Shown: positions 1 through 64,000 of the stretch, piece by piece
How the letters are laid out: each line of letters starts with the position of its first letter
Position numbering within the stretch: position 1 is the stretch's first letter
Source: Actinomycetota bacterium
GTDB lineage: Bacteria > Actinomycetota > Acidimicrobiia > Acidimicrobiales > Ilumatobacteraceae
DNA: 64,000 nucleotides
Reading direction: 5' to 3'
NCBI GenBank assembly: GCA_009702045.1
Contig: WLIV01000001.1
Coordinates: forward strand, 1 to 64,000
Position numbers and translations under genes: made by a program
The notes under the pieces: generated by a model
Told to the model about the DNA's origin: nothing
Databases searched by the model: none
What the model saw: only the letters and a program-made list of their open reading frames with translations

Positions 1-2
1 AC

Positions 3-260
3 GAGTCGGCGTACCCAGTCGTGGCGATGGAACTCACTCCGATTGCTGGGTTGCGGCTGCGGCGGGCGGTGCTGGGCACGCTGCTGACAGCGAACCATCC
101 GCGTAGCGTCGCCGACGTCGTCCGCGGCTTCTGGGAAGGATCCGTCCCAACTCGGAACGGCGTGACAGTCAGCCGAGCGCGGCGATGGCGTCGGCGACGG
201 CGAGGATGCGTTGGGCGTTGGCGACGTGAAGGTTTTCGATCATCCGGCCGTTGTAGGTGA
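3..260 (+). pseudogene. Possible truncated gene fragment at the window edge
   Basis: An open frame enters from the left edge. An internal start at 21 would give MAMELTPIAGLRLRRAVLGT and then a protein-like stretch to about residue 45. After that it becomes an Arg-rich run that is simply the antisense of the neighbouring CoA lyase. The first part looks like the N-terminal helices of a real protein and the last part does not, so it could be a gene broken by a rearrangement. I do not recognise the family. It may equally be chance. Confidence 0.2.
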
Positions 261-1056
261 CGACACCCTTCCCTTCGGCGACGGCGGCCTCGAACGTGGC
301 GATCAGGCCACGGGCATGCTCGACATCGTCGGCGGACGGCGCCCACACGTCGTTGCACACGTCGACCTGTGACGGGTGGATGAGGGTCTTGCCATCGAAG
401 CCCATCTCGAAGCCCTGCACGCACTCAGCACGGAATCCGGCCTCATCTTTGATGTCGTTGTACACGCCATCGAGGATCACCTTGCCGGCCTCGCGTGCGC
501 CGAGCAGTGCGGTGGCGAGGTGCGGTACGAGCGGGTAGCGGCCCGCCGCACCGAGCGTGCTGCGCACTTCGCGGGCCAGGTCGTTGGTGCCCATCACCAG
601 CACGGTGACTCGCCAGTGAGCGGCGAGCGCGCGAACGTCGAAGATGGCGGTCGGCGTCTCGATCATCGCCCAGATGCGGATGTCGTGGCGCGCCCCAGCG
701 TGGTCGAGGATGTCGGAGACCTCGTCGAGGTACTTGACCGACCCAACCTTGGGGATGACGACCGCGGCTGCCTCAGACCGGCCAGCGGCGATGAGGTCGT
801 CGCGTCCCCAGGGCGTATCGAGACCGTTGCAGCGGATCGCGAGCTCGCGGTTGCCGTACTCACCCGACGACGCGGCGGCCGCTGCGTTCGCACGGGCGGC
901 TTCCTTGGCATCGGGTGCGACGGCATCCTCGAGGTCGAAGATGATCGCGTCTGCGGCGATGGTCTTCGCCTTCTCCAGGGCACGTTCATTCGCCGCCGGC
1001 ATGTACAGCACGGAGCGACGGGGGCGCAGATCGGAGGTGACAGGGTCAGAAGCCAT
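169..1056 (-). CDS. CitE-like CoA-ester lyase or malyl-CoA thioesterase
   Basis: A 295-residue member of the HpcH/HpaI aldolase and citrate lyase beta family, a TIM barrel that uses Mg2+ to cleave or hydrolyse 3-hydroxyacyl-CoA esters. Visible hallmarks are FDLEDAV at residues 40-46, the CoA/substrate Arg in [11 protein letters not shown] (R75), PKVGS near 103 and the metal-ligand Glu in IETPTAI (E133). The ATG overlaps the end of the upstream lyase gene by 11 bp, so the two are co-transcribed and probably translationally coupled. The pairing of a longer and a shorter lyase resembles Mcl1 (malyl-CoA/methylmalyl-CoA lyase) plus Mcl2 (malyl-CoA thioesterase) of the ethylmalonyl-CoA pathway. Family is certain; exact substrate is inferred. 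Confidence 0.88.
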
Positions 1057-2107
1057 AGCTCGCCTTCAGTTCAGAATCACGGGCTGCCAGCTCATGCGCG
1101 AGCGCAACCACCACCTTGCACTGCTTCACGGACGCATCGTCCTCCATCTTGCCGTCGAGCATGATCGCTCCCGTACCGTCGCCCATCGCGTCGATCACCC
1201 GCTGCGCCTGGCGCACATCTTCGGGCCGTGGGCTGAACACCCTCTTGGCGATGTCGATCTGCACCGGGTGCAGACTCCAGGCGCCAACGCAACCGAGCAG
1301 GTAGGCGTTGCGGAACTGGTCCTCGCAGGCGACGGTGTCCTTGATGTCGCCGAACGGGCCGTAGAACGGCAGCAGCCCGAACGTGACGCACGCATCGACC
1401 ATGCGGGCCAGCGTGTAATGCCACAGGTCTTGCTGAAAGACCGTGCGGTCGGCGCCGTACTGCGGCCCGTCGTCGCCGGCGGGAGGGTCGGCGCGCACCA
1501 AGTAGTCGGGGTGGCCGCCGCCCACGCGGGTGGTCTTCATGCGGCGGTTGGCGGCCAGGTCGGCCGGGCCGAGCGACAGCCCCTGCATACGCGGCGAAGC
1601 GGCGCAGATTTCCTCGATGTTCACCATGCCGCGAGCGGTCTCGAGGATCGCGTGCACGAGGATCGGCTTCTTCAATCCGGCCTTCGCCTCGAGCTGGGCG
1701 AGCAGGCGGTCGATGTAGTGGATGTCCTCGGGACCTTCCACCTTCGGCACCATGATGACGTCGAGCTTGTCGCCGATCTCGGTGACGAGCGTGACGAGGT
1801 CGTCGTGACCCCACGGCGAGTCGAGGCTGTTGATGCGTGTCCAGAACTGAGTGGTGCCGAAGTCGACTGTCTTGCCGACCTTCACCAACCCGGCGCGGGC
1901 GGCCTCCTTGTCAGCCATCGGGATGGCATCCTCCAGGTTGCCGAGCAGGATGTCGACGGTGGGGATGATCTCCGGCAACTTCGACACAAGCTTCTCGTTC
2001 TGCGGCGGGAAGAAGTGGATGACCCGGCTGGGGCGAAAAGGGATCTCGCGCGCCGGCTCGGGAGCACCGACGGCCAAGGGCTTGAAGAAGTCACGGGGGC
2101 TACGCAC
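1046..2107 (-). CDS. L-malyl-CoA / beta-methylmalyl-CoA lyase family protein
   Basis: A 353-residue HpcH/HpaI aldolase-fold CoA lyase, longer than the partner gene downstream. NLEDAI (57-62), R91 in [16 protein letters not shown] (121-125) and E156 in ILETARG are the family's Mg2+ and CoA-binding elements. The segment [10 protein letters not shown] and the long C-terminal part resemble malyl-CoA lyases of about 350 residues rather than citrate lyase subunits. Such enzymes cleave malyl-CoA to glyoxylate and acetyl-CoA, and methylmalyl-CoA to glyoxylate and propionyl-CoA. It is the first gene of a two-gene minus-strand operon. A methylsuccinyl-CoA dehydrogenase-type gene 2 kb away supports an ethylmalonyl-CoA pathway role. 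Confidence 0.85.
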
Positions 2108-2129
2108 GATTCAAGGTTAGTTTCGTTGC

Positions 2130-2813
2130 GTGCTTGCACAGAACTTCGACGCGATCCTGTTCGATGCCGGCGGCATCTTCTTGCTGCCCGATCCCACAGT
2201 GCTGGGCCCACTGCTGGCCTACCACGGGGGCGATGCAGCTATCTCGGTCCACATTCGGGCGCACTACGCAGGGATGGCGGCCAAGAGTGCGGTCGGCGCA
2301 TCCGAGAAGGACTGGCACCCCTATAACGAGGCATACGTGCGGGCGGTGGGAGTGCCCGAAGCGGAAATCTCGTTGGCTGCTGCCGTGCTGGCAGAGACTC
2401 GCAATGCGTCTACCTGGCGCTGGCCGATTCCCGAGAGTCTGATCGCGCTCGCTGGTCTGCGCTCCATAGGAATGCCAATGGGCGTGGTCAGCAACGCCAG
2501 CGGGCAGATCGCCGAAGTGCTGGCCCGCAGCGGGGTCTGCCAGGAGGGCGCCGGTCTGTATACGCCGATGCGAGTGATCATCGATAGTCACCTCGTGGGC
2601 GTCGCCAAACCTGATCCGCACATCTTCGATTTCGCGCTCGCGCACTTCGATGGCATCGAACGCAGCCGCATCGCCTACATCGGCGATTCAGTGACAATGG
2701 ACATCGGCGGTGCTCGTGCCGCAGGCCTGTACCCGATTCTGCTCGACCCGTACGACGACTGGCCGAACGCCGACTTCCATCGTCTGCGCAGCCTCGAGGA
2801 ACTGCTGTCGTGA
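2130..2813 (+). CDS. HAD-superfamily hydrolase
   Basis: A 227-residue haloacid dehalogenase-like phosphatase of the Cof/phosphoglycolate-type subfamily. Motif I is the FDAGG segment with nucleophile D12, but the usual second Asp two residues later is Gly, which is also seen in some dehalogenase or non-phosphatase members. Motif II is VVSNAS, motif III is KPDPHIF and motif IV is GDSVTMDIGGA. The GTG start gives the shortest N terminus before the first beta strand. The next gene starts inside its stop (GTGA overlap), so it is co-expressed with a methyltransferase. The substrate cannot be told from sequence. Confidence 0.85.
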   Translation: MLAQNFDAILFDAGGIFLLPDPTVLGPLLAYHGGDAAISVHIRAHYAGMAAKSAVGASEKDWHPYNEAYVRAVGVPEAEISLAAAVLAETRNASTWRWPIPESLIALAGLRSIGMPMGVVSNASGQIAEVLARSGVCQEGAGLYTPMRVIIDSHLVGVAKPDPHIFDFALAHFDGIERSRIAYIGDSVTMDIGGARAAGLYPILLDPYDDWPNADFHRLRSLEELLS

Positions 2814-3427
2814 CCAACCAGGAGCATGGCCAGCATGTCAGCGACCGCTGGGCCGAGTGGCGGCGCCAGATCCCGTTGCAGGAGTACCACTCGCGCTGGG
2901 AACGGATGGACGCGGAGGGTAAGTCCACACACGGGGAGGCTGACTTCATCGAGGCGCTACACCCGCGTTCGGTGCTTGACGCCGGCTGTGGCATGGGGCG
3001 CGTGGCGATCGAACTGCACCGACGTGGCATTGAGGTGGAAGGTGCCGACCTCGACGACGACCTGTTGGCATTCGCCCGCGGTGATGCGCCGCACATCACG
3101 TGGCATCACGCCGACCTGTCCGAGCTGGCGCTCGACCGCCGCTTCGACGTTGTAGCGATGCCAGGCAACGTGATGCTGTTCTGTCGCCCCGAGCACCGTT
3201 GTCCGATTGTCGCCAGTCTCGCCGAGCACCTACAACCCGACGGTCTGCTGGTAGCTGGCTTCAGCCTTGACCGTCACCCTGAGGCGCTGACACTGGCCGA
3301 ATACGACGCGTGCTGTTCCGCCGCGGGACTCACGCTCCACGAACGGTTCTCGACGTGGGAGCGCGACCCGTACGACGCGCAGGGTTACTCCGTCAGCGTG
3401 CATCGCTCACCACTCAGAAACGGTTGA
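2810..3427 (+). CDS. Class I SAM-dependent methyltransferase
   Basis: A 205-residue Rossmann-fold methyltransferase. Motif I is VLDAGCGMG (about 55-63), followed by the acidic end of strand 2 in GADLDDD, the motif III-like DVVAMPGNVM and the post-motif LQPDGLLVAGFS. The GTG start overlaps the HAD stop codon by 4 nt. The N-terminal WAEWRRQIPLQEYHSRW helix resembles small-molecule methyltransferases of unknown substrate. HAD plus methyltransferase pairs occur in biosynthetic tailoring, but nothing here fixes a product. Confidence 0.85.
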   Translation: MTNQEHGQHVSDRWAEWRRQIPLQEYHSRWERMDAEGKSTHGEADFIEALHPRSVLDAGCGMGRVAIELHRRGIEVEGADLDDDLLAFARGDAPHITWHHADLSELALDRRFDVVAMPGNVMLFCRPEHRCPIVASLAEHLQPDGLLVAGFSLDRHPEALTLAEYDACCSAAGLTLHERFSTWERDPYDAQGYSVSVHRSPLRNG

Positions 3428-3434
3428 CGCGCTG

Positions 3435-3451
3435 CATACCACCTTGGTATG
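3435..3451. promoter_or_regulatory. Palindromic operator for the RHH/MazF toxin-antitoxin operon
   Basis: A perfect inverted repeat, CATACC-acctt-GGTATG, ends 8 bp before the antitoxin ATG. Ribbon-helix-helix antitoxins bind such short dyads and repress their own operon. The right arm (TTGGTAT) overlaps a plausible -10 region. The binding role is inferred from position and the known behaviour of RHH antitoxins. Confidence 0.6.
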
Positions 3452-3459
3452 TTCACCGC

Positions 3460-3723
3460 ATGTCGACGCAACTCGCCCTCCGCCTGCCCGACGATCTGCT
3501 GGCCGAGCTCGACTGGCTGGTCCTGCGCTGCAACTACTCCAACCGCACCGAGGCCATGCGTACCGCCATCGAGGCCGCGATCAAGGCCGAACGCTCGCGT
3601 CAGATCGACGAGCAGTACGCCGATGCGTACACCCGCCGGCCACAGACCGACGACGAGTTGGCAGACCTCGCGTGGCAGACCTCACCCGATCTTGACGAGG
3701 ATGAGGATTGGTCATGGCTGTGA
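3460..3723 (+). CDS. Ribbon-helix-helix antitoxin of a MazEF-type pair
   Basis: An 87-residue protein. The N terminus, STQLALRLPDDLLAELDWLV, is a beta strand followed by a helix, then YSNRTEAMRTAIEAAI supplies the second helix of the RHH DNA-binding fold. The C terminus is very acidic (DEDEDWSWL) and probably wraps the toxin. The ATG at 3460 is chosen because the strand begins there and the operator palindrome lies just upstream. Its stop overlaps the toxin ATG, the usual antitoxin-first arrangement with translational coupling. It should dimerise, neutralise the MazF-like RNase and repress the operon. Confidence 0.85.
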   Translation: MSTQLALRLPDDLLAELDWLVLRCNYSNRTEAMRTAIEAAIKAERSRQIDEQYADAYTRRPQTDDELADLAWQTSPDLDEDEDWSWL

Positions 3724-4031
3724 TCCAGCAAGGACAGATCTGGTGGGGCGGCCCGACCGACGAGAAACCTCGGCCATATCTGGTGATCACTCGGCAGCGA
3801 GCGATCGACTCGATGCGGGCGATCGCGGTCGCCCCCGTCACCCGCCGTACCCGCGGCCTTGTCAGCGAGGTGTTGTTGGGATCGGACGACGGACTCTCTG
3901 TGGAGTGCGTCGCCAACTTCGACAACGTCCGCTCGCTCGACAAGACCCTGCTCGCGCGCTGCGTCGGGGCCCTCGCCCCCGGCCGTTGGCACGAGGTGTG
4001 CGCGGCCCTGCGTGCAGCGATCGACTGCTAG
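3714..4031 (+). CDS. MazF/PemK-like mRNA endoribonuclease toxin
   Basis: A 105-residue PemK/MazF-fold protein. QGQIWWGGPTDEKPRPYLVI is the classic first strand-loop with the conserved G-x-W, P and R-P-x-L-V residues. VAPVTRRTRG carries the second core strand, and ECVANFDNVRSLDKTLL corresponds to the conserved D-N-x-x-x-x-K-x-x-L helix start. The ATG at 3714 overlaps the antitoxin stop; an in-frame TTG lies two codons earlier. It ends in a CTAG shared with the stop of the convergent acyl-CoA dehydrogenase. Expected to cut mRNA at a short motif when released from antitoxin. Confidence 0.87.
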   Translation: MAVIQQGQIWWGGPTDEKPRPYLVITRQRAIDSMRAIAVAPVTRRTRGLVSEVLLGSDDGLSVECVANFDNVRSLDKTLLARCVGALAPGRWHEVCAALRAAIDC

Positions 4032-5650
4032 GCGTTCGCAGCCTCGATCATGCGGCGAGCGATGACCTTCAGGCAGAGCGTTTCATCGGCGCCCTCGAAG
4101 ATGGACAGCACTCGAGCGTCGACGAACAGACGGCTTACCGTGTACTCCTCGGCGTAACCCATGCCGCCATGGATCTGCATCGCTTCGCGGGTGACCCACT
4201 CGGCGGCCTTGCACACGTAGGCCTTCACCATCGCGGCTTCCATGGCACCTTCACCCTTGGCCATCTGGCGGGCGACGGAGTAGGAGAACTGGCGGCCGGC
4301 CTGGATGAGCATCGCCATCCGGCCGAGCTTGGCCTGGATGAGTTGGTAGTCGGCGATCGGTGAGCCGAACACGGCCCGGTTGTGGGCGTACTCGACGGCG
4401 GCTTCGTAGGCGGCCTGCATGACACCCACGGCGCGGGCGGCGGTCTGCAGGCGGCCGTTCTCGAAGCCGGCCATCTGGAAGAAGAAGCCCTTGCCGACGC
4501 CATCGGCTTCACCGATCAGGTTGCTGGCGGGCACCCACCAGTTCTCGAGCGCGACCTCGTAGCTGTGCATACCTCGGTAGCCGATGGTGTCGATTGCGCG
4601 ACCCTCCAGCTTTCCCACCAGGCCGGCTGCGCCATGTTCTTGGGTGAACTCGAAACCGTGGCCGTTGCCGCGGGGCTTGGGCACGATGAACAGACTGAGG
4701 CCGCGGTGGGTCTTGCTGCGGTCGGGGTCGGTGCGGGCCAGCAGCGCCAGCACATCGGCGCGACCGCCGAAGGTGCACCACGTCTTGACGCCGTTGATCA
4801 CGTAGCCGGGTTCGCCGTTGGCGCCTTCGGCCGGGGTGGCGGTGACCTTGATGTTGGCCACGTCGCTGCCGTAATCGGGTTCGGTGACGGCGACCGCGGG
4901 CATGATCTCGGCGGTGGCCAACTTGGGCAGCCAGTGTTGCTTCTGCGCCTCGGTGCCGCCCTTCATCAGCGCGCGGGTGAGGATCTCGGGCCGCGTGATC
5001 AGCGAGCCGCCGATACCCAGCGAACCGCGCGACAGCTCCTCGGTGGCCACGACCATGCCGATGTACTCGCTGTCGCCACCCTCGCTGTACCCGCCATATT
5101 CGGCGGGCACGGACAGGCCGAACGCGCCCATCTCGGCGAGACCCTGGACGATCTCTTCGGGCACGTCGTCGTTACTGCGGTGCACGTGCTCGGCGTGCGG
5201 CTTGATGACCTTCTCGGCGAAGCTGCGGAACGTATCGCCGACCATCTCCATGTCGCCGTCGAGGTGACGCGGCCCGGGCTGATCAGCCAGCGAGGCCACG
5301 AATTCGGGAGTGCGGAACTGTTCGAGGAACGGGTGGGCGGACTTCATCGGGGCGCTCTCGAGGCCCCAGTATTTCTCGCGTCCCACCAAGCGGGTGATCA
5401 GATCATGGGCCATCTCGGCCGTGAAGGCACACGTGAGGCGAGCCTCGACGTCGCCCTTCGCGCCGTAGTCGAGCAGCGCCCGAGCGGTCTCTACCTGGGC
5501 TGCCGCATGGGCCAAGTCGTAGGCGACCACCTGGTGCACATCGGGGCCACCGTTGGCCGCAATATGGCGGACGGCCTTGCCCACGATGCCTGAGGCGAGT
5601 TCGATGACGTCGGCAGCTGCCGCGAGATCAGGGGTGGGGATCGCAGTCAT
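4028..5650 (-). CDS. mcd: Acyl-CoA dehydrogenase, (2S)-methylsuccinyl-CoA dehydrogenase type
   Basis: 540 residues, about 150 longer than a usual acyl-CoA dehydrogenase. The extra length is an alpha-helical N-terminal domain (1 to about 125), as in methylsuccinyl-CoA dehydrogenase. The catalytic part has the FAD/substrate motifs AVAVTEPDYGSDV (about 252-264), TWCTFGG (290-296) and the C-terminal MQIHGGMGYAEE. Two Glu could be the catalytic base: E397 in GFENGR (isovaleryl-type position) and E519 in FEGADE (medium-chain position). Methylsuccinyl-CoA dehydrogenase makes mesaconyl-CoA in the ethylmalonyl-CoA pathway, which fits the CoA lyase genes nearby. The family is certain; the substrate is inferred from length and context. 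Confidence 0.78.
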   Translation of the reverse strand: MTAIPTPDLAAAADVIELASGIVGKAVRHIAANGGPDVHQVVAYDLAHAAAQVETARALLDYGAKGDVEARLTCAFTAEMAHDLITRLVGREKYWGLESAPMKSAHPFLEQFRTPEFVASLADQPGPRHLDGDMEMVGDTFRSFAEKVIKPHAEHVHRSNDDVPEEIVQGLAEMGAFGLSVPAEYGGYSEGGDSEYIGMVVATEELSRGSLGIGGSLITRPEILTRALMKGGTEAQKQHWLPKLATAEIMPAVAVTEPDYGSDVANIKVTATPAEGANGEPGYVINGVKTWCTFGGRADVLALLARTDPDRSKTHRGLSLFIVPKPRGNGHGFEFTQEHGAAGLVGKLEGRAIDTIGYRGMHSYEVALENWWVPASNLIGEADGVGKGFFFQMAGFENGRLQTAARAVGVMQAAYEAAVEYAHNRAVFGSPIADYQLIQAKLGRMAMLIQAGRQFSYSVARQMAKGEGAMEAAMVKAYVCKAAEWVTREAMQIHGGMGYAEEYTVSRLFVDARVLSIFEGADETLCLKVIARRMIEAANA

Positions 5651-5730
5651 GTGCGCGATGTTACCGAACGGTAGGTGAACTCTCCCTAACGGGCGTGGGG
5701 CTTGGCTACCGGATGTGTCAGGCTGACCCG

Positions 5731-6336
5731 ATGACCCGACTGTGCGTGTATTGCGGATCGAACTTCGGCACCGCTCCGGAGTTCGCGACGACCGCCCGCA
5801 AGCTGGGCACCGCCATGGCGAATCGCGGCATCGGGCTGGTCTACGGCGGTGGCAGCGTGGGGCTGATGGGTGCTGCGGCCGACGCGGCGATGGCGGCCGG
5901 CGGCGAGGTGATCGGCGTGATCACCGAGCAGTTGATGAGCGCCGAAGTCGCCCACCAGGGCCTGACAACGTTGGAAGTCGTGCCCTCGATGCACGACCGT
6001 AAGGCGCGGCTGGAGGAGCTGGCAGATGGCTTCGTGGTCTTGCCGGGTGGATTCGGCACGGTCGATGAGTTCGCCGAGATGCTCACCTGGAACCAACTGG
6101 GCATCATTGCCAAGCCGGTCGTGCTGCTCGATGTGAACGGGTTCTGGGGACCGCTGCTGGAATGGATGGACAAGGCGGTGGAGTCTGGGTTCGTGCGCTC
6201 GGCGCACCGAATGCTTGCACAGCGTGCTCGCACCGTCGATGAGGCCATCGCCCTGGCCACCGGCCCGGCGCCGGTGACCCCGCACAAATGGCTCGACCGC
6301 GATGTCACCGCCCCCTCGGGTGTGTCCCGGCCGTAG
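5731..6336 (+). CDS. LOG-family (TIGR00730) Rossmann protein
   Basis: A 201-residue member of the LOG/YvdD family, whose characterised members release free cytokinin bases from nucleoside 5'-monophosphates. The nucleotide motif GGGSVGLMG (about 42-50) and the signature PGGFGTVDE, with the catalytic Arg just before it in the DRKARLEELADGFVVL region, are both intact. The ATG at 5731 starts directly before the first beta strand (TRLCVYCGS). An upstream in-frame GTG would add 12 unlikely residues. Monocistronic, with no promoter stronger than a weak CAGGCT six bases before the ATG. Confidence 0.88.
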   Translation: MTRLCVYCGSNFGTAPEFATTARKLGTAMANRGIGLVYGGGSVGLMGAAADAAMAAGGEVIGVITEQLMSAEVAHQGLTTLEVVPSMHDRKARLEELADGFVVLPGGFGTVDEFAEMLTWNQLGIIAKPVVLLDVNGFWGPLLEWMDKAVESGFVRSAHRMLAQRARTVDEAIALATGPAPVTPHKWLDRDVTAPSGVSRP

Positions 6337-6384
6337 CGGTACCAGCAGCCTCGGGAACTGCGCTCGACGAGGCCACTTCTCAAC

Positions 6385-6435
6385 GTCTGTGTCGCGGCCC
6401 TGACCACCAATTGCGAAGGTCGGGCGGCGACACAG
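6385..6435. repeat. Imperfect palindromic repeat, shared with 36428-36490
   Basis: The 16-mer GTCTGTGTCGCGGCCC at 6385-6400 is identical to the left arm of the hairpin at 36428. The right arm here is degraded (GGGCGGCGACACAG). It lies between the LOG gene and a serine hydrolase gene and may act as a weak terminator or be a decayed copy of an interspersed palindrome. Confidence 0.55.
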
Positions 6436-6454
6436 TGCGAGGAAGGGGGTCGGG

Positions 6455-6483
6455 TAGACCGAGTCAGACGGCGGTGTTAGCTT
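6455..6483 (+). promoter_or_regulatory. Predicted promoter, leaderless start
   Basis: TAGACC (6455-6460), 17 bp, then TAGCTT (6478-6483). The ATG follows six bases after the -10, so the transcript would begin at or next to the start codon; there is no Shine-Dalgarno sequence. Confidence 0.45.
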
Positions 6484-6489
6484 CGGCCC

Positions 6490-7494
6490 ATGTCCGTACC
6501 CAACCGGAAGCCCATCGATCTCGGCAAGGTGGAACGTGCGGCAGAGGCACTGTTCGACCGCAACCCGCAGCGTGGCACGACGCTCGCCCTGGTAGTCATG
6601 CATCGTGGCCAGTTCGTGTTCGAGCGCTACGGCGTGCAGCCCGACACCATCTTCGGACCCGGTGGTCCCGTCACCGCCGACACGACGCTCATCTCGTGGA
6701 GCATGGCCAAGAGCATCACCCACGCGGCGGTCGGCATCCTCGTCGGCGAAGGTCGCCTCACGCTCGCTGCGCCTGCGCCGGTGCCGTCGTGGAACGGCAC
6801 TGAGAAGCAAGCGATCACCCTGCAGCACCTGCTCGACATGCGCAGTGGTCTGCAGTGGGTCGAAGAGTATTCACTGGACACACCCAGCGACGTGGTCGAG
6901 ATGCTGTATGGCGGCGGTGCGCTCGACATGGCCGCGTACGCGACAGCGCAGCCGCTGGCCCACGCACCCGGCGAGGTGTGGAACTACTCCAGCGGCACCA
7001 GCGTCATCGTCTCGCGCATCATTGGCGATGTGGTCGGTGGTGGTCGTGAGGGGATGGAGACGTTCCTGCGCGACCGGCTCTTCCTGCCGGCGGGGATGAC
7101 CAGCGCAGTTCCCAAGTTCGACGACGCTGGCACATTCATCGGGTCGAGCTACGTGTACGCGACGGCGCGCGACTTCGCCCGTTTCGGCGAGCTCTATCGC
7201 AACGACGGCGTCGCCGCCGACGGCATTCGCGTGTTGCCCGCAGGCTGGAGCGCTCACGCAGCGACGTTCACCGCCGACGACCCCGACGGGCCATTCTCCT
7301 ACGGTGCGCACTGGTGGCTGTGGCCCGACTTCCCTGGCAGCCTCGCCTGCCACGGCTACGAGTATCAGCGAACGGTGGTGCTGCCCGACCGCGAGATGGT
7401 GGTGGTGCATCTGGGTGTGACCACCGACGAGGGTGCTGATGAACTGCATGAGCACCTTCGCGCCATGTTCCTATCGGCTAACAATGGTGCGTGA
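6490..7494 (+). CDS. Serine hydrolase, class C beta-lactamase-like fold
   Basis: A 334-residue member of the AmpC/EstB/penicillin-binding fold. The catalytic SxxK is SMAK in LISWSMAKSITHA (about residue 74) and the second-motif Tyr is in WNYSSGTS. No signal peptide, so it is probably a cytoplasmic esterase or peptidase rather than a true beta-lactamase. It is the first gene of a tightly overlapping chain: its stop overlaps the GTG of the membrane protein gene, which in turn overlaps mutY. Confidence 0.85.
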   Translation: MSVPNRKPIDLGKVERAAEALFDRNPQRGTTLALVVMHRGQFVFERYGVQPDTIFGPGGPVTADTTLISWSMAKSITHAAVGILVGEGRLTLAAPAPVPSWNGTEKQAITLQHLLDMRSGLQWVEEYSLDTPSDVVEMLYGGGALDMAAYATAQPLAHAPGEVWNYSSGTSVIVSRIIGDVVGGGREGMETFLRDRLFLPAGMTSAVPKFDDAGTFIGSSYVYATARDFARFGELYRNDGVAADGIRVLPAGWSAHAATFTADDPDGPFSYGAHWWLWPDFPGSLACHGYEYQRTVVLPDREMVVVHLGVTTDEGADELHEHLRAMFLSANNGA

Positions 7495-8696
7495 TCATGG
7501 ATGGCTCGGGGAACCACACGGGTGAGTTGCCCCGCGTGTCGCTTGACGACACCGGCGGTCCACCACGTCCGCGGCGCATCCGACCGTTCCACTTCACGTT
7601 GAAGTTGCTGATGTTCGTCATCGTGATTTACTTCGGCGCAGCCACCATCATCCCGGGTGTCCGCAAATCCGCCGGCGAACTACGCAACGTCAACCCGTGG
7701 CTGCTGCTCCTTGGTCTCGGGCTCGAAATGGCGGCGCTCTACTCCTACTCACTGCTCACCAAGGCGGCGCTCGGCGAGGTCGGCCATACCGTGTCGTCGC
7801 GCCGTCTGTTTCGCATCCAGATGAGCACGAAGGCGCTCTCCAGCGTTGTCCCCGGCGGGAGCGCAGCGGGTTCCACTCTGGGATACCGGCTGATGACGCT
7901 CAGCGGTATCCCTGGCCCAGATGCCGGCTTCGCACTCGCGACCGCCGGCCTCGGTTCGGCGGTGATGTTGAACCTGATCTTCTGGGCTGCTTTGATCGTG
8001 TCGATCCCGATCCGTGGCGTCAACCCGGGCTACGTCACGGCGGCCATCGCGGGCATCGTGTTAATGGTGGCGGCGGGTGGCCTGGTCGTTGGTCTGCTCG
8101 AAGGGCAACGGACCGCTGAGCGCGTGATCCGTTGGATTGCCCGTCGTCTCCGGTTCAGCGAGGACCGCGCTGCCGCTGGTGTGCGTCAAGTGGCCGGCCG
8201 TTTGGAAGATCTCGTCGCCGACCGTCGACTGCTGATGCGCGTCGGCGGCTGGGCGGCAGCCAACTGGTTGCTCGACGCAGCCTCGCTGTGGGTGTTCCTG
8301 CGCGCCTTCGGCGGATCCACCGATCTCGACGCGTTGCTCGTCGCGTTCGGTCTGGTGAACGTGCTCGCAGTCATTCCCATCACCCCGGGGGGACTCGGCA
8401 TCATCGACGGCGGTCTGCCCATCGCGCTGGCCGGGTTCGGTCTCACCAAGGCGACCGCTCTGCTTGGGACAGCGACCTATCGCCTGGCCCAGTACTTCTT
8501 CCCGATCTTTCTGGGTGGTCTGTTGTACGCGTCGCTGCGCGTTGGGCCGTGGAGGATCAAACGTCGCGAGTCTCTCCAACGCTTGCGCGACCTCGCCGGC
8601 GACGCGATCGACAGCCCCGAAAGCGTGCTCGACTTCTCCGCACGATTCGGTCGACGCGTCCGCCCGGTGGGGGGCGCGCGGGATCGAGCGAAGTGA
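7491..8696 (+). CDS. YbhN/UPF0104-type membrane protein (LPG synthase TM-domain family)
   Basis: About 400 residues with some seven or eight predicted membrane segments, beginning with TLKLLMFVIVIYFGAATII. The pattern matches the lysylphosphatidylglycerol synthase transmembrane (flippase-like) domain, without the soluble aminoacyltransferase domain. The motifs SSVVPGGSAAGSTLGYRLM and ITPGGLGIIDGGLPIAL are typical conserved loops. The GTG at 7491 overlaps the previous stop by 4 nt; an ATG at 7497 is an alternative. The C-terminal Arg-rich tail is cytoplasmic. A lipid or polyprenol-phosphate transport role is possible but unproven. Confidence 0.82.
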   Translation: MIMDGSGNHTGELPRVSLDDTGGPPRPRRIRPFHFTLKLLMFVIVIYFGAATIIPGVRKSAGELRNVNPWLLLLGLGLEMAALYSYSLLTKAALGEVGHTVSSRRLFRIQMSTKALSSVVPGGSAAGSTLGYRLMTLSGIPGPDAGFALATAGLGSAVMLNLIFWAALIVSIPIRGVNPGYVTAAIAGIVLMVAAGGLVVGLLEGQRTAERVIRWIARRLRFSEDRAAAGVRQVAGRLEDLVADRRLLMRVGGWAAANWLLDAASLWVFLRAFGGSTDLDALLVAFGLVNVLAVIPITPGGLGIIDGGLPIALAGFGLTKATALLGTATYRLAQYFFPIFLGGLLYASLRVGPWRIKRRESLQRLRDLAGDAIDSPESVLDFSARFGRRVRPVGGARDRAK

Positions 8697-9529
8697 CCGC
8701 ACCGTCCACGGAAGCGGTGTTGGGCTGGGGGTTGGCGAGGCTGCGCGACCTGCCATGGCGACAGACCCGCGACCCGTGGGCCGTGCTGGTGAGCGAGGTG
8801 ATGCTGCAACAGACGCAGGTTGCTCGAGTGGTACCCAAGTGGTTGGCATTCATGCTCGAATTTCCCGACCCTGCTGCATGTGCGGCGGCGCCGCTGGGCG
8901 ATGTCTTGCGACTATGGCAAGGTCTTGGCTATCCGCGCCGGGCACGCAATCTGCATGAGGCTGCCGCCGTGGTGGCGAGCGCCGGCGCGTTCCCCACCGA
9001 ACTTGATGGTCTGCTGGCGTTGCCGGGTGTTGGCGCGTATACGGCGCGGGCGTTGCTTGCGTTTGCGTTCGAGTCGGGTGCAGCGGTCGTCGATACGAAC
9101 ATCGCCAGGGTGTTGGCGCGTGTGCATGGTGCGACGATGACCGCGCGACAAGTGCAGTCTGCGGCCGATGCCTGGCTGCCGGTGGGTGACTCGTGGGCGT
9201 GGAACCAGTGCCTGATGGAGCTCGGCGCGACCGTGTGCCGACCGGTGAACCCCGGATGCGGCGAGTGTCCGTTGGCGGATCGATGTGCCTGGCGGGGGAG
9301 CGGCATCGACCCGGCGCCAGGCACCGCCGGTGTCAGCCGTGCGCAGGCGCGCTTCGAGGGCAGCGAGCGTCAGGCTCGCGGCCGTCTGATGGCGGCGCTC
9401 ACTGCGGGCTCAGTTCGGGCGGGTGATGCTGAGCGCGTGATGTCACATCGTGCTGCGGATCGTCTGGCCGCTTCGCTGTGTTCCGAAGGTCTGGTGGTGC
9501 TCGACGGCGAGTGGTTGCGGCTGCCGTAA
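8693..9529 (+). CDS. mutY: A/G-specific adenine DNA glycosylase
   Basis: 278 residues. MutY removes adenine mispaired with 8-oxoguanine. DLPWRQTRDPWAVLVSEVML and QQTQVARVVPKW form the substrate pocket with its catalytic Glu. The helix-hairpin-helix is LPGVGAYTARAL and the catalytic Asp is in VVDTNIARVLARVHG. The iron-sulfur loop has the C-x6-C-x2-C-x5-C spacing in CRPVNPGCGECPLADRC. The C-terminal domain is shorter than in the 350-residue E. coli enzyme, as is common in Actinobacteria. The GTG overlaps the upstream stop by 4 nt and sits a few residues before conserved sequence. It needs the Fe-S machinery encoded further along. Confidence 0.93.
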   Translation: MTAPSTEAVLGWGLARLRDLPWRQTRDPWAVLVSEVMLQQTQVARVVPKWLAFMLEFPDPAACAAAPLGDVLRLWQGLGYPRRARNLHEAAAVVASAGAFPTELDGLLALPGVGAYTARALLAFAFESGAAVVDTNIARVLARVHGATMTARQVQSAADAWLPVGDSWAWNQCLMELGATVCRPVNPGCGECPLADRCAWRGSGIDPAPGTAGVSRAQARFEGSERQARGRLMAALTAGSVRAGDAERVMSHRAADRLAASLCSEGLVVLDGEWLRLP

Positions 9530-10408
9530 TCAGGCGGCGTCGAGCGCCAGGCGAATGAGCTGCCCGCGCAGCGCGTTGCCCGCTGACAGCAGGTGGATGT
9601 AATCCGTCGAGTTGATGTAGGTCGCTGGCGACAGATCGACCGCTGCGGCCCAGCCGATCACCGACACCCCGGGCCGGTGCAGGTTCGCGTTCCACAGATC
9701 TTCTGCTGGCAGGTTGTAGAGCACTCGTGTCCGCACATCGATCCAGAAGATCGGGAAGTTCGATACGCCCACGGCAGCGATTCCCTCCTGGATGGTGGTC
9801 GGATAGGACGGCATGTTGGTCATGCGGGCATCGTTCGTCCCGATCGCCAATACCCACCGCACGTCCGGTTTCGCCCACCACGGGTCGCTGGCCTTGATGC
9901 GGGCGATGACGTTCACCGCGTTCGACACCGAACTGGTGCCCCCGACGGTCATCCGGCGGGCAACGCCGCCATCAATGCAGATCGGGCCATACCCGGCGGC
10001 TAGTAGCTCGCGCATCGTGGCATTCTCGGCCCCGAGCGTCAGCGAATCGCCGACGACCGCCACCGGACCGCGGACACCAACCTCAGCATGGAAGACAACC
10101 TTCCAGTTGGTGCTCATTGTGCCGACGCTCCAGCGCTGTGCCGAGTCGACCCACGTCGCTACCTTGGCAACCGAGCCAGTGAGGCAGCCGCCGTACGCCG
10201 GGGGCGGTGGGAGCGGGAGCAGTTGCACCCGGCCACCGCGCACCGCCTGAGCAATGGGATGCGCAGCGTCATCAACCGATGTGATCGTGCCGCCAGCAGC
10301 CGAAGCCGAAGCGGCGAAGGTCAACGCCAGTGCGGTGGCACCGACCAGCAGCCAACGTCGAGGTTGGTTGCGTGGGCGCAACGAGGGGTCGATCCGGGAG
10401 CGCAACAA
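9530..10408 (-). CDS. Secreted SGNH/GDSL hydrolase
   Basis: A 292-residue protein with an N-terminal Arg-rich segment, a hydrophobic core (WLLVGATALALTFAASASA) and a likely signal-peptidase site after ASA. Catalytic blocks are VVGDSLTLG (Ser), GTND (block III Asn) and DYIHLLSAG (Asp and His, three residues apart). It is therefore an exported esterase or acetylhydrolase. It ends immediately next to the mutY stop in convergent orientation with no visible terminator. Confidence 0.83.
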   Translation of the reverse strand: MLRSRIDPSLRPRNQPRRWLLVGATALALTFAASASAAGGTITSVDDAAHPIAQAVRGGRVQLLPLPPPPAYGGCLTGSVAKVATWVDSAQRWSVGTMSTNWKVVFHAEVGVRGPVAVVGDSLTLGAENATMRELLAAGYGPICIDGGVARRMTVGGTSSVSNAVNVIARIKASDPWWAKPDVRWVLAIGTNDARMTNMPSYPTTIQEGIAAVGVSNFPIFWIDVRTRVLYNLPAEDLWNANLHRPGVSVIGWAAAVDLSPATYINSTDYIHLLSAGNALRGQLIRLALDAA

Positions 10409-10453
10409 CGTGGAAAGTGTACGTGGGGCTGTACGTCAGGATGGGTCGCCCGG

Positions 10454-11332
10454 TCAGCGCAGGAAGTCGAGAATGCGCTGGTTGACGATTTCTGGTTGTT
10501 CCAGGTGCAAGAAGTGACCGGCGCCATCGATGACTTCGACCGTGAGCGTGGCGGGGGCAGTTGCGGCCATTGCATCGGCGAGCGAGGTGCCCATGCATCC
10601 GTCGTGTCGGCCGTGGAGGTACAGCGTCGGCTGGGGCGGTACGGCGCCGGTGGCGATCTGTGCATCCATCAGGGCTGGGTCCTTCAGCCCGTCGCCGAGC
10701 GTCGCCCGGTAGTACCCGATGGCGGCGTTGAGGTTCGCCGGATTGCGGAGCGAGTCCTTCACACGCGCGAGGTCGCCGCTCGCGTCGTAGCCGGGTGACC
10801 AGTCGCGCCACAGCATGTCGATGAACGCCAGATCGCCAGCTGGCACCACCATGTCGGCCAACGGAGACTGGAAGAAGAACATGTACCAACTGCGCTTCAA
10901 CTGATCGGTGTCGGTGAGGAACGCCATCGCCACTGTGTTCGCCGTTGGCACCGCCAGCGCCACCACCTTGCTCCAGCGTTCAGGTGCCAGGGTTGCCGCC
11001 GCGTACGTGCCGCTGGCGCCCCAGTCGTGGCCGATGATCACTGCCCGCCCGTCTCCGCCCAGTGCCTCGTGTAGCGCGATCGCGTCCACCCCGAGCACCC
11101 CCGACTGGTAGCGGCCGTCATCGGGCACCTGGGTGGGCGCGTAACCGCGTTGGAACGGTGCGACGGCGTGGTAGCCAGCTGCAGCAAGCAACGGCAGCAG
11201 GTGCCGCCACGACCATGCGCAGTCGGGGAAACCGTGCAGACACAAGGCGAGCGGGCCATCGGTGGGCCCTGCGGTGAGATACGCGAAGTCGACCCCGTTG
11301 GCGGAGATGCGGTGCTCGGTGATTCCGGTCAT
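10454..11332 (-). CDS. Alpha/beta hydrolase, epoxide hydrolase-like
   Basis: 292 residues, alpha/beta fold. The oxyanion element is HGFP and the nucleophile elbow is GHDWGA, so the nucleophile is Asp as in epoxide hydrolases and haloalkane dehalogenases. The terminal catalytic His is in GAGHFLHLEQPE, and the charge-relay acid is probably in LHGRHDGCM. The cap domain between about 130 and 220 has two Tyr-containing stretches (RSWYMFFFQ and AIGYYRATLG), more like epoxide hydrolases. Single gene with its own promoter region shared with the divergent metallo-hydrolase. Confidence 0.86.
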   Translation of the reverse strand: MTGITEHRISANGVDFAYLTAGPTDGPLALCLHGFPDCAWSWRHLLPLLAAAGYHAVAPFQRGYAPTQVPDDGRYQSGVLGVDAIALHEALGGDGRAVIIGHDWGASGTYAAATLAPERWSKVVALAVPTANTVAMAFLTDTDQLKRSWYMFFFQSPLADMVVPAGDLAFIDMLWRDWSPGYDASGDLARVKDSLRNPANLNAAIGYYRATLGDGLKDPALMDAQIATGAVPPQPTLYLHGRHDGCMGTSLADAMAATAPATLTVEVIDGAGHFLHLEQPEIVNQRILDFLR

Positions 11333-11433
11333 GAGCGCACGTTAACGATGGTGCGACGAACGTCACGGAGCGGAAGCGTTTACCGCAGGGTGAACTGGGA
11401 CCTAACGTAAGGGATCTAGGGGGTGCGCACTCA

Positions 11434-12270
11434 ATGCAGGTCACGTTCTTCGGCGTGCGCGGTTCCACACCGTGTCACGGCGACTCAGTAGTGAGGTACG
11501 GGGGCAACACCTCGTGCGTCGCCGTGCACGTGCCCGGGCAAGGTCCGTTGTTCTTCGATCTCGGCACGGGCGCCCGCGACCTCGGCGCCGGTCAACCGCA
11601 GGACGGGTCGTTCCGCGGTACCTGTTTGCTCAGCCACCTCCATTGGGACCATACGCAAGGTCTGCCGTTCTTCAGTCCGTTGCATGCCGAGGGAGCCGAA
11701 CTCGACGTGTATGCACCGGCGCAGGACGACGGCCGAACTGTGGCCGAGGTCATCGGCCAGGTGATCCGGCCCCCATTGTTCCCGATCATCGTCGATCAAC
11801 TGCCGGGCAAGGTGCGCTTCCACGACACAGCCGACAGTGAGTTCATGATCGGCGATGTGAAGGTGATGGCTCGGATGGTCCCGCATGTCGGCCCCACGCT
11901 CGGCTACCGGCTTGAGTGGCAGGGTCACTCGGTCGCCTACCTCAGCGACCACCAGCAACCGCACGACGGCTCGTTCTCGGTGAGTGAAGGTGCACGAGAA
12001 CTCGCCGAAGGTGTCGACCTACTGATTCACGATGCGCAGTACACGAGCCACGAGTTCGCGACGAAGAATACGTGGGGCCATTGCACCATCGATTACGCGA
12101 TGTGGCTGGCTGAGCACTGCCACGTGCGCACGCTGGTGCTGTTCCACCACGATCCAACGCGCACGGACGCGATGCTCGACGAGGTGCGGGAGAGCGCGGT
12201 GGTGAAGGGCAAGAGCGCTGGGTTCGCCGTGTTGACCGCGTTCGAGGGCCTCACCGTCGACGTCGGTTGA
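11434..12270 (+). CDS. MBL-fold metallo-hydrolase
   Basis: 278 residues, metallo-beta-lactamase fold of the RNase Z/PhnP-like branch. It opens with VTFFGVRGSTPCHG, and the metal motif is HLHWDHTQG. Further ligands appear in SDHQQP, LLIHDAQYT and the C-terminal LFHHDP. Proteins of this type hydrolyse phosphodiesters or cyclic nucleotides; the substrate is unknown. The next gene begins 1 bp after its stop. Confidence 0.85.
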   Translation: MQVTFFGVRGSTPCHGDSVVRYGGNTSCVAVHVPGQGPLFFDLGTGARDLGAGQPQDGSFRGTCLLSHLHWDHTQGLPFFSPLHAEGAELDVYAPAQDDGRTVAEVIGQVIRPPLFPIIVDQLPGKVRFHDTADSEFMIGDVKVMARMVPHVGPTLGYRLEWQGHSVAYLSDHQQPHDGSFSVSEGARELAEGVDLLIHDAQYTSHEFATKNTWGHCTIDYAMWLAEHCHVRTLVLFHHDPTRTDAMLDEVRESAVVKGKSAGFAVLTAFEGLTVDVG

Positions 12271-12271
12271 C

Positions 12272-12658
12272 ATGCATCGCTCCACCTGGGGTGTCGTTGC
12301 TGCGGTCGTCGTTGCTGCAGTGTTGTTGGTGGCCGGTGTGTCGAAGCTGGCGCGGCAGGCGGGCTGGCGAGCGGAGTCAACCGGGATGGGCGTGCCATGG
12401 CGATTCGCCCGGCTGGTTCCCTATCTCGAGACCACAGTGGGGGCCTTGATGTTGGTGCAGCTGCAACGGCATGTGGTGGCCTGGTGCGCCGTCGCTCTGC
12501 TGGCCGCGTTCACCGTGTTGCTCGGGGCGCGGTTGGCGCAGGGCCAACGTCCGCCGTGCGCGTGTTTCGGTTCGTTGAGTGCCAAGCCGATTGGGCCAGG
12601 GCACCTCGCTCGCAATGCCGTGTTCATCGCCCTCGCCGTTGCCGCTGCCCTGCTCTGA
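12272..12658 (+). CDS. MauE/DoxX-like redox-associated membrane protein
   Basis: 128 residues with four hydrophobic segments. The CACFG motif between segments 3 and 4 (residues about 91-95) is the signature of MauE-type proteins, which are linked with disulfide chemistry in the cell envelope. Translation should be coupled to the metallo-hydrolase gene, 1 bp upstream. Partner oxidoreductase not seen nearby. Confidence 0.78.
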   Translation: MHRSTWGVVAAVVVAAVLLVAGVSKLARQAGWRAESTGMGVPWRFARLVPYLETTVGALMLVQLQRHVVAWCAVALLAAFTVLLGARLAQGQRPPCACFGSLSAKPIGPGHLARNAVFIALAVAAALL

Positions 12659-12662
12659 CCGG

Positions 12663-14684
12663 TCAGGCGAGTTCCGCGAGGAGGAACGTCAACACCCTGG
12701 CCTCGTCGCGCCACGCCTCGTAGCGGCCACTCGGCCCGCCGTGGCCTGCGCCCATCTCCATGCGCATGATCAACGTGGCGTCGTTCGTGCGCACTGCACG
12801 CAGTTTGGCGGTCCACTTGGCTGGCTCGTGGAAGCTGACCCGCGGGTCGTTCAGACCTCCGCTGATGAACATCGCCGGGTACGCCGCTGGGACCGTGTTG
12901 TCGTACGGCGAGTAGCCGAGCATGTAGTCCGCTGCGGGCGAGGTGCGCGGGTCGCCCCACTCCTCCCACTCGGTGACGGTCAGCGGCAGCGACGGATCCG
13001 ACATCGTGCTGACGACGTCGACGAAAGGGACCTCAGCGACAGCGGCACGGAACATGTCGGGGCGCATCGTGATACAGGCACCCACGAGCAGGCCGCCAGC
13101 GCTGCCGCCGCGAACGGCGACCTTGCCGCGGTGACCCCAGCCGTCGGCGACGAGGTGCTCGACGCAGGCGATGGTGTCGGTGAATGTGTTGCGCTTGTGT
13201 TCGAGCTTGCCCTGCAGGTACCACTCGCGACCCAGTTCGCCGCCGCCGCGCGGGTGCACCAGCGCCCACACGGCACCTCGGTCGAGCAGCGAGAGACGGG
13301 CCACGCTGAACCACGGGGGCATTGAGGACTCGTAGCTGCCGTAGCCGTAGACGACGAGCGGGGCGGTGCCGTCGACCGGGGTGTCGACATGACGCACGAC
13401 ATCGACCGGCACGCTGGTTCCGTCCGGGGCAGTCGCCCACAGTCGTTCGCTCGTGTAGCGCTCGACATCGACACCCGGCACCGGGGTCTGCTTCAGCATC
13501 CTGCGCTCACCGGTACGCACGTGCTCTTCGAACACTGTCAGTGGAGTGGTGAGCGACTGCACCGTGTAGCGCACTGTGTCCGCGGCCCACTCGGGGTTGG
13601 CATCCAGTTCCAGATCGTGCGGCTCGGCTGCGCCATGAACAGTGCGTTCGCTGCCGTCGCGGAACAGGACCCGCACCCGCGGCTGGGCATCGGCCCATTC
13701 GTGCACCAAGAGATGATCTGCGAACGCCTCCACCGACGTGATCCGCCGACCGGGAACGTGCGCGATGAGTTCGGCCCAGTCGCTGGGCGTAGCGAGTGGC
13801 GCGGTCATCAGCCGGAAGTCGGTGGCGTCCAGGTTGGTGAGCACGACCCAGCGATCGCCCCAGTGGTCGACGGTGTACTCCACATCGGGCCGGCGTGCAG
13901 CGACGAGGGTCGTCTGCTCATCGGGCTGCGCAGCGGGCACGAGGTGCACTTCGCTACTCAACTTGCTGGCGGATTCGATGATGATCCATTCGCCGCTGCG
14001 GCTGAGATCCACGTACACGAAGAATCGTTCGTCGGGTTCGTCGAAGACGACCACGTCCGCCGACTGCGGAGTGCCGAGGCGATGGCGCCAGACGGTGCAC
14101 GGGCGCATTTGCTCGTCGGCGGTGACGTAGAACAACGTCGCGCCGTCGGCCGACCACGCAGTGCCGCCCCACGTGGTGTCGAGCAGTTCATCTGCCAGGT
14201 CGCTGCCGGTCGCCAGATCGCGGAAACGCATCAGGTACATCTCGCTGCCGTCGGTGTCGCTGCTCCACGCCAGCAGCGTGTGCTGTGGGTTGACATCGAA
14301 CGCACTGACCGAAAAGTACTCGTGTCCCTCGGCTTCGCGGTTCTCGTCGAGCAACACCTCGTCGGTGGCCTGGCTGGCGCTGCGGCCGCGGCAGTGGATG
14401 GCGTAGCTCGCGCCTTCTTCGGTGCGAGTGACGTACCACCATCCGTCCTTGCGTACCGGCGCCGACAAGTCGGTCTCCTGTACGCGCGACTTGATCTCGC
14501 CGAAAATCTTCTCGACCTGCGCGTCGTGGTCGGCGAACCACGCGTTGGAGTAGGCGTTCTCGGCGTCCAGATAGGCGATGACCTCGGGGTCGTCTTTGTC
14601 GCGGAGCCACGCCCAGGGATCGGGCATTGGGCCCGTCGGTCGTTGCCAATGGTGGTCGACTTGCTTCGCGATGGGCGCCTGCAC
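12663..14684 (-). CDS. Oligopeptidase B-type S9 serine peptidase
   Basis: 673 residues from a GTG at 14684. The N-terminal part is the seven-bladed propeller, and the C-terminal part is the alpha/beta hydrolase domain. The nucleophile is in VRGGSAGGLLVGA, the Asp in ISGGLNDPRVSFHEPAKW and the His in MGAGHGGPSGRYEAWRDEA. PRGGGELGREWYLQGKLEHK is characteristic of oligopeptidase B. It lacks a signal peptide, so it is a cytosolic enzyme cutting short peptides, typically after basic residues. A longer frame extends upstream, but it overlaps the divergent ferredoxin gene and adds no family sequence. Confidence 0.88.
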   Translation of the reverse strand: MQAPIAKQVDHHWQRPTGPMPDPWAWLRDKDDPEVIAYLDAENAYSNAWFADHDAQVEKIFGEIKSRVQETDLSAPVRKDGWWYVTRTEEGASYAIHCRGRSASQATDEVLLDENREAEGHEYFSVSAFDVNPQHTLLAWSSDTDGSEMYLMRFRDLATGSDLADELLDTTWGGTAWSADGATLFYVTADEQMRPCTVWRHRLGTPQSADVVVFDEPDERFFVYVDLSRSGEWIIIESASKLSSEVHLVPAAQPDEQTTLVAARRPDVEYTVDHWGDRWVVLTNLDATDFRLMTAPLATPSDWAELIAHVPGRRITSVEAFADHLLVHEWADAQPRVRVLFRDGSERTVHGAAEPHDLELDANPEWAADTVRYTVQSLTTPLTVFEEHVRTGERRMLKQTPVPGVDVERYTSERLWATAPDGTSVPVDVVRHVDTPVDGTAPLVVYGYGSYESSMPPWFSVARLSLLDRGAVWALVHPRGGGELGREWYLQGKLEHKRNTFTDTIACVEHLVADGWGHRGKVAVRGGSAGGLLVGACITMRPDMFRAAVAEVPFVDVVSTMSDPSLPLTVTEWEEWGDPRTSPAADYMLGYSPYDNTVPAAYPAMFISGGLNDPRVSFHEPAKWTAKLRAVRTNDATLIMRMEMGAGHGGPSGRYEAWRDEARVLTFLLAELA

Positions 14685-14695
14685 GTGAGCCAGGG

Positions 14696-14701
14696 TAACG
14701 T
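14696..14701 (+). promoter_or_regulatory. Predicted -10 element of the ferredoxin gene
   Basis: TAACGT lies seven bases before the ATG at 14709, in the 24-bp gap to the divergent peptidase gene. This implies a leaderless ferredoxin mRNA. Confidence 0.4.
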
Positions 14702-14708
14702 CCGCAGA

Positions 14709-14963
14709 ATGCGGGTGTGGATCGATCAAGACCTGTGCACTGGCGACGGTCTGTGCGTCGATCACTGCCACGATGTGTTCACACTGCTCGAGGACGGCAT
14801 CGCCTACGTGATCCAGGGTGGCGTTGTGATGAATGATCCGGGCGGCTCCAGCAGCCTCGCCGAGGTGGAGTCGCGCTACCAGCAGAACGTCATCGACGCC
14901 GCGATCGCGTGCCCCGGCGAGTGCATCTTCATCGAGCTCGGGGTCATTCCGGATCGAGCGTAG
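14709..14963 (+). CDS. Ferredoxin, 3Fe-4S or Asp-ligated 4Fe-4S type
   Basis: 84 residues. Cysteines are C10, C16, C20, C68 and C72. In CTGDGLCVDHC the second cluster position is Asp (D13) instead of Cys, which is the pattern of single-cluster 3Fe-4S or Asp-ligated ferredoxins common in Actinobacteria as P450 or reductase partners. HCHDVF has His where most have Pro. The C-terminal ACPGECIF holds the last ligand. Its 3' end overlaps the convergent metallopeptidase gene by 20 bp. No partner enzyme is adjacent. Confidence 0.87.
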   Translation: MRVWIDQDLCTGDGLCVDHCHDVFTLLEDGIAYVIQGGVVMNDPGGSSSLAEVESRYQQNVIDAAIACPGECIFIELGVIPDRA

Positions 14964-16998
14964 GGGCCGCCGCCACCGGGGCCGCCGCCGTGGCGCCGTC
15001 GAACTGGACGTCGACGTTGGCCTCCAACTCTGCGTCGCCGTCGTCGTTCGTTGAAGCGGTGACTCGGCGTCGGCGACGCATCAGCACCGTCGCAGCGGCG
15101 ACGAGGGCGACGGCGATGCCGACACGAAGGAGCCCGGCCGAGGTCTCTCCGTCCACTGCGTCGATCACCTTGCGCGAGCGCTGCTCAGCCGTCGCGAGGT
15201 CGCCCCGAGCGAACGCGTCCCGAGCCTCGTTCAGCGTCGCGTCGATGTCGTTGCCGAGGAGTCCGACCGAGCCCAGGATGCCGTGCGAGCTGCGATCGGC
15301 ACGTGCGGCCTTCAGCATGACCGTGGCCAAATCCAATTGCACCTGGATCTTCGCGGTCACTGCATCGAGTGGACCGCTCGCAGATTCGTACGCCGATCTG
15401 AGCTCTGACGTGTATGTGGTGCCGATCTCCTGCACCGCGGCACCGAGTTGATCGCGGAGCACCAGGCAGGCCTCGCTCGCATTAATCGACGCAGCGGCGT
15501 AGGTGAACTTCCAGTCGCCCATCTGCGTGCGCACGACAGCGGGCGGCGCCCACTCGGCGCCATGTGTCGTCAACGCGGTGTAGGCGCTCTGCGCAGTGGC
15601 GCGCTGGTCGAACAGCGAGCGGTCGGCGGCGGTCACCACCTGGTCCTGGAACAGCGTCGTCGCCGTCTTCGAGCCGCCGACACGCTCCACCAGATCGAGA
15701 AACCGCTCCCAGCCCGTCGGTGCGTCGGTGCGTTCCGCAGTGTCAGGGCCGAGGTACGCAGGGGTGCCATCGGCAACTGCCTTCAAGACCGTCTGCATCT
15801 TGTCGACGCCGATCTCGTCGACGATCTGCTGCACCACCCAGAAGGATGCGTTGTAACCGAACCGTTCTCGATCGCCGGCCCCATCGGTGAAGTCGGGGTC
15901 GCTCCAGTCGTTCAGCGTCACCCTCCCCGGGTCGTTCGTGGCGATCTCGATCGGTGTGTGAGCGGTGCCGCCCAACTTCCCGACGGCGAGGTTCGAGTAC
16001 ACCTGCGCGAACCCTTCGTTCAGCCAGCGGTCGGAGAACCAGTTGCGGTTGAACCACGCGTGCGACATCTCGTGCAGCACGACTTCCTGATCGAGGTTCT
16101 CGCCGATCTCAATCTCGTGCTTGGTGGCGCTGAACCACCCTGCATAGCCGTAGACGTACGGCGTCGCGGACTCGCGTACGGCGACGGCGGTGTCGATCGG
16201 CCAAGGAACGCCGACGAGAGTCTGCAGTTCGGGGACACCCTGCTGGATCTGCGCCGTGACGAACTGTTGCCACTGGACGTCGCCCGGCCATGACTGCACC
16301 GTGAAGGCGTTGTGGTCGGCGGTCGCGACCTCGGAGCGTTCTAATGCGGTGTCGTCGTGTGCCGCGACGAAGACCGCGAACTTGTCGGGTTCGGGGATGG
16401 CTGCTCGTGTGTACGTGGTGATGCCGTTGGTCGACGCCTTCTGCCATTGGTCGTCGAGTGTGTCGACGACGTAGTTGCTGGGAGCCACGACCTTCAACGT
16501 CGCCCGACCGGGCTCGCCGAACGTGAATGCCTGGAAGCCGAAGTACGCCGAGTTCATCCGGATCGTGCCATCACCTCGCGGTGGCCGGCCACCGAGGTCG
16601 TAGGTGATCGTGATGGATCGGATGCTCCCCCAACCGGCGCACAACCGGAAGCCCACATCGGCGAGCAGGAAGCCGGGGTGGTCTGGCCACGTCGAGACGC
16701 GCGGTCGTGCGGTGCGAATGCGATTGTGGGGCCAGGTTCGTTCATTGGAGACGATGTTCGTCGCAGTGAACGGCACCGCCATGCTGAAGCCGCCGTAGCA
16801 GACCCAATGGCGGACGTCGTTGTTCTTCGCTTCGATGTCCACCGAGACGTGCACCTGATTGCTCTGCGGGTCGACGGTGTAGGTGAAAGTGCCGCTCACC
16901 TCGAAGTCGCTGGCGTGTGCAACCGGGGGCGCTTGGGTGACCGAGATCGTTACGGCGAGTGCGACTGCGAGCGCCATGAGGATCGCGCGCCGCCGCAT
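14944..16998 (-). CDS. Secreted, membrane-anchored zinc metallopeptidase (M1/M61-like)
   Basis: 684 residues. It has an N-terminal signal peptide (RRRAILMALAVALAVTISVT). The zinc site is HEMSHAWFNRNW, with the third ligand Glu in WLNEGFAQVYSN, so it is a gluzincin with HExxH and a downstream Glu. The C terminus has a membrane span (LRVGIAVALVAAATVLM), then an Arg stop-transfer run and an acidic/Ala-Pro tail, so the catalytic part faces outside. A much longer open frame exists upstream but is antisense to sufB. A -10-like TAGCCT sits 7 nt before the ATG, indicating a leaderless start. Confidence 0.82.
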   Translation of the reverse strand: MRRRAILMALAVALAVTISVTQAPPVAHASDFEVSGTFTYTVDPQSNQVHVSVDIEAKNNDVRHWVCYGGFSMAVPFTATNIVSNERTWPHNRIRTARPRVSTWPDHPGFLLADVGFRLCAGWGSIRSITITYDLGGRPPRGDGTIRMNSAYFGFQAFTFGEPGRATLKVVAPSNYVVDTLDDQWQKASTNGITTYTRAAIPEPDKFAVFVAAHDDTALERSEVATADHNAFTVQSWPGDVQWQQFVTAQIQQGVPELQTLVGVPWPIDTAVAVRESATPYVYGYAGWFSATKHEIEIGENLDQEVVLHEMSHAWFNRNWFSDRWLNEGFAQVYSNLAVGKLGGTAHTPIEIATNDPGRVTLNDWSDPDFTDGAGDRERFGYNASFWVVQQIVDEIGVDKMQTVLKAVADGTPAYLGPDTAERTDAPTGWERFLDLVERVGGSKTATTLFQDQVVTAADRSLFDQRATAQSAYTALTTHGAEWAPPAVVRTQMGDWKFTYAAASINASEACLVLRDQLGAAVQEIGTTYTSELRSAYESASGPLDAVTAKIQVQLDLATVMLKAARADRSSHGILGSVGLLGNDIDATLNEARDAFARGDLATAEQRSRKVIDAVDGETSAGLLRVGIAVALVAAATVLMRRRRRVTASTNDDGDAELEANVDVQFDGATAAAPVAAAPTLDPE

Positions 16999-17049
16999 CA
17001 GCGTGAGGCTAGTCAGCCGTACCCGGTGGAGATCGGCCTGAGGGATTGT

Positions 17050-17064
17050 TACTATGGCGGTAGT
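17050..17064. promoter_or_regulatory. sufB promoter dyad (ACTAT-N4-GTAGT)
   Basis: ACTAT at 17051-17055, GGCG, then GTAGT at 17060-17064 forms a near-palindrome. TACTAT (17050-17055) is also a good -10 hexamer for sufB. The same dyad, ACTAC-N4-GTAGT, lies in the sufD promoter at 20489-20502. A shared operator for an iron-sulfur-sensing repressor is the likely reading. Confidence 0.5.
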
Positions 17065-17094
17065 GCAAATTCCTGCGCCGGATTGGAGCCCGAG

Positions 17095-18498
17095 ATGACG
17101 TCCTTCGACCTCGACCTCAGTAAGTACAACCTGGGCTGGAGCGACACCGACGTCGAATACGCGTTCAAACCGGCCAAGGGTCTGGACCAGGGTGTGGTCG
17201 ACCAGATCAGCTGGTGGAAGGGCGAGCCGCGGTGGATGTCCGACATGCGCCAGCGCAGCCTGCGCACGTTCGAGCGCAAGCCGATGGCCGAATGGTTCGC
17301 GATCAACATGCCCGATATCGACTTCCAGGACATCTACTACTACCTGCGGCCGGCCAACGCCCAGGTCAGCGAGTGGGACGATCTGCCCGAGCAGATGAAG
17401 GCCACGTACGAGAAGTTGGGCATTCCCGAAGCCGAGCGTAAGTACCTCGCTGGCGTCACCGCCCAGTACGAGTCCGAGGTCGTCTTCCACCGCAACCGTG
17501 AAGACCTCGAGCGCCGCGGGATCTTGTTCTGCGACATGGACACTGCGCTGCGCGAGTACCCCGAACTGGTGAAGCAGTACTTCGGCACGGTCATCCCCTC
17601 CGCCGACAACAAGTTCTCCGCGTTGAACACCGCCGTGTGGAGCGGTGGCTCGTTCATCTACATCCCGCCGGGTGTCGAGTGCGAGATGCCGTTGCAGGCC
17701 TACTTCCGCATCAACAGCGAGAACGCCGGTCAGTTCGAGCGCACGCTGATCATCGCCGACGAGGGCAGCCAGGTGCACTACATCGAGGGCTGCTCGGCCC
17801 CGGTGTACACCAAGGATTCGCTGCACTCGGCCGTGGTCGAGATCATCGTCAAGCCGTCAGCCCGTGTCACCTACACGACCATCCAGAACTGGTCGCCGAA
17901 CGTCTACAACCTCGTCACCAAGCGTGCCCGGGTGGAGGCTGAGGGCCACATGGAGTGGATCGACGGCAACATCGGCTCGAAGCTGACCATGAAGTACCCC
18001 AGCGTCTATCTGGTCGGCCCGAAGGCCACCGGCGAAGTGCTCAGCGTCGCCTACGCTGGCGCTGGCCAGCACCAGGACGCTGGCGCCAAGATGGTCCACG
18101 CTGCGCCCGAGACCACCTCCAAGATCGTCTCCAAGAGCATCTCCAAGGACGGCGGCATCACCGCCTACCGCGGCCTCGTGCGCATCGAGGAAGGTGCCTA
18201 CGGCTGCAAGAGCCATGTGCAGTGCGACGCGCTGATCCTCGACGACCAGAGCGAAAGCCGCACCTTCCCGTACATGGAAGTTGGCGAACGCGACGCACAG
18301 ATCGGCCACGAGGCCACCGTCTCGAAGATCGCCGACGAGCAGTTGTTCTACCTGATGTCGCGTGGTCTGTCGCAGGAGCAGGCGATGGGCATGGTGGTCA
18401 ATGGCTTCATCGAGCCGATCACCCGCACGCTGCCGATGGAGTACGCGGTCGAGTGGAGTCGCCTGATCGAGTTGCAGATGGAAGGCTCCGTCGGCTGA
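17095..18498 (+). CDS. sufB: Fe-S cluster scaffold subunit SufB
   Basis: 467 residues. SufB forms the SufBC2D scaffold on which iron-sulfur clusters are built. The N-terminal segment YNLGWSDTDVEYAFKPAKGL and the beta-helix region with FIYIPPGVECEMPLQAYFRIN and VHYIEGCSAPVYTKDSLH are typical. The cluster-assembly Cys is in YGCKSHVQCDALILDD near the C terminus. The ATG is preceded by GGAG at proper spacing, so this transcript has a leader. It is separated from sufD by 2 kb holding two unrelated-looking genes. In many Actinobacteria the SufR repressor sits upstream of sufB; here a metallopeptidase does. Confidence 0.95.
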   Translation: MTSFDLDLSKYNLGWSDTDVEYAFKPAKGLDQGVVDQISWWKGEPRWMSDMRQRSLRTFERKPMAEWFAINMPDIDFQDIYYYLRPANAQVSEWDDLPEQMKATYEKLGIPEAERKYLAGVTAQYESEVVFHRNREDLERRGILFCDMDTALREYPELVKQYFGTVIPSADNKFSALNTAVWSGGSFIYIPPGVECEMPLQAYFRINSENAGQFERTLIIADEGSQVHYIEGCSAPVYTKDSLHSAVVEIIVKPSARVTYTTIQNWSPNVYNLVTKRARVEAEGHMEWIDGNIGSKLTMKYPSVYLVGPKATGEVLSVAYAGAGQHQDAGAKMVHAAPETTSKIVSKSISKDGGITAYRGLVRIEEGAYGCKSHVQCDALILDDQSESRTFPYMEVGERDAQIGHEATVSKIADEQLFYLMSRGLSQEQAMGMVVNGFIEPITRTLPMEYAVEWSRLIELQMEGSVG

Positions 18499-18519
18499 CG
18501 CTGATCGGGGTCGGGTGCC

Positions 18520-19926
18520 TTAGCACTCGACGATGTTGACCGCAACTGGCGCGGGGAGTCGATCGCGGAACGTGACCGCAAGGCCGCCGCGGGCCGTCTC
18601 TTTGTACTTCTCGTGCATATCGCGTCCGGTGTCGCGCATAGTGGCGATGGCCTGATCGAGTGACACCAGGTGTGTGCCGTCGCCGTGAAGCGCGAGACGG
18701 GCGGCGTTGATCGCCTTCATCGCTGCCATCGCGTTGCGCTCGATACATGGCACCTGCACCAGACCGCCGATTGGGTCGCACGTCAGGCCGAGGTTGTGCT
18801 CGAGGGCGATCTCGGCGGCGTTCTCCACTTGTTCCGGCGTGCCGCCCAGCACCTCGGCCAGCCCGGCGGCGGCCATCGCGCAGGCAGAACCGACCTCGCC
18901 TTGGCAACCGACTTCGGCGCCGGAGATGGAGGCGTTCATCTTGAACAACGCGCCGACGGCTGCGGCAGTGAGCAGGAACCGCATCGCTCCGTCGTCGTTG
19001 GCTCCGGGCACGAAGCGTTCGTAGTACATCAGCACGGCGGGCACGATGCCAGCCGCTCCGTTGGTGGGGGCAGTGACCACCCGCCCGCCTGCCGCATTCT
19101 CCTCGTTCACTGCGAGTGCGAACAGGTTCACCCAGTCGAGCGCCGCCAACGGGTCGGCCGGGCCATCCGCGGCGGCCAGCAACGAGCGTTGCAGCGCTGC
19201 TGCGCGTCGCTGCACATGGAGACCGCCCGGCAACTCGCCCTCGTTGCGGCAGCCGCGCTCGACACAGTCGTACATGGCAGTGCGGAGCGCGGTGAGCTCG
19301 AAGTCGATCTCTGCATCGGTGCGCCGCACGCGTTCATTGGCGCGCACGATTTGGCTGATGGGCAGTGCGGTGGCAGCGCACATCGAGAGCAGTTGCTCGG
19401 CTGAGCGGTACTCGTACGGGACGGTGACCGAGGCGGCAATCTCGCGAACCAACTCATCGTCATCCACCACGAAGCCGCCGCCCACGGAGTAGTAGCGGAG
19501 TTCGGCGATCAGTGTTCCCGTCGCCCCGAACGCCTCGAACCGCATTCCGTTCGGATGCCCGGGCAACGTCTCGTCGGCGTGCATCAGCACATCGGCGTTC
19601 GCATCGAACGACACCGGCACCTGGCCCAAGAGCAGCAGCTTCGCGTCCGATTCGATGCGGTGCAGGATGTCGGCGATGTCGTCGGGGTCGATTGACTGCG
19701 GCTCGGCACCGGCAAGCCCGAGGATCACGGCCGGGATCGTGCCGTGGCCGACGCCTGTTGCAGCGAGCGAGCCATAGAGATGTGCTCGTACGCGTTGTAC
19801 TTCGGCGAGCGGGGCGACCTCGGCGCAGCGTTGGAGGAAGCGTCGGGCTGCGCGCATCGGACCCACCGTGTGAGAACTGGACGGTCCGATGCCGATGCGG
19901 AAGAGTTCGAACACGCTGATCGTCAT
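18520..19926 (-). CDS. sdaA: L-serine ammonia-lyase, single-chain Fe-S type
   Basis: 468 residues. It converts L-serine to pyruvate and ammonia using an oxygen-sensitive 4Fe-4S cluster. The opening ISVFELFRIGIGPSSSHTVG and the conserved TAPTNGAAGIVPAVL, GAEVGCQGEVGSACAMA and CDPIGGLVQVPCIERN segments are diagnostic; Cys in the last two are the cluster ligands. Both alpha and beta domains are in one chain as in E. coli SdaA. The gene is inverted between sufB and sufD. Being an iron-sulfur enzyme it is a client of the Suf system, but co-regulation is unlikely given its orientation. Confidence 0.93.
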   Translation of the reverse strand: MTISVFELFRIGIGPSSSHTVGPMRAARRFLQRCAEVAPLAEVQRVRAHLYGSLAATGVGHGTIPAVILGLAGAEPQSIDPDDIADILHRIESDAKLLLLGQVPVSFDANADVLMHADETLPGHPNGMRFEAFGATGTLIAELRYYSVGGGFVVDDDELVREIAASVTVPYEYRSAEQLLSMCAATALPISQIVRANERVRRTDAEIDFELTALRTAMYDCVERGCRNEGELPGGLHVQRRAAALQRSLLAAADGPADPLAALDWVNLFALAVNEENAAGGRVVTAPTNGAAGIVPAVLMYYERFVPGANDDGAMRFLLTAAAVGALFKMNASISGAEVGCQGEVGSACAMAAAGLAEVLGGTPEQVENAAEIALEHNLGLTCDPIGGLVQVPCIERNAMAAMKAINAARLALHGDGTHLVSLDQAIATMRDTGRDMHEKYKETARGGLAVTFRDRLPAPVAVNIVEC

Positions 19927-19986
19927 GGCACGCGGGACTGTAGTGGCCGCAGTGGATGGTCGGTGGCACGGTGCCAGAATGGACGT

Positions 19987-20343
19987 ATGCCCATGCGTCA
20001 GGAGTGCAAGCACTTCGAGAGCCGCACGTACCCGAGCGGCGAAACGGTGCGCAAGTGCGACCTGGATCTCGCGCCGGAGGCGCCGTGGCGCTGCCCAGCG
20101 AACTGCCCAGCGTTCGAACGGCGGATGGACGTTGGCTGGACCTACGGAACCATGGTGTCGCCCAAGACTCCTGACGAGCCGCCAGGACTCGACGACGGAT
20201 CAGCGGCGGCGTTGTTGGACGAGGCGGAGGAGTTCCTGCGCGACGTCGGCCCGCAGGTGGCTGCCGAGGTGCGCGCCGAGCAGGACGCCCTCGACGCTCA
20301 CCGCGGTCGTTCCTGGAAGCGCCTGTTCCGTCGCAAACCCTGA
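19987..20343 (+). CDS. Cys-rich small protein of unknown function beside sufD
   Basis: 118 residues. Four or five Cys fall in the first half: QECKHFES, RKCDLDL and WRCPANCPAFERR. The spacing suggests a metal or Fe-S site. The second half is an acidic helix (AAALLDEAEEFLRDVGPQVAAEV) ending in a basic tail (RSWKRLFRRKP). CAGAAT-like -10 (19975-19980) lies six bases before the ATG, implying a leaderless start. I do not recognise a named family. Its position between sufB and sufD and its Cys pattern make a role connected with iron-sulfur assembly worth testing. Confidence 0.7.
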   Translation: MPMRQECKHFESRTYPSGETVRKCDLDLAPEAPWRCPANCPAFERRMDVGWTYGTMVSPKTPDEPPGLDDGSAAALLDEAEEFLRDVGPQVAAEVRAEQDALDAHRGRSWKRLFRRKP

Positions 20344-20346
20344 CCC

Positions 20347-20399
20347 GTGCGAGTGCCACGCCCCCGGTGCGAGTGCCACGGCCCCGGTGCGAGTGCCAC
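20347..20399. repeat. Three tandem 20-bp repeats
   Basis: The 13-mer GTGCGAGTGCCAC occurs at 20347, 20367 and 20387, an exact 20-bp period (about two helical turns), with C-rich spacers. A near-complement (GTGACACTCG) lies at about 20438-20447, so the last repeat could pair with it as a hairpin after the Cys-rich gene. The stretch between this gene and sufD otherwise holds only the sufD promoter. Confidence 0.6.
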
Positions 20400-20488
20400 C
20401 GGTGCACCCGAGTGGGAGCTGACACGCTGGGTGACGCGTGACACTCGAAAGCCGGTGGGCGACGGTCCCGAGCGACGTGGGGATTAAC

Positions 20489-20507
20489 ACTACGGGCGTA
20501 GTAGAAT
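20489..20507 (+). promoter_or_regulatory. sufD promoter with ACTAC-N4-GTAGT dyad
   Basis: The dyad ACTAC/GTAGT spans 20489-20502 and runs into a -10 hexamer TAGAAT (20502-20507). The GTG start is seven bases later, with no Shine-Dalgarno sequence, so transcription should begin at the start codon. A bound repressor would cover the -10. Confidence 0.55.
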
Positions 20508-20514
20508 TGCACTC

Positions 20515-21648
20515 GTGTCTGCGCTCCTGACCCACGCCGTCGATCCCGCAGCAGCCGAGCGCGCTGCGGCGATGACGCTCCCATCTCCCGACCAAGAAGT
20601 GTGGCGTTACAGCCGCATTGCCGAACTCGACCTCGCCTCCTATGCGCCAGCGGCCGTGCGCACGACGATCTCCGGTGCCGACTCGCTGCTCGTCGCCGAC
20701 CCGTCGCTGGTGGCCGAGCTCGTCGCTGGAATGACCGTGCACGATGTGTTCGACGAGTTGAACGCCGCCTACCAACACACGGTGGCCATCAGCGTGCCTG
20801 CCGGCAAGGTGCTGGCTGAGCCGATCGTGATCACTCACCACATCTCACTCGAGGACAATGGCCGGGCGCTCTACCCGCGCTTGGTGATCCATGGCGGTCA
20901 GGACAGCGAGTTCACGGTGGTCGAGCGCTTCGAGTCGCACCCCGATGTGGATGCGCTGATCGTCCCTCGCCTGGTGTTGCACGCTGCGCAGGCTGCCCGC
21001 GTGTCGTACTTGGGCATCAACCTGTTGGGCGACAACGTCTGGCAGCTGGGCCACCAGCAGGCCACCGGCGAACGCGACAGCACTACGTTGCTGGCCACGG
21101 TGGCACTGGGTGGCGACTACGCACGTGTGCGTACCGATGCCCGCCTCGTAGGCCAGGGCGGCAGCACCAAGCAGATCGCGCTGTACTACGCCGACGGCCA
21201 CCAGATGCACGACTTCCGCACGCTGCAGGACCACATCGCGCCGCGTACCTCCAGCGACCTGTTGTTCAAAGGTGCGGTGCAGGACACGGCGAAGAGCGTG
21301 TACACCGGCCTCATCCGCATCCGTGAAGCGGCCAAGGGCAGCGTCGCCTACCAGACGAACCGCAACCTGACCCTCAGCGAGGGGGCGTGGGCCGAAAGTG
21401 TGCCCAACCTCGACATCAGGACCAACGAGGTCAAGTGCAGCCACGCCAGTACGGTCGGGCCGATCGACGACGAGCAGCGTTTCTATCTCGAGAGTCGTGG
21501 GATCCCGCCCGAGGTCGCCGAGCGTCTCGTGGTGCTGGGCTTCTTTGACGACGTCCTGAGCCTGCTGCCAGTGGGCGGTCTGCGGGCCGATTTGCGCACC
21601 CGCGTTGCCGCCAAACTGCAGCGCCGCCTTCCCAAGGCGATTGCATGA
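20515..21648 (+). CDS. sufD: Fe-S assembly protein SufD
   Basis: 377 residues, the partner of SufB in the SufBC2D complex. Typical features are WRYSRIAELDL near the N terminus, a beta-helix core, and the C-terminal RTNEVKCSHASTVGPIDDEQ and FYLESRGIPPEVAERLVVLGFF, which carry the conserved His. The GTG start is leaderless from TAGAAT. It overlaps the Rieske gene by 4 nt and begins the three-gene operon sufD-Rieske-sufC. Confidence 0.95.
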   Translation: MSALLTHAVDPAAAERAAAMTLPSPDQEVWRYSRIAELDLASYAPAAVRTTISGADSLLVADPSLVAELVAGMTVHDVFDELNAAYQHTVAISVPAGKVLAEPIVITHHISLEDNGRALYPRLVIHGGQDSEFTVVERFESHPDVDALIVPRLVLHAAQAARVSYLGINLLGDNVWQLGHQQATGERDSTTLLATVALGGDYARVRTDARLVGQGGSTKQIALYYADGHQMHDFRTLQDHIAPRTSSDLLFKGAVQDTAKSVYTGLIRIREAAKGSVAYQTNRNLTLSEGAWAESVPNLDIRTNEVKCSHASTVGPIDDEQRFYLESRGIPPEVAERLVVLGFFDDVLSLLPVGGLRADLRTRVAAKLQRRLPKAIA

Positions 21649-21971
21649 GCGCCGTCGCCGTCTGCAAGTTGTCCGACCTGGCACCCGGTAGCGCCGCCAA
21701 GTTCCAGGTGGGAGACCGTGCGGTCGCTGTCGTGCGCCTCGGCGACGACGTCTACGCGATCGGCGACATGTGCAGTCATGCCGAGATCTCGCTCGCCGAT
21801 GGTGAAGTGCTGGCCGATGACTGCGAGATCGAATGCTGGAAACACGGCAGTCGCTTCAGCCTGAAGACCGGTGTGCCGCAGACGCTGCCTGCCACGGTTC
21901 CTGTTGCCGTGTACATCGCCCGCGTGGTCGACGGCATGGTGGAGATCGAGACGGAAGGGGCTGCAGCATGA
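21645..21971 (+). CDS. Rieske [2Fe-2S] ferredoxin of the suf operon
   Basis: 108 residues. The Rieske cluster motif is intact: CSH at residues about 44-46 and CWKH about 18 residues later, giving C-x-H and C-x2-H. The rest is the small Rieske ferredoxin fold. Such a gene between sufD and sufC is common in Actinobacteria and may supply electrons for cluster assembly. ATGA overlaps link it to both neighbours. Confidence 0.9.
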   Translation: MSAVAVCKLSDLAPGSAAKFQVGDRAVAVVRLGDDVYAIGDMCSHAEISLADGEVLADDCEIECWKHGSRFSLKTGVPQTLPATVPVAVYIARVVDGMVEIETEGAAA

Positions 21972-22768
21972 GCACGCTGGAGATCAAGGGGTTGGTGGCG
22001 TCGGTCGCCGGTCAGCAGATCCTCAATGGCATCGACCTCACGGTGCGGTCGGGCGAGGTGCACGCGATCATGGGGCCGAACGGCGCAGGGAAGAGCACGC
22101 TGTCGGCCGTCATCATGGGCAAGCCCGGCTACACAGTTCATGCTGGCGAGGTGCTGCTCGACGGTGTCGACCTGCTGACGTTGCCGGCATGGCAGCGGGC
22201 CCAAGCAGGGATGCATCTGGTGATGCAGTACCCGAGCGAGGTGCCCGGCGTGGGCCTTGCCGACATGCTCGCCGAGGCGTACGCCGCGCGCGGCCGCTCC
22301 GTCGAAGGTCTGGCTGCTTCGGTGGCCGACGAGGCCGAACGTATCCACTTCCCGGTGGCCTTGCTCGACCGTTCGTTGAACGTCGACTTGAGCGGCGGCG
22401 AGAAGAAGCGCAACGAGACGTTGCAGCTCGCATTGCTCCAGCCGAAATTCGCGATCCTCGACGAACTCGACTCGGGTCTCGACATCGACGCGTTGCGTGA
22501 TTGCTCGCGCCGCGTGGAGGATGCCACGAACGACACGGGTCCCAATGGTGGGCTCGGAGTGATCGCTATCACGCATTACAATCGTCTGCTCGAAGAACTG
22601 CACCCCGACCATGTGCATATTCTGGTCAAGGGTCGCATTGTTGAATCGGGCGGCCCCGAACTGGCCGACCGCCTCGAGATCGAGGGCTACGAAGCCTTCG
22701 CTGGCGCCGACGCGGCCCCACCCGCTGCGCCGAAGAAGCCCAGCCTCGACGACCTCTTCGCGCTGTAG
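21968..22768 (+). CDS. sufC: SufC ATPase of the Fe-S assembly complex
   Basis: 266 residues, ABC-type ATPase. Walker A is GPNGAGKST, the signature is LSGGEKKRNE (the SufC form of LSGGQ), Walker B is FAILDELDSGLD and the switch His is in ITHYNRLLEEL. The C terminus carries an Ala/Pro-rich extension ending KKPSLDDLFAL. It starts on an ATGA overlap with the Rieske gene. sufS and sufU, which often follow, are absent here; a terminator comes next. Confidence 0.95.
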   Translation: MSTLEIKGLVASVAGQQILNGIDLTVRSGEVHAIMGPNGAGKSTLSAVIMGKPGYTVHAGEVLLDGVDLLTLPAWQRAQAGMHLVMQYPSEVPGVGLADMLAEAYAARGRSVEGLAASVADEAERIHFPVALLDRSLNVDLSGGEKKRNETLQLALLQPKFAILDELDSGLDIDALRDCSRRVEDATNDTGPNGGLGVIAITHYNRLLEELHPDHVHILVKGRIVESGGPELADRLEIEGYEAFAGADAAPPAAPKKPSLDDLFAL

Positions 22769-22812
22769 CTAGCCCGACGCGACTCGCAGCACCCCCGTCC
22801 GACACCGCGTTT

Positions 22813-22847
22813 GAAGGCGCAGCCGCACTGGGTGCGGCTGCGCCTTC
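22813..22847. terminator. Strong hairpin between sufC and the P-type ATPase
   Basis: A perfect 16-bp stem (GAAGGCGCAGCCGCAC and its complement) with a three-base TGG loop, placed between the convergent sufC and ATPase genes. There is no T-run on the plus side, but the stem would act in both directions. Confidence 0.8.
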
Positions 22848-22855
22848 ACACGCAG

Positions 22856-25420
22856 TCAGATGTGGCGGCGGGAGCGGATGATGACCTTGCGGGCTTCCTC
22901 GGCCCATACGACACTGCTGGCGACCAGGGCGCACACGAGCCACTGCACTGCGCTGATCGAGGTGGTGTCGAACAGGCGCTGCACGGGGCCGAAGTGTGAC
23001 ACGGCGAACTGCAGTGCCAGTACACCGGTCAGCGCCATCCACAGCCAGCGGTTCGTGAAGGTATCGCGGTGGAACACTGTGCGCGTGTCGTGACGGGCAT
23101 TGAGGATGTTGAAGAATTGGAATAGCACGAACGTGTTGAAGGCCATCGTGCCGGCCACCGAGGGAATGCCGGCCTCGACCGCCCCGCCTGGAGCGAACCG
23201 CAGCACCAGCAGGGTGCCGAGCGCCATCACTCCGGCCGACAACGCGACCGCTGCCCAGCGTTGGCGGGTGAGGATCTTCTCGCCGCTGGCACGAGGCGCG
23301 TGCTGCATCGTGTCGCCGTCGGCCGGGTCGACGCCGAGCGCCATGGCCGGTGGGCCGTCCATGATGATGTTTACCCAAAGGATCGCGATCGCGGTGAAGG
23401 GTTGTCCGTCGGCAATGCCGAGTGCCGATGTCAGCAGAAACAGCAACGCGAAGCCGAGCGTGGTGCTGAGCTGGAAGCGAACGAACTTCACGATGTTGGC
23501 GTAGATCGTGCGGCCACGTTCGACGGCCAGCACGATCGTGGCGAAGTTGTCGTCGGTGAGCACCATCGTGGCGGCCTCTTTGCTCACCTCGGTGCCGGTG
23601 ATGCCCATTGCGATGCCGAGGTCGGCTTTCTTCAGCGCGGGCGCATCGTTCACACCGTCGCCCGTCATCGCCACGACGTTGCCGCGCCGCTGCAGCGCGG
23701 CCACGAGGCGCATCTTGTGTTCCGGCGCGACGCGCGCGAACACGGCGATGTCGTCGATGCGCTGGTCGAGTTCGTCGTCGTCCATCTCCTCGAGCTCGGC
23801 ACCAGTGATCGCCTCGCCGTGTAGCCCGAGCTCTCGGCCGATCGCAGCAGCGGTGGCAGCGTGGTCGCCCGTGATCATCTTCACCTCGATGCCGGCACGG
23901 TGGGCGATGGCGATGGCATCTCGCGCCTCGGGGCGGGCGGGGTCAACGATGCCGACCAGCGCCAGCAAGGTGAGCCCGTGCAGCACGTCGGCCGGGTCGG
24001 CACCGCTGGCGGAGAACTCTCCCCATGCCTCAATGCTGAACTGGCGTTGCGCGACAGCGATGACGCGTTGTCCGTTGGCAGCGAAGCGATCGTGGTGCGG
24101 CATCAGCCCGCCGTGATGGATCGACCGTGCGAGCAGCACATCGGGGGCGCCTTTGGCAAGTACGCGCACGACGGTGTCGCCGTTGTCGTCGACGAACTGG
24201 TGCACAGTGGCCATGTACTTGTTCGCCGAATCGAATGGCACTTCCGCCAACCGGGGATGATCGGCGCGCAGCGACGCCACGTCGATACCGGAGTTGGTGG
24301 CGAACACCAGCAACGCGGTCTCGGTGGGATCGCCCACCCGCACCCACGCCCCTGTGTCGTCCTCGCGCACCTCGGCGTCGTTGCACAATGTCATCGCGAT
24401 CAACGCTGCGCCGCGCATGTCGGAATGCGCGGTGACGAAGTCGACAGCGGTCATCTCGTTCAGCGTCAGGGTGCCCGTCTTGTCGCTGCAAATCACCGTG
24501 GTACAGCCGAGGGTTTCCACCGACGCGAGGCGCTTCACGATTGCGTTGCGCTTGGCCATCTTCGACACACCGACGGCCAGCGTGACGACCGTGACGGCGG
24601 GCAGTCCCTCGGGGATCGCGGCGACAGCGAGTGCCACAGCGGTGAGTACCAACTGGCTGACCTCCTCACCGCGGATCAGACCGATCACGAACACGGCGGC
24701 AACGATCGCCCCGGCGAGCTTGGCCAGGCTGTGTGCCAGCCCATCGAGTTGCACCTGCAGCGGGGTCTTCTCGGCGGTGGTGTTGCGCAACAGGTCGGCG
24801 ATGCGGCCGATCTCGGTGTGCATCCCGGTGGCGGTCACCTCCATCTCGGCGCGCCCGCGGGTGACGGTGCTGTTCATGTGCGCCATCCACTTGCGCTCGG
24901 CCAACGGCGCCGTGTGAGGAGCGATCGTGTGGTCCTTCGCCACCGGCAGGCTCTCGCCGGTCAGTGCCGCCTCGTCCACCTCTAGGGCAACCGAGGCCAG
25001 CAGTCGCCCGTCGGCGGGAATGCGGTCACCGGCTTCCACCAGCACAACGTCGCCGGGCACGAGCTCGCGAGCGTCGACGGAGTGCAGCAGACCGTCGCGA
25101 CGCACTCTGGCGCGGGTGACGAGCATGCTGCGCAATGCCTCCAACGAAGCCTCGGCCCGGTTCTCCTGCACGAATCCGATAACGGCGTTGAGGATGACCA
25201 CGAACAGCACGACGAGTGGTGTCTTCACTTCGTGGGAGACCACGAACGCCACGACCGCAGCAGCGAGCAGGATCAGGATCAACAGGTCCTTGAACTGCGC
25301 GAGCAGACGCCGCCATGTGGGGATACGGGGGGCAGCAGCCAACTCGTTGGGGCCGTGCTCGGCGAACAGTCGCAGCACCTCTGCGGTGGAGAGGCCTGCT
25401 TGGGGGGAATCAGGATGCAT
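22856..25420 (-). CDS. Cation-transporting P-type ATPase (type II, Ca2+-like)
   Basis: 854 residues. The N-terminal part resembles the cation-ATPase N domain (LSTAEVLRLFAEHGPNELA). The actuator motif is TGES, the phosphorylation site is DKTGTLTLNE, the hinge is GDGVNDAPALK and the ion-binding helix has AIPEGLPAV, which is the type II (Ca2+, Na+/K+) signature. Ten membrane helices fit the hydropathy. The ATG at 25420 has AAGGA just upstream; a longer frame has no family sequence. It would export Ca2+ or Mn2+, but specificity cannot be fixed. Confidence 0.9.
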   Translation of the reverse strand: MHPDSPQAGLSTAEVLRLFAEHGPNELAAAPRIPTWRRLLAQFKDLLILILLAAAVVAFVVSHEVKTPLVVLFVVILNAVIGFVQENRAEASLEALRSMLVTRARVRRDGLLHSVDARELVPGDVVLVEAGDRIPADGRLLASVALEVDEAALTGESLPVAKDHTIAPHTAPLAERKWMAHMNSTVTRGRAEMEVTATGMHTEIGRIADLLRNTTAEKTPLQVQLDGLAHSLAKLAGAIVAAVFVIGLIRGEEVSQLVLTAVALAVAAIPEGLPAVTVVTLAVGVSKMAKRNAIVKRLASVETLGCTTVICSDKTGTLTLNEMTAVDFVTAHSDMRGAALIAMTLCNDAEVREDDTGAWVRVGDPTETALLVFATNSGIDVASLRADHPRLAEVPFDSANKYMATVHQFVDDNGDTVVRVLAKGAPDVLLARSIHHGGLMPHHDRFAANGQRVIAVAQRQFSIEAWGEFSASGADPADVLHGLTLLALVGIVDPARPEARDAIAIAHRAGIEVKMITGDHAATAAAIGRELGLHGEAITGAELEEMDDDELDQRIDDIAVFARVAPEHKMRLVAALQRRGNVVAMTGDGVNDAPALKKADLGIAMGITGTEVSKEAATMVLTDDNFATIVLAVERGRTIYANIVKFVRFQLSTTLGFALLFLLTSALGIADGQPFTAIAILWVNIIMDGPPAMALGVDPADGDTMQHAPRASGEKILTRQRWAAVALSAGVMALGTLLVLRFAPGGAVEAGIPSVAGTMAFNTFVLFQFFNILNARHDTRTVFHRDTFTNRWLWMALTGVLALQFAVSHFGPVQRLFDTTSISAVQWLVCALVASSVVWAEEARKVIIRSRRHI

Positions 25421-25606
25421 GGAGTTCCTTCGGACAATCTTGTGAGTGTTGCCGAAGGTCTCTCCCAGCCGCTCCTGACGGAATGGCTCACCGTCGCCGG
25501 GCGCAAGGCCGTGATGACGACAACGGTGTGACGGGATACTCCCCTTCACCCGGCATGGTACGGGGGAGTGCGGCGGCTGGCAACCGTTTCTCGTCACGCA
25601 TCTCGC

Positions 25607-25612
25607 TACGCT
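25607..25612 (+). promoter_or_regulatory. Predicted -10 of ybaK
   Basis: TACGCT lies eight bases before the ATG at 25621; no Shine-Dalgarno sequence is visible. The start is therefore near-leaderless. Confidence 0.35.
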
Positions 25613-25620
25613 CGCCAGGC

Positions 25621-26103
25621 ATGAGCGAGCCGGTGCATCCAAACGTCACCCGAGTCGTCGAGGCCGCCGCGGCCCGAGGCCTGACGATCCAGCCGGTCCG
25701 GTTCCCCGACGGCGCCAAGACGGCGGTCGACGCAGCGAACGCGATTGGCGTGCAGGTGGGTCAGATCGTGAAGAGCCTGATCTTCGGTGTCGACGGCGAG
25801 GTGGTGCTGGCCTACGTCAGCGGATCGAACCAACTCGATGAGAAGAAGTTGGCCGCAGCGGCCGGCGGTACGAAGTGCGCACGCGTCGATGCAGACGCAG
25901 TGCGCGCGGCCACAGGCTTCCCGATCGGTGGCGTGCCGCCGTTTGGCCACACGACGCACCTCAAGGTGTTCATCGACCCCGACCTGTTGCAGTACGACGA
26001 AGTGTGGGCCGCCGCCGGCACCTGGCACGACGTGTTCGGCATCGAGCCGCACAAGCTGGTCGAGGCGAGTGAAGGCCTGGTCACGGAGTTGAAGAAGGGC
26101 TGA
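25621..26103 (+). CDS. YbaK/EbsC-family aminoacyl-tRNA deacylase
   Basis: 160 residues, the usual length. The family hydrolyses mischarged tRNA such as Cys-tRNA(Pro). The catalytic Lys is in GQIVKSLIFG, VLAYVSGSNQLDEKKLA is the second core element, and TGFPIGGVPPFGH is the hallmark loop. The 178 bp from codon 102/103 to the stop reappear, displaced, at 27452, 28348, 29588 and 30956/32136, each without the 5' two thirds. This copy is the only one with a start and full length, so it is the parent or the currently reconstituted gene. Confidence 0.9.
   Translation: MSEPVHPNVTRVVEAAAARGLTIQPVRFPDGAKTAVDAANAIGVQVGQIVKSLIFGVDGEVVLAYVSGSNQLDEKKLAAAAGGTKCARVDADAVRAATGFPIGGVPPFGHTTHLKVFIDPDLLQYDEVWAAAGTWHDVFGIEPHKLVEASEGLVTELKKG
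25926..26103 (+). repeat. ybaK 3'-end repeat, copy R0 (inside the intact gene)
   Basis: This 178-bp segment runs from the last base of codon 102, in the GGVPP motif, to the TGA. At its left edge is an inverted repeat CGGTGG-CGTG-CCGCCG (one wobble). Downstream of the TGA all copies lose similarity at once. Confidence 0.9.
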
Positions 26104-26158
26104 GATGCCGGCTCCCCTGGGTGAAGGGCTCGTCGCTGGAAGCGAGCACGACCCCCGC

Positions 26159-26164
26159 TAGTGT
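26159..26164 (+). promoter_or_regulatory. Predicted -10 of the M24 peptidase cassette
   Basis: TAGTGT, followed by six bases and the ATG at 26171. Leaderless geometry; it lies inside the cassette, after repeat R0. Confidence 0.4.
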
Positions 26165-26170
26165 CCGCGT

Positions 26171-27391
26171 ATGGCATTCGACCTCGACCCCGGTCTCGAC
26201 CTCGATAGCACGCCCACGCGGCACGCGCTGTATCGACAGCGGTTGGCGAACACTCGGAGATTCATGTCGTCGCTCGACATCCCCGTCATGCTGGTGCGCG
26301 ATCCGTTCAACGTCCGGTACATCACCGGAGCAACGAACATGACGGTCTTCAACCTCATTGTTCCTGCGCGGTACTTGCTGGTGTTCGCCGATGGACCGGT
26401 GATCCTTTTCGACTATCTCGGCGGCGAGCATCTGTCGGTGGGTTTGCCGACCATCGATGAGGTACGGATCGCACGCGGCCTGAGCCATGTGAGCAGCAAC
26501 GGTCTCGCTGCCGCCGAATCTGCGGCCATGGCCGGGGAGATCGCCTCGCTCGTCCTGGCGCACTGCGGTGAGATCGGGACGCTGGCGATCGACAGCTTCC
26601 CGTTCGCCGCGGCGGATGCCCTGCGTGGTGAGGGCTTCGAGATCTCCGATGCCGACGTGCTGATGAGCCGCACGAGGCGGGTGAAACTGCCGCTCGAGAT
26701 CGCCTACATGCGCGAAGCCATGCACCGGACTGTGGGTGCAGTCCGGCAGATGGAGGCCGAACTTCGTCCTGGGATGACGGAGAACGAGGTCTGGAGCCGT
26801 TTCGTCGGAGCGTTCGTCGCGGGGCACGGGGAGGTGGTGTCAACTCGCTTGCTCGAGAGCGGCCCGAACACATTTCCCTACTTTCAGGAGTGCGGTACCC
26901 GTGTGATCGAGGACGGCGATCTGGTGTGCCTCGATACCGATGCGATTGCGTTCGAGAGTTGTTCGGTGGACTTCTCTCGCACGTTCCTTGCGGGCGACGG
27001 TCCGGGTCGTCCGGCGCAGCGCGAGCTCTATCGGCGTGCACACGAACAACTGCTGCACAATGTCTCGCTCATTGGTCCGGGTGTGTCGTTCGAGGACGTG
27101 GCTCGCAACTCATGGCCGGTTCCGGAGGAGCATCGGTCGAGTCGCTACTACTGCGTCGGCCATGGTCTCGGCATGGTCGGTGAGTATCCCAATCTCCCGT
27201 TCTACACGCCTGGTGTGCCGTACCCGTTGGACGACGTCTTCGAGCCGGGAATGGTCTTCTGCGTGGAGAGCTACATCGGCTCGGCCAGTAGTGGTGAGGG
27301 TGTGAAGCTGGAGGACCAGCTGTTGGTCACCGAGACCGGTGTCGAGATCATGAACGACTACCCGTTCGAGGAGCGGCTCTTGGCTCACTAG
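26171..27391 (+). CDS. M24-family Xaa-Pro aminopeptidase-like protein (first cargo)
   Basis: 406 residues, pita-bread fold. The N-terminal creatinase-like domain is followed by the catalytic domain. Metal ligands can be assigned to CLDTDAIAFESCSVDFSRTF (two Asp), GHGLGMVGEYPN (His), FCVESYIG (Glu) and GVKLEDQLLV (Glu). It could cleave X-Pro peptides or be a non-peptidase M24 member such as a dimethylsulfoniopropionate- or creatine-type lyase; the sequence does not decide. It lies between repeat copies R0 and R1 and has its own promoter. Confidence 0.85.
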   Translation: MAFDLDPGLDLDSTPTRHALYRQRLANTRRFMSSLDIPVMLVRDPFNVRYITGATNMTVFNLIVPARYLLVFADGPVILFDYLGGEHLSVGLPTIDEVRIARGLSHVSSNGLAAAESAAMAGEIASLVLAHCGEIGTLAIDSFPFAAADALRGEGFEISDADVLMSRTRRVKLPLEIAYMREAMHRTVGAVRQMEAELRPGMTENEVWSRFVGAFVAGHGEVVSTRLLESGPNTFPYFQECGTRVIEDGDLVCLDTDAIAFESCSVDFSRTFLAGDGPGRPAQRELYRRAHEQLLHNVSLIGPGVSFEDVARNSWPVPEEHRSSRYYCVGHGLGMVGEYPNLPFYTPGVPYPLDDVFEPGMVFCVESYIGSASSGEGVKLEDQLLVTETGVEIMNDYPFEERLLAH

Positions 27392-27439
27392 CCATTTCGT
27401 CGGGAAGTGCCCGCCAGGGCTCGGGGCCGAGAGCCGGGC

Positions 27440-27629
27440 TTCACAAGCCAACGGTGGCGTGCCGCCGTTTGGCCACACGACGCACCTCAAGGTGTTCATC
27501 GACCCCGACCTGTTGCAGTACGACGAAGTGTGGTCCGCCGCCGGCACCTGGCACGACGTGTTCGGCATCGCGCCGCACAAGCTGGTCGAGGCGAGTGAAG
27601 GCTTGGTCGTGGAGTTGAAGAAGGCCTGA
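27440..27629 (+). repeat. ybaK 3'-end repeat, copy R1, with junction motif
   Basis: TTCACAA at 27440-27446 is followed by a 178-bp copy from 27452 to the TGA at 27627-27629. By hand alignment it has six mismatches to R0. The frame is open and ends in ELKKA, but it lacks a start and the N-terminal 102 codons, so it is a displaced gene end and not a functional gene. Confidence 0.88.
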
Positions 27630-27855
27630 CAGCGTTTGTGGCACGCCACGGAGGTTCGTTCCGTTTGTGGGGTGATCCAGATCTGGCCGGCAGGCCCGCC
27701 GCCGCCCGCCGCACACGGACTGGGAAGCTTCAGTCTCGGTTTCCGAGACCAGATCAGACCAGAAGCCGAATGAGGCGCGTCCTTCACAGAAGCCGAGTGC
27801 CGAGCGTTGAGCCGCATCGGGCGCTCGCTGCAAGTGGAAGCGATCGTCCAATTTC

Positions 27856-27884
27856 TTGCGATTGTCGCCCGTGGACGGTTAGAT
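27856..27884 (+). promoter_or_regulatory. Predicted promoter of the hicBA cassette
   Basis: TTGCGA (27856-27861), 17 bp, TTAGAT (27879-27884). The ATG of hicB is seven bases after the -10, so the mRNA would be leaderless. The 260 bp between R1 and hicB hold nothing else I can recognise. Confidence 0.55.
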
Positions 27885-27890
27885 GTCGAC

Positions 27891-28118
27891 ATGGCCACGC
27901 CCGCAGACGCCGTCGAACTGACAGCAGTCCTGCGGGCCGCGCCCGAGGGCGGGTTTAGCGCGCTGAATCCGGAGACGGGCACCACCTCCGAAGGTGAGAC
28001 TCAGGCCGAGGCCTTGAGCAACCTGGCCGAGGCGACGGCTCTGTACCTCGAGGAATTCCCTTTGCCGCTCGGTGAGCGGCCTGTTGTCACGACGTTCCAC
28101 ATCGCCGACGTTGCCTGA
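27891..28118 (+). CDS. hicB: HicB-like antitoxin (second cargo)
   Basis: 75 residues of the short HicB type, without a C-terminal DNA-binding domain. ELTAVLRAAPEGGFSALNPE and TGTTSEGETQAEALSNLAEA match the partial RNase-H-like HicB core (G-x-x-S-x-x-P...G-x-T-x-x-E-A-x-x-N-x-x-E-A). It precedes hicA and overlaps it by 8 nt. Its role is to bind the HicA RNase, which here appears to be frameshifted. Confidence 0.82.
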   Translation: MATPADAVELTAVLRAAPEGGFSALNPETGTTSEGETQAEALSNLAEATALYLEEFPLPLGERPVVTTFHIADVA

Positions 28119-28331
28119 ACTCCCGCACGTTTCGGGGGCTGAAGCCCTTCGTGCGCTGGAGCGCCTCGGTTTCGTCGTCGTTCGTCAGCGTGGCAGCCAC
28201 GTGATGTTGCGGCGTGGAGCGGTCGGGTGCGTGGTGCCACTGCATCGTGAGATAAGCGCGGCACCCTTGGCGGGATTCTCCGACAAGCGAACGTCGAGGC
28301 GGAAGCGTTCATCGAGGCGCTCGGCCGCTGA
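28111..28331 (+). pseudogene. hicA: HicA-like mRNA interferase toxin, frameshifted
   Basis: From a TTG at 28111 the frame reads PELPHVSGAEALRALERLGF and then VVRQRGSHVMLRRG, with the catalytic His in GSH. At about 28258-28262 one base appears missing: the next frame gives TLGGILRQANVEAEAFIEAL and stops at 28331, which is the normal HicA C terminus. With one base restored the protein would be 73 residues, the typical size. Either a real loss of toxin or a sequencing error. The gene stops 4 bp before the TTCACAA junction of repeat R2. Confidence 0.8.
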
Positions 28332-28335
28332 GGGT

Positions 28336-28525
28336 TTCACAAGACAACAGAGGCGTGCCGCCGTTCGGGCACACCACTCACCTGAAGGTGTTCATCGACC
28401 CCGATCTGCTGCAGTACGACGAAGTGTGGGCCGTCGCCGGCACGTGGCACGACGTGTTCGGCATCGCGCCGCACAAGCTGGTCGAGGCGAGTGAAGGCCT
28501 TGTCGTGGAGTTGAAGAAGGGCTGA
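28336..28525 (+). repeat. ybaK 3'-end repeat, copy R2, with junction motif
   Basis: TTCACAA at 28336-28342, then a 178-bp copy from 28348 to the TGA at 28523-28525. By hand alignment 15 mismatches to R0, nine of them synonymous in the ybaK frame. It shares GIAPHKLV and VVELKK with R1 against R0. Confidence 0.87.
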
Positions 28526-28552
28526 CGATCGGCCTGATGGACGTGCTCGGGA

Positions 28553-28891
28553 CTATGGTCCGCCGACCAACGTCCATGTCCTCCACCCGCTGCCGTCACG
28601 CGAGAACAGAACGGTCGGTGTGAGGTCATCGCAACGGTTCTGTGGCCACGCGCTGCTCACCGTCCAAAAGCTCCCATCCGCCGGCGATGTGCCCACACTG
28701 TGGATGGAGCCGAGCGCACGTACCTTCTGATCCGTCCACGTGGCGTTGCTCCGGCGAAACTCGCGACCACACAACTCGACACCGTTACGTCGCAGGTGGC
28801 GAACGAGCAGGGTGACCACCACTGTGCCCACGATCAGAACGGCCAGAACGCCGACGATCACCATGGTCGTGCGCCGTCGAGTGTCAGCCAT
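28553..28891 (-). CDS. Small single-span membrane protein of unknown function
   Basis: 112 residues from an ATG at 28891. After ADTRRRTT comes one membrane helix (MVIVGVLAVLIVGTVVVTLL) and then an extracytoplasmic domain with two Cys and several Trp (FWTVSSAWPQNRC, WRTWTLVGGP). No family recognised. It is the only minus-strand gene in this cargo and divergent from the small-protein/nucleotidyltransferase pair. Confidence 0.5.
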   Translation of the reverse strand: MADTRRRTTMVIVGVLAVLIVGTVVVTLLVRHLRRNGVELCGREFRRSNATWTDQKVRALGSIHSVGTSPADGSFWTVSSAWPQNRCDDLTPTVLFSRDGSGWRTWTLVGGP

Positions 28892-28901
28892 CCGGTGATC
28901 G

Positions 28902-28907
28902 TATGCT
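28902..28907 (+). promoter_or_regulatory. Predicted -10 of the small protein/nucleotidyltransferase pair
   Basis: TATGCT, six bases, then GTG at 28914. Leaderless geometry. Confidence 0.45.
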
Positions 28908-28913
28908 GACGGC

Positions 28914-29081
28914 GTGGAGCAGATACCGCTGATCGAGGACAGCCGAGGGGTCGACATCAGTCAGATCCGCCGTCAGCTGCGTATGACCGTGCCCGAGCGC
29001 GTTCGGTCGATGGTCGAGGCGGCGAACACGATGCTCGCCATCCAGGAGCGTGCGCATGCCTCGCTCCGTCGGGCACGCTGA
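28914..29081 (+). CDS. 55-residue partner protein of a nucleotidyltransferase (third cargo)
   Basis: 55 residues with GTG start, too short to be seen easily. It begins EQIPLIEDSRGVDISQIRRQ and continues as a helical, basic protein with PERVRSMVEAANTMLAIQER. Its TGA overlaps the ATG of the nucleotidyltransferase by one base (TGATG), so expression is coupled. The arrangement, small gene first and enzyme second, looks like an antitoxin-toxin or accessory-enzyme pair. No known family name can be given. Confidence 0.65.
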   Translation: MEQIPLIEDSRGVDISQIRRQLRMTVPERVRSMVEAANTMLAIQERAHASLRRAR

Positions 29082-29572
29082 TGTTCGACCCCGTTCGGAT
29101 CTGCCAGATCTTGAACGAGGAGGGCGTCGCGTACATCATCGTCGGAGGGTTTGCGTCGGTGGTCCACGGGTCATCATTGCCCACTCAGGACATTGACGTC
29201 GTGCCGTCTCGTCAGGCGGAGAACCTCGATCGACTCGGGCGGGCGTTGCGTCGCATGAACGCGATGATCCGCACGGGTGGTGACCCAGTTCCGGCGCCGA
29301 TCGACGGGCTATTCCTGGCCAACATGCCGATCATGCTCAACCTCGTGACCGACTTCGGCGACGTCGACCTCACATTCACCCCGTCCGGTGGCTTGGGGGG
29401 ATTCGACGAGTGGAGCGCTCAGGCCATCATGGTCGAGATTGCGGATGGGCTTTCCGTGCGGATCGCTTCGCTCGACGACATCATCGACTCAAAGCGTGCT
29501 GCAAACCGTCCCAAGGATCAGATGGCGTTGCCCTACTTGGAGTCCTTGCGAGACGAACTCCGCGACCACTGA
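29081..29572 (+). CDS. Nucleotidyltransferase-fold protein, possible toxin (third cargo)
   Basis: 163 residues. IIVGGFASVVHGSSLPTQDIDVV is the polymerase-beta-type nucleotidyltransferase motif (G-G...D-x-D), with a third acidic residue possible in GDVDLTFT. IASLDDIIDSKRAANRPKD resembles the C-terminal part of AbiEii/DUF6036-like enzymes. Such enzymes can transfer nucleotides to tRNA or proteins and serve as toxins in abortive-infection systems. It follows a coupled 55-residue gene and ends 8 bp before the R3 junction motif. Confidence 0.78.
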   Translation: MFDPVRICQILNEEGVAYIIVGGFASVVHGSSLPTQDIDVVPSRQAENLDRLGRALRRMNAMIRTGGDPVPAPIDGLFLANMPIMLNLVTDFGDVDLTFTPSGGLGGFDEWSAQAIMVEIADGLSVRIASLDDIIDSKRAANRPKDQMALPYLESLRDELRDH

Positions 29573-29580
29573 GGTCGGGA

Positions 29581-29770
29581 TTCACAACCCGATCGGCGGC
29601 GTACCGCCGTTGGCCACACCACGCACCTGAAGGTGTTCATCGACCCGGATCTGTTGCAGTACGACGAAGTGTGGGCTGCCGCCGGCACCTGGCACGACGT
29701 GTTCGGCATTGAGCCCCACAAGTTGGTCGAGGCCAGCGAAGGCCCGGTCACCGACCTCAAGCGGGGCTGA
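29581..29770 (+). repeat. ybaK 3'-end repeat, copy R3, with junction motif
   Basis: TTCACAA at 29581-29587, then a copy that matches R0 from 29588 (cccgat) to the TGA at 29768-29770. It has 19 substitutions and one base lost (GTTGG for GTTTGG) by hand count; most substitutions are synonymous. Its left inverted repeat is perfect: CGGCGG-CGTA-CCGCCG. Confidence 0.87.
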
Positions 29771-30086
29771 CCAGCCCCAGACCTCTCAATCAGTTCGGGT
29801 GCCGAGCCTCGGTGCTATGTCACGGGGCCTACCGCACGTTTGCGGTCAAACCCGCGACGTGAAGGGACAGTTCGGCCGAGCCGAATGCGTGTTCTGCGCG
29901 CCCCCTTCAGGTGCAATCGACCGCCCAAATGGATCTGCCGGATGTGTGGGGTCGATCGATGGTTAGCTCGCGCGCGGCACCCCGGGTGGAGTGCTAGGCC
30001 GGGCGGCCGCGGCCCGCCACCGTCGTTCGGTCGCAGGCCGCCCGTTGGTGTGAAAGGGTTTGATCCCAACCTTGAGGAGCGCGAAA
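29771..30086. other. 316-bp gap before the methyltransferase cargo
   Basis: No coding sequence recognised. It is GC-rich, with short inverted GC tracts around 29990-30030. A ribosome site (GAGGAG at about 30073-30078) belongs to the next gene. No similarity to the ybaK repeat. Confidence 0.5.
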
Positions 30087-30914
30087 GTGAACGAACCTGC
30101 AAATAGCACCAATTTCTCGGGCGCGGTCCCGGACGTCTATGACCGCCATCTCGTGCCGATGATCTTCGACGCCTACGCGGCGGATCTGACCGCTCGTGTG
30201 CGAACCCTCGGGGTCTGCGACGTGCTCGAGGTGGCGTCCGGTACGGGCGCCGTGACGCGAGCGATGGCCGCGGCACTGCCCGACTCCGTGTCGCTTGTCG
30301 CCACCGACCTGAGCGCGGCAATGGTCGAGCACGCATCGAGGGTGGGCACCGCGCGCCCGGTGGAGTGGCAGGTGGCCGATGCGATGCAGTTGCCGTACCC
30401 GGACTCCAGCTTCGACGCGGTGGTCTGCCAGTTCGGCGTGATGTTTTTTCCCGACAGAGTCATGGGCTACCGGGAGATCCTGAGAGTGCTGCGGCCGGGA
30501 GGGTGGTTTCTGTTCAACGTCTGGGACCGGATTGAACACAACGAGTTTGCGCAGGTGGTTTCCTCTGCGGTGGCCGACCTGTATCCGGACGACCCGCCCA
30601 CGTTCATGGAGCGGATTCCGCACGGCTACTTCCTCCCGGACGTGATCCGCGCCGACTTGGTGGCTGCCGGGTTTGACGGGGCCATCGATGTGGAGGAGGT
30701 GGCCTCGCGTAGTCGTGCAGCCACCAGTGCAGTCGTGGCGACGGCGTACTGCCATGGCACGCCGATGCGAAACTTCCTCGAGGCCCGCGGCGTCGGTCAC
30801 CTCGACGCCGCCACAGCAGCAGCCGAATCAGCAGTGGCACGATCGTTCGGTCGAACCGACCTCGACGGGAGAATCAACGCCTTCGTCGTCGCTGCGACCG
30901 CGCTCCCGGAGTAA
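30087..30914 (+). CDS. Class I SAM-dependent methyltransferase (fourth cargo)
   Basis: 275 residues of the UbiE/Methyltransf_11 type. Motif I is VLEVASGTGAVTRAMA, with ATDLSAAMVEHA as the acidic loop, DAMQLPYPDSSFDAVVCQFG as motif II and LRPGGWFLFNVWD as motif III. The GTG at 30087 has GAGGAG eight bases upstream, so unlike the other cargo genes it uses a leader with a Shine-Dalgarno site. It lies between repeat copies R3 and R4. Substrate unknown. Confidence 0.85.
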   Translation: MNEPANSTNFSGAVPDVYDRHLVPMIFDAYAADLTARVRTLGVCDVLEVASGTGAVTRAMAAALPDSVSLVATDLSAAMVEHASRVGTARPVEWQVADAMQLPYPDSSFDAVVCQFGVMFFPDRVMGYREILRVLRPGGWFLFNVWDRIEHNEFAQVVSSAVADLYPDDPPTFMERIPHGYFLPDVIRADLVAAGFDGAIDVEEVASRSRAATSAVVATAYCHGTPMRNFLEARGVGHLDAATAAAESAVARSFGRTDLDGRINAFVVAATALPE

Positions 30915-30955
30915 CCCGAGTCGAATCGCGGGCTTGAACGACCCGGTAGCCGGCC

Positions 30956-31017
30956 ATCGGTGGCATGCCGCCGTTCGGCTACACGACGCACCTCAAGGTG
31001 TTCATCGACCTTGACCT
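30956..31017 (+). repeat. ybaK 3'-end repeat, copy R4 (left fragment of a split copy)
   Basis: Matches R0 from the CGGTGG edge to the codons for FIDPDL (R0 25924-25985), then stops one base into the stop codon of the soxR gene. The TTCACAA motif is not recognisable upstream (ggcttgaacg instead). The rest of this copy continues at 32136. Confidence 0.8.
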
Positions 31018-31511
31018 CACGCGTGATCGAGCGTCACCGGTTCCGGCCGCGGTGTGCCCGGCAGGAGGCGACGAGGCCCCGCACCCTCGGTCGCCATCAG
31101 GTCATCCGGGTTTACAAGTGCGCACCGGTCGAATGAGAGGCATCCACACCCGATGCAGGTCCACAGATCCTCGCGGATGCGCTCCAAGTAGCCGATCTGT
31201 CGGCCGAGTACCTCCAACCATCGCGTCGCAACGCGTGCCCAGTCCGGCTCCTTCGGTGTACGCCGAAGTGGGAGTTCGTTGAGCGCATCCCTGATGTCGG
31301 CGAGCGGGATACCCGCCCGCTGCGAAGCTCGGACGAAGGCGAGTCGGCGCAGGACGTCACGCGCATACCGGCGCTGGTTTCCCGACGTCCTCACGCTGAA
31401 GATGAGACCCTCGCGTTCGTAGAAGTGCAGCGCAGAGATGCTGATCCCGCTGCGGGCCGCGACCTGGCCGATGGACAGTTGGTCGGAAGATTTCAGGCTC
31501 GATGAGGTCAC
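31017..31511 (-). CDS. soxR: SoxR-like redox-sensing MerR regulator
   Basis: 164 residues from a GTG at 31511. The MerR helix-turn-helix is QLSIGQVAARSGISISALHF with YEREGLI, followed by the winged part RTSGNQRRYARDVLRR. Four Cys (C119, C122, C124, C130) in CIGCGCLSFDRC are the SoxR [2Fe-2S] ligands. It should sense redox-active compounds and activate from the dyad upstream. It is divergent from the PPOX oxidoreductase gene, its probable target. Its 3' end abuts the broken ybaK repeat R4, so it is part of a later insertion. Confidence 0.9.
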   Translation of the reverse strand: MTSSSLKSSDQLSIGQVAARSGISISALHFYEREGLIFSVRTSGNQRRYARDVLRRLAFVRASQRAGIPLADIRDALNELPLRRTPKEPDWARVATRWLEVLGRQIGYLERIREDLWTCIGCGCLSFDRCALVNPDDLMATEGAGPRRLLPGTPRPEPVTLDHA

Positions 31512-31524
31512 CAGAACATTCTGC

Positions 31525-31547
31525 TTGACCTCAACCTCGGTTGAGGT
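31525..31547. promoter_or_regulatory. SoxR box between soxR and the PPOX gene
   Basis: The dyad CCTCAACCTCGGTTGAGG (31529-31546) is a close relative of the known SoxR site (CCTCAA...TTGAGG, 18 bp). A -35 TTGACC (31525-31530) overlaps its left arm, and a -10 would come 19-20 bp later, the long spacing typical of MerR-controlled promoters. It faces the PPOX gene. Confidence 0.75.
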
Positions 31548-31703
31548 GGGATCGTGTGGTCGTTCCTCGAATCGACGAGGACAGAAGGGATGCAAAGTGA
31601 AGGAGTTCATGGTGCTGTGCACATTCCGGTCGCTTCCAATGGTGACGTGGTGGGGCATCGATGTGTTTCCGGTTGCCGACCCGGTACCTTCCGAGGCCAT
31701 GTG

Positions 31704-32090
31704 ATGAGCGTGTTCACATCGGCGGAGATCGCCTACCTCCAGTCACAGCCGCTGATGCGCTTTGCATCGGCATCACCCACGGGGCGTCCTGACGTCGCCC
31801 CCGTCGTGTTCCAGATTGTCGGCGACGACATCGTCACGGCTGGCTTCGACATCACCCACACCGTTCGGTATCGCAACATTCAGACGAACCCCCGCGTGTC
31901 CGTTGTCGTCGACGACCTTGGGTCGACCGATCCCTGGTCGCCCCGCGGCATCAAGGTCATCGGCACCGCTGTCATCGAGGACAGCGGCGGCTCGCCTCGG
32001 TTCCGGATCACGCCTGAGGTGATCATCAGCTGGGCCATCAACGACACCACTCCGGGAATCCCGAAGATGGAGCGTCGCAAGGTTCGCTGA
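31704..32090 (+). CDS. PPOX-class (F420/FMN) oxidoreductase
   Basis: 128 residues, split-barrel flavin/F420-binding fold. It opens MSVFTSAEIAYLQSQPLMRF and has ASPTGRPDVAPVVFQIVGD, TVRYRNIQTNPRVSVVVDDL and PRGIKVIGTAVI, which are typical of F420-dependent pyridoxamine oxidase-like reductases. It is the expected SoxR target, probably reducing redox-active toxic compounds. The ATG at 31704 has GAGG nearby. It lies within the insertion that split the fourth ybaK repeat. Confidence 0.83.
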   Translation: MSVFTSAEIAYLQSQPLMRFASASPTGRPDVAPVVFQIVGDDIVTAGFDITHTVRYRNIQTNPRVSVVVDDLGSTDPWSPRGIKVIGTAVIEDSGGSPRFRITPEVIISWAINDTTPGIPKMERRKVR

Positions 32091-32135
32091 ACGGCAGTGG
32101 GAGTCAGCGTCCAAACGACATTCGCGGCAGGCCCC

Positions 32136-32205
32136 GTTCGGCATCGAGCCACACGCGCTGGTCGAGGCGAGCGAGGGCCTGCCCGTGGACCTGAAGATGG
32201 GCTGA
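32136..32205 (+). repeat. ybaK 3'-end repeat, copy R5 (right fragment of the split copy)
   Basis: Corresponds to R0 26034-26103 and would encode FGIEPHALVEASEGLPVDLK then M-G-stop. Together with R4 it makes one repeat that lacks 48 bp, replaced by about 1.1 kb with soxR and the PPOX gene. Similarity stops at the TGA as in the other copies. Confidence 0.8.
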
Positions 32206-32378
32206 CTCAGAACAGCGATCTGGTCGCTCGCATTACAGTCCACACATCGGGTCCCCATTTATCGACCCTTGCCGAAGCCGCTGGTGAAGCACATGGTGCG
32301 TGCTCGGCTGGCCGAGATCGCCGCACGGAGCGCGCCGAAGCGAACGTGATCTCGTATCGGGTCGGCCACGGCAGCGGC

Positions 32379-32384
32379 TACAGT
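32379..32384 (+). promoter_or_regulatory. Predicted -10 of the DUF4287 gene
   Basis: TACAGT, six bases, then GTG at 32391. Leaderless geometry; the region from 32206 to here shows nothing else recognisable. Confidence 0.4.
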
Positions 32385-32390
32385 CTCGCT

Positions 32391-32600
32391 GTGGCAGAGC
32401 AGCTGAAGGGGCCGGCGTCATACTTCCCGTCGATCGAGAAGAAGTACGGCATGCCCATCGCACACTGGATGTCGCTGCTGGACGCGATGCCGCCGGTGCG
32501 TCACTCCGAGATGGTGGCGATGTTGAAGAGCGACCACGGGCTCGGCCACGGACACGCCAACGCCCTCGTCGCGCAGTTCCGTGCCGACCGCAAGCTCTGA
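32391..32600 (+). CDS. DUF4287-type small protein
   Basis: 69 residues from a GTG. SYFPSIEKKYGMPIAHWMSL and HSEMVAMLKSDHGLGHGHAN match the DUF4287 pattern of short helical proteins found in Actinobacteria and other soil bacteria. Function unknown. It follows the last ybaK fragment and could be the outermost cargo, or native flank; no further repeat follows it. Confidence 0.75.
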   Translation: MAEQLKGPASYFPSIEKKYGMPIAHWMSLLDAMPPVRHSEMVAMLKSDHGLGHGHANALVAQFRADRKL

Positions 32601-32668
32601 CTGACCGCCGCTGAGGTGCGTCTACTCGCCGCATCGGGACGGCTGAACCGAGCGCGCCGTCTGGGCCG

Positions 32669-33568
32669 TCAGGTGCCGACCACGCCACCCGCGATCACAT
32701 CGACGACGATCGCCGGCTTGCCTGATTGCGTGAACATCACGGCTTGCGCGGCGATGAGTTGGCGCCCGGAGTGCTGCACCGTAGCGATGCACTTCAACTC
32801 CCCGCCGTCGGCGGGAATGGGACGAAAGAACACTGCATTCATGGTGACGGCCTGCACGTCGTAGCCATCTGCGGCGACCGACCGGATGAGGTCGTCGCAT
32901 GCCCGTTCGCCCATCAGCGCGGCACAGCCACCGTGCAGTCCGAGGCGTTCATTGGCGAGTTCCGGATGGGCGAGAAACGACATCGTGAGCGTGTCGGCGG
33001 TGCGGTCGAGCACGCGGCCGCCCAGCGTGTGCAACACCGAGCCGTTGAACTGTTTGAAGTCGAAATTGGCAGGTGGGGCGAGGTCGCCGATCGCGCCGGC
33101 GGCGCGTTCACTGTTGGGGAGTACGGCGAAGCGCCCGGAGACCGAGGCGACATCGAGGTCGCCGGACCGGACGATGGAGGCGCTGACCGCCCCGCCCTGG
33201 TAGCGCGATGGTTGGCCACCGACGCCGGCCACCACCGGGTGCTCGGCGAACGGGCGCGAGAACAGCTCGATGTGCAGGCTGCTGGTGACGATCACCTCGG
33301 TGGGGTGCACGATGCGCACGCACGGGCCACCCACCACAGTGTCGGCCAACATGAACAACACGCCTGGCGCTGGTAGCCCGTCAAGGCCATGTGACGCTGA
33401 GCCGGGGCGCAGCTCAGAGCGACGCTGCCCGTCGTCAGTGGTGTGGCGGGTGAGGCCGAAGACGATGTCGCTGGGACATACGACGTCTGCTTGCGGGTTG
33501 TGCGTCCAATGGCTCTCGGGCATGCGTTGCACAGTGTACGAAGGAGTGTCGGAGCGCGACCGGGTCAT
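32669..33568 (-). CDS. Double hot-dog thioesterase-like protein
   Basis: 299 residues with two PaaI/acyl-CoA thioesterase-like hot-dog halves. The first half contains HGLDGLPAPGVLFMLADTVVG and the second LGLHGGCAALMGERACDDL, which follows the same H-G-G/G-x-x-x-x-x-x-D helix pattern. The ATG overlaps the stop of the upstream lipoprotein gene (ATGA); an internal ATG 15 codons in is an alternative with a nearby TACACT -10. Acyl-CoA hydrolysis is the likely activity. Confidence 0.75.
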   Translation of the reverse strand: MTRSRSDTPSYTVQRMPESHWTHNPQADVVCPSDIVFGLTRHTTDDGQRRSELRPGSASHGLDGLPAPGVLFMLADTVVGGPCVRIVHPTEVIVTSSLHIELFSRPFAEHPVVAGVGGQPSRYQGGAVSASIVRSGDLDVASVSGRFAVLPNSERAAGAIGDLAPPANFDFKQFNGSVLHTLGGRVLDRTADTLTMSFLAHPELANERLGLHGGCAALMGERACDDLIRSVAADGYDVQAVTMNAVFFRPIPADGGELKCIATVQHSGRQLIAAQAVMFTQSGKPAIVVDVIAGGVVGT

Positions 33569-34209
33569 GCTCCCGGGGGGACGAACGCAGCGGGGTCGCT
33601 GGTTTCGGTGAATGCGGTCAACGTGATCAGCAGGTCGCCGTCGTCGAGCTTTGCAAGCATGCCGTCGTTCAACACGCAGTAGACCGCGGTGCCTCCCGAC
33701 ACTGGCAGGTCGACGCAGATGGCAGGTTGCCCGGCGAACGTCTCGGCATGCGCAACGGACGGGCCGATCTTGGCCTGGTTGTCGCGTCGCAGTCGCTTTG
33801 CTGTGTCGGCCGCGTAGAAATCAACCGTCGCCAGGGTGTCACTGATTCTGGACGCGTCGAACCTGTCGGTGCACGGAGCCGACAGATCTACAGTGCAGGT
33901 AACGGCCAGCGTCTCGGTCTGGATGTAGTGCACGTTGCCGACGGTGACGCTGCGCCTGCCCGGTTCCAGCACCACACTCGCGGGGCGGGTGACCGCACCG
34001 TATTTGGTGAGCACGTCGTACGTGGCCGAGATGGGGCCGGTGGCGGGCGCATCGAGTTTCGTGAGCACCGAGTCGACGTTGACATCACCGGTGAGGCTGC
34101 CAGCAGGGAACGGGTTGTCCTCGAAATGGGGACGCTTGCCGGTGAAGCATCCAGCGAGCAGCAATGCGGGTAGGACGAGGAGGAGCGCGTGTGCGCCACG
34201 ACGAGACAT
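33565..34209 (-). CDS. Lipoprotein of unknown function
   Basis: 214 residues. The signal sequence AHALLLVLPALLLAGC ends in a clear lipobox (LLAGC), so it should be lipidated and anchored outside. The mature part is a beta-rich domain with three or four further Cys (VTCTVDLSAPC, ICVDL, VYCVLNDG). It reads TYDVLTKYGAVTRPASVVLE, a style seen in mycobacterial LppX/LprG-like lipoproteins, but the similarity is too weak to name it. It is the first gene of a two-gene operon with the hot-dog protein. Confidence 0.78.
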   Translation of the reverse strand: MSRRGAHALLLVLPALLLAGCFTGKRPHFEDNPFPAGSLTGDVNVDSVLTKLDAPATGPISATYDVLTKYGAVTRPASVVLEPGRRSVTVGNVHYIQTETLAVTCTVDLSAPCTDRFDASRISDTLATVDFYAADTAKRLRRDNQAKIGPSVAHAETFAGQPAICVDLPVSGGTAVYCVLNDGMLAKLDDGDLLITLTAFTETSDPAAFVPPGA

Positions 34210-34332
34210 CGCTCGAGACACTACGGCGTCGAGGCGTCGGGGCGTCGCATGACGGCCACGATCTGCGGTTTCCTGAGTGATGATTCGCTGGAGGTTCGCA
34301 CAGCGAGCCTCCATCTCCGTAACCTTCGAAGC

Positions 34333-35184
34333 GTGATTCGCCTCGATGCCGCCACGGTGCTGCTGCAGTGGTCGGCCGGTGGCCTGCTGTTCCTCTGGTT
34401 CACCACCCGCCGGCGCGAAGTCGGTGTCGGCTACGGCTGGCTGTTGCGCGGCAACTATCTGTTGCTCGCCGTCGGCGCTGCCGCGCTCGGGTTCCACTTC
34501 GATGTCGTGCCCGTGCGCGAAGCGGCATCGATCGCAGTTGCCGTTGGCGCGTTGTTCGCATTGGTGATGTCGATTGTCCGCCGCAAGGCCGGTGTGTCGG
34601 GTCAGACCGATGAGCACGACCGCCGCTCCGCCCGCGTTGCCGAGATGACCGGTATCGAGCGCGAGGTCGCGACTCGTACCGAGGGCCCCGAGTTCGATCC
34701 GCGGCTCGACCTCATTGCTCCGGCACTGGGCGCGGTAGGCCTGGTTGCGGCGGCGCTCGACGCTGGTGGTAATCCGGCGGTGTCGCTGCTGCGTGCCTTT
34801 GCGGGCGCAGCCTTCCTGGGTGCGGTCTCCGACGCGATGCTGCTGGGTCACTGGTACCTGGTGCAGCCGGGTCTGCCTCGGCGGCACCTCAACGAACTGG
34901 TGAAGGTGCTGGGCTGGGTGTGGCCGTTCGAGATCATCTCGCTGCTGCTGCCGACTGGCATGGTGTCGGTGTGGAACGGCTCCATCGATGACGGCTGGAG
35001 CGGCCAACTCGGCTGGTTCTGGGCAGCGTGCGCTGTGGGCACCATCGTGTTGGTGTGGGTCACCCGGGCGGCGTTGCGCGAGCGTTACTACTCGGCGGTG
35101 ATGGCCGCCACGGGTCTGCTCTACCTGGCGATTCTGACGGCCTTCGGTACTGACCTGGTGGCTCGTGCCGTGCTCAGCGGCTGA
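34333..35184 (+). CDS. Multi-pass membrane protein of unknown function
   Basis: 283 residues from a GTG at 34333, about eight membrane helices. Notable loops are RNYLLL-like GWLLRGNYLLLAVGAAALGF, SDAMLLGHWYLVQPGLPRRH and the C-terminal RERYYSAVMAATGLLYLAIL. An ATG at 34249 would add a 28-residue non-hydrophobic N terminus; I prefer the GTG because the first helix starts next to it and TAACCT lies about nine bases upstream. No family recognised. Confidence 0.65.
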   Translation: MIRLDAATVLLQWSAGGLLFLWFTTRRREVGVGYGWLLRGNYLLLAVGAAALGFHFDVVPVREAASIAVAVGALFALVMSIVRRKAGVSGQTDEHDRRSARVAEMTGIEREVATRTEGPEFDPRLDLIAPALGAVGLVAAALDAGGNPAVSLLRAFAGAAFLGAVSDAMLLGHWYLVQPGLPRRHLNELVKVLGWVWPFEIISLLLPTGMVSVWNGSIDDGWSGQLGWFWAACAVGTIVLVWVTRAALRERYYSAVMAATGLLYLAILTAFGTDLVARAVLSG

Positions 35185-35198
35185 AGGCGCGCCTTCAG
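35181..35198. terminator. Short perfect palindrome after the membrane protein gene
   Basis: CTGAAGGCGCGCCTTCAG, 18 bp, beginning in the stop codon region of the membrane protein gene. It can fold as a short hairpin with almost no loop. There is no T-run, so termination is only possible. Confidence 0.4.
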
Positions 35199-35224
35199 GA
35201 ATAGGTGAAGTCTGATTTTCAAAT

Positions 35225-35230
35225 TACTCT
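35225..35230 (+). promoter_or_regulatory. Predicted -10 of the acyl-CoA dehydrogenase gene
   Basis: TACTCT, then six bases and the ATG at 35237. Leaderless geometry in an AT-rich patch. Confidence 0.45.
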
Positions 35231-35236
35231 GATGTC

Positions 35237-36397
35237 ATGCGCGACATCCCCCGTACCGTCTATCTCGATGAGCACGAGCAGTTCCGTGCGGCGTTCAATG
35301 CCTTTCTCGCCAAGGAAGTGGTGCCCAACCACGAACAGTGGGAGAAGGATGGCATCACCCCCCGGGAAGTGTGGTTGAAGGCTGGCGCCGATGGCTTTCT
35401 CGGGCTCACGGTGCCCGAGCAGTACGGCGGTGGGGGAACCGACGACTACCGCTTCGCCGCAGTCATGCAAGAAGCCGTCAGCTACGTAGGTGCGATCGGT
35501 TCAGCGATGGGTTTCACGCTGCACAACGACATCGTGCTGCCGTACTTCCTCGGCCTGTGCAACGATGCGCAGAAGACGCGTTGGCTGCCTGGTATGTGCA
35601 CCGGTGAGCTCATCGGTGCGATCGCCATGACCGAGCCCGGTGTTGGCAGCGATCTTGCCAACATGCGCACCACGGCCGTCAAGCACGGCGATACCTACGT
35701 CGTCAACGGCAGCAAGACGTTCATCACCAACGGCATCAACAGCGACGTCGTCGTGGTGGCCGTCAAGACCGACCCTACGCAGAAGCACCGCGGCATCAGC
35801 CTGCTCGTCCTCGAGCGCGGCATGAAGGGGTTCGAACGTGGTCGCAACCTCGAGAAGTTGGGCATGCATTCGCAGGACACCGCAGAGTTGTTCTTCAGCG
35901 ATGTCGAAGTGCCGGCTGCCAACCTGCTGGGTGAGGAAGGCAAGGGGTTCTACTACCTCATGCTCAACCTGGCCCAAGAGCGGTTGAACATGGCGGTGGG
36001 GGCGCTGTCCGTGTGCCAGGCGGCGCTTGACCAGACGATTGCTTACACCAAGGAACGCATGGCGTTCAGTCAGTCCGTGGCGTCGTTCCAGCACAGCAAG
36101 TTCCTGTTGGCAGAGCTGAGCACAGAGACCCAGGTGGCGCAGGTCTACGTCGACCGCTGCATCGAACTCCACACCGCCGGCGCGTTGTCTGCGGAGCAGG
36201 CGTCGGCGGCGAAGTTCTATTGCACGGAGCTGCAGAACAAGCTGGTCGACCGCTGTCTGCAGCTGCACGGTGGGTATGGCTACATGCTCGAGTACCCGAT
36301 CGCTCGCGCCTGGGCCGACAGCCGCATCCAGACCATCTATGGCGGCACGAGCGAGATCATGCGCGAAGTCGTCGGTCGCGCCGTCATCGGACGCTGA
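35237..36397 (+). CDS. Acyl-CoA dehydrogenase, standard length
   Basis: 386 residues. FAD and substrate motifs are AMTEPGVGSDLANMRT, FITNGINSD and LQLHGGYGYMLEYPIARAWAD. The catalytic Glu position normally lies in the segment IYGGTSEIM; here the residue before GG is Tyr-Gly rather than Glu-Gly, so the base is more probably in LAQERLNMAVGA (isovaleryl/long-chain position, Glu before RL). It is monocistronic between two hairpins. Likely acts in fatty-acid or branched-chain amino-acid breakdown. Confidence 0.92.
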   Translation: MRDIPRTVYLDEHEQFRAAFNAFLAKEVVPNHEQWEKDGITPREVWLKAGADGFLGLTVPEQYGGGGTDDYRFAAVMQEAVSYVGAIGSAMGFTLHNDIVLPYFLGLCNDAQKTRWLPGMCTGELIGAIAMTEPGVGSDLANMRTTAVKHGDTYVVNGSKTFITNGINSDVVVVAVKTDPTQKHRGISLLVLERGMKGFERGRNLEKLGMHSQDTAELFFSDVEVPAANLLGEEGKGFYYLMLNLAQERLNMAVGALSVCQAALDQTIAYTKERMAFSQSVASFQHSKFLLAELSTETQVAQVYVDRCIELHTAGALSAEQASAAKFYCTELQNKLVDRCLQLHGGYGYMLEYPIARAWADSRIQTIYGGTSEIMREVVGRAVIGR

Positions 36398-36427
36398 CGG
36401 CCACTCTCCACCCCACGCATTTGCGGC

Positions 36428-36490
36428 GTCTGTGTCGCGGCCCGGACGGCGGAACACCGAGATCAGGGCCGCGACACAGACGGGGTTTTT
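36428..36490 (+). terminator. Rho-independent terminator built from an interspersed palindrome
   Basis: GTCTGTGTCGCGGCCC (36428-36443) pairs perfectly with 36466-36481, then GGGG and five T. The left arm is identical to the sequence at 6385-6400. Confidence 0.8.
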
Positions 36491-36540
36491 GGTGAGTTGG
36501 TGGCGCGCTCCGAAGTGCAGCCGGGCAGACTCTGAGTCCC

Positions 36541-38169
36541 ATGACCGCCTCGATCCATGTCCGTGAGCTCGCACTGGCGCTCGGTGCCCGACACCTCTTC
36601 GAAGGACTCGAGTTCGCCGTCGACCCCGGCCAGCGTGTGGGCCTTGTGGGACCGAACGGTGTCGGTAAGTCGACGCTGCTGAAGGTGCTGGCCGATCAGC
36701 TGCGGCCTGATAAGGGCACCATCACGAGGAACCCGGCGAACGCGATCGTCGGCTACCTCGCCCAGGAACCCGACCGCACCGAGGAGACGGTGAGCGAACA
36801 CCTCGCGCGACGCACCGGTGTGGCTGCCGCACAGGACGCGCTCGATGCGGCAACGACAGCCATGGCCGTTGGTGACGGCAGCGCTGACGATCAGTACAGC
36901 GATGCACTCGACCGGTGGCTGGCAATCGGCGCTGCGGACTTCGACTCGCGCGTCGGTGAGGTGTGGGCCAGCCTCGGTCTCCACGCCCGCCTCCTCGATG
37001 AGCGGATGTCCGTACTGTCCGGTGGTGAGGCCGCCAGGGTGGGTCTCGCCGTTCTGCTGCTCGCGCGGTTCGACGTATTCCTACTGGATGAGCCGACCAA
37101 CGATCTCGACCTTGATGGACTCGACCTGCTCGAGAAGTTCGTGGTCGGTCAGGCTGCAGGGTGCGTGATCGTCAGCCATGACCGCACGTTCTTGCAGCGC
37201 ACCATCACTCACGTGGTGGAAATCGATGAGTTCAGTCACCGAAGCACACGTTTCGCCGGTGGGTGGGATGCGTACCTGCGCGAACGCGAGGTGGCGCGCG
37301 ACCAAGCGCGTCAGGCGTACGACGAGTACGACAACAAACGATCGTCGCTGGCCGGACGCGCACAACGTGAGCGGGAGTGGGCGACGCAGGGTGTGTCGAA
37401 GGCGAAGAAGAAACCCGACGACAACGACAAGAATGCCAAAGCATTCAAGGTCAACCAGAGTGAGCAACTCGCCGGTAAGTCCGCCCGTACCGAGAAGATG
37501 CTTGAGCGGTTGGATGTTGTGGAAGAACCGCGTGAGGCGTGGCAACTGCGGCTACAGATCGCCACGGTCGAACGCAGCGGCGACGTGGTGGCGCGTCTCG
37601 AGCATGCTGTAGTGGAGCGCGACTCGTTCACGCTTGGGCCGATCGACCTCGAGATCGGCTACGGCGAGCGTGTGGTCATCGAAGGGCCGAACGGCAGTGG
37701 AAAGTCGACGCTGCTCGGCGCATTGCTGGGGGAGATCGAGCTGACGGGCGGCACGCGGTGGGGTGGTCCCGGTGTCGTGGTCGGCCGCTTGGAGCAGGCG
37801 CGGCAACAACTGACCGGGGCGGCCACGGTGTTGGACGCGTTTCTGGGAGCGACAGGGATGGTGGTCAGCGAGGCCCGCACACTGCTGGCCAAGTTCGGCA
37901 TCGCCGCAGCGCATGTCGGCCGCCCGGCCGAGTCGCTCTCACCAGGCGAACGCACCCGCGCCGTGCTGGCGTTGCTGATGGCGAAGGGTTCGAACTGCAT
38001 TGTGCTCGACGAACCGACGAACCATCTCGACATGCCGGCTATCGAACAGCTCGAGCAAGCGCTGGAGACGTTTCCCGGCACCGTGTTGTTGGTGAGCCAC
38101 GACCGTTCGCTGCTCACCAACGTGCGCCGCACGCGCACGCTCAGGCTGCAGGACGGGCGTGTGCTCTGA
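36541..38169 (+). CDS. ABC-F family ATP-binding protein
   Basis: 542 residues with two ABC domains and no membrane part. Walker A motifs are GPNGVGKST and GPNGSGKST; signatures are LSGGEAARVG and LSPGERTRAVL; Walker B parts are VFLLDEPTNDLDLDG and CIVLDEPTNHLDMP. The linker is basic and helical with KKPDDNDKNAKAFKVNQSE. ABC-F proteins act on the ribosome in translation or antibiotic protection. Its 3' end overlaps the convergent MFS gene by 29 bp. Confidence 0.92.
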   Translation: MTASIHVRELALALGARHLFEGLEFAVDPGQRVGLVGPNGVGKSTLLKVLADQLRPDKGTITRNPANAIVGYLAQEPDRTEETVSEHLARRTGVAAAQDALDAATTAMAVGDGSADDQYSDALDRWLAIGAADFDSRVGEVWASLGLHARLLDERMSVLSGGEAARVGLAVLLLARFDVFLLDEPTNDLDLDGLDLLEKFVVGQAAGCVIVSHDRTFLQRTITHVVEIDEFSHRSTRFAGGWDAYLREREVARDQARQAYDEYDNKRSSLAGRAQREREWATQGVSKAKKKPDDNDKNAKAFKVNQSEQLAGKSARTEKMLERLDVVEEPREAWQLRLQIATVERSGDVVARLEHAVVERDSFTLGPIDLEIGYGERVVIEGPNGSGKSTLLGALLGEIELTGGTRWGGPGVVVGRLEQARQQLTGAATVLDAFLGATGMVVSEARTLLAKFGIAAAHVGRPAESLSPGERTRAVLALLMAKGSNCIVLDEPTNHLDMPAIEQLEQALETFPGTVLLVSHDRSLLTNVRRTRTLRLQDGRVL

Positions 38170-39499
38170 CGCGGCGTGCCGCGAAGATTCCGATTGCTGC
38201 CAGTACTGCTGCGATCGCGAAGTTGGTGGCGAGTGCGCCAGTGAGTGACCACTCGGTGCGATCGGAGAGCGCCACCGTTGCGCCGCCAATTCCACCCATC
38301 AGCGAGAACCCGACGCTGTCGGCGAGCGCCACCTGGCTGCTGATTTCACCCTCCCGGCCCTCCTCGGCATAGCTCATCGCCGAGACGGTGGCGGGGTTGT
38401 ACAACAGCCCCACTCCGAGGCCGCCGATTGCCCAACCGAGGAACGTCGCCCACAGCGGCCAGTGCGACCACAGCACCGGCGCGGTCAAGCCGATACCGAG
38501 CAGCATCACGATGTAGCCCTGGCGGATAGCGCGAGCAGGGTTGTTGGCGGGCCGTCTCGCTCGGACCCATTGCCCGACTGTCCACAACAATGCGGCCCCG
38601 ATGATGATGAACCCCTGCACGAATGGTCGGGCGCCGTGGATCCGGTCTGCCGCCAAGGGTACGAAGCTGTCCACGCCGAGGAAGGCCGCCGTGGCGAGGA
38701 GGCGACAGGCGATGATCGCCGGGAAGCCGTGCCGTGCGCGCAGCACACCTGGCGGAAACAGATGACGCAACGCGGGCAGACCGACGGCAATGCCGATCGC
38801 AACGGAGGCCGCTACCGCCGCGGGATTGGCGTATTGCAGGCCGGTGACAATCGCGCCGATGCCAATCGCTGCGCCGAACGCAGATGGGATACGCGTTCGG
38901 CGTCGTTCCATTTCGACCGGCCGATACGGCAGCATCGGGCGCACTGCGAGCGCTCCGACGGCCAGTGCCGCCGGTACGAGCCCGAGGAAGACCCACTTCC
39001 AGCCGAACTGATCGGTGATCCAACCCGACAACGCTGGGGCGAACAGACTGGGCAACACCCACCCTGCGGACAGATAGGCGTAGATCATCGGTCGACGATC
39101 AGCTGGGAACGCTCGGGTGACGAGGGCGTACCCGATGGGGGAGAACGCGCCGGTGCCGAGCCCTTGGATGCCGCGACCGATCACGATCCAGACCATCGAC
39201 GGGGCGAAGGCGGCGACGAGTAGCCCGCTGGTGAACATCGCGATGCTGATCGTGAACGGCAATGCGGGGCCTTTGCGATCAGCGAGTTCGCCGGCGACCA
39301 CCAGCGACACCAGGTTCGCCAGGGTGTAGATCGCGATCGCTGCCCCGTACAGCGAGTCGCCACCGAGCTCGTCGGTGATGGTCGGCAGCGCCGTGATCAC
39401 CGCTGTCCACTCGAAGGCAACCAGCGAGACCGCGAGCACCAGGCCGGCGGCCAAGAGTCGTTGTTGGGTGTTGAGGCGCGTGTGGACAGCGGATGTCAT
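38141..39499 (-). CDS. MFS transporter, drug-export type
   Basis: 452 residues, 12-14 membrane helices. The motif A-like loop is GELADRKGP and the motif C-like segment is GIQGLGTGAFSPIGYALV, a feature of drug/H+ antiporters. It follows the amidase gene with a 4-nt overlap, so the two are one operon. Substrate unknown. Confidence 0.87.
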   Translation of the reverse strand: MTSAVHTRLNTQQRLLAAGLVLAVSLVAFEWTAVITALPTITDELGGDSLYGAAIAIYTLANLVSLVVAGELADRKGPALPFTISIAMFTSGLLVAAFAPSMVWIVIGRGIQGLGTGAFSPIGYALVTRAFPADRRPMIYAYLSAGWVLPSLFAPALSGWITDQFGWKWVFLGLVPAALAVGALAVRPMLPYRPVEMERRRTRIPSAFGAAIGIGAIVTGLQYANPAAVAASVAIGIAVGLPALRHLFPPGVLRARHGFPAIIACRLLATAAFLGVDSFVPLAADRIHGARPFVQGFIIIGAALLWTVGQWVRARRPANNPARAIRQGYIVMLLGIGLTAPVLWSHWPLWATFLGWAIGGLGVGLLYNPATVSAMSYAEEGREGEISSQVALADSVGFSLMGGIGGATVALSDRTEWSLTGALATNFAIAAVLAAIGIFAARRVRAHARPAA

Positions 39500-40905
39500 G
39501 CGGGGGCGCCGGGGGCCACCAAGGGCCAGGGCCGAGTGCGCTCGAGGGAGAGCGCGAGGTCGAGCAGCAGTGGCTCGGTGAAGTGACGACCAAGGATCTG
39601 CAGGCCGATCGGCAGGCCGTCGACGGTGCCAGCCGGGACGGAGATCGCCGGGTTGCCATGCAGGTTGGCGGGGAATGTGAGTCTCCCGTTGTTGCCCTGC
39701 CCGGCGTCGAGGCCACCGAACACGCCGGGCAGCGGCCCTTCAGCGTCGAACGCGATGTCCGGATTGGTGGCGGTCATCACGAAGTCGACACCGTCAGCGG
39801 GGTCGAAGATCCGGGCCATCGCTTCGTTGACCTCCATGCGCCGCCGCTCGATCTTGCCGCGCACAGCGGAGTTGTAGGCACCTTGCGTCATCGTCAGGCC
39901 GAACCGGATCTCCGGTGTGAGCGTGTCGGCGCACTCGGGCCACAGGCTGCGCAACTGCTCTTCGATCTCCAGGTTGCCGCTGATCGCCCACGCCGTTCCC
40001 ATTCGCGGTACTGCAGTTTCTGCCCCATCGACGCGCTTCATGCCGAGGTGCTGCACGAGCTCGACCCCGGCTGCTTCGAGCAGCTCCCACATCACGGGCG
40101 ACACCGTGGCGTTGCCCCAGTCAGGAGCGAACGCCACGCGGGCCCCGCGCAACTCTGCGAGATGGGTTCCGAGGCTCGCCTCCCACCCCTCGACGCGGGG
40201 CAGGCTGATGGGGTCGCCCGGGTCGAAGCCGTTACACACGTCGAACCAGCGGGCGGTGTCGCGCACTGAACGCGAGACGCAGCCGACGGTGACGGTGAGG
40301 TTGCCGTACTTCGACTTCGGCCCGCGCGGGATGCGGCCCAGCGTCGCCTTCAGCCCGACCAGCCCAGTGAAGCCAGCGGGGATACGGATGCTGCCGCCGC
40401 CGTCTCCGGCCGTCGCGAGCGTCAACAGGCCGCCGGACACCGCGGCTGCCGCCCCGCCGCTGCTGCCGCCGGGTGTTCGCCCGTGTTGCCAGGGATTGTG
40501 CGTGGCGCCGTGGAGCACCGTGCGGGTGACGTTGACGCCGCCGAACTCACTGGCCGTCGTCTGCCCGATCGTCACTGCGCCGCCGATGTCGCGTAGGCGC
40601 TGCACCATCGTGCTGGTGTGACCGGCGATCTGGTCGCGCAGTGGCACGGATGCGTGCGTATCGGGCCAACCCTGCACCGAGTCGAGTTGCTTGACTCCGA
40701 GTGGTACGCCGCCGAACGGCTTGCTGACGTCGGCGGTAGCCGCAGCGAACTCAGCCTCCTGCGGCGCCAAGAACGAGAACGCATTCAGCGTGCTGGCCTC
40801 GATCGCAGCCAATGTCGCAGTGAGCTCCTCAGCTGGTGATCTGCGGCCGGCCCGGAATTCCTCGACGAGCGAGCAGGCGTCCCCTTGCCACGGTGTGTCG
40901 CCCAT
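39496..40905 (-). CDS. Amidase-signature enzyme
   Basis: 469 residues. The Ser-cisSer-Lys triad is visible: Lys in GVKQLDSVQGW, cis-Ser in GGSSGGAAAAVSGGLLTLAT and the nucleophile Ser in GDGGGSIRIPAGFTGLVGLK. It would hydrolyse amides of unknown identity. It is not clearly GatA, because it is shorter than GatA and sits beside a transporter and not beside gatB or gatC. Confidence 0.87.
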   Translation of the reverse strand: MGDTPWQGDACSLVEEFRAGRRSPAEELTATLAAIEASTLNAFSFLAPQEAEFAAATADVSKPFGGVPLGVKQLDSVQGWPDTHASVPLRDQIAGHTSTMVQRLRDIGGAVTIGQTTASEFGGVNVTRTVLHGATHNPWQHGRTPGGSSGGAAAAVSGGLLTLATAGDGGGSIRIPAGFTGLVGLKATLGRIPRGPKSKYGNLTVTVGCVSRSVRDTARWFDVCNGFDPGDPISLPRVEGWEASLGTHLAELRGARVAFAPDWGNATVSPVMWELLEAAGVELVQHLGMKRVDGAETAVPRMGTAWAISGNLEIEEQLRSLWPECADTLTPEIRFGLTMTQGAYNSAVRGKIERRRMEVNEAMARIFDPADGVDFVMTATNPDIAFDAEGPLPGVFGGLDAGQGNNGRLTFPANLHGNPAISVPAGTVDGLPIGLQILGRHFTEPLLLDLALSLERTRPWPLVAPGAPA

Positions 40906-40995
40906 GGCTCAACACTGTACTCCCAACACTTCCATCGGGCCCTCGGGCCGCCGCCCTGCCGCCCAGACCGCCCTGTCACCTAGAGTCGTCGTCAC

Positions 40996-41829
40996 ATGGA
41001 CAGCCGAACGTTCCTCGGGCTCACACAGAGTCACAACCCGTATCGCTGGTCGATGGAGGTCACCTCTCGGCTGATCACCATGGGCAACTTCCTGTGGGGT
41101 GGTGCCGGGCTGGGTGCCGCCATTTCGGCACTGGAGGGCACCACCGGCCGCAACGTGGTGTGGGCCACGTCGCAGTACTTGTCGTACGCCCGCTGCGGCG
41201 AGGTGCTCGACATCGATGTCACGGTCGCGGTACAGGGACATCAGATGTCGCAGGCTCGGGCGGTGTGCCATGTCGGCAACCGCGAGATCCTCACCGTCAA
41301 CGCTGCGCTGGGTGACCGAGCCTTCGATCGTTCCGGTCAGTGGGAGCGCATGCCGACGGTGCCGTCGCCGGATGAGTGCGGCGACCGGGAGTACCGTCAC
41401 GACCTCGAGAACACCATCGGCGAGCAGATGGATCAGCGGATCATCAAGGGTCGCAACCCGTCGGAGTTGCCCGGTGCTGAGGGCGACGGGCAGACGCTGA
41501 TGTGGGCGCGCATCCCCAAGGTGATCGACGGCGTCGACGCCACGACGCTCGCCGTGTTGGGCGACTTCGTACCGTTCGGTGTTGGTCAGGCCTTGGGTGT
41601 TCGCGGTGGCGGCAACAGCCTCGACAACACCCTGCGGGTGGTGAACCTGGTGCCGACGGAATGGGTGCTCCTCGACATTCGGGCGCACGCCGTGAATCGA
41701 GGTTTCGGACACGGGCTGGTGCACATGTTCGCCGAGGATGGCACGTTGATGGCGACGGCCAGCCAGAGCTGCATCGTGCGGTATTGGAAAGACAACACGT
41801 CGCCCGCCGACGCCGAGAAGGGATCCTGA
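40996..41829 (+). CDS. Acyl-CoA thioesterase-like double hot-dog protein
   Basis: 277 residues with two hot-dog halves, resembling TesB-type thioesterases. The first half holds NFLWGGAGLGAAISALEGTT and the second DFVPFGVGQALGVRGGGNSLDNTLRVV, with SLDNTLR placed like the Ser/Asp active site of TesB. Followed by an LLM oxidoreductase gene whose ATG overlaps its TGA by one base. TAGAGT nine bases before the ATG is a possible -10. Confidence 0.78.
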   Translation: MDSRTFLGLTQSHNPYRWSMEVTSRLITMGNFLWGGAGLGAAISALEGTTGRNVVWATSQYLSYARCGEVLDIDVTVAVQGHQMSQARAVCHVGNREILTVNAALGDRAFDRSGQWERMPTVPSPDECGDREYRHDLENTIGEQMDQRIIKGRNPSELPGAEGDGQTLMWARIPKVIDGVDATTLAVLGDFVPFGVGQALGVRGGGNSLDNTLRVVNLVPTEWVLLDIRAHAVNRGFGHGLVHMFAEDGTLMATASQSCIVRYWKDNTSPADAEKGS

Positions 41830-42812
41830 TGAGCCTGCCCATTCGCCCCGGTATGACCGTGCCCCTCCCCGGGCCGCTGCACAGTCACCGCGAGAAGCTC
41901 GCCGAGTTGGCCGACCTTGGCTACACCGACATCTGGTCGGCCGAGAGCGACGGTGCCGATGGCTTTACTCCGCTGGCCCTCGCTGCTGCATGGGAGCCGC
42001 GTCTGCGGTTGGGCACGGCAATCATCCCCGCGTACACCCGGTCGCCAGCATGTTTCGCTCAGTGCGTGGCATCAATGGCTGACGCAGCACCTGGCCGCTT
42101 TGCAATCGGTATCGGCAGTAGTAGCAACGTCATCGTCGAGAAGTGGAACGGCGTGCCGTTCGAGCAGCCGTACAAGAAGGTGCGCGATGTCGTGCGCTTC
42201 CTGCGTGAGGCCTTCACCGGCGAGAAGGTGAGCGGCAGCTTCGACACGTTCGAAGTCAGTGGCTTCCGCCTGGGAGTGCGTCCCGAACAGCAACCCCCGA
42301 TTCTCGTGGCCGCGTTGCGCGAAGGAATGCTTCGCCTCGCCGGACGCGAGGGTGATGGGGCGATCATCAACTGGCTGAGCCCGGACGATGTGCCTCAGGT
42401 GACCTCAGTGGTCCGTGACGCAGCTGGCGGCGAGGAGAAGGAGATCGTCGCGCGCATCTTCTGCTGTCCCAGCGAGAACGCCGAAGTGGTGCGGGCTGCG
42501 GCCAAGTTCGCCATCGCCGCCTACATGAACGTGCCGGTGTACGCCGCGTTCCAAGAGTGGCTGGGCCGTGGCCCGGCGCTGCAGGGTATGTGGGATGCCT
42601 GGAAGGCAGGTGACCGCAAGGCGGCGCTGGCAGCGATCCCGGACGAGGTAGTGGACCAGTTAGTGGTGCACGGTTCACCGGCACAGTGTCGGGCGACGAT
42701 CCAGCGCTACTTCGACAACGGAGTGACCACCAGTTCTCTGGCCATTCTGCCGCTCGACCCCGATCTGAAGCACTGGGACGCGGTGCGTAGCCTGGCGCCC
42801 AGCGCGAGCTGA
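41829..42812 (+). CDS. LLM-class F420-dependent oxidoreductase
   Basis: 327 residues, luciferase-like TIM barrel. AELADLGYTDIWSAES, LRLGTAIIPAYTRSPACFAQ and APGRFAIGIGSSSNVIVEKW are hallmark strands; the last contains the cofactor phosphate-binding G-x-G-S-S. Actinobacterial members use F420. Co-transcribed with the upstream thioesterase, so the two may work on the same CoA-linked substrate. Confidence 0.85.
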   Translation: MSLPIRPGMTVPLPGPLHSHREKLAELADLGYTDIWSAESDGADGFTPLALAAAWEPRLRLGTAIIPAYTRSPACFAQCVASMADAAPGRFAIGIGSSSNVIVEKWNGVPFEQPYKKVRDVVRFLREAFTGEKVSGSFDTFEVSGFRLGVRPEQQPPILVAALREGMLRLAGREGDGAIINWLSPDDVPQVTSVVRDAAGGEEKEIVARIFCCPSENAEVVRAAAKFAIAAYMNVPVYAAFQEWLGRGPALQGMWDAWKAGDRKAALAAIPDEVVDQLVVHGSPAQCRATIQRYFDNGVTTSSLAILPLDPDLKHWDAVRSLAPSAS

Positions 42813-42849
42813 ACGCCAGGCCAGCGTTGCTGGCCGGCTGCGACTGCGG

Positions 42850-43077
42850 TTACGCCGCCCGGCGGGTGGGTGTGGAGGGCCTGACCCTGGTGGCGGGGAC
42901 TGCAGGTGCGGGGTTGGCGTCCGCCCGCAGTGCGGCGAGTTGGGCCTTGATGGAGGCGATACGTGCCAGCCCGAGTTGGCGGGTGTGCTGGTCGAGCCGG
43001 AACTGAACCGGGATCTCGGCCGGCGACAGCAGCGCCAGTTGCTCGGGGGCCTGGGTGGTGTGGGTGCTGTGGGCCAT
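42850..43077 (-). CDS. Small protein of unknown function
   Basis: 75 residues, starting MAHSTHTTQAPEQLALLSPA. The middle (TRQLGLARIASIKAQLAALR) is an amphipathic helix, and the C terminus is Pro/Arg-rich. TATGGT lies seven bases before the ATG on the minus strand, giving leaderless geometry, which is the main support for it being real. Confidence 0.5.
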   Translation of the reverse strand: MAHSTHTTQAPEQLALLSPAEIPVQFRLDQHTRQLGLARIASIKAQLAALRADANPAPAVPATRVRPSTPTRRAA

Positions 43078-43136
43078 ACCCCGAACCATACGGAAGGGGT
43101 CTCACAAGGTTTCCCGACCTCGTCCGGAGATGAGCG

Positions 43137-44012
43137 TCAGCCGACGACGATGACCGCGCCGATCACCGAGATGAGCATCACGACAGCCGGGGCCGCGTAG
43201 GTCGCCCACTTCGGCACCGGCTTCCAACTCGGTGCCAGCATCAGCCAACCGAGAATGGCCCCGGCGATTGCGCCGCCGACGTGCCCGCCGATCGAGATGC
43301 CGCGGATCGAGAACGTCAATACGAGGTTCAGCACCAACGTCATGCCGATCCCTGTGCTGAACACGTTGATGCCGCGACGGTGCAGGCCCACTGCCGCGCC
43401 CGCCATCAAGCCGAACACGGCGCCCGACGCGCCGCCGGTGAGGGCACCGCCGTCCACCAGTAACACACCCAGCGAACCTGCCAGCAACGCGGCGGTGTAC
43501 AGCAGCGAGAACCGCACAGTACCCAGCGCTCGCTCGAGCAGCTTGCCGAGTTGGAACAGCAGCAGCATGTTCATTGCCAAGTGGAACAGTCCGAAGTGGA
43601 TGAAGCCGGAGGTGATCAGCCGGTACCACTGGTGTGCCGGATAGATGGCCGAGTTGCTGTCCCAGCGGCTCTGTCCCTGCAGGATCGTCTTGCTGAGGCC
43701 GAGATCGCCGTGCAGCTTGGTGGCCGTCCCAGCAAACGACTGTGAGTCGGAGGCGCCCATCCACATGAACACGGCGACGTTGATCGCGATGATCGAGTAG
43801 GTCACTGGCGTGAGGAGCTGTGAGCTCGCCAGCTTGGCGCGGGTCTTCACATCGGGGCGTGCGGCCTTCGCGCAATCGAGGCAGTGTGAACCAACCTGCG
43901 CTTGTACGAGACAGTCGCTGCACGCCGGCTTTCCGCAGCGTGTGCAGCTGCGCCCGGCCTCGCGGTCGGGGTGTCGGTAGCAGCGGTGGAGTGCGGGGTC
44001 GGCGGAGGACAC
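43137..44012 (-). CDS. Rhomboid intramembrane serine protease with zinc-binding N terminus
   Basis: 291 residues. The Ser-His dyad is S196 in GGASGAVFG and H244 in IGGHVGGA; the HxxxN helix is H144-N148 (HLAMN). The N-terminal 50 residues hold three C-x2-C pairs (SCTRC, CSDC, CLDC) plus His, a B-box-like zinc site. Cleaves membrane-anchored substrates. It lies next to a second intramembrane protease gene. Confidence 0.9.
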   Translation of the reverse strand: MSSADPALHRCYRHPDREAGRSCTRCGKPACSDCLVQAQVGSHCLDCAKAARPDVKTRAKLASSQLLTPVTYSIIAINVAVFMWMGASDSQSFAGTATKLHGDLGLSKTILQGQSRWDSNSAIYPAHQWYRLITSGFIHFGLFHLAMNMLLLFQLGKLLERALGTVRFSLLYTAALLAGSLGVLLVDGGALTGGASGAVFGLMAGAAVGLHRRGINVFSTGIGMTLVLNLVLTFSIRGISIGGHVGGAIAGAILGWLMLAPSWKPVPKWATYAAPAVVMLISVIGAVIVVG

Positions 44013-44035
44013 CTCGCCAGGTTACCTACCGTGTC

Positions 44036-44683
44036 TCACGCCAGAGCGCCGATCATCACTGTGATGATGACGATCAGAATGATCGTGACGTTGTAGACCG
44101 CGTGGGCCGTCGTCGATTCGATGGTCGCGTCGACCCGGTCGCGGGTGTCGGCGTACCGGCGCAGATACACCCACATGAAGTACGCCCCACCGAGCGACAG
44201 CGCGAGGGCGGCGCCGATCGGGATTCCGATCACCGCGTGGATCAACCCGAACTGGACGACCTTCAGCGCCCTCCGCTGACCCGACCAGTCCTCCGCTCCG
44301 GTGCGGAACAGTCGTTCCTCTGCATAGGCGAATAGGGGCAGCGCCGGCAGCAGCAGAGTGATGAACAGCACTGGGATCAACCATTCCCACATAGTGCCGG
44401 CGGTGGCTTGGGAACTACCGAACACCGGGTTGCCGTCGCCGCCCATGGCGCTCCACCATCCCCAGTCCAACCCCGGCACCTGCATCAGCGCAGTGGCCGC
44501 GGCGATGACGGCGGTGAGCAACAGCGGTACGGGCCACAAGTGACGCCAACCGGCGTTGTGCCACACCTTGCGGATGACAGCGCGGCCGTCAGCGCTGCGG
44601 GAACGTTGCACGCCTGTAACGAGGCGATACCCCATGAACCCGAGCACCGCGAACGTGAGGACGTTCGTGAGCTGATGACTCAA
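44036..44683 (-). CDS. CPBP-family intramembrane glutamic protease
   Basis: 215 residues from a TTG overlapping the stop of the GGDEF gene (TTGA). The motif EERLFRTGAEDW holds the paired Glu and Arg, FGLIHAVIGIPIG the His of the second motif and HAVYNVTIILI the C-terminal H-x-x-x-N. All three are needed in the CAAX/CPBP family. A start further downstream (GTG or ATG) would trim the first helix. Translational coupling to the cyclic-di-GMP gene suggests a shared regulon. Confidence 0.78.
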   Translation of the reverse strand: MSHQLTNVLTFAVLGFMGYRLVTGVQRSRSADGRAVIRKVWHNAGWRHLWPVPLLLTAVIAAATALMQVPGLDWGWWSAMGGDGNPVFGSSQATAGTMWEWLIPVLFITLLLPALPLFAYAEERLFRTGAEDWSGQRRALKVVQFGLIHAVIGIPIGAALALSLGGAYFMWVYLRRYADTRDRVDATIESTTAHAVYNVTIILIVIITVMIGALA

Positions 44684-46725
44684 CTGGTGCGGGCGGCGAA
44701 GACGTCGGCGCCGATGGGCTCGCCGAGCAGATGCCCTTGCACCAGATCGCAGCCGAGCACACGCAGGCGGCGCAGCTGATCGGCCGAGGTGACCCATTCG
44801 GCCACGACCTGCATATCGAGCGCATGGGCCAACTGAATGATGGCCCGCACGATGGGGTCGTCGTTGCCGCTGGTGCCGAGCATGCGGGCCACCGAACCAT
44901 CGAGCTTCAGCACGTCGGCCGTACAGGTGCGCAGCGCAGTGAGCGAGGAGATACCGGTGCCGAAGTTGTCGAGCGACAGTTGTACTCCGAAGCGGCGCAA
45001 CGCCTGCAGCGAACGCAGCGTGCCTGGCTGGCCGTCGTTCAGCGTGCTCTCATCGAAGTCGAGCGTGAGCTGATGTGGGCTGAGCTCCATTTGACGGACG
45101 GTGGCGAGCACCCGCTCGACGAACGTGCCCTCGGCCAACTGACGGGCGGCGACGTTGACGTGCACACTGAAGCCGCGATCGACGAGGCCGGCATCGAGCC
45201 ATGCGCGTGCGTCGAGGCACGCCTGACGCAGTACCCAATCGCCGATCGGCACGATCGCTCCGGACTCTTCGGCCAGGTGCAGGAACTGCGCCGGCAGCAA
45301 CGTTCCTCGCTCGGGGTGGTCCCAGCGCAGCAATGCCTCGGCGCCGGCCACGCGACCGCTGTGGGTGGAGATGATTGGCTGGTACGCCAGATGCAGTTCG
45401 CCCGAAGCGAGAGCCCGCTCGAGCCGTGAGGACAGTTCTTTGTGCTGGCGCGATTCGACGCGCATGGCATCGGAGTAGACCTCGCAGCGTGAACGACCGC
45501 GGCGCTTGGCCTGATACATCGCGATGTCGGCGTTGCGAAGGAGCTCGACGGCGGCCTCGCTGCCGCCGACACCCTCCATCTCCAGCGCCGGGCAGAGAGC
45601 GACGCCGATACTGACGGACAAGTCGACCTCGACTCCTTGCACCATCACGCGGCCGCTGAGCGCATGTCGAATGCGCTCGGCGAGTTCCAGTGCGCTGTGC
45701 TCGTCGATTCCCCCGTCGCACAGCACGACGAACTCGTCGCCGCCGATGCGGGCGACGATGTCGGAGGGGCGAGTGGCGTGAGCGATGCGATGCGCAACTT
45801 GCATGAGCAGCGCGTCGCCGACATCGTGCCCGACGGTGTCGTTGACTTCTTTGAGACGGTCGACGTCCACGAACAGGATGGCAACGTTGTTGCGGGTGCC
45901 GCGGATGCCGTCGAGTGCGTCGGCTGCCGAGCGCTGCAACTTCAAGCGGTTGGGAAGGCCCGTGAGCGGATCGTGGTTGGCCTGCCGGGTGAGCTCCAGC
46001 TGCAGGTGTTTGGCGGCCGTGATGTCGCGAGCCACGCCGCCCCAGTACTCGACGAGTCCATCGGGCGAACGCTGCAACAGCAGATCGATATCGAGTGTGC
46101 GCTCGAGGCCGTCGGGGCCGCGGAAACCGACCTCGCCCGACCAGGTGCCGCTCTCGTTGCTGTCCATCACGGCGCGGGGTACCTGGTCGCGGATCGCTTG
46201 TAGCAGGCCGCGGGCGCCGGGGTCGCGCACAAGATCGAGCTCGTCGCCGACGCCGAACAGCGCACGCGCCGCCGGGTTGGTGAACACCGGCGCTCCGTTG
46301 CGGTCGAGGATGATCACGGAGTCTTCAGTGGAGCAGACCACTCCGGTGAGTCGATCGAGGAGTTGCTCGCGGCGAACGTTCTCGGTCTGGTTGAGCGCAG
46401 AGCCGCCATAACTGGCCACTCGGTTGAACTCGTCGCGAACGGGTTCGGCATCGATGCGTACCCAGGTCATCTGGCCGTCGCCGTGCCACACACGGAAGTC
46501 CAGCTGCACTGGCCCATCGAGTTCGACAGCTCGGCGCCATGCGAGTTCCGCCGACGCCCGGTCTCCGGGGTGAGCGTTGCTCCACGGTGGCAGACCGACG
46601 GGGGACGATGTGGACCCGATGACGAGCGCGCCGAATGCTGCATTGGCCGCTGTAATGCGGCCATCGCGGTCAGCCTGGAACAGGCCTACCGGCAGCGAAG
46701 GGAGCAACTCGTTGATGATCGTCAT
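44680..46725 (-). CDS. PAS-GGDEF-EAL protein with degenerate EAL domain
   Basis: 681 residues with two PAS-like sensor domains (about 1-115 and 120-240), GGDEF (motif intact at 328-332) and EAL. The EAL domain keeps E463-A-L and N524, but the metal-site Asp-Asp is D586-N587 (DNFG instead of DDFG), Glu of the L-E-x-T-E motif is Asp (D556) and AEGVE is AEWVT. So it is probably an active diguanylate cyclase with a non-catalytic or c-di-GMP-binding EAL domain. No membrane segment. Confidence 0.9.
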   Translation of the reverse strand: MTIINELLPSLPVGLFQADRDGRITAANAAFGALVIGSTSSPVGLPPWSNAHPGDRASAELAWRRAVELDGPVQLDFRVWHGDGQMTWVRIDAEPVRDEFNRVASYGGSALNQTENVRREQLLDRLTGVVCSTEDSVIILDRNGAPVFTNPAARALFGVGDELDLVRDPGARGLLQAIRDQVPRAVMDSNESGTWSGEVGFRGPDGLERTLDIDLLLQRSPDGLVEYWGGVARDITAAKHLQLELTRQANHDPLTGLPNRLKLQRSAADALDGIRGTRNNVAILFVDVDRLKEVNDTVGHDVGDALLMQVAHRIAHATRPSDIVARIGGDEFVVLCDGGIDEHSALELAERIRHALSGRVMVQGVEVDLSVSIGVALCPALEMEGVGGSEAAVELLRNADIAMYQAKRRGRSRCEVYSDAMRVESRQHKELSSRLERALASGELHLAYQPIISTHSGRVAGAEALLRWDHPERGTLLPAQFLHLAEESGAIVPIGDWVLRQACLDARAWLDAGLVDRGFSVHVNVAARQLAEGTFVERVLATVRQMELSPHQLTLDFDESTLNDGQPGTLRSLQALRRFGVQLSLDNFGTGISSLTALRTCTADVLKLDGSVARMLGTSGNDDPIVRAIIQLAHALDMQVVAEWVTSADQLRRLRVLGCDLVQGHLLGEPIGADVFAARTS

Positions 46726-46768
46726 CCTTGCATGTCGAGCATTGGTACTTGGTGGTTATCGGTCGGGA

Positions 46769-47392
46769 TCATGCCCGACTGAAGGAACCTGTGACCGAAC
46801 CTTCGTCCAATTCCGCCGACTGGATCGCATCGATGAGGTCGAGGCCGGCGGCTCCGTCGCTGGAACCTGAGGGCTGGCCCAGGTAGTAGACGGTGATGAG
46901 GTAGTTGTGCGTCTCACCTGCGGGCGGGCACGGGCCGGTGTAGCCAGCGACTCCGTTCCCATTCGTGCCCTCGTAGGCGCCGATGGGAACCGTGTTCTCG
47001 GCGATGGATGTGCTGCTGGGCGAAAGACCGGCGATTGCCCAGTGGACGAACTCGGGAGCGTCGACGTCGGTGAGTGTGATCGCGATCTCCACGGTGCCTG
47101 CCGGAGCAGTACTCCACGACAGTGCCGGTGCCAGATTCGTTCCGTCGCATGTGTAGCGGGGGTCGATCGCGGCGCCGTCACGCCACGGTGCGGTGACCGT
47201 GAGCCCGGCCGGGAGCGGCAGCCCGGTGGTGCTGGGCTCCCCGATCCCGTCGGTGACCGATGGGGCGGCGAGCGTCGAGATGGAGGACTGTTGGCCCGGA
47301 CCGGCTGGGCGCAGTGCGCGCCCATCGTGGCGGCAGCCACCAGCGATCAGGATCACGAGGCAGACAGAGGTGAGCAGGACGGCACGGCGCAC
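46769..47392 (-). CDS. PEBP-family (YbhB/Raf kinase inhibitor-like) lipoprotein
   Basis: 207 residues from a GTG at 47392. The signal VRRAVLLTSVCLVILIAGGC ends in a lipobox, so it is anchored outside the membrane. The domain has PRYTCDGTNLAPALSWS, VDAPEFVHWAIAGL and YTGPCPPAGETHNYLITVYY, which are the phosphatidylethanolamine-binding motifs. Function in bacteria is unclear. Confidence 0.87.
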   Translation of the reverse strand: MRRAVLLTSVCLVILIAGGCRHDGRALRPAGPGQQSSISTLAAPSVTDGIGEPSTTGLPLPAGLTVTAPWRDGAAIDPRYTCDGTNLAPALSWSTAPAGTVEIAITLTDVDAPEFVHWAIAGLSPSSTSIAENTVPIGAYEGTNGNGVAGYTGPCPPAGETHNYLITVYYLGQPSGSSDGAAGLDLIDAIQSAELDEGSVTGSFSRA

Positions 47393-47454
47393 GGGGTGCA
47401 GCCTAGGTGTCGGCCCACCCGGCCGGGTGGCAGCGCGAGAGGAAAGGTCACGGA

Positions 47455-47460
47455 TAACGT
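47455..47460 (+). promoter_or_regulatory. Predicted -10 of the mycothiol amidase gene
   Basis: TAACGT, seven bases, then GTG at 47468. This supports 47468 over the GTG at 47459. Confidence 0.4.
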
Positions 47461-47467
47461 GCTCCCC

Positions 47468-48385
47468 GTGGCCGATTCGCTCTGTGTACTCACCGTGCAT
47501 GCGCACCCCGACGACGAAGCGTCCAAGGGCGCGCCCACTCTGGCCCGCTATCACGCCGAGGGTGTGCGCACGGTGCTGGTGTGTTGCACGGGTGGCGAGG
47601 AGGGCGACCTCCAGAACCCTGGCCTGCGTGAATCGGGTCAGCCGTTCCATGGGCTGAGCCCCGAACAGGAAAAGTTGCTGTTGGCCCAAGTGCGTCCCGG
47701 CGAACTGGCCCGCTCGGCCGAGATCATCGGCTTCGACGAGGTCGTGATGCTCGGTTATCGCGACTCGGGAATGGTCGACAGCGTCGCCAACCAGCATCCT
47801 GATTGCTTCCACACGGCTCCGCTCGACGAGGCGGTCGGTCGTCTCGTGGTGGTCATCCGTCGCGAGCGGCCGCAAGTGATCATCACCTACGGCGACGATC
47901 AGCGCAGCTACCCGCACCCCGACCACGTGAAGGTGCACGACATCTCGATCCCCGCGTTCGAACGCGCCGGCGACCCAGCCTGGTACCCAGAGGCGGGCGA
48001 GCCGTGGCAGCCACTGAAGATGTATTACTCGGTATGGTCGCGTGCTCGGATGGTGGCGGTCCACGAGGGAATGATTCGCCACCGGGGCGAGTCACCGTAC
48101 GACCAGGCATGGCTCGATCGACCTGGCCACGACGACCGCATCACCACCAAACTGGAGATCTCGGCCTACCTGTCGGCGCGTAGCGGGTCGCTACGCGCTC
48201 ACGCCACGCAGGTCGACCCCAAGGAACCGTGGTGGTTCGGGTTGTCGGACGAGCAGTTGGCTGATGTGTACCCCTGGGAGGACTGGATTCTGGCACGCTC
48301 GCTGGTGGGTGTGCCTGCCGACGGCGAGCTGGAGGACGACCTGTTTGCCGGGGTCAGCGAACGCGTGCTGGGCATCGGCGAATGA
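47468..48385 (+). CDS. mca: Mycothiol S-conjugate amidase
   Basis: 305 residues, PIG-L deacetylase fold. The zinc motif is HAHPDDEASKGA at the N terminus, with the third ligand His in SYPHPDHVKVHD. The length and the TVLVCCTGGEEGDLQNP segment fit Mca rather than the shorter MshB. Mca cleaves mycothiol adducts of toxic electrophiles, releasing mercapturates. The GTG at 47468 aligns the N terminus with known Mca proteins. An ATGA overlap leads to an SCP2 gene. Confidence 0.88.
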   Translation: MADSLCVLTVHAHPDDEASKGAPTLARYHAEGVRTVLVCCTGGEEGDLQNPGLRESGQPFHGLSPEQEKLLLAQVRPGELARSAEIIGFDEVVMLGYRDSGMVDSVANQHPDCFHTAPLDEAVGRLVVVIRRERPQVIITYGDDQRSYPHPDHVKVHDISIPAFERAGDPAWYPEAGEPWQPLKMYYSVWSRARMVAVHEGMIRHRGESPYDQAWLDRPGHDDRITTKLEISAYLSARSGSLRAHATQVDPKEPWWFGLSDEQLADVYPWEDWILARSLVGVPADGELEDDLFAGVSERVLGIGE

Positions 48386-48609
48386 GCATCCAGTACCGGG
48401 TGGCCTTCGGGAAGAACGACGAGGCCGTCGACGGCCCCGACGATGCCGAGGTCGTGGTGACGATCGCCGCTGGCGACGCATCGCTCGGGGCATCGGTCGC
48501 GTTCATGCAGGGCAAGCTGAAGAGCACCGGCAGCACGGGTGTGTTGTTGGCAGCGCTGAGCAACGGCTCGGCAGCGGCGGCGATCAGCCGGCTCGCATTG
48601 CGCCCCTGA
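48382..48609 (+). CDS. SCP2 sterol-carrier-like small protein
   Basis: 75 residues. EAVDGPDDAEVVVTIAAGDA and VAFMQGKLKSTGSTGVLLAAL match the SCP2 lipid-binding pattern, here a shortened version. It overlaps mca by 4 nt and the convergent deacetylase gene by 26 bp. Role with Mca unknown. Confidence 0.78.
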   Translation: MSIQYRVAFGKNDEAVDGPDDAEVVVTIAAGDASLGASVAFMQGKLKSTGSTGVLLAALSNGSAAAAISRLALRP

Positions 48610-49435
48610 GCTCTCGATACCCAATGGGCACCGCGCCCGATTCAAGGATCAGCTCGCGCAATGTGTCATCGGAAGTGACCAACTCGTGGTCATCGATCCA
48701 GAGTTCTGCAGCAGCCGAGATGGCACGAACCTCAGGGGTGTCGATCACCGGTTGCACATGGATCTCGCTGACACCCGCCGGCAAGTTGCGAATAGCGTCG
48801 TAGACGCGCTCGCGGCTACCGGCGCGCCAGTCGTGGTCGAAGTGATCGGGGAACACCACGCCCTCTTCCGCAGCCAGCTTCCTGAACGGGAATCCGGCCT
48901 GCTCGGCACTGATGCTGGAGGGCAAGCGGATCGGCAACCGGAACTCGATGGCGAGTTCGAGGTACACGTCGAAGAACTCGGGACGCAGCGTGATGACCGA
49001 CAGGTGAGGAGCCAGGTGTGTGACGTCGACGTCCCATGCCAGCGCGCGCTCGATCTGGGCGCGGCACTCGCGCAGCACCTCGGCGGGGTCGGCGTGCTGC
49101 CACAGGTCGTCGACCTCGCGAGGAAAGCCACCCTCACCCGACAACAGCGACGGCGAGTGTGTGATCGGCCCAAAGCGGTAGGCCTCGTGTTCGCAGTTGA
49201 GCGTGAGGTGCACGCCGATGTCGTCGGTGGGCGCAATGCGCATTGCTGCGTGGCGCGCCCATGGTGCGGGCACCATGAGGCTGGCGCATGTGGCGACGCC
49301 GTTGTGAAGCGCGTCGAACACCCCTTCGTTCGCTGCGTGGCAGCTGCCGAGGTCGTCGCAGGAGATGATGACCAGGCGCGTGCCAGGCGAGTACCCGAGG
49401 CGTTCGGTAAGGGAACGTTCCGAAGCGGTGCTCAT
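48584..49435 (-). CDS. YdjC/ChbG-HpnK-type carbohydrate deacetylase
   Basis: 283 residues from an ATG at 49435. Metal-binding Asp residues are in LVIISCDDLGSCHAANEGVFDAL, His ligands in GVHLTLNCEHEAYR and HLAPHLSV; the C-terminal GVSEIHVQPVIDTPE has further conserved residues. It removes acetyl groups from sugars such as diacetylchitobiose or hopanoid-linked glucosamine; the substrate here is unknown. Confidence 0.85.
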   Translation of the reverse strand: MSTASERSLTERLGYSPGTRLVIISCDDLGSCHAANEGVFDALHNGVATCASLMVPAPWARHAAMRIAPTDDIGVHLTLNCEHEAYRFGPITHSPSLLSGEGGFPREVDDLWQHADPAEVLRECRAQIERALAWDVDVTHLAPHLSVITLRPEFFDVYLELAIEFRLPIRLPSSISAEQAGFPFRKLAAEEGVVFPDHFDHDWRAGSRERVYDAIRNLPAGVSEIHVQPVIDTPEVRAISAAAELWIDDHELVTSDDTLRELILESGAVPIGYRELRGAMRAG

Positions 49436-49445
49436 CAGCCGAACG

Positions 49446-49955
49446 CTACCCGCTGCACTTGCCCCACAACCCCGCATCCGCCGCATGCGCATCGTGGGCA
49501 GCGTGCACGAACTCGCTGCTGTGGGCAATGTTGGGCGCGATCGTCAGCGCGTGGGCGTATCCCTGGCGCACGATCTCGAGGTTCACGAACGTGCCATCGG
49601 CCAGATATACGTAGGCCAGTAGGCGGTCGTAGGGATCGCGTGGCTCCACATCGCGCTCGAGGTACAGCGCGATGCCTTTGGGCAGCAGCGCAGCCGTGAA
49701 CGCGCTGGCCTCCGGGCCGAAGCACTGCACGGGAGTGTTCGGTTTCTTCGTCTCCGGCGTGTCGATACCGATCAGGCGCACGCGCTCCTTGCGGCCGTGC
49801 ACGAGCACGTCGATTGTGTCGCCGTCGACGACCTTCACGAGTGTGGCATTCGGTGTGAGCGCGGTTATGTCCGTTGGAGCGCGAGACGGCGGCGTGCCGG
49901 AGCACGCCGCCGTGAGGACGATCATCAAGGAGCAGACGACCCACGCGTAGCGCAT
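49446..49955 (-). CDS. Thermonuclease-like (SNase) lipoprotein
   Basis: 169 residues. The signal YAWVVCSLMIVLTAAC ends in a lipobox. The staphylococcal nuclease elements are VVDGDTIDV (Asp), RVRLIGIDTPETKK (Arg and Glu) and EPRDPYDRLLAYVYL (second Arg). So it is a Ca2+-dependent extracellular nuclease bound to the membrane. Confidence 0.88.
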   Translation of the reverse strand: MRYAWVVCSLMIVLTAACSGTPPSRAPTDITALTPNATLVKVVDGDTIDVLVHGRKERVRLIGIDTPETKKPNTPVQCFGPEASAFTAALLPKGIALYLERDVEPRDPYDRLLAYVYLADGTFVNLEIVRQGYAHALTIAPNIAHSSEFVHAAHDAHAADAGLWGKCSG

Positions 49956-49978
49956 GGATCCTCTTTATCGTCGAATGC

Positions 49979-51157
49979 TCAGAGCCGTTCGATGATCGTG
50001 CCGGTACCCAAACCGCCGCCGCAGCACATGCTCACGAGGCCGTAACGGCCGCCGGTGCGCTCGAGTTCGTACAGCGCCTTGGTGAGCAGGAACCCGCCGG
50101 TGGCACCCAGCGGGTGGCCGAGAGCGATTGCGCCGCCGTTCGGGTTCACCTTCGACGGGTCGGCGTTGACCGCCTTCTGGTACGCCAGCACGACAGAAGC
50201 AAACGCCTCGTTGATCTCGAACGTGTCGATGTCGTCGATGCTGAGGCCGGTGCGGGCGAGCATCTTCTGCGTGGCATCGATCGGCCCGGTGAGCATCAAC
50301 ACCGGGTCGACGCCGACGAGGCACGTATCGACGATGCGGGCGCGTGGCTTCAGGCCGAGGGCTGCAGCCCGCTCTTCGGTCATCATCAACACGGCGCTGG
50401 CGCCATCGCTGATCTGGCTGCTGTTGCCAGCGGTGTGCACGCCGTTCGGGCGGCCGACGGGCTTCAGCGTCGCTAACTTCTCGAGCGTTGTCTCGCGCAT
50501 GCCCTCGTCGCGGGCCACCGTGTGGAACGTGCCGGTGAGGTTGCCCTCTTCGTCGCGGTCGGGCGCCTCGACGGTGAGGTACTGGCCGGCGAAGCGATCC
50601 TCGGCCCATGCCTGGGCGGCGCGCTGCTGGCTGGCAAGGGCGAACGCGTCGGTGTCGTCGCGGGTGACGTTCCAGAGATCGGCGATGCGCTCGGCACCTT
50701 CGAACTGCGAGGTCATCTCGTACTGCTCGAAGTAGGTCTTCGGAATCGGCACACCGAGGCCCAGCGCCTTGCTGCTGTTGCTGCCGATCGGCACGCGGCT
50801 CATCACTTCCACACCGCAGGACATGGCGATGTCGACGATGTCGCCCTTGATCAGCGCTGTGGCCAGGTTGGTGGCCTGCTGGCTGCTCCCGCACTGAGTG
50901 TCGACTGTGGTGGCGGCCACTGAAAGGGGCAGGCCAGCGCTGAGCCAGGCATTGCGAGTGATGTTGTAGGACTGCTCGCCAACCTGGCTGACGCAGCCAC
51001 CCACGACCTGGCCGATCGCGGCCGGGTCGATGCCGGTTCGTTCGATGATGGCCCGCTGGACCTTGGCGAGAAGCTCGCCGGGATGAAGAGAGGCGAGGCC
51101 TCCATTGCGCTTGCCGATGGGGGTGCGGACGGCGTCCACGATCACAACGTTGGTCAT
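49979..51157 (-). CDS. Acetyl-CoA acetyltransferase (thiolase)
   Basis: 392 residues. The acyl-bearing Cys is C89 in VDTQCGSSQQ, the His is in GGAIALGHPLGATGG and the second Cys in CCGGGLGTGTI. It condenses or cleaves acyl-CoAs; length and motifs fit the AtoB/FadA group, and use of Gln-Cys-Gly-Ser-Ser resembles degradative thiolases. The N-terminal VVIVDAVRTPIGKRNG places the start at 51157. Confidence 0.92.
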   Translation of the reverse strand: MTNVVIVDAVRTPIGKRNGGLASLHPGELLAKVQRAIIERTGIDPAAIGQVVGGCVSQVGEQSYNITRNAWLSAGLPLSVAATTVDTQCGSSQQATNLATALIKGDIVDIAMSCGVEVMSRVPIGSNSSKALGLGVPIPKTYFEQYEMTSQFEGAERIADLWNVTRDDTDAFALASQQRAAQAWAEDRFAGQYLTVEAPDRDEEGNLTGTFHTVARDEGMRETTLEKLATLKPVGRPNGVHTAGNSSQISDGASAVLMMTEERAAALGLKPRARIVDTCLVGVDPVLMLTGPIDATQKMLARTGLSIDDIDTFEINEAFASVVLAYQKAVNADPSKVNPNGGAIALGHPLGATGGFLLTKALYELERTGGRYGLVSMCCGGGLGTGTIIERL

Positions 51158-51167
51158 CGCGTCAGCC

Positions 51168-51173
51168 TACGGT
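51168..51173 (+). promoter_or_regulatory. Predicted -10 of nudC
   Basis: TACGGT, seven bases, then the ATG at 51181. Leaderless geometry within the 23-bp divergent gap. Confidence 0.4.
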
Positions 51174-51180
51174 GGCGCCC

Positions 51181-51963
51181 ATGGCCAGCTTCAACCCTGC
51201 GTTGACCCCGCCGACGGGCGTCACTCAGCACCGCTTCATTCATGTCATCGGCTCGAACGTGTTCATCGATGATCGTGCTGCCGAGCCCGATTGGGCAGTG
51301 CACTTCCTGGGCATGCTCGATGGTGAAGCGTGCTGGGCGGTCGACGTGCCTGCCGGGGAAGACCCGTCGTATGGGGCAGCGGTTGATCTGTATTCACTGC
51401 ACGGCCGGACATCGGAGGTCGAGTGGGCAGTTGCTGGGCGGGCTGTGCAGCTCGCCGAGTGGTCGCGCACTCATCGATTCTGTGGTCGGTGCGGTCAACC
51501 CACCGTGCATTCCGACAACGACAGGTCGATGAGGTGCGCTGGCTGTGGGTTACTCGCCTATCCGCGTTTAGCGCCGGCGATGATCACGTTGGTCACCAAG
51601 GGTGATCCCGGCCCCGATCAGTTGGCGCTGCTGGCCCGTGGCGTGAACTTCCGGGGACCGATGTATTCGTGTCTGGCCGGCTTCGTCGAGGCCGGAGAAT
51701 CGCTGGAGCAGTCGGTGATCCGTGAGGTGCGCGAGGAGGTCGGTATCGAGGTCTCATGGCCCACGTACCAGGGCAGCCAGCCGTGGCCGTTCCCGCACAG
51801 TCTGATGATCGGTTTCCGCACTGAATGGGTGAGCGGCGAGATTGCGTGCGACCCCGCCGAGATCGTCGATGCGCAGTGGTATCGCCGCGAGGAGCTCCCC
51901 AGCATTCCGCCTGGTATCTCCATCGCCCGCAAACTGATCGACGCCTGGCTCCACGAGGGCTGA
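51181..51963 (+). CDS. nudC: NAD(H) pyrophosphatase / RNA deNADding enzyme
   Basis: 260 residues. The four-Cys zinc site is FCGRCGQPTVHSDNDRSMRC with a following C-G. The Nudix box is GFVEAGESLEQSVIREVREE with the last residues V-G. The NudC-specific SQPWPFPHSLM motif is present. It hydrolyses NADH and removes NAD caps from RNA. Start at the ATG 51181 is supported by the -10. Confidence 0.93.
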   Translation: MASFNPALTPPTGVTQHRFIHVIGSNVFIDDRAAEPDWAVHFLGMLDGEACWAVDVPAGEDPSYGAAVDLYSLHGRTSEVEWAVAGRAVQLAEWSRTHRFCGRCGQPTVHSDNDRSMRCAGCGLLAYPRLAPAMITLVTKGDPGPDQLALLARGVNFRGPMYSCLAGFVEAGESLEQSVIREVREEVGIEVSWPTYQGSQPWPFPHSLMIGFRTEWVSGEIACDPAEIVDAQWYRREELPSIPPGISIARKLIDAWLHEG

Positions 51964-51980
51964 GACGGGTCCGGCCGGTG

Positions 51981-52340
51981 TCAGCGGGCGCAGTTGATGC
52001 ACTTGGTGGCGGCGGGCAGCACCAGCAGACGCTCGACGCCGATGAACTCCTTGCACACCTCGCACACGCCGTACCCCGGTTCGTCCATCCGGGTGAGGCT
52101 CATCAATAACGCTGTCCGGTCATCCTTGGCCTGACGCAGCAAGGCGCTCACCTGCGATCGCTCGAACGCGATGGTGGAGCCTTCGGGATCATGCTCGTCG
52201 TCGGTGTTCACCAACGACTGACCGGCGACGATGTCGTCGAAACTGCGAGCGAGCGCGGAGATCTGCTGCTCGAGGGTCTGGAGTTCTGCCATGGCCGCAC
52301 CGCGAAGCGCGCAGCGTTCGCGCAGGGTAATTTCGCGCAT
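51981..52340 (-). CDS. DksA/TraR-type zinc-finger protein
   Basis: 119 residues. The N-terminal part is coiled coil (about 15-80), and the C-terminal C-x2-C...C-x2-C zinc finger is CEVC and CINC. The coiled-coil tip lacks the Asp-Ala-Asp pair of DksA, having DDEHDPEG instead, so RNA-polymerase control is likely but ppGpp cooperation is doubtful. It begins 3 bp after the stop of the S9 peptidase gene, making a two-gene operon. Confidence 0.82.
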   Translation of the reverse strand: MREITLRERCALRGAAMAELQTLEQQISALARSFDDIVAGQSLVNTDDEHDPEGSTIAFERSQVSALLRQAKDDRTALLMSLTRMDEPGYGVCEVCKEFIGVERLLVLPAATKCINCAR

Positions 52341-52342
52341 GC

Positions 52343-54358
52343 TCAGCGGAGCTTGTCGCAGAACCAGTCGAGGATGATCTCGGCGCGCTGACGGCGATGG
52401 ACGGGTGAACCACTGCGTGACAGCTCGTGGCTCTCACCGGGGAATCGGTAGAACGTGACGTCTTTGCCGAGTAGTCGCAGCGCGACGAACAGTTCCTCGG
52501 CCTGGCTGATCGGGCAGCGCAGGTCGTTCTCACTGTGGATCAAGAGCATCGGGCAGGTGATGTCGCGCACCCGTCGGATCGGCGACATGGCCACGTACTG
52601 GTCGGGTGCGTCAAGGTGGTTGGGACCGACCTCGACCCGGAAGACCGTGGAGATATCGCTGGTGTACTCCTCCGTGTAGAGGTTGTTCACCGAGCGTTCG
52701 CTGCAGATGCCCTTGAACCGGTGGCTGAACCGACCGGCGAGCTCGGTGGCCATGTAGCCGCCGTAGCTGCCACCCTGCATACCCACGCGCTGAGGATCGC
52801 AGAACGGGTAGCGAGCAAGTGCGGTGTCGAGTACTGCCATCACGTCATCGACGTCGGCACCGCCCCAGCCGGTGCCCGGGCTGACGTGATGCTGGCTCCC
52901 CATGATGGCCTGCCCCCACGACTGCTCGCGGCCCGAGCCACCGCGCGGGTTGCTCATTAGCACGACAAAACCGGCGGCCGCTTGCAACTGCGCCTCATCG
53001 AAGAACGACTCGCCGTACTGTGTGTGCGGTCCGCCGTGCACGTTCAACACCACGGGGTAGCGCTTCTCGGGATCGAAACCGGCGGGTCGCATGATCCAGG
53101 TATCGATCTCGCCAGAGCCGTCGGTACATGGCACGGCGAAGCGCTCCCAGCTGAAGGGCTGTGCGAGCGCGCGGTAGGCCTCGGCGAACGACGTCAGTCG
53201 TCGCGGGCCACCCTCGGCGACCACGAACACGTCCGGCAGTTCGTCGACAGCAGAGGCGATGTAGGCGATGGTGCCGCCCGCTGCGTCGGCGGCCTTCACC
53301 GTGATCGCGCCCGAGGTGACCGGCAGCGTGCCGGATCCGTCGGTGGGTACGCGGTACAGGTGGGTCTGCCCGCGGTCCTCGGCTGTGCTGAGCAGCGTGT
53401 GGTCATCGAGCCAGATTGGCGCCACCGTGCCTGCCGTCGTCTCAAAGGTGCGGTCGAATCCTGCGCTGACGAATCGGTGGGCACCATCTCGTGAACGGTC
53501 GACCACCCCGACCTTTGCGTTCTGGGGAGCGGAGCTGGGGTCGTCGTAGCCGAGGAAGGCAACCTGTGTGCCTGATGGTGCTGCTGTCGCCGCAGAGTAG
53601 ACACCGGTCTGGTGCGTGACCGCTTGGATCCGGTTGTCGAGCGAGACGACGTGTACGTCGCACGCGAAATCGAGATCCCACGTGTCGTGGCGAGCAGCAG
53701 AGGTCACGATCGCGGATGAGTCCGCAGTCCACGACACGCCGCTGTGCTGGAACTCGCCAGGGGTGAGGTTGCGCGGCGAGGCGGTGCCGTCAGCGGGCAC
53801 CACGTAGAGATGCGCGGGCCGGTCGTAGACCCAGCCTTCGCCGTTGAGTTGGGTGAGGAACCGTTCGATCTTTCGTGGCGCCTGCCAACTGGTGTCTCCG
53901 TCCTCGGCGCCGGGTACGCCGTAGCGCTCATCGGGTGTACGGCTGACGAAACCGATCCAGCGGCCATCGGGACTGAAGCGCACGTCGCCCGCCCCGTCCT
54001 TCATGGTGGCAATGACACGGGTTTCGCCGGGGGTGCCGAACGGCAGCACATGCAATGTGGTCTCGCGTGTGCGTTGGCTGCGTTTGGAGGTGAACGCCAG
54101 GCTGGTGCCATCGGGGCTCCAGGCCGGGTCGCCGTCGTGCTCGCCTCCGGTGATCGGCCGTGGTGCGCTGCTCCCGTCAGCGTTGGCGACCCAGATCTGC
54201 GAGTAGTACTCGTTCTTGATCAGGTCGACGCGGGTGACCACGAAGGCGACGTGGCGGCCGTCGGGCGACACTGCGGGCGCCGACGCCTGGACGAGGTTGC
54301 CGATGACGCGCTCAGCAATGACGGCATGCGCGCTGTGGCGGCTGATCTGCTCTGACAT
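52343..54358 (-). CDS. S9 (dipeptidyl/acylaminoacyl-peptidase type) serine peptidase
   Basis: 671 residues from an ATG at 54358. The first 400 residues are propeller repeats with V-S-P-D-G-type motifs (AVSPDGRHVAF, AWSPDGTSLAF, RFSPDGRWIGF). The catalytic domain has VHGGPHTQYG, the Ser in GMQGGSYGGYMATELAG, Asp in LIHSENDLRCP and His in FPGESHELSRSG. No signal peptide. It probably releases dipeptides or acylated residues in the cytoplasm. Confidence 0.88.
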   Translation of the reverse strand: MSEQISRHSAHAVIAERVIGNLVQASAPAVSPDGRHVAFVVTRVDLIKNEYYSQIWVANADGSSAPRPITGGEHDGDPAWSPDGTSLAFTSKRSQRTRETTLHVLPFGTPGETRVIATMKDGAGDVRFSPDGRWIGFVSRTPDERYGVPGAEDGDTSWQAPRKIERFLTQLNGEGWVYDRPAHLYVVPADGTASPRNLTPGEFQHSGVSWTADSSAIVTSAARHDTWDLDFACDVHVVSLDNRIQAVTHQTGVYSAATAAPSGTQVAFLGYDDPSSAPQNAKVGVVDRSRDGAHRFVSAGFDRTFETTAGTVAPIWLDDHTLLSTAEDRGQTHLYRVPTDGSGTLPVTSGAITVKAADAAGGTIAYIASAVDELPDVFVVAEGGPRRLTSFAEAYRALAQPFSWERFAVPCTDGSGEIDTWIMRPAGFDPEKRYPVVLNVHGGPHTQYGESFFDEAQLQAAAGFVVLMSNPRGGSGREQSWGQAIMGSQHHVSPGTGWGGADVDDVMAVLDTALARYPFCDPQRVGMQGGSYGGYMATELAGRFSHRFKGICSERSVNNLYTEEYTSDISTVFRVEVGPNHLDAPDQYVAMSPIRRVRDITCPMLLIHSENDLRCPISQAEELFVALRLLGKDVTFYRFPGESHELSRSGSPVHRRQRAEIILDWFCDKLR

Positions 54359-54423
54359 TTCCCTCAGGGTACTTCGTGCTGCGGGGCAGTCGATCAGCTG
54401 GCAGTTGTGACACCATCGCGACG

Positions 54424-55152
54424 ATGGAACCGAATGACCTCCTCGTCCACCTGGCCCGCGACGGTGGCGACTTCGCCGAAGCCTGTGTTGCTGCCGGCAT
54501 GGACAGCGAGGTGTCCAGCTGTCCCGGTTGGACGATCTCCGACCTGATGTGGCACCTGGCCGAGGTGCACTACTTCTGGCGCACCATCGTCGCCGAACAG
54601 CGCGCGACATGGGAGGGGTACGAGCAACCGGAACGACCGGCCGATGCTGATCTTCCCGAGTTCTTCCGGAACGGCCTCGAAGCGATCGTCACCGTGCTGG
54701 CTGCTGCTCACCCTCAGCAGGCCAACTGGACGTGGTCGCGCCAGCGTGACGCGGGCTTCGTGATGCGACGGATGGCCCATGAGACCGCCATGCACCTGTG
54801 GGATGCGCGACACGCCGGGGATCGTGAACGGGCGATCGACGCGGCACTGGCCAGCGATGGCATCGACGAGTTCCTCGACCACTTCCTCAGTGGCGACGCC
54901 GGCACCACCGACGAGGTCGCTGGCAGCGTGCACCTGCACTGCACTGATGTACCTGGCGAGTGGACCATCCGTCCTGCGGATGGTGGCGTGTTCTCGCTCA
55001 CGCGTGAGCACGCCAAGGGCGACGCGGCGATGCGTGGTCCGGCGAGCGATCTTCTGCTGGTCCTGTGGCGGCGACGCCCGACGGACACGATCGACGTCAT
55101 TGGCGACGTGGGGGTGGCGGAGCGTTTCGTCGCTCACTCTTCGTTGGAGTGA
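54424..55152 (+). CDS. Mycothiol-dependent maleylpyruvate isomerase-like (DinB-fold) protein
   Basis: 242 residues. SSCPGWTISDLMWHLAEVHYFW and MRRMAHETAMHLWDARH carry the metal His and aromatic residues of the DinB/MDMPI fold (TIGR03083 type). The C-terminal part has VHLHCTDVPGEWTI, a separate lipid-binding-like domain. Uses mycothiol, consistent with mca at 47.5 kb. Substrate unknown. Confidence 0.82.
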   Translation: MEPNDLLVHLARDGGDFAEACVAAGMDSEVSSCPGWTISDLMWHLAEVHYFWRTIVAEQRATWEGYEQPERPADADLPEFFRNGLEAIVTVLAAAHPQQANWTWSRQRDAGFVMRRMAHETAMHLWDARHAGDRERAIDAALASDGIDEFLDHFLSGDAGTTDEVAGSVHLHCTDVPGEWTIRPADGGVFSLTREHAKGDAAMRGPASDLLLVLWRRRPTDTIDVIGDVGVAERFVAHSSLE

Positions 55153-55154
55153 GC

Positions 55155-55721
55155 TCAGCCGGAGCGTGGCAGGTCGAGGTGACTGAGTCGCTCATTGAGG
55201 AGGGCGGCCAGTTGATCGACGTCGATCTGCCCGTTCTCGTCTGGTGGGTCTGTAACGGCGGACGCACTTTCAGGGGAGGGCGGAGCGGCAACCGCAGGCG
55301 CCTCGACCAACGGCACCTGGGTAGTGACCGGCTCGAACGACGCCAGCTTGATCGTGGCTCGTTCGAGCGTCGGCAACTCAGCAGTGATGTCGCGGTGATC
55401 GTTGAGCCGCGGGAGTTCGGTGGTGACCGGCGACGGCGAGGTGCTGGTTCGCTGCTGCAGACGGGCAAGACCGCTGCGCAGCTCGATCAACTGTTGTTCG
55501 GTACGGTCGGCGTCGGCGGCACCACGGCGTTGTGCGGAGTCGAGGCGGTCGATGCGGAGTGCGAGGTCGTGGAGTTCCTGCTGTAGCTCCAGGATTCGCC
55601 GGTCGGACTCCTTGTTGGAGGTCTGCAACTCGTGGCGCACATCGGCCAGCCGCAGGTCGACCGCCTCCAGGACCGAGCGCACAAGGCGTTCGATCTTGTC
55701 GTCGGTGGAAGCGTCGCTCAT
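55155..55721 (-). CDS. Coiled-coil protein of the conservon neighbourhood
   Basis: 188 residues from an ATG at 55721. The first 100 residues are predicted coiled coil (LVRSVLEAVDLRLADVRHEL onwards, with heptads of L/I). The rest is disordered, Pro/Thr/Ser-rich, ending in a helix VDQLAALLNERLSHLDL. It lies 4 bp after the stop of the DUF4388-like gene and is transcribed with it. No family name. Confidence 0.65.
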   Translation of the reverse strand: MSDASTDDKIERLVRSVLEAVDLRLADVRHELQTSNKESDRRILELQQELHDLALRIDRLDSAQRRGAADADRTEQQLIELRSGLARLQQRTSTSPSPVTTELPRLNDHRDITAELPTLERATIKLASFEPVTTQVPLVEAPAVAAPPSPESASAVTDPPDENGQIDVDQLAALLNERLSHLDLPRSG

Positions 55722-55725
55722 CTCG

Positions 55726-56805
55726 TCAGCCCTTCCGACCCCTGAGCCAACTGCGCTCGGGTCCAGTGGTCTCGGCGTCATCGGCAACCGTGTGGTCGGC
55801 CATCGGCTGGTCGACGAGCATGTCGTCGACCAGGTCCCAGATGTCGGTGGCGACGCTTTGTGGCGCGCCTGTTTCGAGTGTCGCGGTGGTGGGTGTCGCC
55901 GTGCGGGTGGGCGCGATGGCCACCGATCCGGTGTCCATGTCCTTCACCGAGATCGGTGCCGTCGCCAAGCGCGGCAGCTCGGGCGGCGTGGGATCGTTGT
56001 TGATCGCCGCCAGCCCGGTCGCGGCAGCACCGGTCGAGAGGGGCGACCGCGCACCGAGCAGGGGGAGGTCGATCAGATCGGGAATCGGGGCGGACTCGCC
56101 GTTCGGCTCGGCGCCAATGCTCGAGAGGAACGCCGCCGAGTCCAGCGGGGTCAGGTCTGACAGCGCTGAGAGCGATCTGAGCGGGGTGAGCGGGGTGAGG
56201 CTCAATGCGGTGAACGTGGACACGATCGGTGCCGAGTCCGGGGTGGGCACCGAATCCATGGAGAGTTCGCCGTCGTTCACCGGCGCGGGCTCCGGTTCGG
56301 GTTCGACGACGACCGGAGGCTCCGGGGCGGCGGTGACCTCCAGCGCGACGACGGGCACTGTCCCGGTGGGGATCGGCGACCGCGCCCAGTGGTGCAGGCC
56401 GGCAGGATGGTGACGGAGAGGGAACAGCTCTGGTGTGCCGACCGGCTGGTGGGCCACGGATTCCAGCAACAGGTCAGTCGCGTGTTCGATCGTCAACTCA
56501 ACGACGTCGCGGTCGACGAGCACTTGCCGCTGGAACAGGCGGGCCAGCGAGTCGACCTCGCCGAGGTGCACCGAACCTTGCTCGAGTTGCTCGGCGGTGA
56601 GTGCTCCGCAGTTCACGAGCCGTGTCCCGACCGGGGCATCTCCCTGCTTTTCTGCGTAGTACACGCGGCCTTCCCACGAGTACAGGCGGATACGGGGGTC
56701 GAGGCCCACCGCCGCCTCGCCGGTGAATCGCTCCGAGCCGACGAGCGCGACGAATCCCCAGATGGGGTCGTTACCGCTGTATGAGCTGAGTTGGCTGCGG
56801 ATCAT
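55726..56805 (-). CDS. DUF4388-like N-terminal domain protein with a long disordered tail
   Basis: 359 residues. The first about 125 residues (FVALVGSERFTGEAAVGL, RIRLYSWEGRVYYAEKQGD, LLVDRDVVELTIEHATDLL-like) resemble the PatA-type DUF4388 domain. The remaining 230 residues are Pro/Thr/Ser-rich and acidic, with repeated short hydrophobic blocks (LTPLTPLRSL), and end in a basic tail. Likely a scaffold or signalling adaptor. Divergent from the conservon kinase. Confidence 0.65.
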   Translation of the reverse strand: MIRSQLSSYSGNDPIWGFVALVGSERFTGEAAVGLDPRIRLYSWEGRVYYAEKQGDAPVGTRLVNCGALTAEQLEQGSVHLGEVDSLARLFQRQVLVDRDVVELTIEHATDLLLESVAHQPVGTPELFPLRHHPAGLHHWARSPIPTGTVPVVALEVTAAPEPPVVVEPEPEPAPVNDGELSMDSVPTPDSAPIVSTFTALSLTPLTPLRSLSALSDLTPLDSAAFLSSIGAEPNGESAPIPDLIDLPLLGARSPLSTGAAATGLAAINNDPTPPELPRLATAPISVKDMDTGSVAIAPTRTATPTTATLETGAPQSVATDIWDLVDDMLVDQPMADHTVADDAETTGPERSWLRGRKG

Positions 56806-56992
56806 GGACCCATTCCTCCCGTGAAGAATCTCTCGGAATGGTCTTTCGACAGATCAAGTGCTGACCTTGAGGTTATTCGGAAGGAACTCTCAAGTTGGCC
56901 ACCCTGAGGACCGATGAAGTCAGGTCCAGTTCCCTCTGGTGTGACAGCGGGAGCTTCGCGAGACTTCGAGAAATCAACGGGAGGGTGAGTCG

Positions 56993-58864
56993 ATGCTTCG
57001 ACGGCTCAAAATTGGCGAACGCCTCAACATGCTGATCGCCCTGCCGCTGTTGGCGTTGGTGGCCTTCGCCACCTTGGCTTACTTCGCCGTTGATCAGGCG
57101 AGTGTGCGCGGCGACTCGTACAAGTCGCTGCGCACGGCACTCGACCTGCGCGCCGACACCAGCGCGCCTTCGGCCAACCTGCTCGAGTCGTGGGCCGAGG
57201 TGAACCGGATCGGCGTGCTCGCGGCATCACCCGACGGGTTCTCGGATTCCGGAATGAGGCGGATCCAAGATCATCTCGCGGTGATCCAGCAGTCGAGGGT
57301 GCGCTTCGAGGCGGCCATGTCGTGGTGGGCTGGCCAGCAACTCGACGAGACCACGAACCAGCAGTTGCTGCAGGTCGGTCGCGACGCTGGCACTGAGTTC
57401 TTCCAGGCGATCGACTCCAAGTTGAAGCCGGCGATCGATGCCCAGGACGCGGCGGCGGTGCTCGCGGCCGTCAGCGCGATGGAGCCGAAGTACGAGTTGC
57501 AACAGGCGGGTGTTGAACGGGCGCTGGTCTGGGCTGTGCCGGAGGTCAACGCTCGCGAGAAGAGCGCCGCCGACGACGTCACGGTGTTCCTGTTCTATGC
57601 GTCGGCGGCCACGGCGCTGCTGTTCCTGCTCTCGCTGCTGTTTTCGGTCGTGGTCCGGCGGTCGATCGTTGATCCAATTCGCGGTCTCGCAACGCGAGCC
57701 CGCTCGGTCGCCACTGAGGAGCTTCCTGCTGCAGTGCTGGCGACGCAGGAGTCGGCCTCCGTCGACGCTGTACCTCGACTGCCTCGGTTCGAGGTGGACG
57801 CCAACGACGAACTCGCCGAACTCGGCGCCAGCTTCAACGCAGTGCAGGACGTCGCGCTCGACCTCGCCGCCGAGCAGGCGATTGCCCGCCGCGTCGTGTC
57901 CGAAAACCTGGTCAACATCGCCCGTCGGAACCAGAACCTGCTGGGGCGAACCCTGGGCTTCATCTCGTCGCTCGAACAGGGCGAACGTGATGCCGAGGCG
58001 CTCGACAACCTGTTCCGCATCGACCACCTCACCACGCGAATGCGCCGGAACGCACAATCGCTCCTGGTCCTTGCGGGCGCAGAGCCGACCCAACTGTGGT
58101 CGCCGCCCGTTCCGGTCGGTGATGTTGTGCGTGCTGCCCTGTCCGAGGTGGAGAACTACAGCCAGGTAGATCTCGGCGATCTCGGTGTTGTTGGCGTGGT
58201 CGGCACTGCTGCCGGCGACGTCTCGCACCTCCTTGCCGAGTTGCTGGAGAATGCCACGAGCTTCTCGCCGCCGACGAGTGTGGTGAGCGTCGCCGGTCGT
58301 ACCGTGGCCGACGGACATCAGCTGGCGATCTTCGACTACGGCCTTGGAATGGCGCCGGACGAACTTCTTGCCGCCAACCGGCGGCTCAATCAGGTGGCTG
58401 CCTTCGATCGGGAGAGCAACAAGCTGCTTGGCTTCCAGGTGGTTGCTCGGCTCGCCGCTCGCCACGACATCAAGGTGATGCTCACCACGACGCCCGGCGG
58501 TCAGGGCGTCACCGCGGTCGTGCGACTGCCGAGGTCGATACTCGTGGCCCCTGACACCGGGTCGGCCGACGGCACTCCGCTGGCGGACATACCGAGTGCT
58601 GCGCAGCGCCTCAGTGAGCCGCTGCCGTTGATCGCTGGAACCCCGGCGCCGACGGTGCTCCCTTTGGCTGGGAGCGCGTCGGAGGCACCCCCGACGATCG
58701 CCCCTGCCGCGCTCACCAAGCGCGTGCCCGGCGCGCAATTGCCCCAGCCGACTGCCATCGACGACGTTGGCCCCCCGGTGCGTTCTGCCGACGATGTGCG
58801 CAGCACGCTCGCCAGTCTGCAGCGCGGTCTCGACCGCGGCCGCCAGCAGACCGACGAAGACTGA
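56993..58864 (+). CDS. cvnA: Conservon sensor histidine kinase-like protein (CvnA)
   Basis: 623 residues. One membrane helix at about 12-32, an extracytoplasmic helical domain, a second membrane helix at about 198-222, then HAMP-like and coupling helices, and a GHKL ATPase domain with LLAELLENATSFSPPTSVV (N box) and DYGLGMAPDELLAANRR (G box). The long Pro/Ala tail is disordered. GGGAGG-type ribosome site precedes the ATG. In conservons the CvnA kinase works with roadblock, DUF742 and GTPase proteins at the membrane. Confidence 0.88.
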   Translation: MLRRLKIGERLNMLIALPLLALVAFATLAYFAVDQASVRGDSYKSLRTALDLRADTSAPSANLLESWAEVNRIGVLAASPDGFSDSGMRRIQDHLAVIQQSRVRFEAAMSWWAGQQLDETTNQQLLQVGRDAGTEFFQAIDSKLKPAIDAQDAAAVLAAVSAMEPKYELQQAGVERALVWAVPEVNAREKSAADDVTVFLFYASAATALLFLLSLLFSVVVRRSIVDPIRGLATRARSVATEELPAAVLATQESASVDAVPRLPRFEVDANDELAELGASFNAVQDVALDLAAEQAIARRVVSENLVNIARRNQNLLGRTLGFISSLEQGERDAEALDNLFRIDHLTTRMRRNAQSLLVLAGAEPTQLWSPPVPVGDVVRAALSEVENYSQVDLGDLGVVGVVGTAAGDVSHLLAELLENATSFSPPTSVVSVAGRTVADGHQLAIFDYGLGMAPDELLAANRRLNQVAAFDRESNKLLGFQVVARLAARHDIKVMLTTTPGGQGVTAVVRLPRSILVAPDTGSADGTPLADIPSAAQRLSEPLPLIAGTPAPTVLPLAGSASEAPPTIAPAALTKRVPGAQLPQPTAIDDVGPPVRSADDVRSTLASLQRGLDRGRQQTDED

Positions 58865-58900
58865 CGCCCGGATTCGACGGGACGAGGAGCAACGAACCGC

Positions 58901-59323
58901 ATGGCACTTTCCGAGAAAGCCGACAACGTCAACTGGCTGATGGCCAATTTTGTACGTACTACACCCGGCGTCGAGCAGGCGCTGGCGGTCTCGTCCGACG
59001 GTCTGCTCATTGCGTTGAGTACGGCGTTGGACCGTGCGTCGGCAGACAAGTTGGCAGCGGTCATTACCGGGATGCGCTCCCTCGCGCACGGTGCAGCGGG
59101 TGAGCTTGCCATGGGCCGCGTGATGCAGGTGCTGGTCGAGATGGCGAGCGGCTATCTGTTCGTGGCATCGATCTCTGACGGGTCGACGCTTGGTGTTGCC
59201 GCGGCCCGCGATTGCGATCTTGGGCTGGTGGGCTTCGAAATTGCGCTGCTGGTAGAACGAGTTGGTACGCAGTTGACGCCAGCGCTCGTCACGGAACTGA
59301 AGAACTCGATGGTCGCGGTGTGA
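58901..59323 (+). CDS. cvnB: Roadblock/LC7 protein (CvnB)
   Basis: 140 residues. VNWLMANFVRTTPGVEQALAV starts the Roadblock/LC7 fold, and MASGYLFVASISDGSTLGVAA is its second core strand pair. Roadblock proteins act as GTPase activators or scaffolds for the small GTPase of the cluster. GAGGAG lies upstream of the ATG. Confidence 0.9.
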   Translation: MALSEKADNVNWLMANFVRTTPGVEQALAVSSDGLLIALSTALDRASADKLAAVITGMRSLAHGAAGELAMGRVMQVLVEMASGYLFVASISDGSTLGVAAARDCDLGLVGFEIALLVERVGTQLTPALVTELKNSMVAV

Positions 59324-59324
59324 C

Positions 59325-59762
59325 ATGGGGGTGACGTACGATCTGGACGCGACCGTGCCGCTTGTGCGTCCGTTCATCGGTCGTGGCCGCCCGCTCGCAC
59401 CGGTCACATCGGATCCTTCGCATGGCCCGGACAACCGGGTACGGGCGTATGCGATGACCGGCGGCCGCTCACGCGCATCCAGGCACCTCGAGTTCGAAAC
59501 GATGCTGCGCACGACGGCCACAGGGTGCGACGCCGTCGCTGCGCTGAAGTTCGAGCGGGCGGACATCGTTCGCCACTGCCAGACCGGCGCCTTGTCAGTG
59601 GCGGAGCTGTCCGCGACACTTCGAATTCCCATCGGTGTCGTCCGCGTCGTCGCCGCCGATCTGTTGGCCGAAGGGCTACTGGAAGCGTTCCAAGCGAGCG
59701 AACACATCGCTGACGACGTGCTCCTGATCACAAGGTTGATCGCCGGTGTTCGTGCACTCTGA
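59325..59762 (+). CDS. cvnC: DUF742 protein (CvnC)
   Basis: 145 residues. RVRAYAMTGGRSRASRHLEFETM and the winged-helix-like C terminus (RADIVRHCQTGALSVAELSA, IPIGVVRVVAADLLAEGLL) match DUF742 proteins of conservons. It begins 1 bp after cvnB and overlaps the GTPase gene by 17 bp. It bridges the roadblock protein and the GTPase. Confidence 0.87.
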   Translation: MGVTYDLDATVPLVRPFIGRGRPLAPVTSDPSHGPDNRVRAYAMTGGRSRASRHLEFETMLRTTATGCDAVAALKFERADIVRHCQTGALSVAELSATLRIPIGVVRVVAADLLAEGLLEAFQASEHIADDVLLITRLIAGVRAL

Positions 59763-60354
59763 GCCGCTCAACCGCCAGGGGAGCGGCCCGATCCCGGTCA
59801 AGATCGTCATCGCTGGCGGGTTCGGTGTCGGCAAGACGACCTTCGTCGCTGCGATCTCCGACATTGCGCCGCTCACCACCGAGGCAGCCATGACGTCGTA
59901 CGGCGAAGGTGTCGACAACCGTGGCGAGGTCGGTACGAAAACCACCACCACCGTGGCGATGGATTTTGGTCGGGTCGCAGTCGACGACACGATCGTGCTG
60001 TACCTGTTCGGTACACCTGGCCAGGCACGGTTCGGCTTCATGTGGAACGACCTGGTTCGGGGCGCGCTCGGAGCGGTGGTGTTGGTCGACAGCCGGCGCA
60101 TCGAGGACTCGTTCCCGGCGCTCGACTACTTCGAGAATCGCGATGTGCCCTTCGTGGTGGCGATCAACCGCTTCGGTGGTCAGTCGGCCCACACCGTCGA
60201 TGAGGTGCGCGAGGCGTTGTCGATCGCTGATGATGTCCCGGTGGTTAGCACCGATGCTCGCGGTCGGTCTGCTGTCAGGGACACGGTGCTCAGCTTGCTG
60301 GACGTCGTGTTGCTACGAGCGGTGTCCCGCTCCGGCACACGACTACCCGACTGA
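59746..60354 (+). CDS. cvnD: Small Ras-like GTPase of the conservon (CvnD)
   Basis: 202 residues. The P-loop is GGFGVGKTTF, the switch II region is FGTPGQARF and the guanine motif NKxD is replaced by INRFGG. GTG start overlaps cvnC. These GTPases, with roadblock and DUF742 partners, mediate signalling or cell-surface processes in Actinobacteria. Confidence 0.9.
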   Translation: MFVHSEPLNRQGSGPIPVKIVIAGGFGVGKTTFVAAISDIAPLTTEAAMTSYGEGVDNRGEVGTKTTTTVAMDFGRVAVDDTIVLYLFGTPGQARFGFMWNDLVRGALGAVVLVDSRRIEDSFPALDYFENRDVPFVVAINRFGGQSAHTVDEVREALSIADDVPVVSTDARGRSAVRDTVLSLLDVVLLRAVSRSGTRLPD

Positions 60355-60371
60355 ACGTGCCCACCGGAGCC

Positions 60372-60638
60372 TCACCAGAGTTGGAGTTGTTCCCAGGTGA
60401 TGGCGACATCGCTGACGGTCTGCCAGCTGAGCCGGCCCCTGCTCCCGGGTCGGCGAACTTCGACGCGCTCGGGTTTCAGGCTGCGCGCGTTGCCGTTCGC
60501 ATCGAACACTGTGATGCTGCCGTCGATCGCCACGCCGGACATTTTGCCCGCGAACCAGCGTCCGGTCTCGCCCTTGCGGAATCGAACCGGCTCGCCGGAG
60601 CGCAGCCCCAGCTTTCGCAGCGTGGCCGCGTCGATCAT
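60372..60638 (-). CDS. Small protein of unknown function after the SDR gene
   Basis: 88 residues, ATG overlapping the SDR stop (ATGA). It reads MIDAATLRKLGLRSGEPVRF, RKGETGRWFAGKMSGVAIDG and SITVFDANGNARSLKPERVE, a compact beta-rich domain, possibly KOW/Tudor-like. Function not recognised. Confidence 0.65.
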   Translation of the reverse strand: MIDAATLRKLGLRSGEPVRFRKGETGRWFAGKMSGVAIDGSITVFDANGNARSLKPERVEVRRPGSRGRLSWQTVSDVAITWEQLQLW

Positions 60639-61447
60639 GCGCCACCCAGCATGCGCGCCTGGAGTTTGCGCATTCCGCCCAGCCATCGGTCGTAGTCGGC
60701 TGTCTTGTTCCGCATGAACGTGAGCACCTCGTCGTGGGGGAGTATCAGGAACGTTTCGGCGCGGATGATGGCGATAGCCACCTCGGCCACCTCGGCGGGT
60801 TCGAGCACTCGGCCCGCAGCCCGGACAACGCTGCTGCTGATACCGGCTGCGGGGTCGTCGCCCGCGCGCAGCAGCGCGGTGTTGACACCCTGCGGGCACA
60901 GGCAGCTGACCTTCACGCCCGCACCCCCGTAGGTGATGCTGAGCCACTCGGCGAATGCCACTGCCGCGTGCTTGGTCATACTGTACGGAGCGGACCCGAT
61001 CTGGCTGAGCAGCCCGGCGGCGGAGGCCGTCGAACAGAAGTAGCCCTCACCTCGGGCGAGCCAACCCGGCAGCAGGTACTTCGCAGCCCAACGGTGGGCA
61101 TGGACGTTCACGTCGAACGCCAACTGCCAGTCCAGTTCGGAAGTGCGCAGTGGGTCGCTGCCCACGCCGACACCGGCGTTAGCGAAGAACAGGTCGATCT
61201 CGCCGAAGCGTCCTTCCGCGGTCTCGACGAGGGCCTTGTTGCCCTGTTCCGTGCTGACATCGGCTCGAACTGCGATGGCGCTGTCGGGGCGCTGTTCGTT
61301 CAACCGGGCAGCGACGACTGCTGCACCCTCGGCCTGCACATCGGCCACCACCACCCGGGCGCCCTCTGCGTGAAAGCGTTCGGCCAGTGCCTCACCGATG
61401 CCGGCGGCGGCACCGGTGACGACGACGTGTTTCCCATTCAGATCCAT
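60635..61447 (-). CDS. Short-chain dehydrogenase/reductase
   Basis: 270 residues from an ATG at 61447. The cofactor motif TGAAAGIG is in VVVTGAAAGIGEAL, NAGVG follows, the catalytic Ser is in STASAAGLL and the Tyr/Lys in YSMTKHA. TACGAT lies six bases before the ATG on this strand (61454-61459), so the message is probably leaderless. NAD(P) preference unclear. The next gene overlaps its stop. Confidence 0.9.
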   Translation of the reverse strand: MDLNGKHVVVTGAAAGIGEALAERFHAEGARVVVADVQAEGAAVVAARLNEQRPDSAIAVRADVSTEQGNKALVETAEGRFGEIDLFFANAGVGVGSDPLRTSELDWQLAFDVNVHAHRWAAKYLLPGWLARGEGYFCSTASAAGLLSQIGSAPYSMTKHAAVAFAEWLSITYGGAGVKVSCLCPQGVNTALLRAGDDPAAGISSSVVRAAGRVLEPAEVAEVAIAIIRAETFLILPHDEVLTFMRNKTADYDRWLGGMRKLQARMLGGA

Positions 61448-61453
61448 GTCGGG

Positions 61454-61459
61454 ATCGTA
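61454..61459 (-). promoter_or_regulatory. Predicted -10 of the SDR gene
   Basis: TACGAT on the minus strand, six bases before the ATG. Leaderless geometry. Confidence 0.4.
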
Positions 61460-61541
61460 GGCGCTGGCGCTACCATGCGCAGTGGAAGCACACCGCGCGC
61501 GATACCTTCGCGAGCAACGTCGATGTACGAAGGAGAGCAGG

Positions 61542-61721
61542 ATGACCGAGACCAACGAAGCCGTCATTGCCGAAGCCCTGAGCGTGATCGACAAGGCACT
61601 CGGTCAGATGATGAGCCGAGAGTTGGTGTCGTCTGGTGAAATTACCGACGTGCTGCTCGACGTGCGGTCGCTGCTCACGATGCCTGCTCATCAGATCAAG
61701 GTTGAGGCTGTCGCTCACTGA
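61542..61721 (+). CDS. Small helical protein of unknown function
   Basis: 59 residues from an ATG at 61542, with GGAG upstream. It reads MTETNEAVIAEALSVIDKAL and SGEITDVLLDVRSLLTMPA. Short, helical, acidic; no family recognised. The Shine-Dalgarno site and codon style support it being real. Confidence 0.6.
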   Translation: MTETNEAVIAEALSVIDKALGQMMSRELVSSGEITDVLLDVRSLLTMPAHQIKVEAVAH

Positions 61722-61739
61722 GCCCAGCCGCCGCTGTCG

Positions 61740-63119
61740 TCAGGCAGCGGCCAGCGCCGTGAAGGCGCGAACCAGACAGTCGCGCAGCAACTCGGGTTCG
61801 CTGATTGCGGCGAGGTCGATGTTCACGCCCATGTCGAGGCTGTGGTCGTAGCTCAGCAGCGTGAGGTTGAATGCGACTCCGCCCAATGGGCCGACCGGGT
61901 AGTTCTCCAGCATGCGGGCGCCACCCATGAACAGCGGGATCGGTGCACCGCGTACGTTGCTCGTGGCGAAGTCGACTGTCTGGGCCTGCTGGCGGGCGAT
62001 CCGGGTGATGATGCTGGTCGGCAAGGTGGAAGCGATTGCGGCAAGCGTCTCCATCGATCCGTTGCTCGTGGCCGATCGCGCCGCTCCGGTGGCAGCCTGG
62101 ATCGCGGCGAAGCGTTCACCGATCGGCATCTCACCGGTGGGCACCAGTAGGCGTGCGAGGTTGAACGCATTGGCGCCAGATTCTTGCGTACGGGTGCTGA
62201 TCACCATGCTGGCGCGTAGTTCATCGACCGGCGTCCCGAGTGCACGGTGATAGCTGCCGGCGGCTTCGGCCGCAGCGGTGAGGAAGGCGGTGTTCAGGGT
62301 GCCGCTCAGCCGTTTGGCGGCGGCCCTGGTGGAATCGAACGGGACGCGCAGCACTTCGATACGGCGCTGCAGCGAGCGTTGCGTCCACAGCGGGGAGCGG
62401 GCGCCCTCAGTGTCGGTCAACTGCTGGAGCACCCCGCGAACGGTGTCGGCGGCGGCCGACCCGGCTTCGTGGATTCCGGTGGGGTCGGCAAGCAGGTCTT
62501 TGACCTGGCGCAGCAGGCCGAGTGGCATACGCATACCGCCCGACAGCAGTTCGCGCCAGAGGTCTGGTTCCGGCGCATTCTGCGCCTCATGAGCGAAATC
62601 GGCGGGGTCGAGCGGCGGAGGGGTGGGCGCATCTGGCTCGAGGTCGAGGTACTGCATCGCGAAGAGCACAGCACCCTCGCCATCGACGATGGTGTGGTGC
62701 AGTTTCTGGATGACGGCGCTCTTGCCGCCGCGTAGCCCGTCGACGACGATGATCTGCCACAGCGGGCGAGTGCGGTCGTAGGGATCGCAGGCGATGAGAC
62801 ATGCCAGGTCGAGTAGTTGGCGCATGGTGCCGGGTTTGGGCAGCGCGAGGTGGCGTACGTGGTAACGCAGGTCGAAGTTGGGGTCGTCGACCCACATCGG
62901 TGCCGTCAGATTCGCCGCGATCGGTTGAACCCGCTGACGCAGTCGGCGCATCCGGTACGTGGCCTGATCGAAGCGGACCAGAAGGCGTTCAAAGTCGGGC
63001 GCCCGGTCGAGGATGGTGACGTTGGCGAACGTGCTACTGAGATGTGGATCTTTCTCAAGACGCCACATCAAACCCTCGGCATCGCTCATCTTGGGATCGA
63101 AGCGCGGTAGGTCGGCCAT
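61740..63119 (-). CDS. Wax ester synthase / diacylglycerol acyltransferase (WS/DGAT)
   Basis: 459 residues. The catalytic HHxxxDG is H141-H142...D146-G147 in LHHTIVDGEGAVLF. PLWQIIVVDGL, SMVISTRTQE-like and SNVRGAPIPLFMGG segments are also typical. It forms triacylglycerol or wax esters from acyl-CoA for storage, a common actinobacterial trait. Confidence 0.92.
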   Translation of the reverse strand: MADLPRFDPKMSDAEGLMWRLEKDPHLSSTFANVTILDRAPDFERLLVRFDQATYRMRRLRQRVQPIAANLTAPMWVDDPNFDLRYHVRHLALPKPGTMRQLLDLACLIACDPYDRTRPLWQIIVVDGLRGGKSAVIQKLHHTIVDGEGAVLFAMQYLDLEPDAPTPPPLDPADFAHEAQNAPEPDLWRELLSGGMRMPLGLLRQVKDLLADPTGIHEAGSAAADTVRGVLQQLTDTEGARSPLWTQRSLQRRIEVLRVPFDSTRAAAKRLSGTLNTAFLTAAAEAAGSYHRALGTPVDELRASMVISTRTQESGANAFNLARLLVPTGEMPIGERFAAIQAATGAARSATSNGSMETLAAIASTLPTSIITRIARQQAQTVDFATSNVRGAPIPLFMGGARMLENYPVGPLGGVAFNLTLLSYDHSLDMGVNIDLAAISEPELLRDCLVRAFTALAAA

Positions 63120-63146
63120 GTTCGGAGAGTACCGGCCTGTGCGACC

Positions 63147-63689
63147 TCAGAAAGAGCGGAGCATCAGCAGCGTCAGCTGAGCGAGCCCGAGTCCGAGAAC
63201 CGCGCCGCCGATGATGTCGGTCGCGTGGTGGATGCGGACAAACGCTCGGCTGAGCGCGACCACACACGCGAGGGCGAACCATGCAGGCAGTGTGGGCCAC
63301 CCGCTCCAGGCAGTGAGCAGGCTGGCGGCAAAGAAGGCGGCCGATGCATGACCGCTGGGGAAGCTGCTGGTGGATGGCGTGCGTACCGGGAACCGCGGGT
63401 CGCCGGCCACGGTGGGCCGAGTGCGGCGGAACAACCGCTTGACCCCCTGATTGACGATCAGGCTCTCTGCGCCAATGAGCGCCGAGAACAGGAATGCCTG
63501 GTTTGCGTGGTGGTCGCTGGTGAGGCCGCGGATGCCCCCGACCAAGTGCCAGATGAGACTGAAATCACCCAGCGCACTGGCCCCGGTGAACAGCGTGTCG
63601 AGCACGTTGCTGCGTCCACGCACGTGCTCGAGCGCTGCATCTGCGCGATCGTCGAACCGGTGAACACCGTCCGAGAACTGACCGCTCAT
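63147..63689 (-). CDS. PAP2-family phosphatase
   Basis: 180 residues from an ATG at 63689, with several membrane helices. The three phosphatase motifs are KRLFRRTRP, PSGHASAAF and SRAFVRIHHATDIIGG. It acts on lipid phosphates such as phosphatidate or undecaprenyl diphosphate. It overlaps the upstream nuclease gene by 4 nt (ATGA). Next to the WS/DGAT gene, phosphatidate phosphatase for triacylglycerol synthesis is a plausible role. Confidence 0.87.
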   Translation of the reverse strand: MSGQFSDGVHRFDDRADAALEHVRGRSNVLDTLFTGASALGDFSLIWHLVGGIRGLTSDHHANQAFLFSALIGAESLIVNQGVKRLFRRTRPTVAGDPRFPVRTPSTSSFPSGHASAAFFAASLLTAWSGWPTLPAWFALACVVALSRAFVRIHHATDIIGGAVLGLGLAQLTLLMLRSF

Positions 63690-64000
63690 CTGCCCGCCGA
63701 AGCCACGAGTCGCAGCGGAGCCTCCGCTGCGGCGCGTGACGGGTCGCCGCCGAACGCGGGACACCACTCTTTGAACGAACAGAATCCGCACAGTGCGCCC
63801 TGCTTGGGGCGGAAGTCTTCGGTGGTGCAGGCCTGCTCCACCGCTTTCATCACTGCCTTGGCGCGCCCGGTAATTGCCTTCACCGACATTGCCGATGGTG
63901 TGGCGGTGATGACATCGCCCGAGCGCAAGTACATCAGGCGCACCGTGGCGGGACGTCGGCCCAGCACTGCTTCGCACAGGAATGAGTAGAAGTGCACGCC
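63686..64000 (-). CDS. RecB/PD-(D/E)XK-type nuclease, C-terminal part (runs off the window)
   Basis: The last 105 codons of a gene that continues beyond 64000. It shows YLRSGDVITATPSAMSVKAI and then a Cys cluster end, CGFCSFKEWCPAF, with the upstream ligand likely in the missing part, as in RecB/AddB/Cas4-type Fe-S nucleases. The core active site is outside the window. Confidence 0.75.
   Translation of the reverse strand, partial: GVHFYSFLCEAVLGRRPATVRLMYLRSGDVITATPSAMSVKAITGRAKAVMKAVEQACTTEDFRPKQGALCGFCSFKEWCPAFGGDPSRAAAEAPLRLVASAGR

Follow-up and report, generated by a model that had tools for sequence, protein, structure and literature searches.

Among the nearest described systems are those of the repressor SufR, whose published sites take the form CAAC-N6-GTTG (available text of PMC8593673 and PMC13421787). 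In Streptomyces avermitilis the SufR site overlaps the −10 element, and Corynebacterium glutamicum SufR has been studied as well (both from the accessible part of PMC11995493); residues C203, C216 and C244 of the Mycobacterium tuberculosis protein are needed for function (PMC6034842, as excerpted). Outside this family, the Rrf2-type regulator RisR of Myxococcus xanthus binds imperfect palindromes across suf/isc promoters (available sections of PMC9973013). The open-licence literature searched yielded no paper on SufR in Acidimicrobiia and none on an iron-sulfur cluster regulon in that class.

A split suf locus with a repeated palindrome

The window, by which we mean the whole 64-kb stretch of DNA analyzed, carries suf genes in two separated units, each preceded by a copy of the same dyad. 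The relevant features are as follows (R1 is the sequence model described in the next section).

17045-17070, + strand: predicted operator 1, extended dyad before sufB, core 17051-17064 (pattern match; R1 E = 1.2e-7)
17050-17055, + strand: putative −10 element TACTAT within the left arm of operator 1 (read from sequence)
17095-18498, + strand: sufB (TIGR01980, 694 bits, cut-off 346; PF01458)
18520-19926, − strand: sdaA, L-serine dehydratase, antisense, between sufB and the 118-aa gene (PF03313/PF03315)
19987-20343, + strand: 118-aa gene containing four conserved Cys (no Pfam/NCBIfam family match)
20483-20508, + strand: predicted operator 2, extended dyad before sufD, core 20489-20502 (pattern match; R1 E = 4.2e-5)
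20502-20507, + strand: putative −10 element TAGAAT, 7 nt upstream of the sufD GTG (read from sequence; leaderless promoter predicted)
20515-21648, + strand: sufD (TIGR01981, 224.1 bits, cut-off 222; PF01458)
21645-21971, + strand: Rieske-type [2Fe-2S] ferredoxin gene (PF00355)
21968-22768, + strand: sufC, first of two sufC genes (TIGR01978, 263 bits, cut-off 213)

The gene calls of the first-pass annotation were upheld by Pfam for SufB, SufD, the Rieske protein and SdaA, and SufB, SufD and SufC also scored above their NCBIfam cut-offs. No Pfam or NCBIfam family matched the 118-aa gene at E ≤ 0.001, and sdaA has no dyad of its own. It was also correct that sufS, sufU and sufR are not adjacent: sufS and sufU lie on contig C12 with the second sufC (sufC2), and a SufR-like gene lies on contig C53, beside and divergent from mrp and not near suf genes. 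The identities of SufU, SufS and Mrp were confirmed in the source genome.

The intervening genes recur among relatives: sdaA is between sufB and sufD also in genomes G002, G014 and G009, and the 118-aa gene occupies that place both in the window and in each of the 22 relatives tabulated from its own order. Among six loci from other orders, four have sufB next to sufD under one operator and two have sufB without a neighboring sufD. Because adjacency under a single operator prevails there, the sufB/sufD separation and the additional operator appear to be derived; this would be an example of a split operon whose separated part has its own operator copy.

The ACTAY-N4-GTAGT dyads reported earlier are present as ACTATGGCGGTAGT (17051-17064) and ACTACGGGCGTAGT (20489-20502). 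The window holds no further match, and 100 dinucleotide shuffles gave none. Across the 3.65-Mb source genome, ACTAY-N4-RTAGT occurs at the two window sites alone, whereas a reversed control pattern has 8 matches. The dyad extends beyond the core noted earlier: ATTNNNACTAYNNNNRTAGTNNNAAT fits 17045-17070 without mismatch and 20483-20508 with one, and nowhere else in the window with three or fewer (shuffle mean, 0.04). CAAC-N6-GTTG, in comparison, is absent from the window's suf promoters; its only two matches in the window are at 10096 and 10353, against a mean of 0.94 by chance.

The palindrome, with a consensus of approximately ATTNNNACTAY-N4-RTAGTNNNAAT, overlaps the predicted −10 elements, as proposed in the first-pass annotation: by reading of the sequence, TACTAT lies inside the left arm at sufB, and at sufD TAGAAT begins on the dyad's final T. 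We surveyed promoter position at sites with a PWM score of at least 5: of 53 distinct sufB sites, 49 keep TACTAT at the same place, and of 22 distinct sufD sites, 20 have a TAnnnT element that touches the dyad 5 to 9 nt upstream of the start codon. A role of the dyad at the RNA level was rejected because it precedes the predicted leaderless start in both sufD and sufR.

Distribution of the predicted operator in the source genome and among relatives

Model R1 was built from 31 sites, all from outside the window's own genus and none of them a sufR/mrp site. A scan of the source genome at E ≤ 10 returned four sites, located before sufB, before sufD-Rieske-sufC, before sufC2-sufS-sufU, and between mrp and the SufR-like gene. 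The sufC2 and sufR operators have one core mismatch each and modest E values (0.005 and 0.025). Their right arm, ATAGG, escapes the strict pattern ACTAY-N4-RTAGT, which is too narrow; sufB sites with GTAGG elsewhere in the order were also missed by it, and the model or PWM recovered both sets. A chance origin of the dyad was rejected by the shuffles, the reversed control pattern and this whole-genome search.

The same operator was found across related genomes. In a search of 61 genomes, the matches listed at E ≤ 0.0048 comprise 88 unique sites, and every one (88/88) is a short way upstream of a suf, sufR or mrp gene (sufB, 36; sufC2/sufS, 28; sufD, 20; sufR/mrp, 4); 31 of these 88 are the training set of R1, and two (G019 and G024) were assigned from gene coordinates. 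The first-pass annotation had proposed a genome scan and had named, as the outcome that would count against it, a dyad equally frequent at unrelated promoters. All four source-genome matches (4/4) instead fall at Fe-S assembly or sufR/mrp promoters, as do the 88 listed. No iron or heme gene carries the operator among the four R1 sites of the source genome.

In the best 80 of 477 sufR loci found, comprising 47 distinct sites, the locus-best site always lay upstream of the SufR match, at a distance of no more than 250 nt (80/80). In one genome from another order (G328), a ferritin gene and a divergently oriented ABC importer are separated by a strong copy of the operator; the NCBIfam models closest to the importer are those of 2-aminoethylphosphonate transporters, with scores far under the cut-off. 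In that organism, iron-sulfur status might thus govern the storage of iron and perhaps its uptake. A PWM search of 1.117 Mb of this genome (about 40%), excluding the two stretches with known sites, detected no more iron-linked sites above a score of 8.

The SufR-like protein and other candidate regulators

The SufR-like protein encoded beside mrp is, on sequence grounds, the best candidate regulator. Its orthologs all match TIGR02702 at E ≤ 0.001 (28/28; best, 1.8e-11; source protein, 6.5e-10); at 39 bits, the source protein is below the curated cut-off of 178.8 bits for this model (SufR_cyano, the cyanobacterial SufR equivalog), and we therefore call it SufR-like and not a member of TIGR02702. 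It has a predicted N-terminal helix-turn-helix (PF12840 above cut-off; E = 2.7e-9; residues 20 to 68). Three cysteines (C189, C202 and C235; C-x12-C...C) never vary, either in 31 sequences from 30 genomes (the source sequence counted twice) or in 43 further sequences. A search of PDB sequences with the SufR profile gave no relative at E ≤ 0.01, and an AlphaFold model, which was of low confidence (pLDDT 56), was left unused.

We compared the presence of SufR (E ≤ 1e-30), Rrf2 (E ≤ 1e-20) and the motif (E ≤ 0.1), cut-offs that differ among the three, in a table of 310 genomes (set totals 310, 239, 245 and 249, with genomes absent from the listings taken as the remainder). SufR and the motif occurred together in 225 genomes, the motif only in 14, SufR only in 20 and neither in 51 (odds ratio 41, versus 7.2 for the orphan Rrf2 protein). 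The association with SufR was strong both in the window's own order (both/motif only/SufR only/neither, 187/12/9/30; odds ratio 52) and in other orders (38/2/11/21; odds ratio 36). The best motif site was more than 3 kb away from sufR in 100 of 100 testable genomes (of 122), and the co-occurrence is therefore not merely that of the sufR promoter.

The alternative that survives best, although we consider it improbable, is that the only true Rrf2 protein of the genome (IscR/RisR-like; contig C7) binds the dyad, in the way that RisR acts at M. xanthus isc/suf. It is the one source-genome protein above the Pfam cut-off for Rrf2, with IscR among its NCBIfam matches, below cut-off, and its ortholog is present in 58 of 61 genomes. 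The motif also accompanies Rrf2 without a SufR match in 12 of the 310 genomes and in G040 of the 61-genome set, which has operators at sufB and sufC2 and a weak best SufR match (E = 1.5e-14). In other orders, Rrf2 and the motif are associated (19/21/2/30; odds ratio 13.6; P = 1.6e-4), if less strongly than SufR and the motif, but in the own order the tie between Rrf2 and the motif is not clear (193/6/35/4; odds ratio 3.7; P = 0.06); these Fisher P values overstate independence, as the genomes are related to each other. In addition, 29 genomes have Rrf2 without SufR and without the motif, and 25 have the motif and SufR without Rrf2 at E ≤ 1e-20, of which 6 are from the own order; in the other 19, a diverged Rrf2 could be overlooked. 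No operator lies near the Rrf2 gene, where the best PWM score in a 16-kb locus is 1.2, at a place over 3.5 kb distant, versus 22 to 45 for the four source operators. The absent site and the weaker co-occurrence disfavor Rrf2.

A second alternative, just as improbable if not a little more so, is that another regulator traveling with SufR, for example of the WhiB or Fur/DtxR type, binds the dyad. Co-occurrence does not separate proteins that are always copresent, and the proteins profiled were SufR and Rrf2; however, the operator's place directly before sufR in those best-scoring loci is the usual position for an autoregulator, and its half-sites are spaced as in published SufR sites. Very improbable is a conserved core promoter or alternative sigma factor sequence in place of an operator, since, although the overlapping −10 elements are constrained in themselves, the 26-bp inverted repeat stays symmetric while its placement with respect to the −10 element and the start codon differs between sufB and sufD/sufR, and R1 finds the palindrome at no other source-genome promoter.

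The first-pass annotation had read the shared dyad as letting one iron-sulfur-sensing repressor control both separated units. This reading gains support, and a SufR-type protein is favored over Rrf2 because the operator precedes sufR, the co-occurrence fits, and the source-genome Rrf2 gene has no site near it. To judge from sequence, a single SufR-related repressor that controls Fe-S assembly in this actinobacterial group very probably binds at the dyad.

A proposed dispersed regulon and its relation to described systems

We propose, with a probability of about 0.82, that the window's two dyads, at 17051 and 20489, belong with two further operators to one dispersed regulon, whose regulator is most likely the C53 SufR-like protein, repressing in its holo [4Fe-4S] form. 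The sites, their association with target genes among listed matches, their class-wide conservation and overlap with predicted promoters, the sufR site, the invariant cysteines and the co-occurrence were observed by computation; DNA binding by the SufR-like protein, dimerization, repression and the signal we infer. A dimer would bind the palindrome, covering the predicted −10 element at sufB or the spacer just upstream of it at sufD, sufC2 and sufR, and would thereby exclude RNA polymerase. When Fe-S clusters are abundant, the three invariant cysteines would hold a [4Fe-4S] cluster, and the loaded protein would repress sufB, sufD-Rieske-sufC, sufC2-sufS-sufU and sufR itself, as well as mrp by position; iron shortage or cluster damage would lift repression.

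More tentatively, the SufR lineage of this class may have acquired a different DNA specificity without losing the 4-N6-4 geometry, may govern a four-unit regulon, and may also be wired to iron handling in another order, that of G328. The analysis provides a candidate regulator, an operator and predicted targets for a large class represented mainly by metagenome-assembled genomes.

Several Fe-S operons, one Fe-S-binding repressor and a promoter palindrome are also features of Rrf2-family regulation by IscR and RisR (PMC9973013, in the sections available), but the protein family differs, and the local Rrf2 ortholog fits the motif's distribution less well and has no site at its gene. The proposed system resembles SufR of Synechocystis cyanobacteria, S. 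avermitilis, M. tuberculosis and C. glutamicum in its helix-turn-helix, its C-x12-C...C arrangement near the C terminus, the overlap with the suf −10 element, the site before sufR and the suf targets. The 4-N6-4 half-site spacing is likewise equal (ACTA-N6-TAGT here), whereas the half-site is ACTA with an outer ATT arm and not CAAC, and the third cysteine follows after x32 versus x27 in M. tuberculosis. Unlike in the described SufR systems, sufR here is divergent from mrp and not beside suf, and the regulon is dispersed over four units with a second sufC.

Putative operators of the suf genes within and beyond the window

The first-pass annotation placed ACTAY-N4-GTAGT dyads at 17051-17064 and 20489-20502. 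Both are present; they are the only two matches in the window, and 100 shuffles yielded none. The broader ACTAY-N4-RTAGT found the same two sites alone in the 3.65-Mb genome of the organism, against eight for a reversed control pattern. Conservation extends past the core dyad, as seen when the element ATTNNNACTAYNNNNRTAGTNNNAAT was compared at both window sites.

Features of the suf loci
17051-17064, core dyad before sufB (extended element 17045-17070, 0 mismatches)
17095-18498, sufB
Minus strand, between sufB and the 118-aa gene, sdaA
19987-20343, gene for a 118-aa four-cysteine protein, 5' of sufD
20489-20502, core dyad before sufD (extended element 20483-20508, 1 mismatch)
3' of the 118-aa gene, sufD, Rieske ferredoxin gene and sufC, reading frames overlapping
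Contig C12, sufC2-sufS-sufU, ortholog of the dyad-led unit of relatives
Contig C53, sufR (SufR-like gene), divergent from mrp

As the annotation had noted, sufR, sufS and sufU are not adjacent to the window suf genes: sufS and sufU lie on C12 and the SufR-like gene on C53. Both Mrp domains are present, and SufS and SufU exceed their model cut-offs. In relatives, the second sufC, heading sufC2-sufS, is also preceded by the dyad, and three loci (L019, L042, and L047) carry it between mrp and the SufR-like gene. The genome scan proposed earlier was performed with R1, a sequence model of the operator trained on 31 sufB, sufD, and sufC2 sites from other genera. At E ≤ 10, its eight matches were both strands of four sites, located before sufB (E = 1.2e-7), sufD (E = 4.2e-5), and sufC2-sufS-sufU (E = 0.005) and at sufR/mrp (E = 0.025); the search scored 150 of 389 first-look candidates, so very weak sites may escape. 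The strict pattern misses the last two because each has one core mismatch (ATAGG). The genome has two sufC genes, one with sufD (window 21968-22768) and one with sufS-sufU on C12 (locus L140, 2580-3341); their proteins are 51% identical, and the SufC model cut-off was exceeded by the window copy and by an ortholog of the second from genome G027.

Among relatives, 57 of 61 genomes had an R1 match at E ≤ 1. The matches listed (E to about 0.0048) comprise 88 unique sites, each at most 250 nt 5' of sufB (36), sufC2/sufS (28), sufD (20), or sufR/mrp (4); R1 itself had been trained on 31 sites. Equal frequency at unrelated promoters, which would have counted against the annotation, was thus not seen. 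R1 matches were absent from G025, G051, G057, and G059, of which G057 and G059 nevertheless carry SufR. A position weight matrix (PWM) for the same motif, with training sites at 32 to 49, found nothing above 8 in 1.117 Mb of unselected DNA from a distant genome. Order-level genomes retain the sufB operator, usually as GTTACTAT-N4-RTAGGRGAAAT: 10 of 12 sufB loci scored 22 to 35 (G059, 27), the G057 site was weak (10.3), and G055 lacked one. No operator was found in the sufB fragment of G012, and 3 of the 18 genomes searched had no sufB match at E ≤ 1e-100.

In a genome of another order (G328; L309, ~2892), a strong operator copy (PWM, 39.7) separates a ferritin gene from divergently oriented genes for the substrate-binding protein and permease of an ABC importer (substrate unproven). 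Within that family, a genome can contain as many as 14 motif matches (G327).

The candidate repressor: SufR-like protein versus Rrf2

Two candidates were compared: the SufR-like protein, which we favor, and the sole Rrf2 protein above cut-off in this genome. From 477 sufR loci collected by protein similarity alone, the best 80 were scanned. In all 80, the top site of the locus preceded the SufR match by no more than 250 nt; scores exceeded 10 in 67, the core had at most one mismatch in 79, and 47 sites were distinct. Scanning the Rrf2 locus revealed no operator near the gene.

Across 310 genomes of the class (completeness of at least 95%), counted without regard to shared ancestry, motif and SufR were both present in 225, motif only in 14, SufR only in 20, and neither in 51 (odds ratio, 41), versus 212, 27, 37, and 34, respectively, for Rrf2 (odds ratio, 7.2). 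With ancestry again ignored, the odds ratios were 52 for SufR versus 3.7 for Rrf2 (P = 0.06) in the organism's own order (238 genomes) and 36 versus 13.6 (P = 1.6e-4) in other orders (72 genomes). Of the 310 genomes, 25 (6 from the own order) had motif and SufR but no Rrf2 hit, 12 had motif and Rrf2 but no SufR, and 29 had Rrf2 alone. The top motif site lay away from sufR in all 100 testable genomes (of 122 listed); therefore, the SufR-motif link is not created by the sufR promoter.

The complete genome G025 retains Rrf2 and has neither a motif match nor a SufR hit at E ≤ 1e-30 (weak ones only); its SufB is a different one (43% identity). G055 likewise lacks SufR and the sufB operator. Counter to SufR, G040 carries operators at sufB and sufC2 with no good SufR hit. 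The different SufB proteins of L223 (G025) and L224 (G012), 43 to 44% identical, have a weakly SufR-like gene upstream on the opposite strand (E = 1.4e-6 and 2.7e-9).

Promoter anatomy and the separation of sufB from sufD

The overlap of dyad and -10 region reported in the annotation is borne out at sufB, where a putative -10 TACTAT lies within the left arm at 49 of 53 distinct sites. At sufD, TAnnnT contacts the right arm, with the start codon 5 to 9 nt further (20 of 22 distinct sites); sufR has TAnAAT plus start codon (56 of 58), and sufC2 shares this arrangement in 23 of 34. The sufD and sufR transcripts, and often that of sufC2, thus look leaderless, which would leave the operator outside the transcript, where it should act as DNA. 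Overlap with these predicted -10 elements fits steric repression, the direction of control we infer.

All six sufB loci fetched from other orders have an operator before sufB. Four have a sufB-sufD gap of 59 to 134 nt and no operator at sufD; in G328 and G317, sufB has no neighboring sufD, so splits are not unique to the family. Within the own order, the 118-aa gene separates sufB from sufD in the window and in all 22 relatives tabulated. The sufD operator is absent from five own-family loci with gaps of 290 to 347 nt, present in 14 with gaps of at least 362 nt (degenerate in G031), and absent from three order-level loci of other families (464 to 1,455 nt). Antisense sdaA intervenes in the window and in G002, G014, and G009; all four loci carry both operators. 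We infer that the sufD operator was gained while the operon was coming apart.

The 118-aa protein had no hit in a family search. Among 43 homologous loci, 40 distinct sequences conserve C7, C24, C36, and C40, the sole exception being an alignment gap that affects the last two positions; the protein may be an unrecognized Fe-S assembly part. Three spaced copies of GTGCGAGTGCCAC can be read at 20347-20399, between its gene and the sufD promoter. Long insertions near residue 126, and in some also 294, break SufB matches in L056, L061, L062, L063, L066, L315, and L316. They are probably inteins (that of L315 is in one reading frame of 797 aa); the window SufB has none.

Relation to known SufR systems

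Two domain matches of the SufR-like protein exceed their cut-offs, an HTH (PF12840) and, C-terminally, PF18546 (methanogen output domain 1); the protein and all 28 orthologs scanned match TIGR02702 (SufR_cyano) below the curated cut-off. Three of its cysteines (C189-x12-C202-x32-C235) are invariant in 30 genomes and 43 further sequences. Several order-level genomes have a cysteine-desulfurase-like gene directly 3' of sufR (e.g., G059 C279, G044 C123, and G049 C36).

According to published work, Mycobacterium tuberculosis SufR requires C203, C216, and C244 for function (PMC6034842), and suf is repressed there by holo-SufR and derepressed by apo-SufR (PMC10848736). Our search of open-license papers found none joining "Acidimicrobiia" and "SufR." The Streptomyces avermitilis SufR repeat overlaps the -10 (PMC11995493), as the present operator does its predicted -10. 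Published SufR sites read CAAC-N6-GTTG (PMC8593673 and PMC13421787), a sequence not found at the window's suf promoters; compared with ACTA-N6-TAGT here, the spacing is the same, whereas the half-site differs. We regard the system as one predicted to act in the manner of SufR but new in its operator and its dispersed layout.
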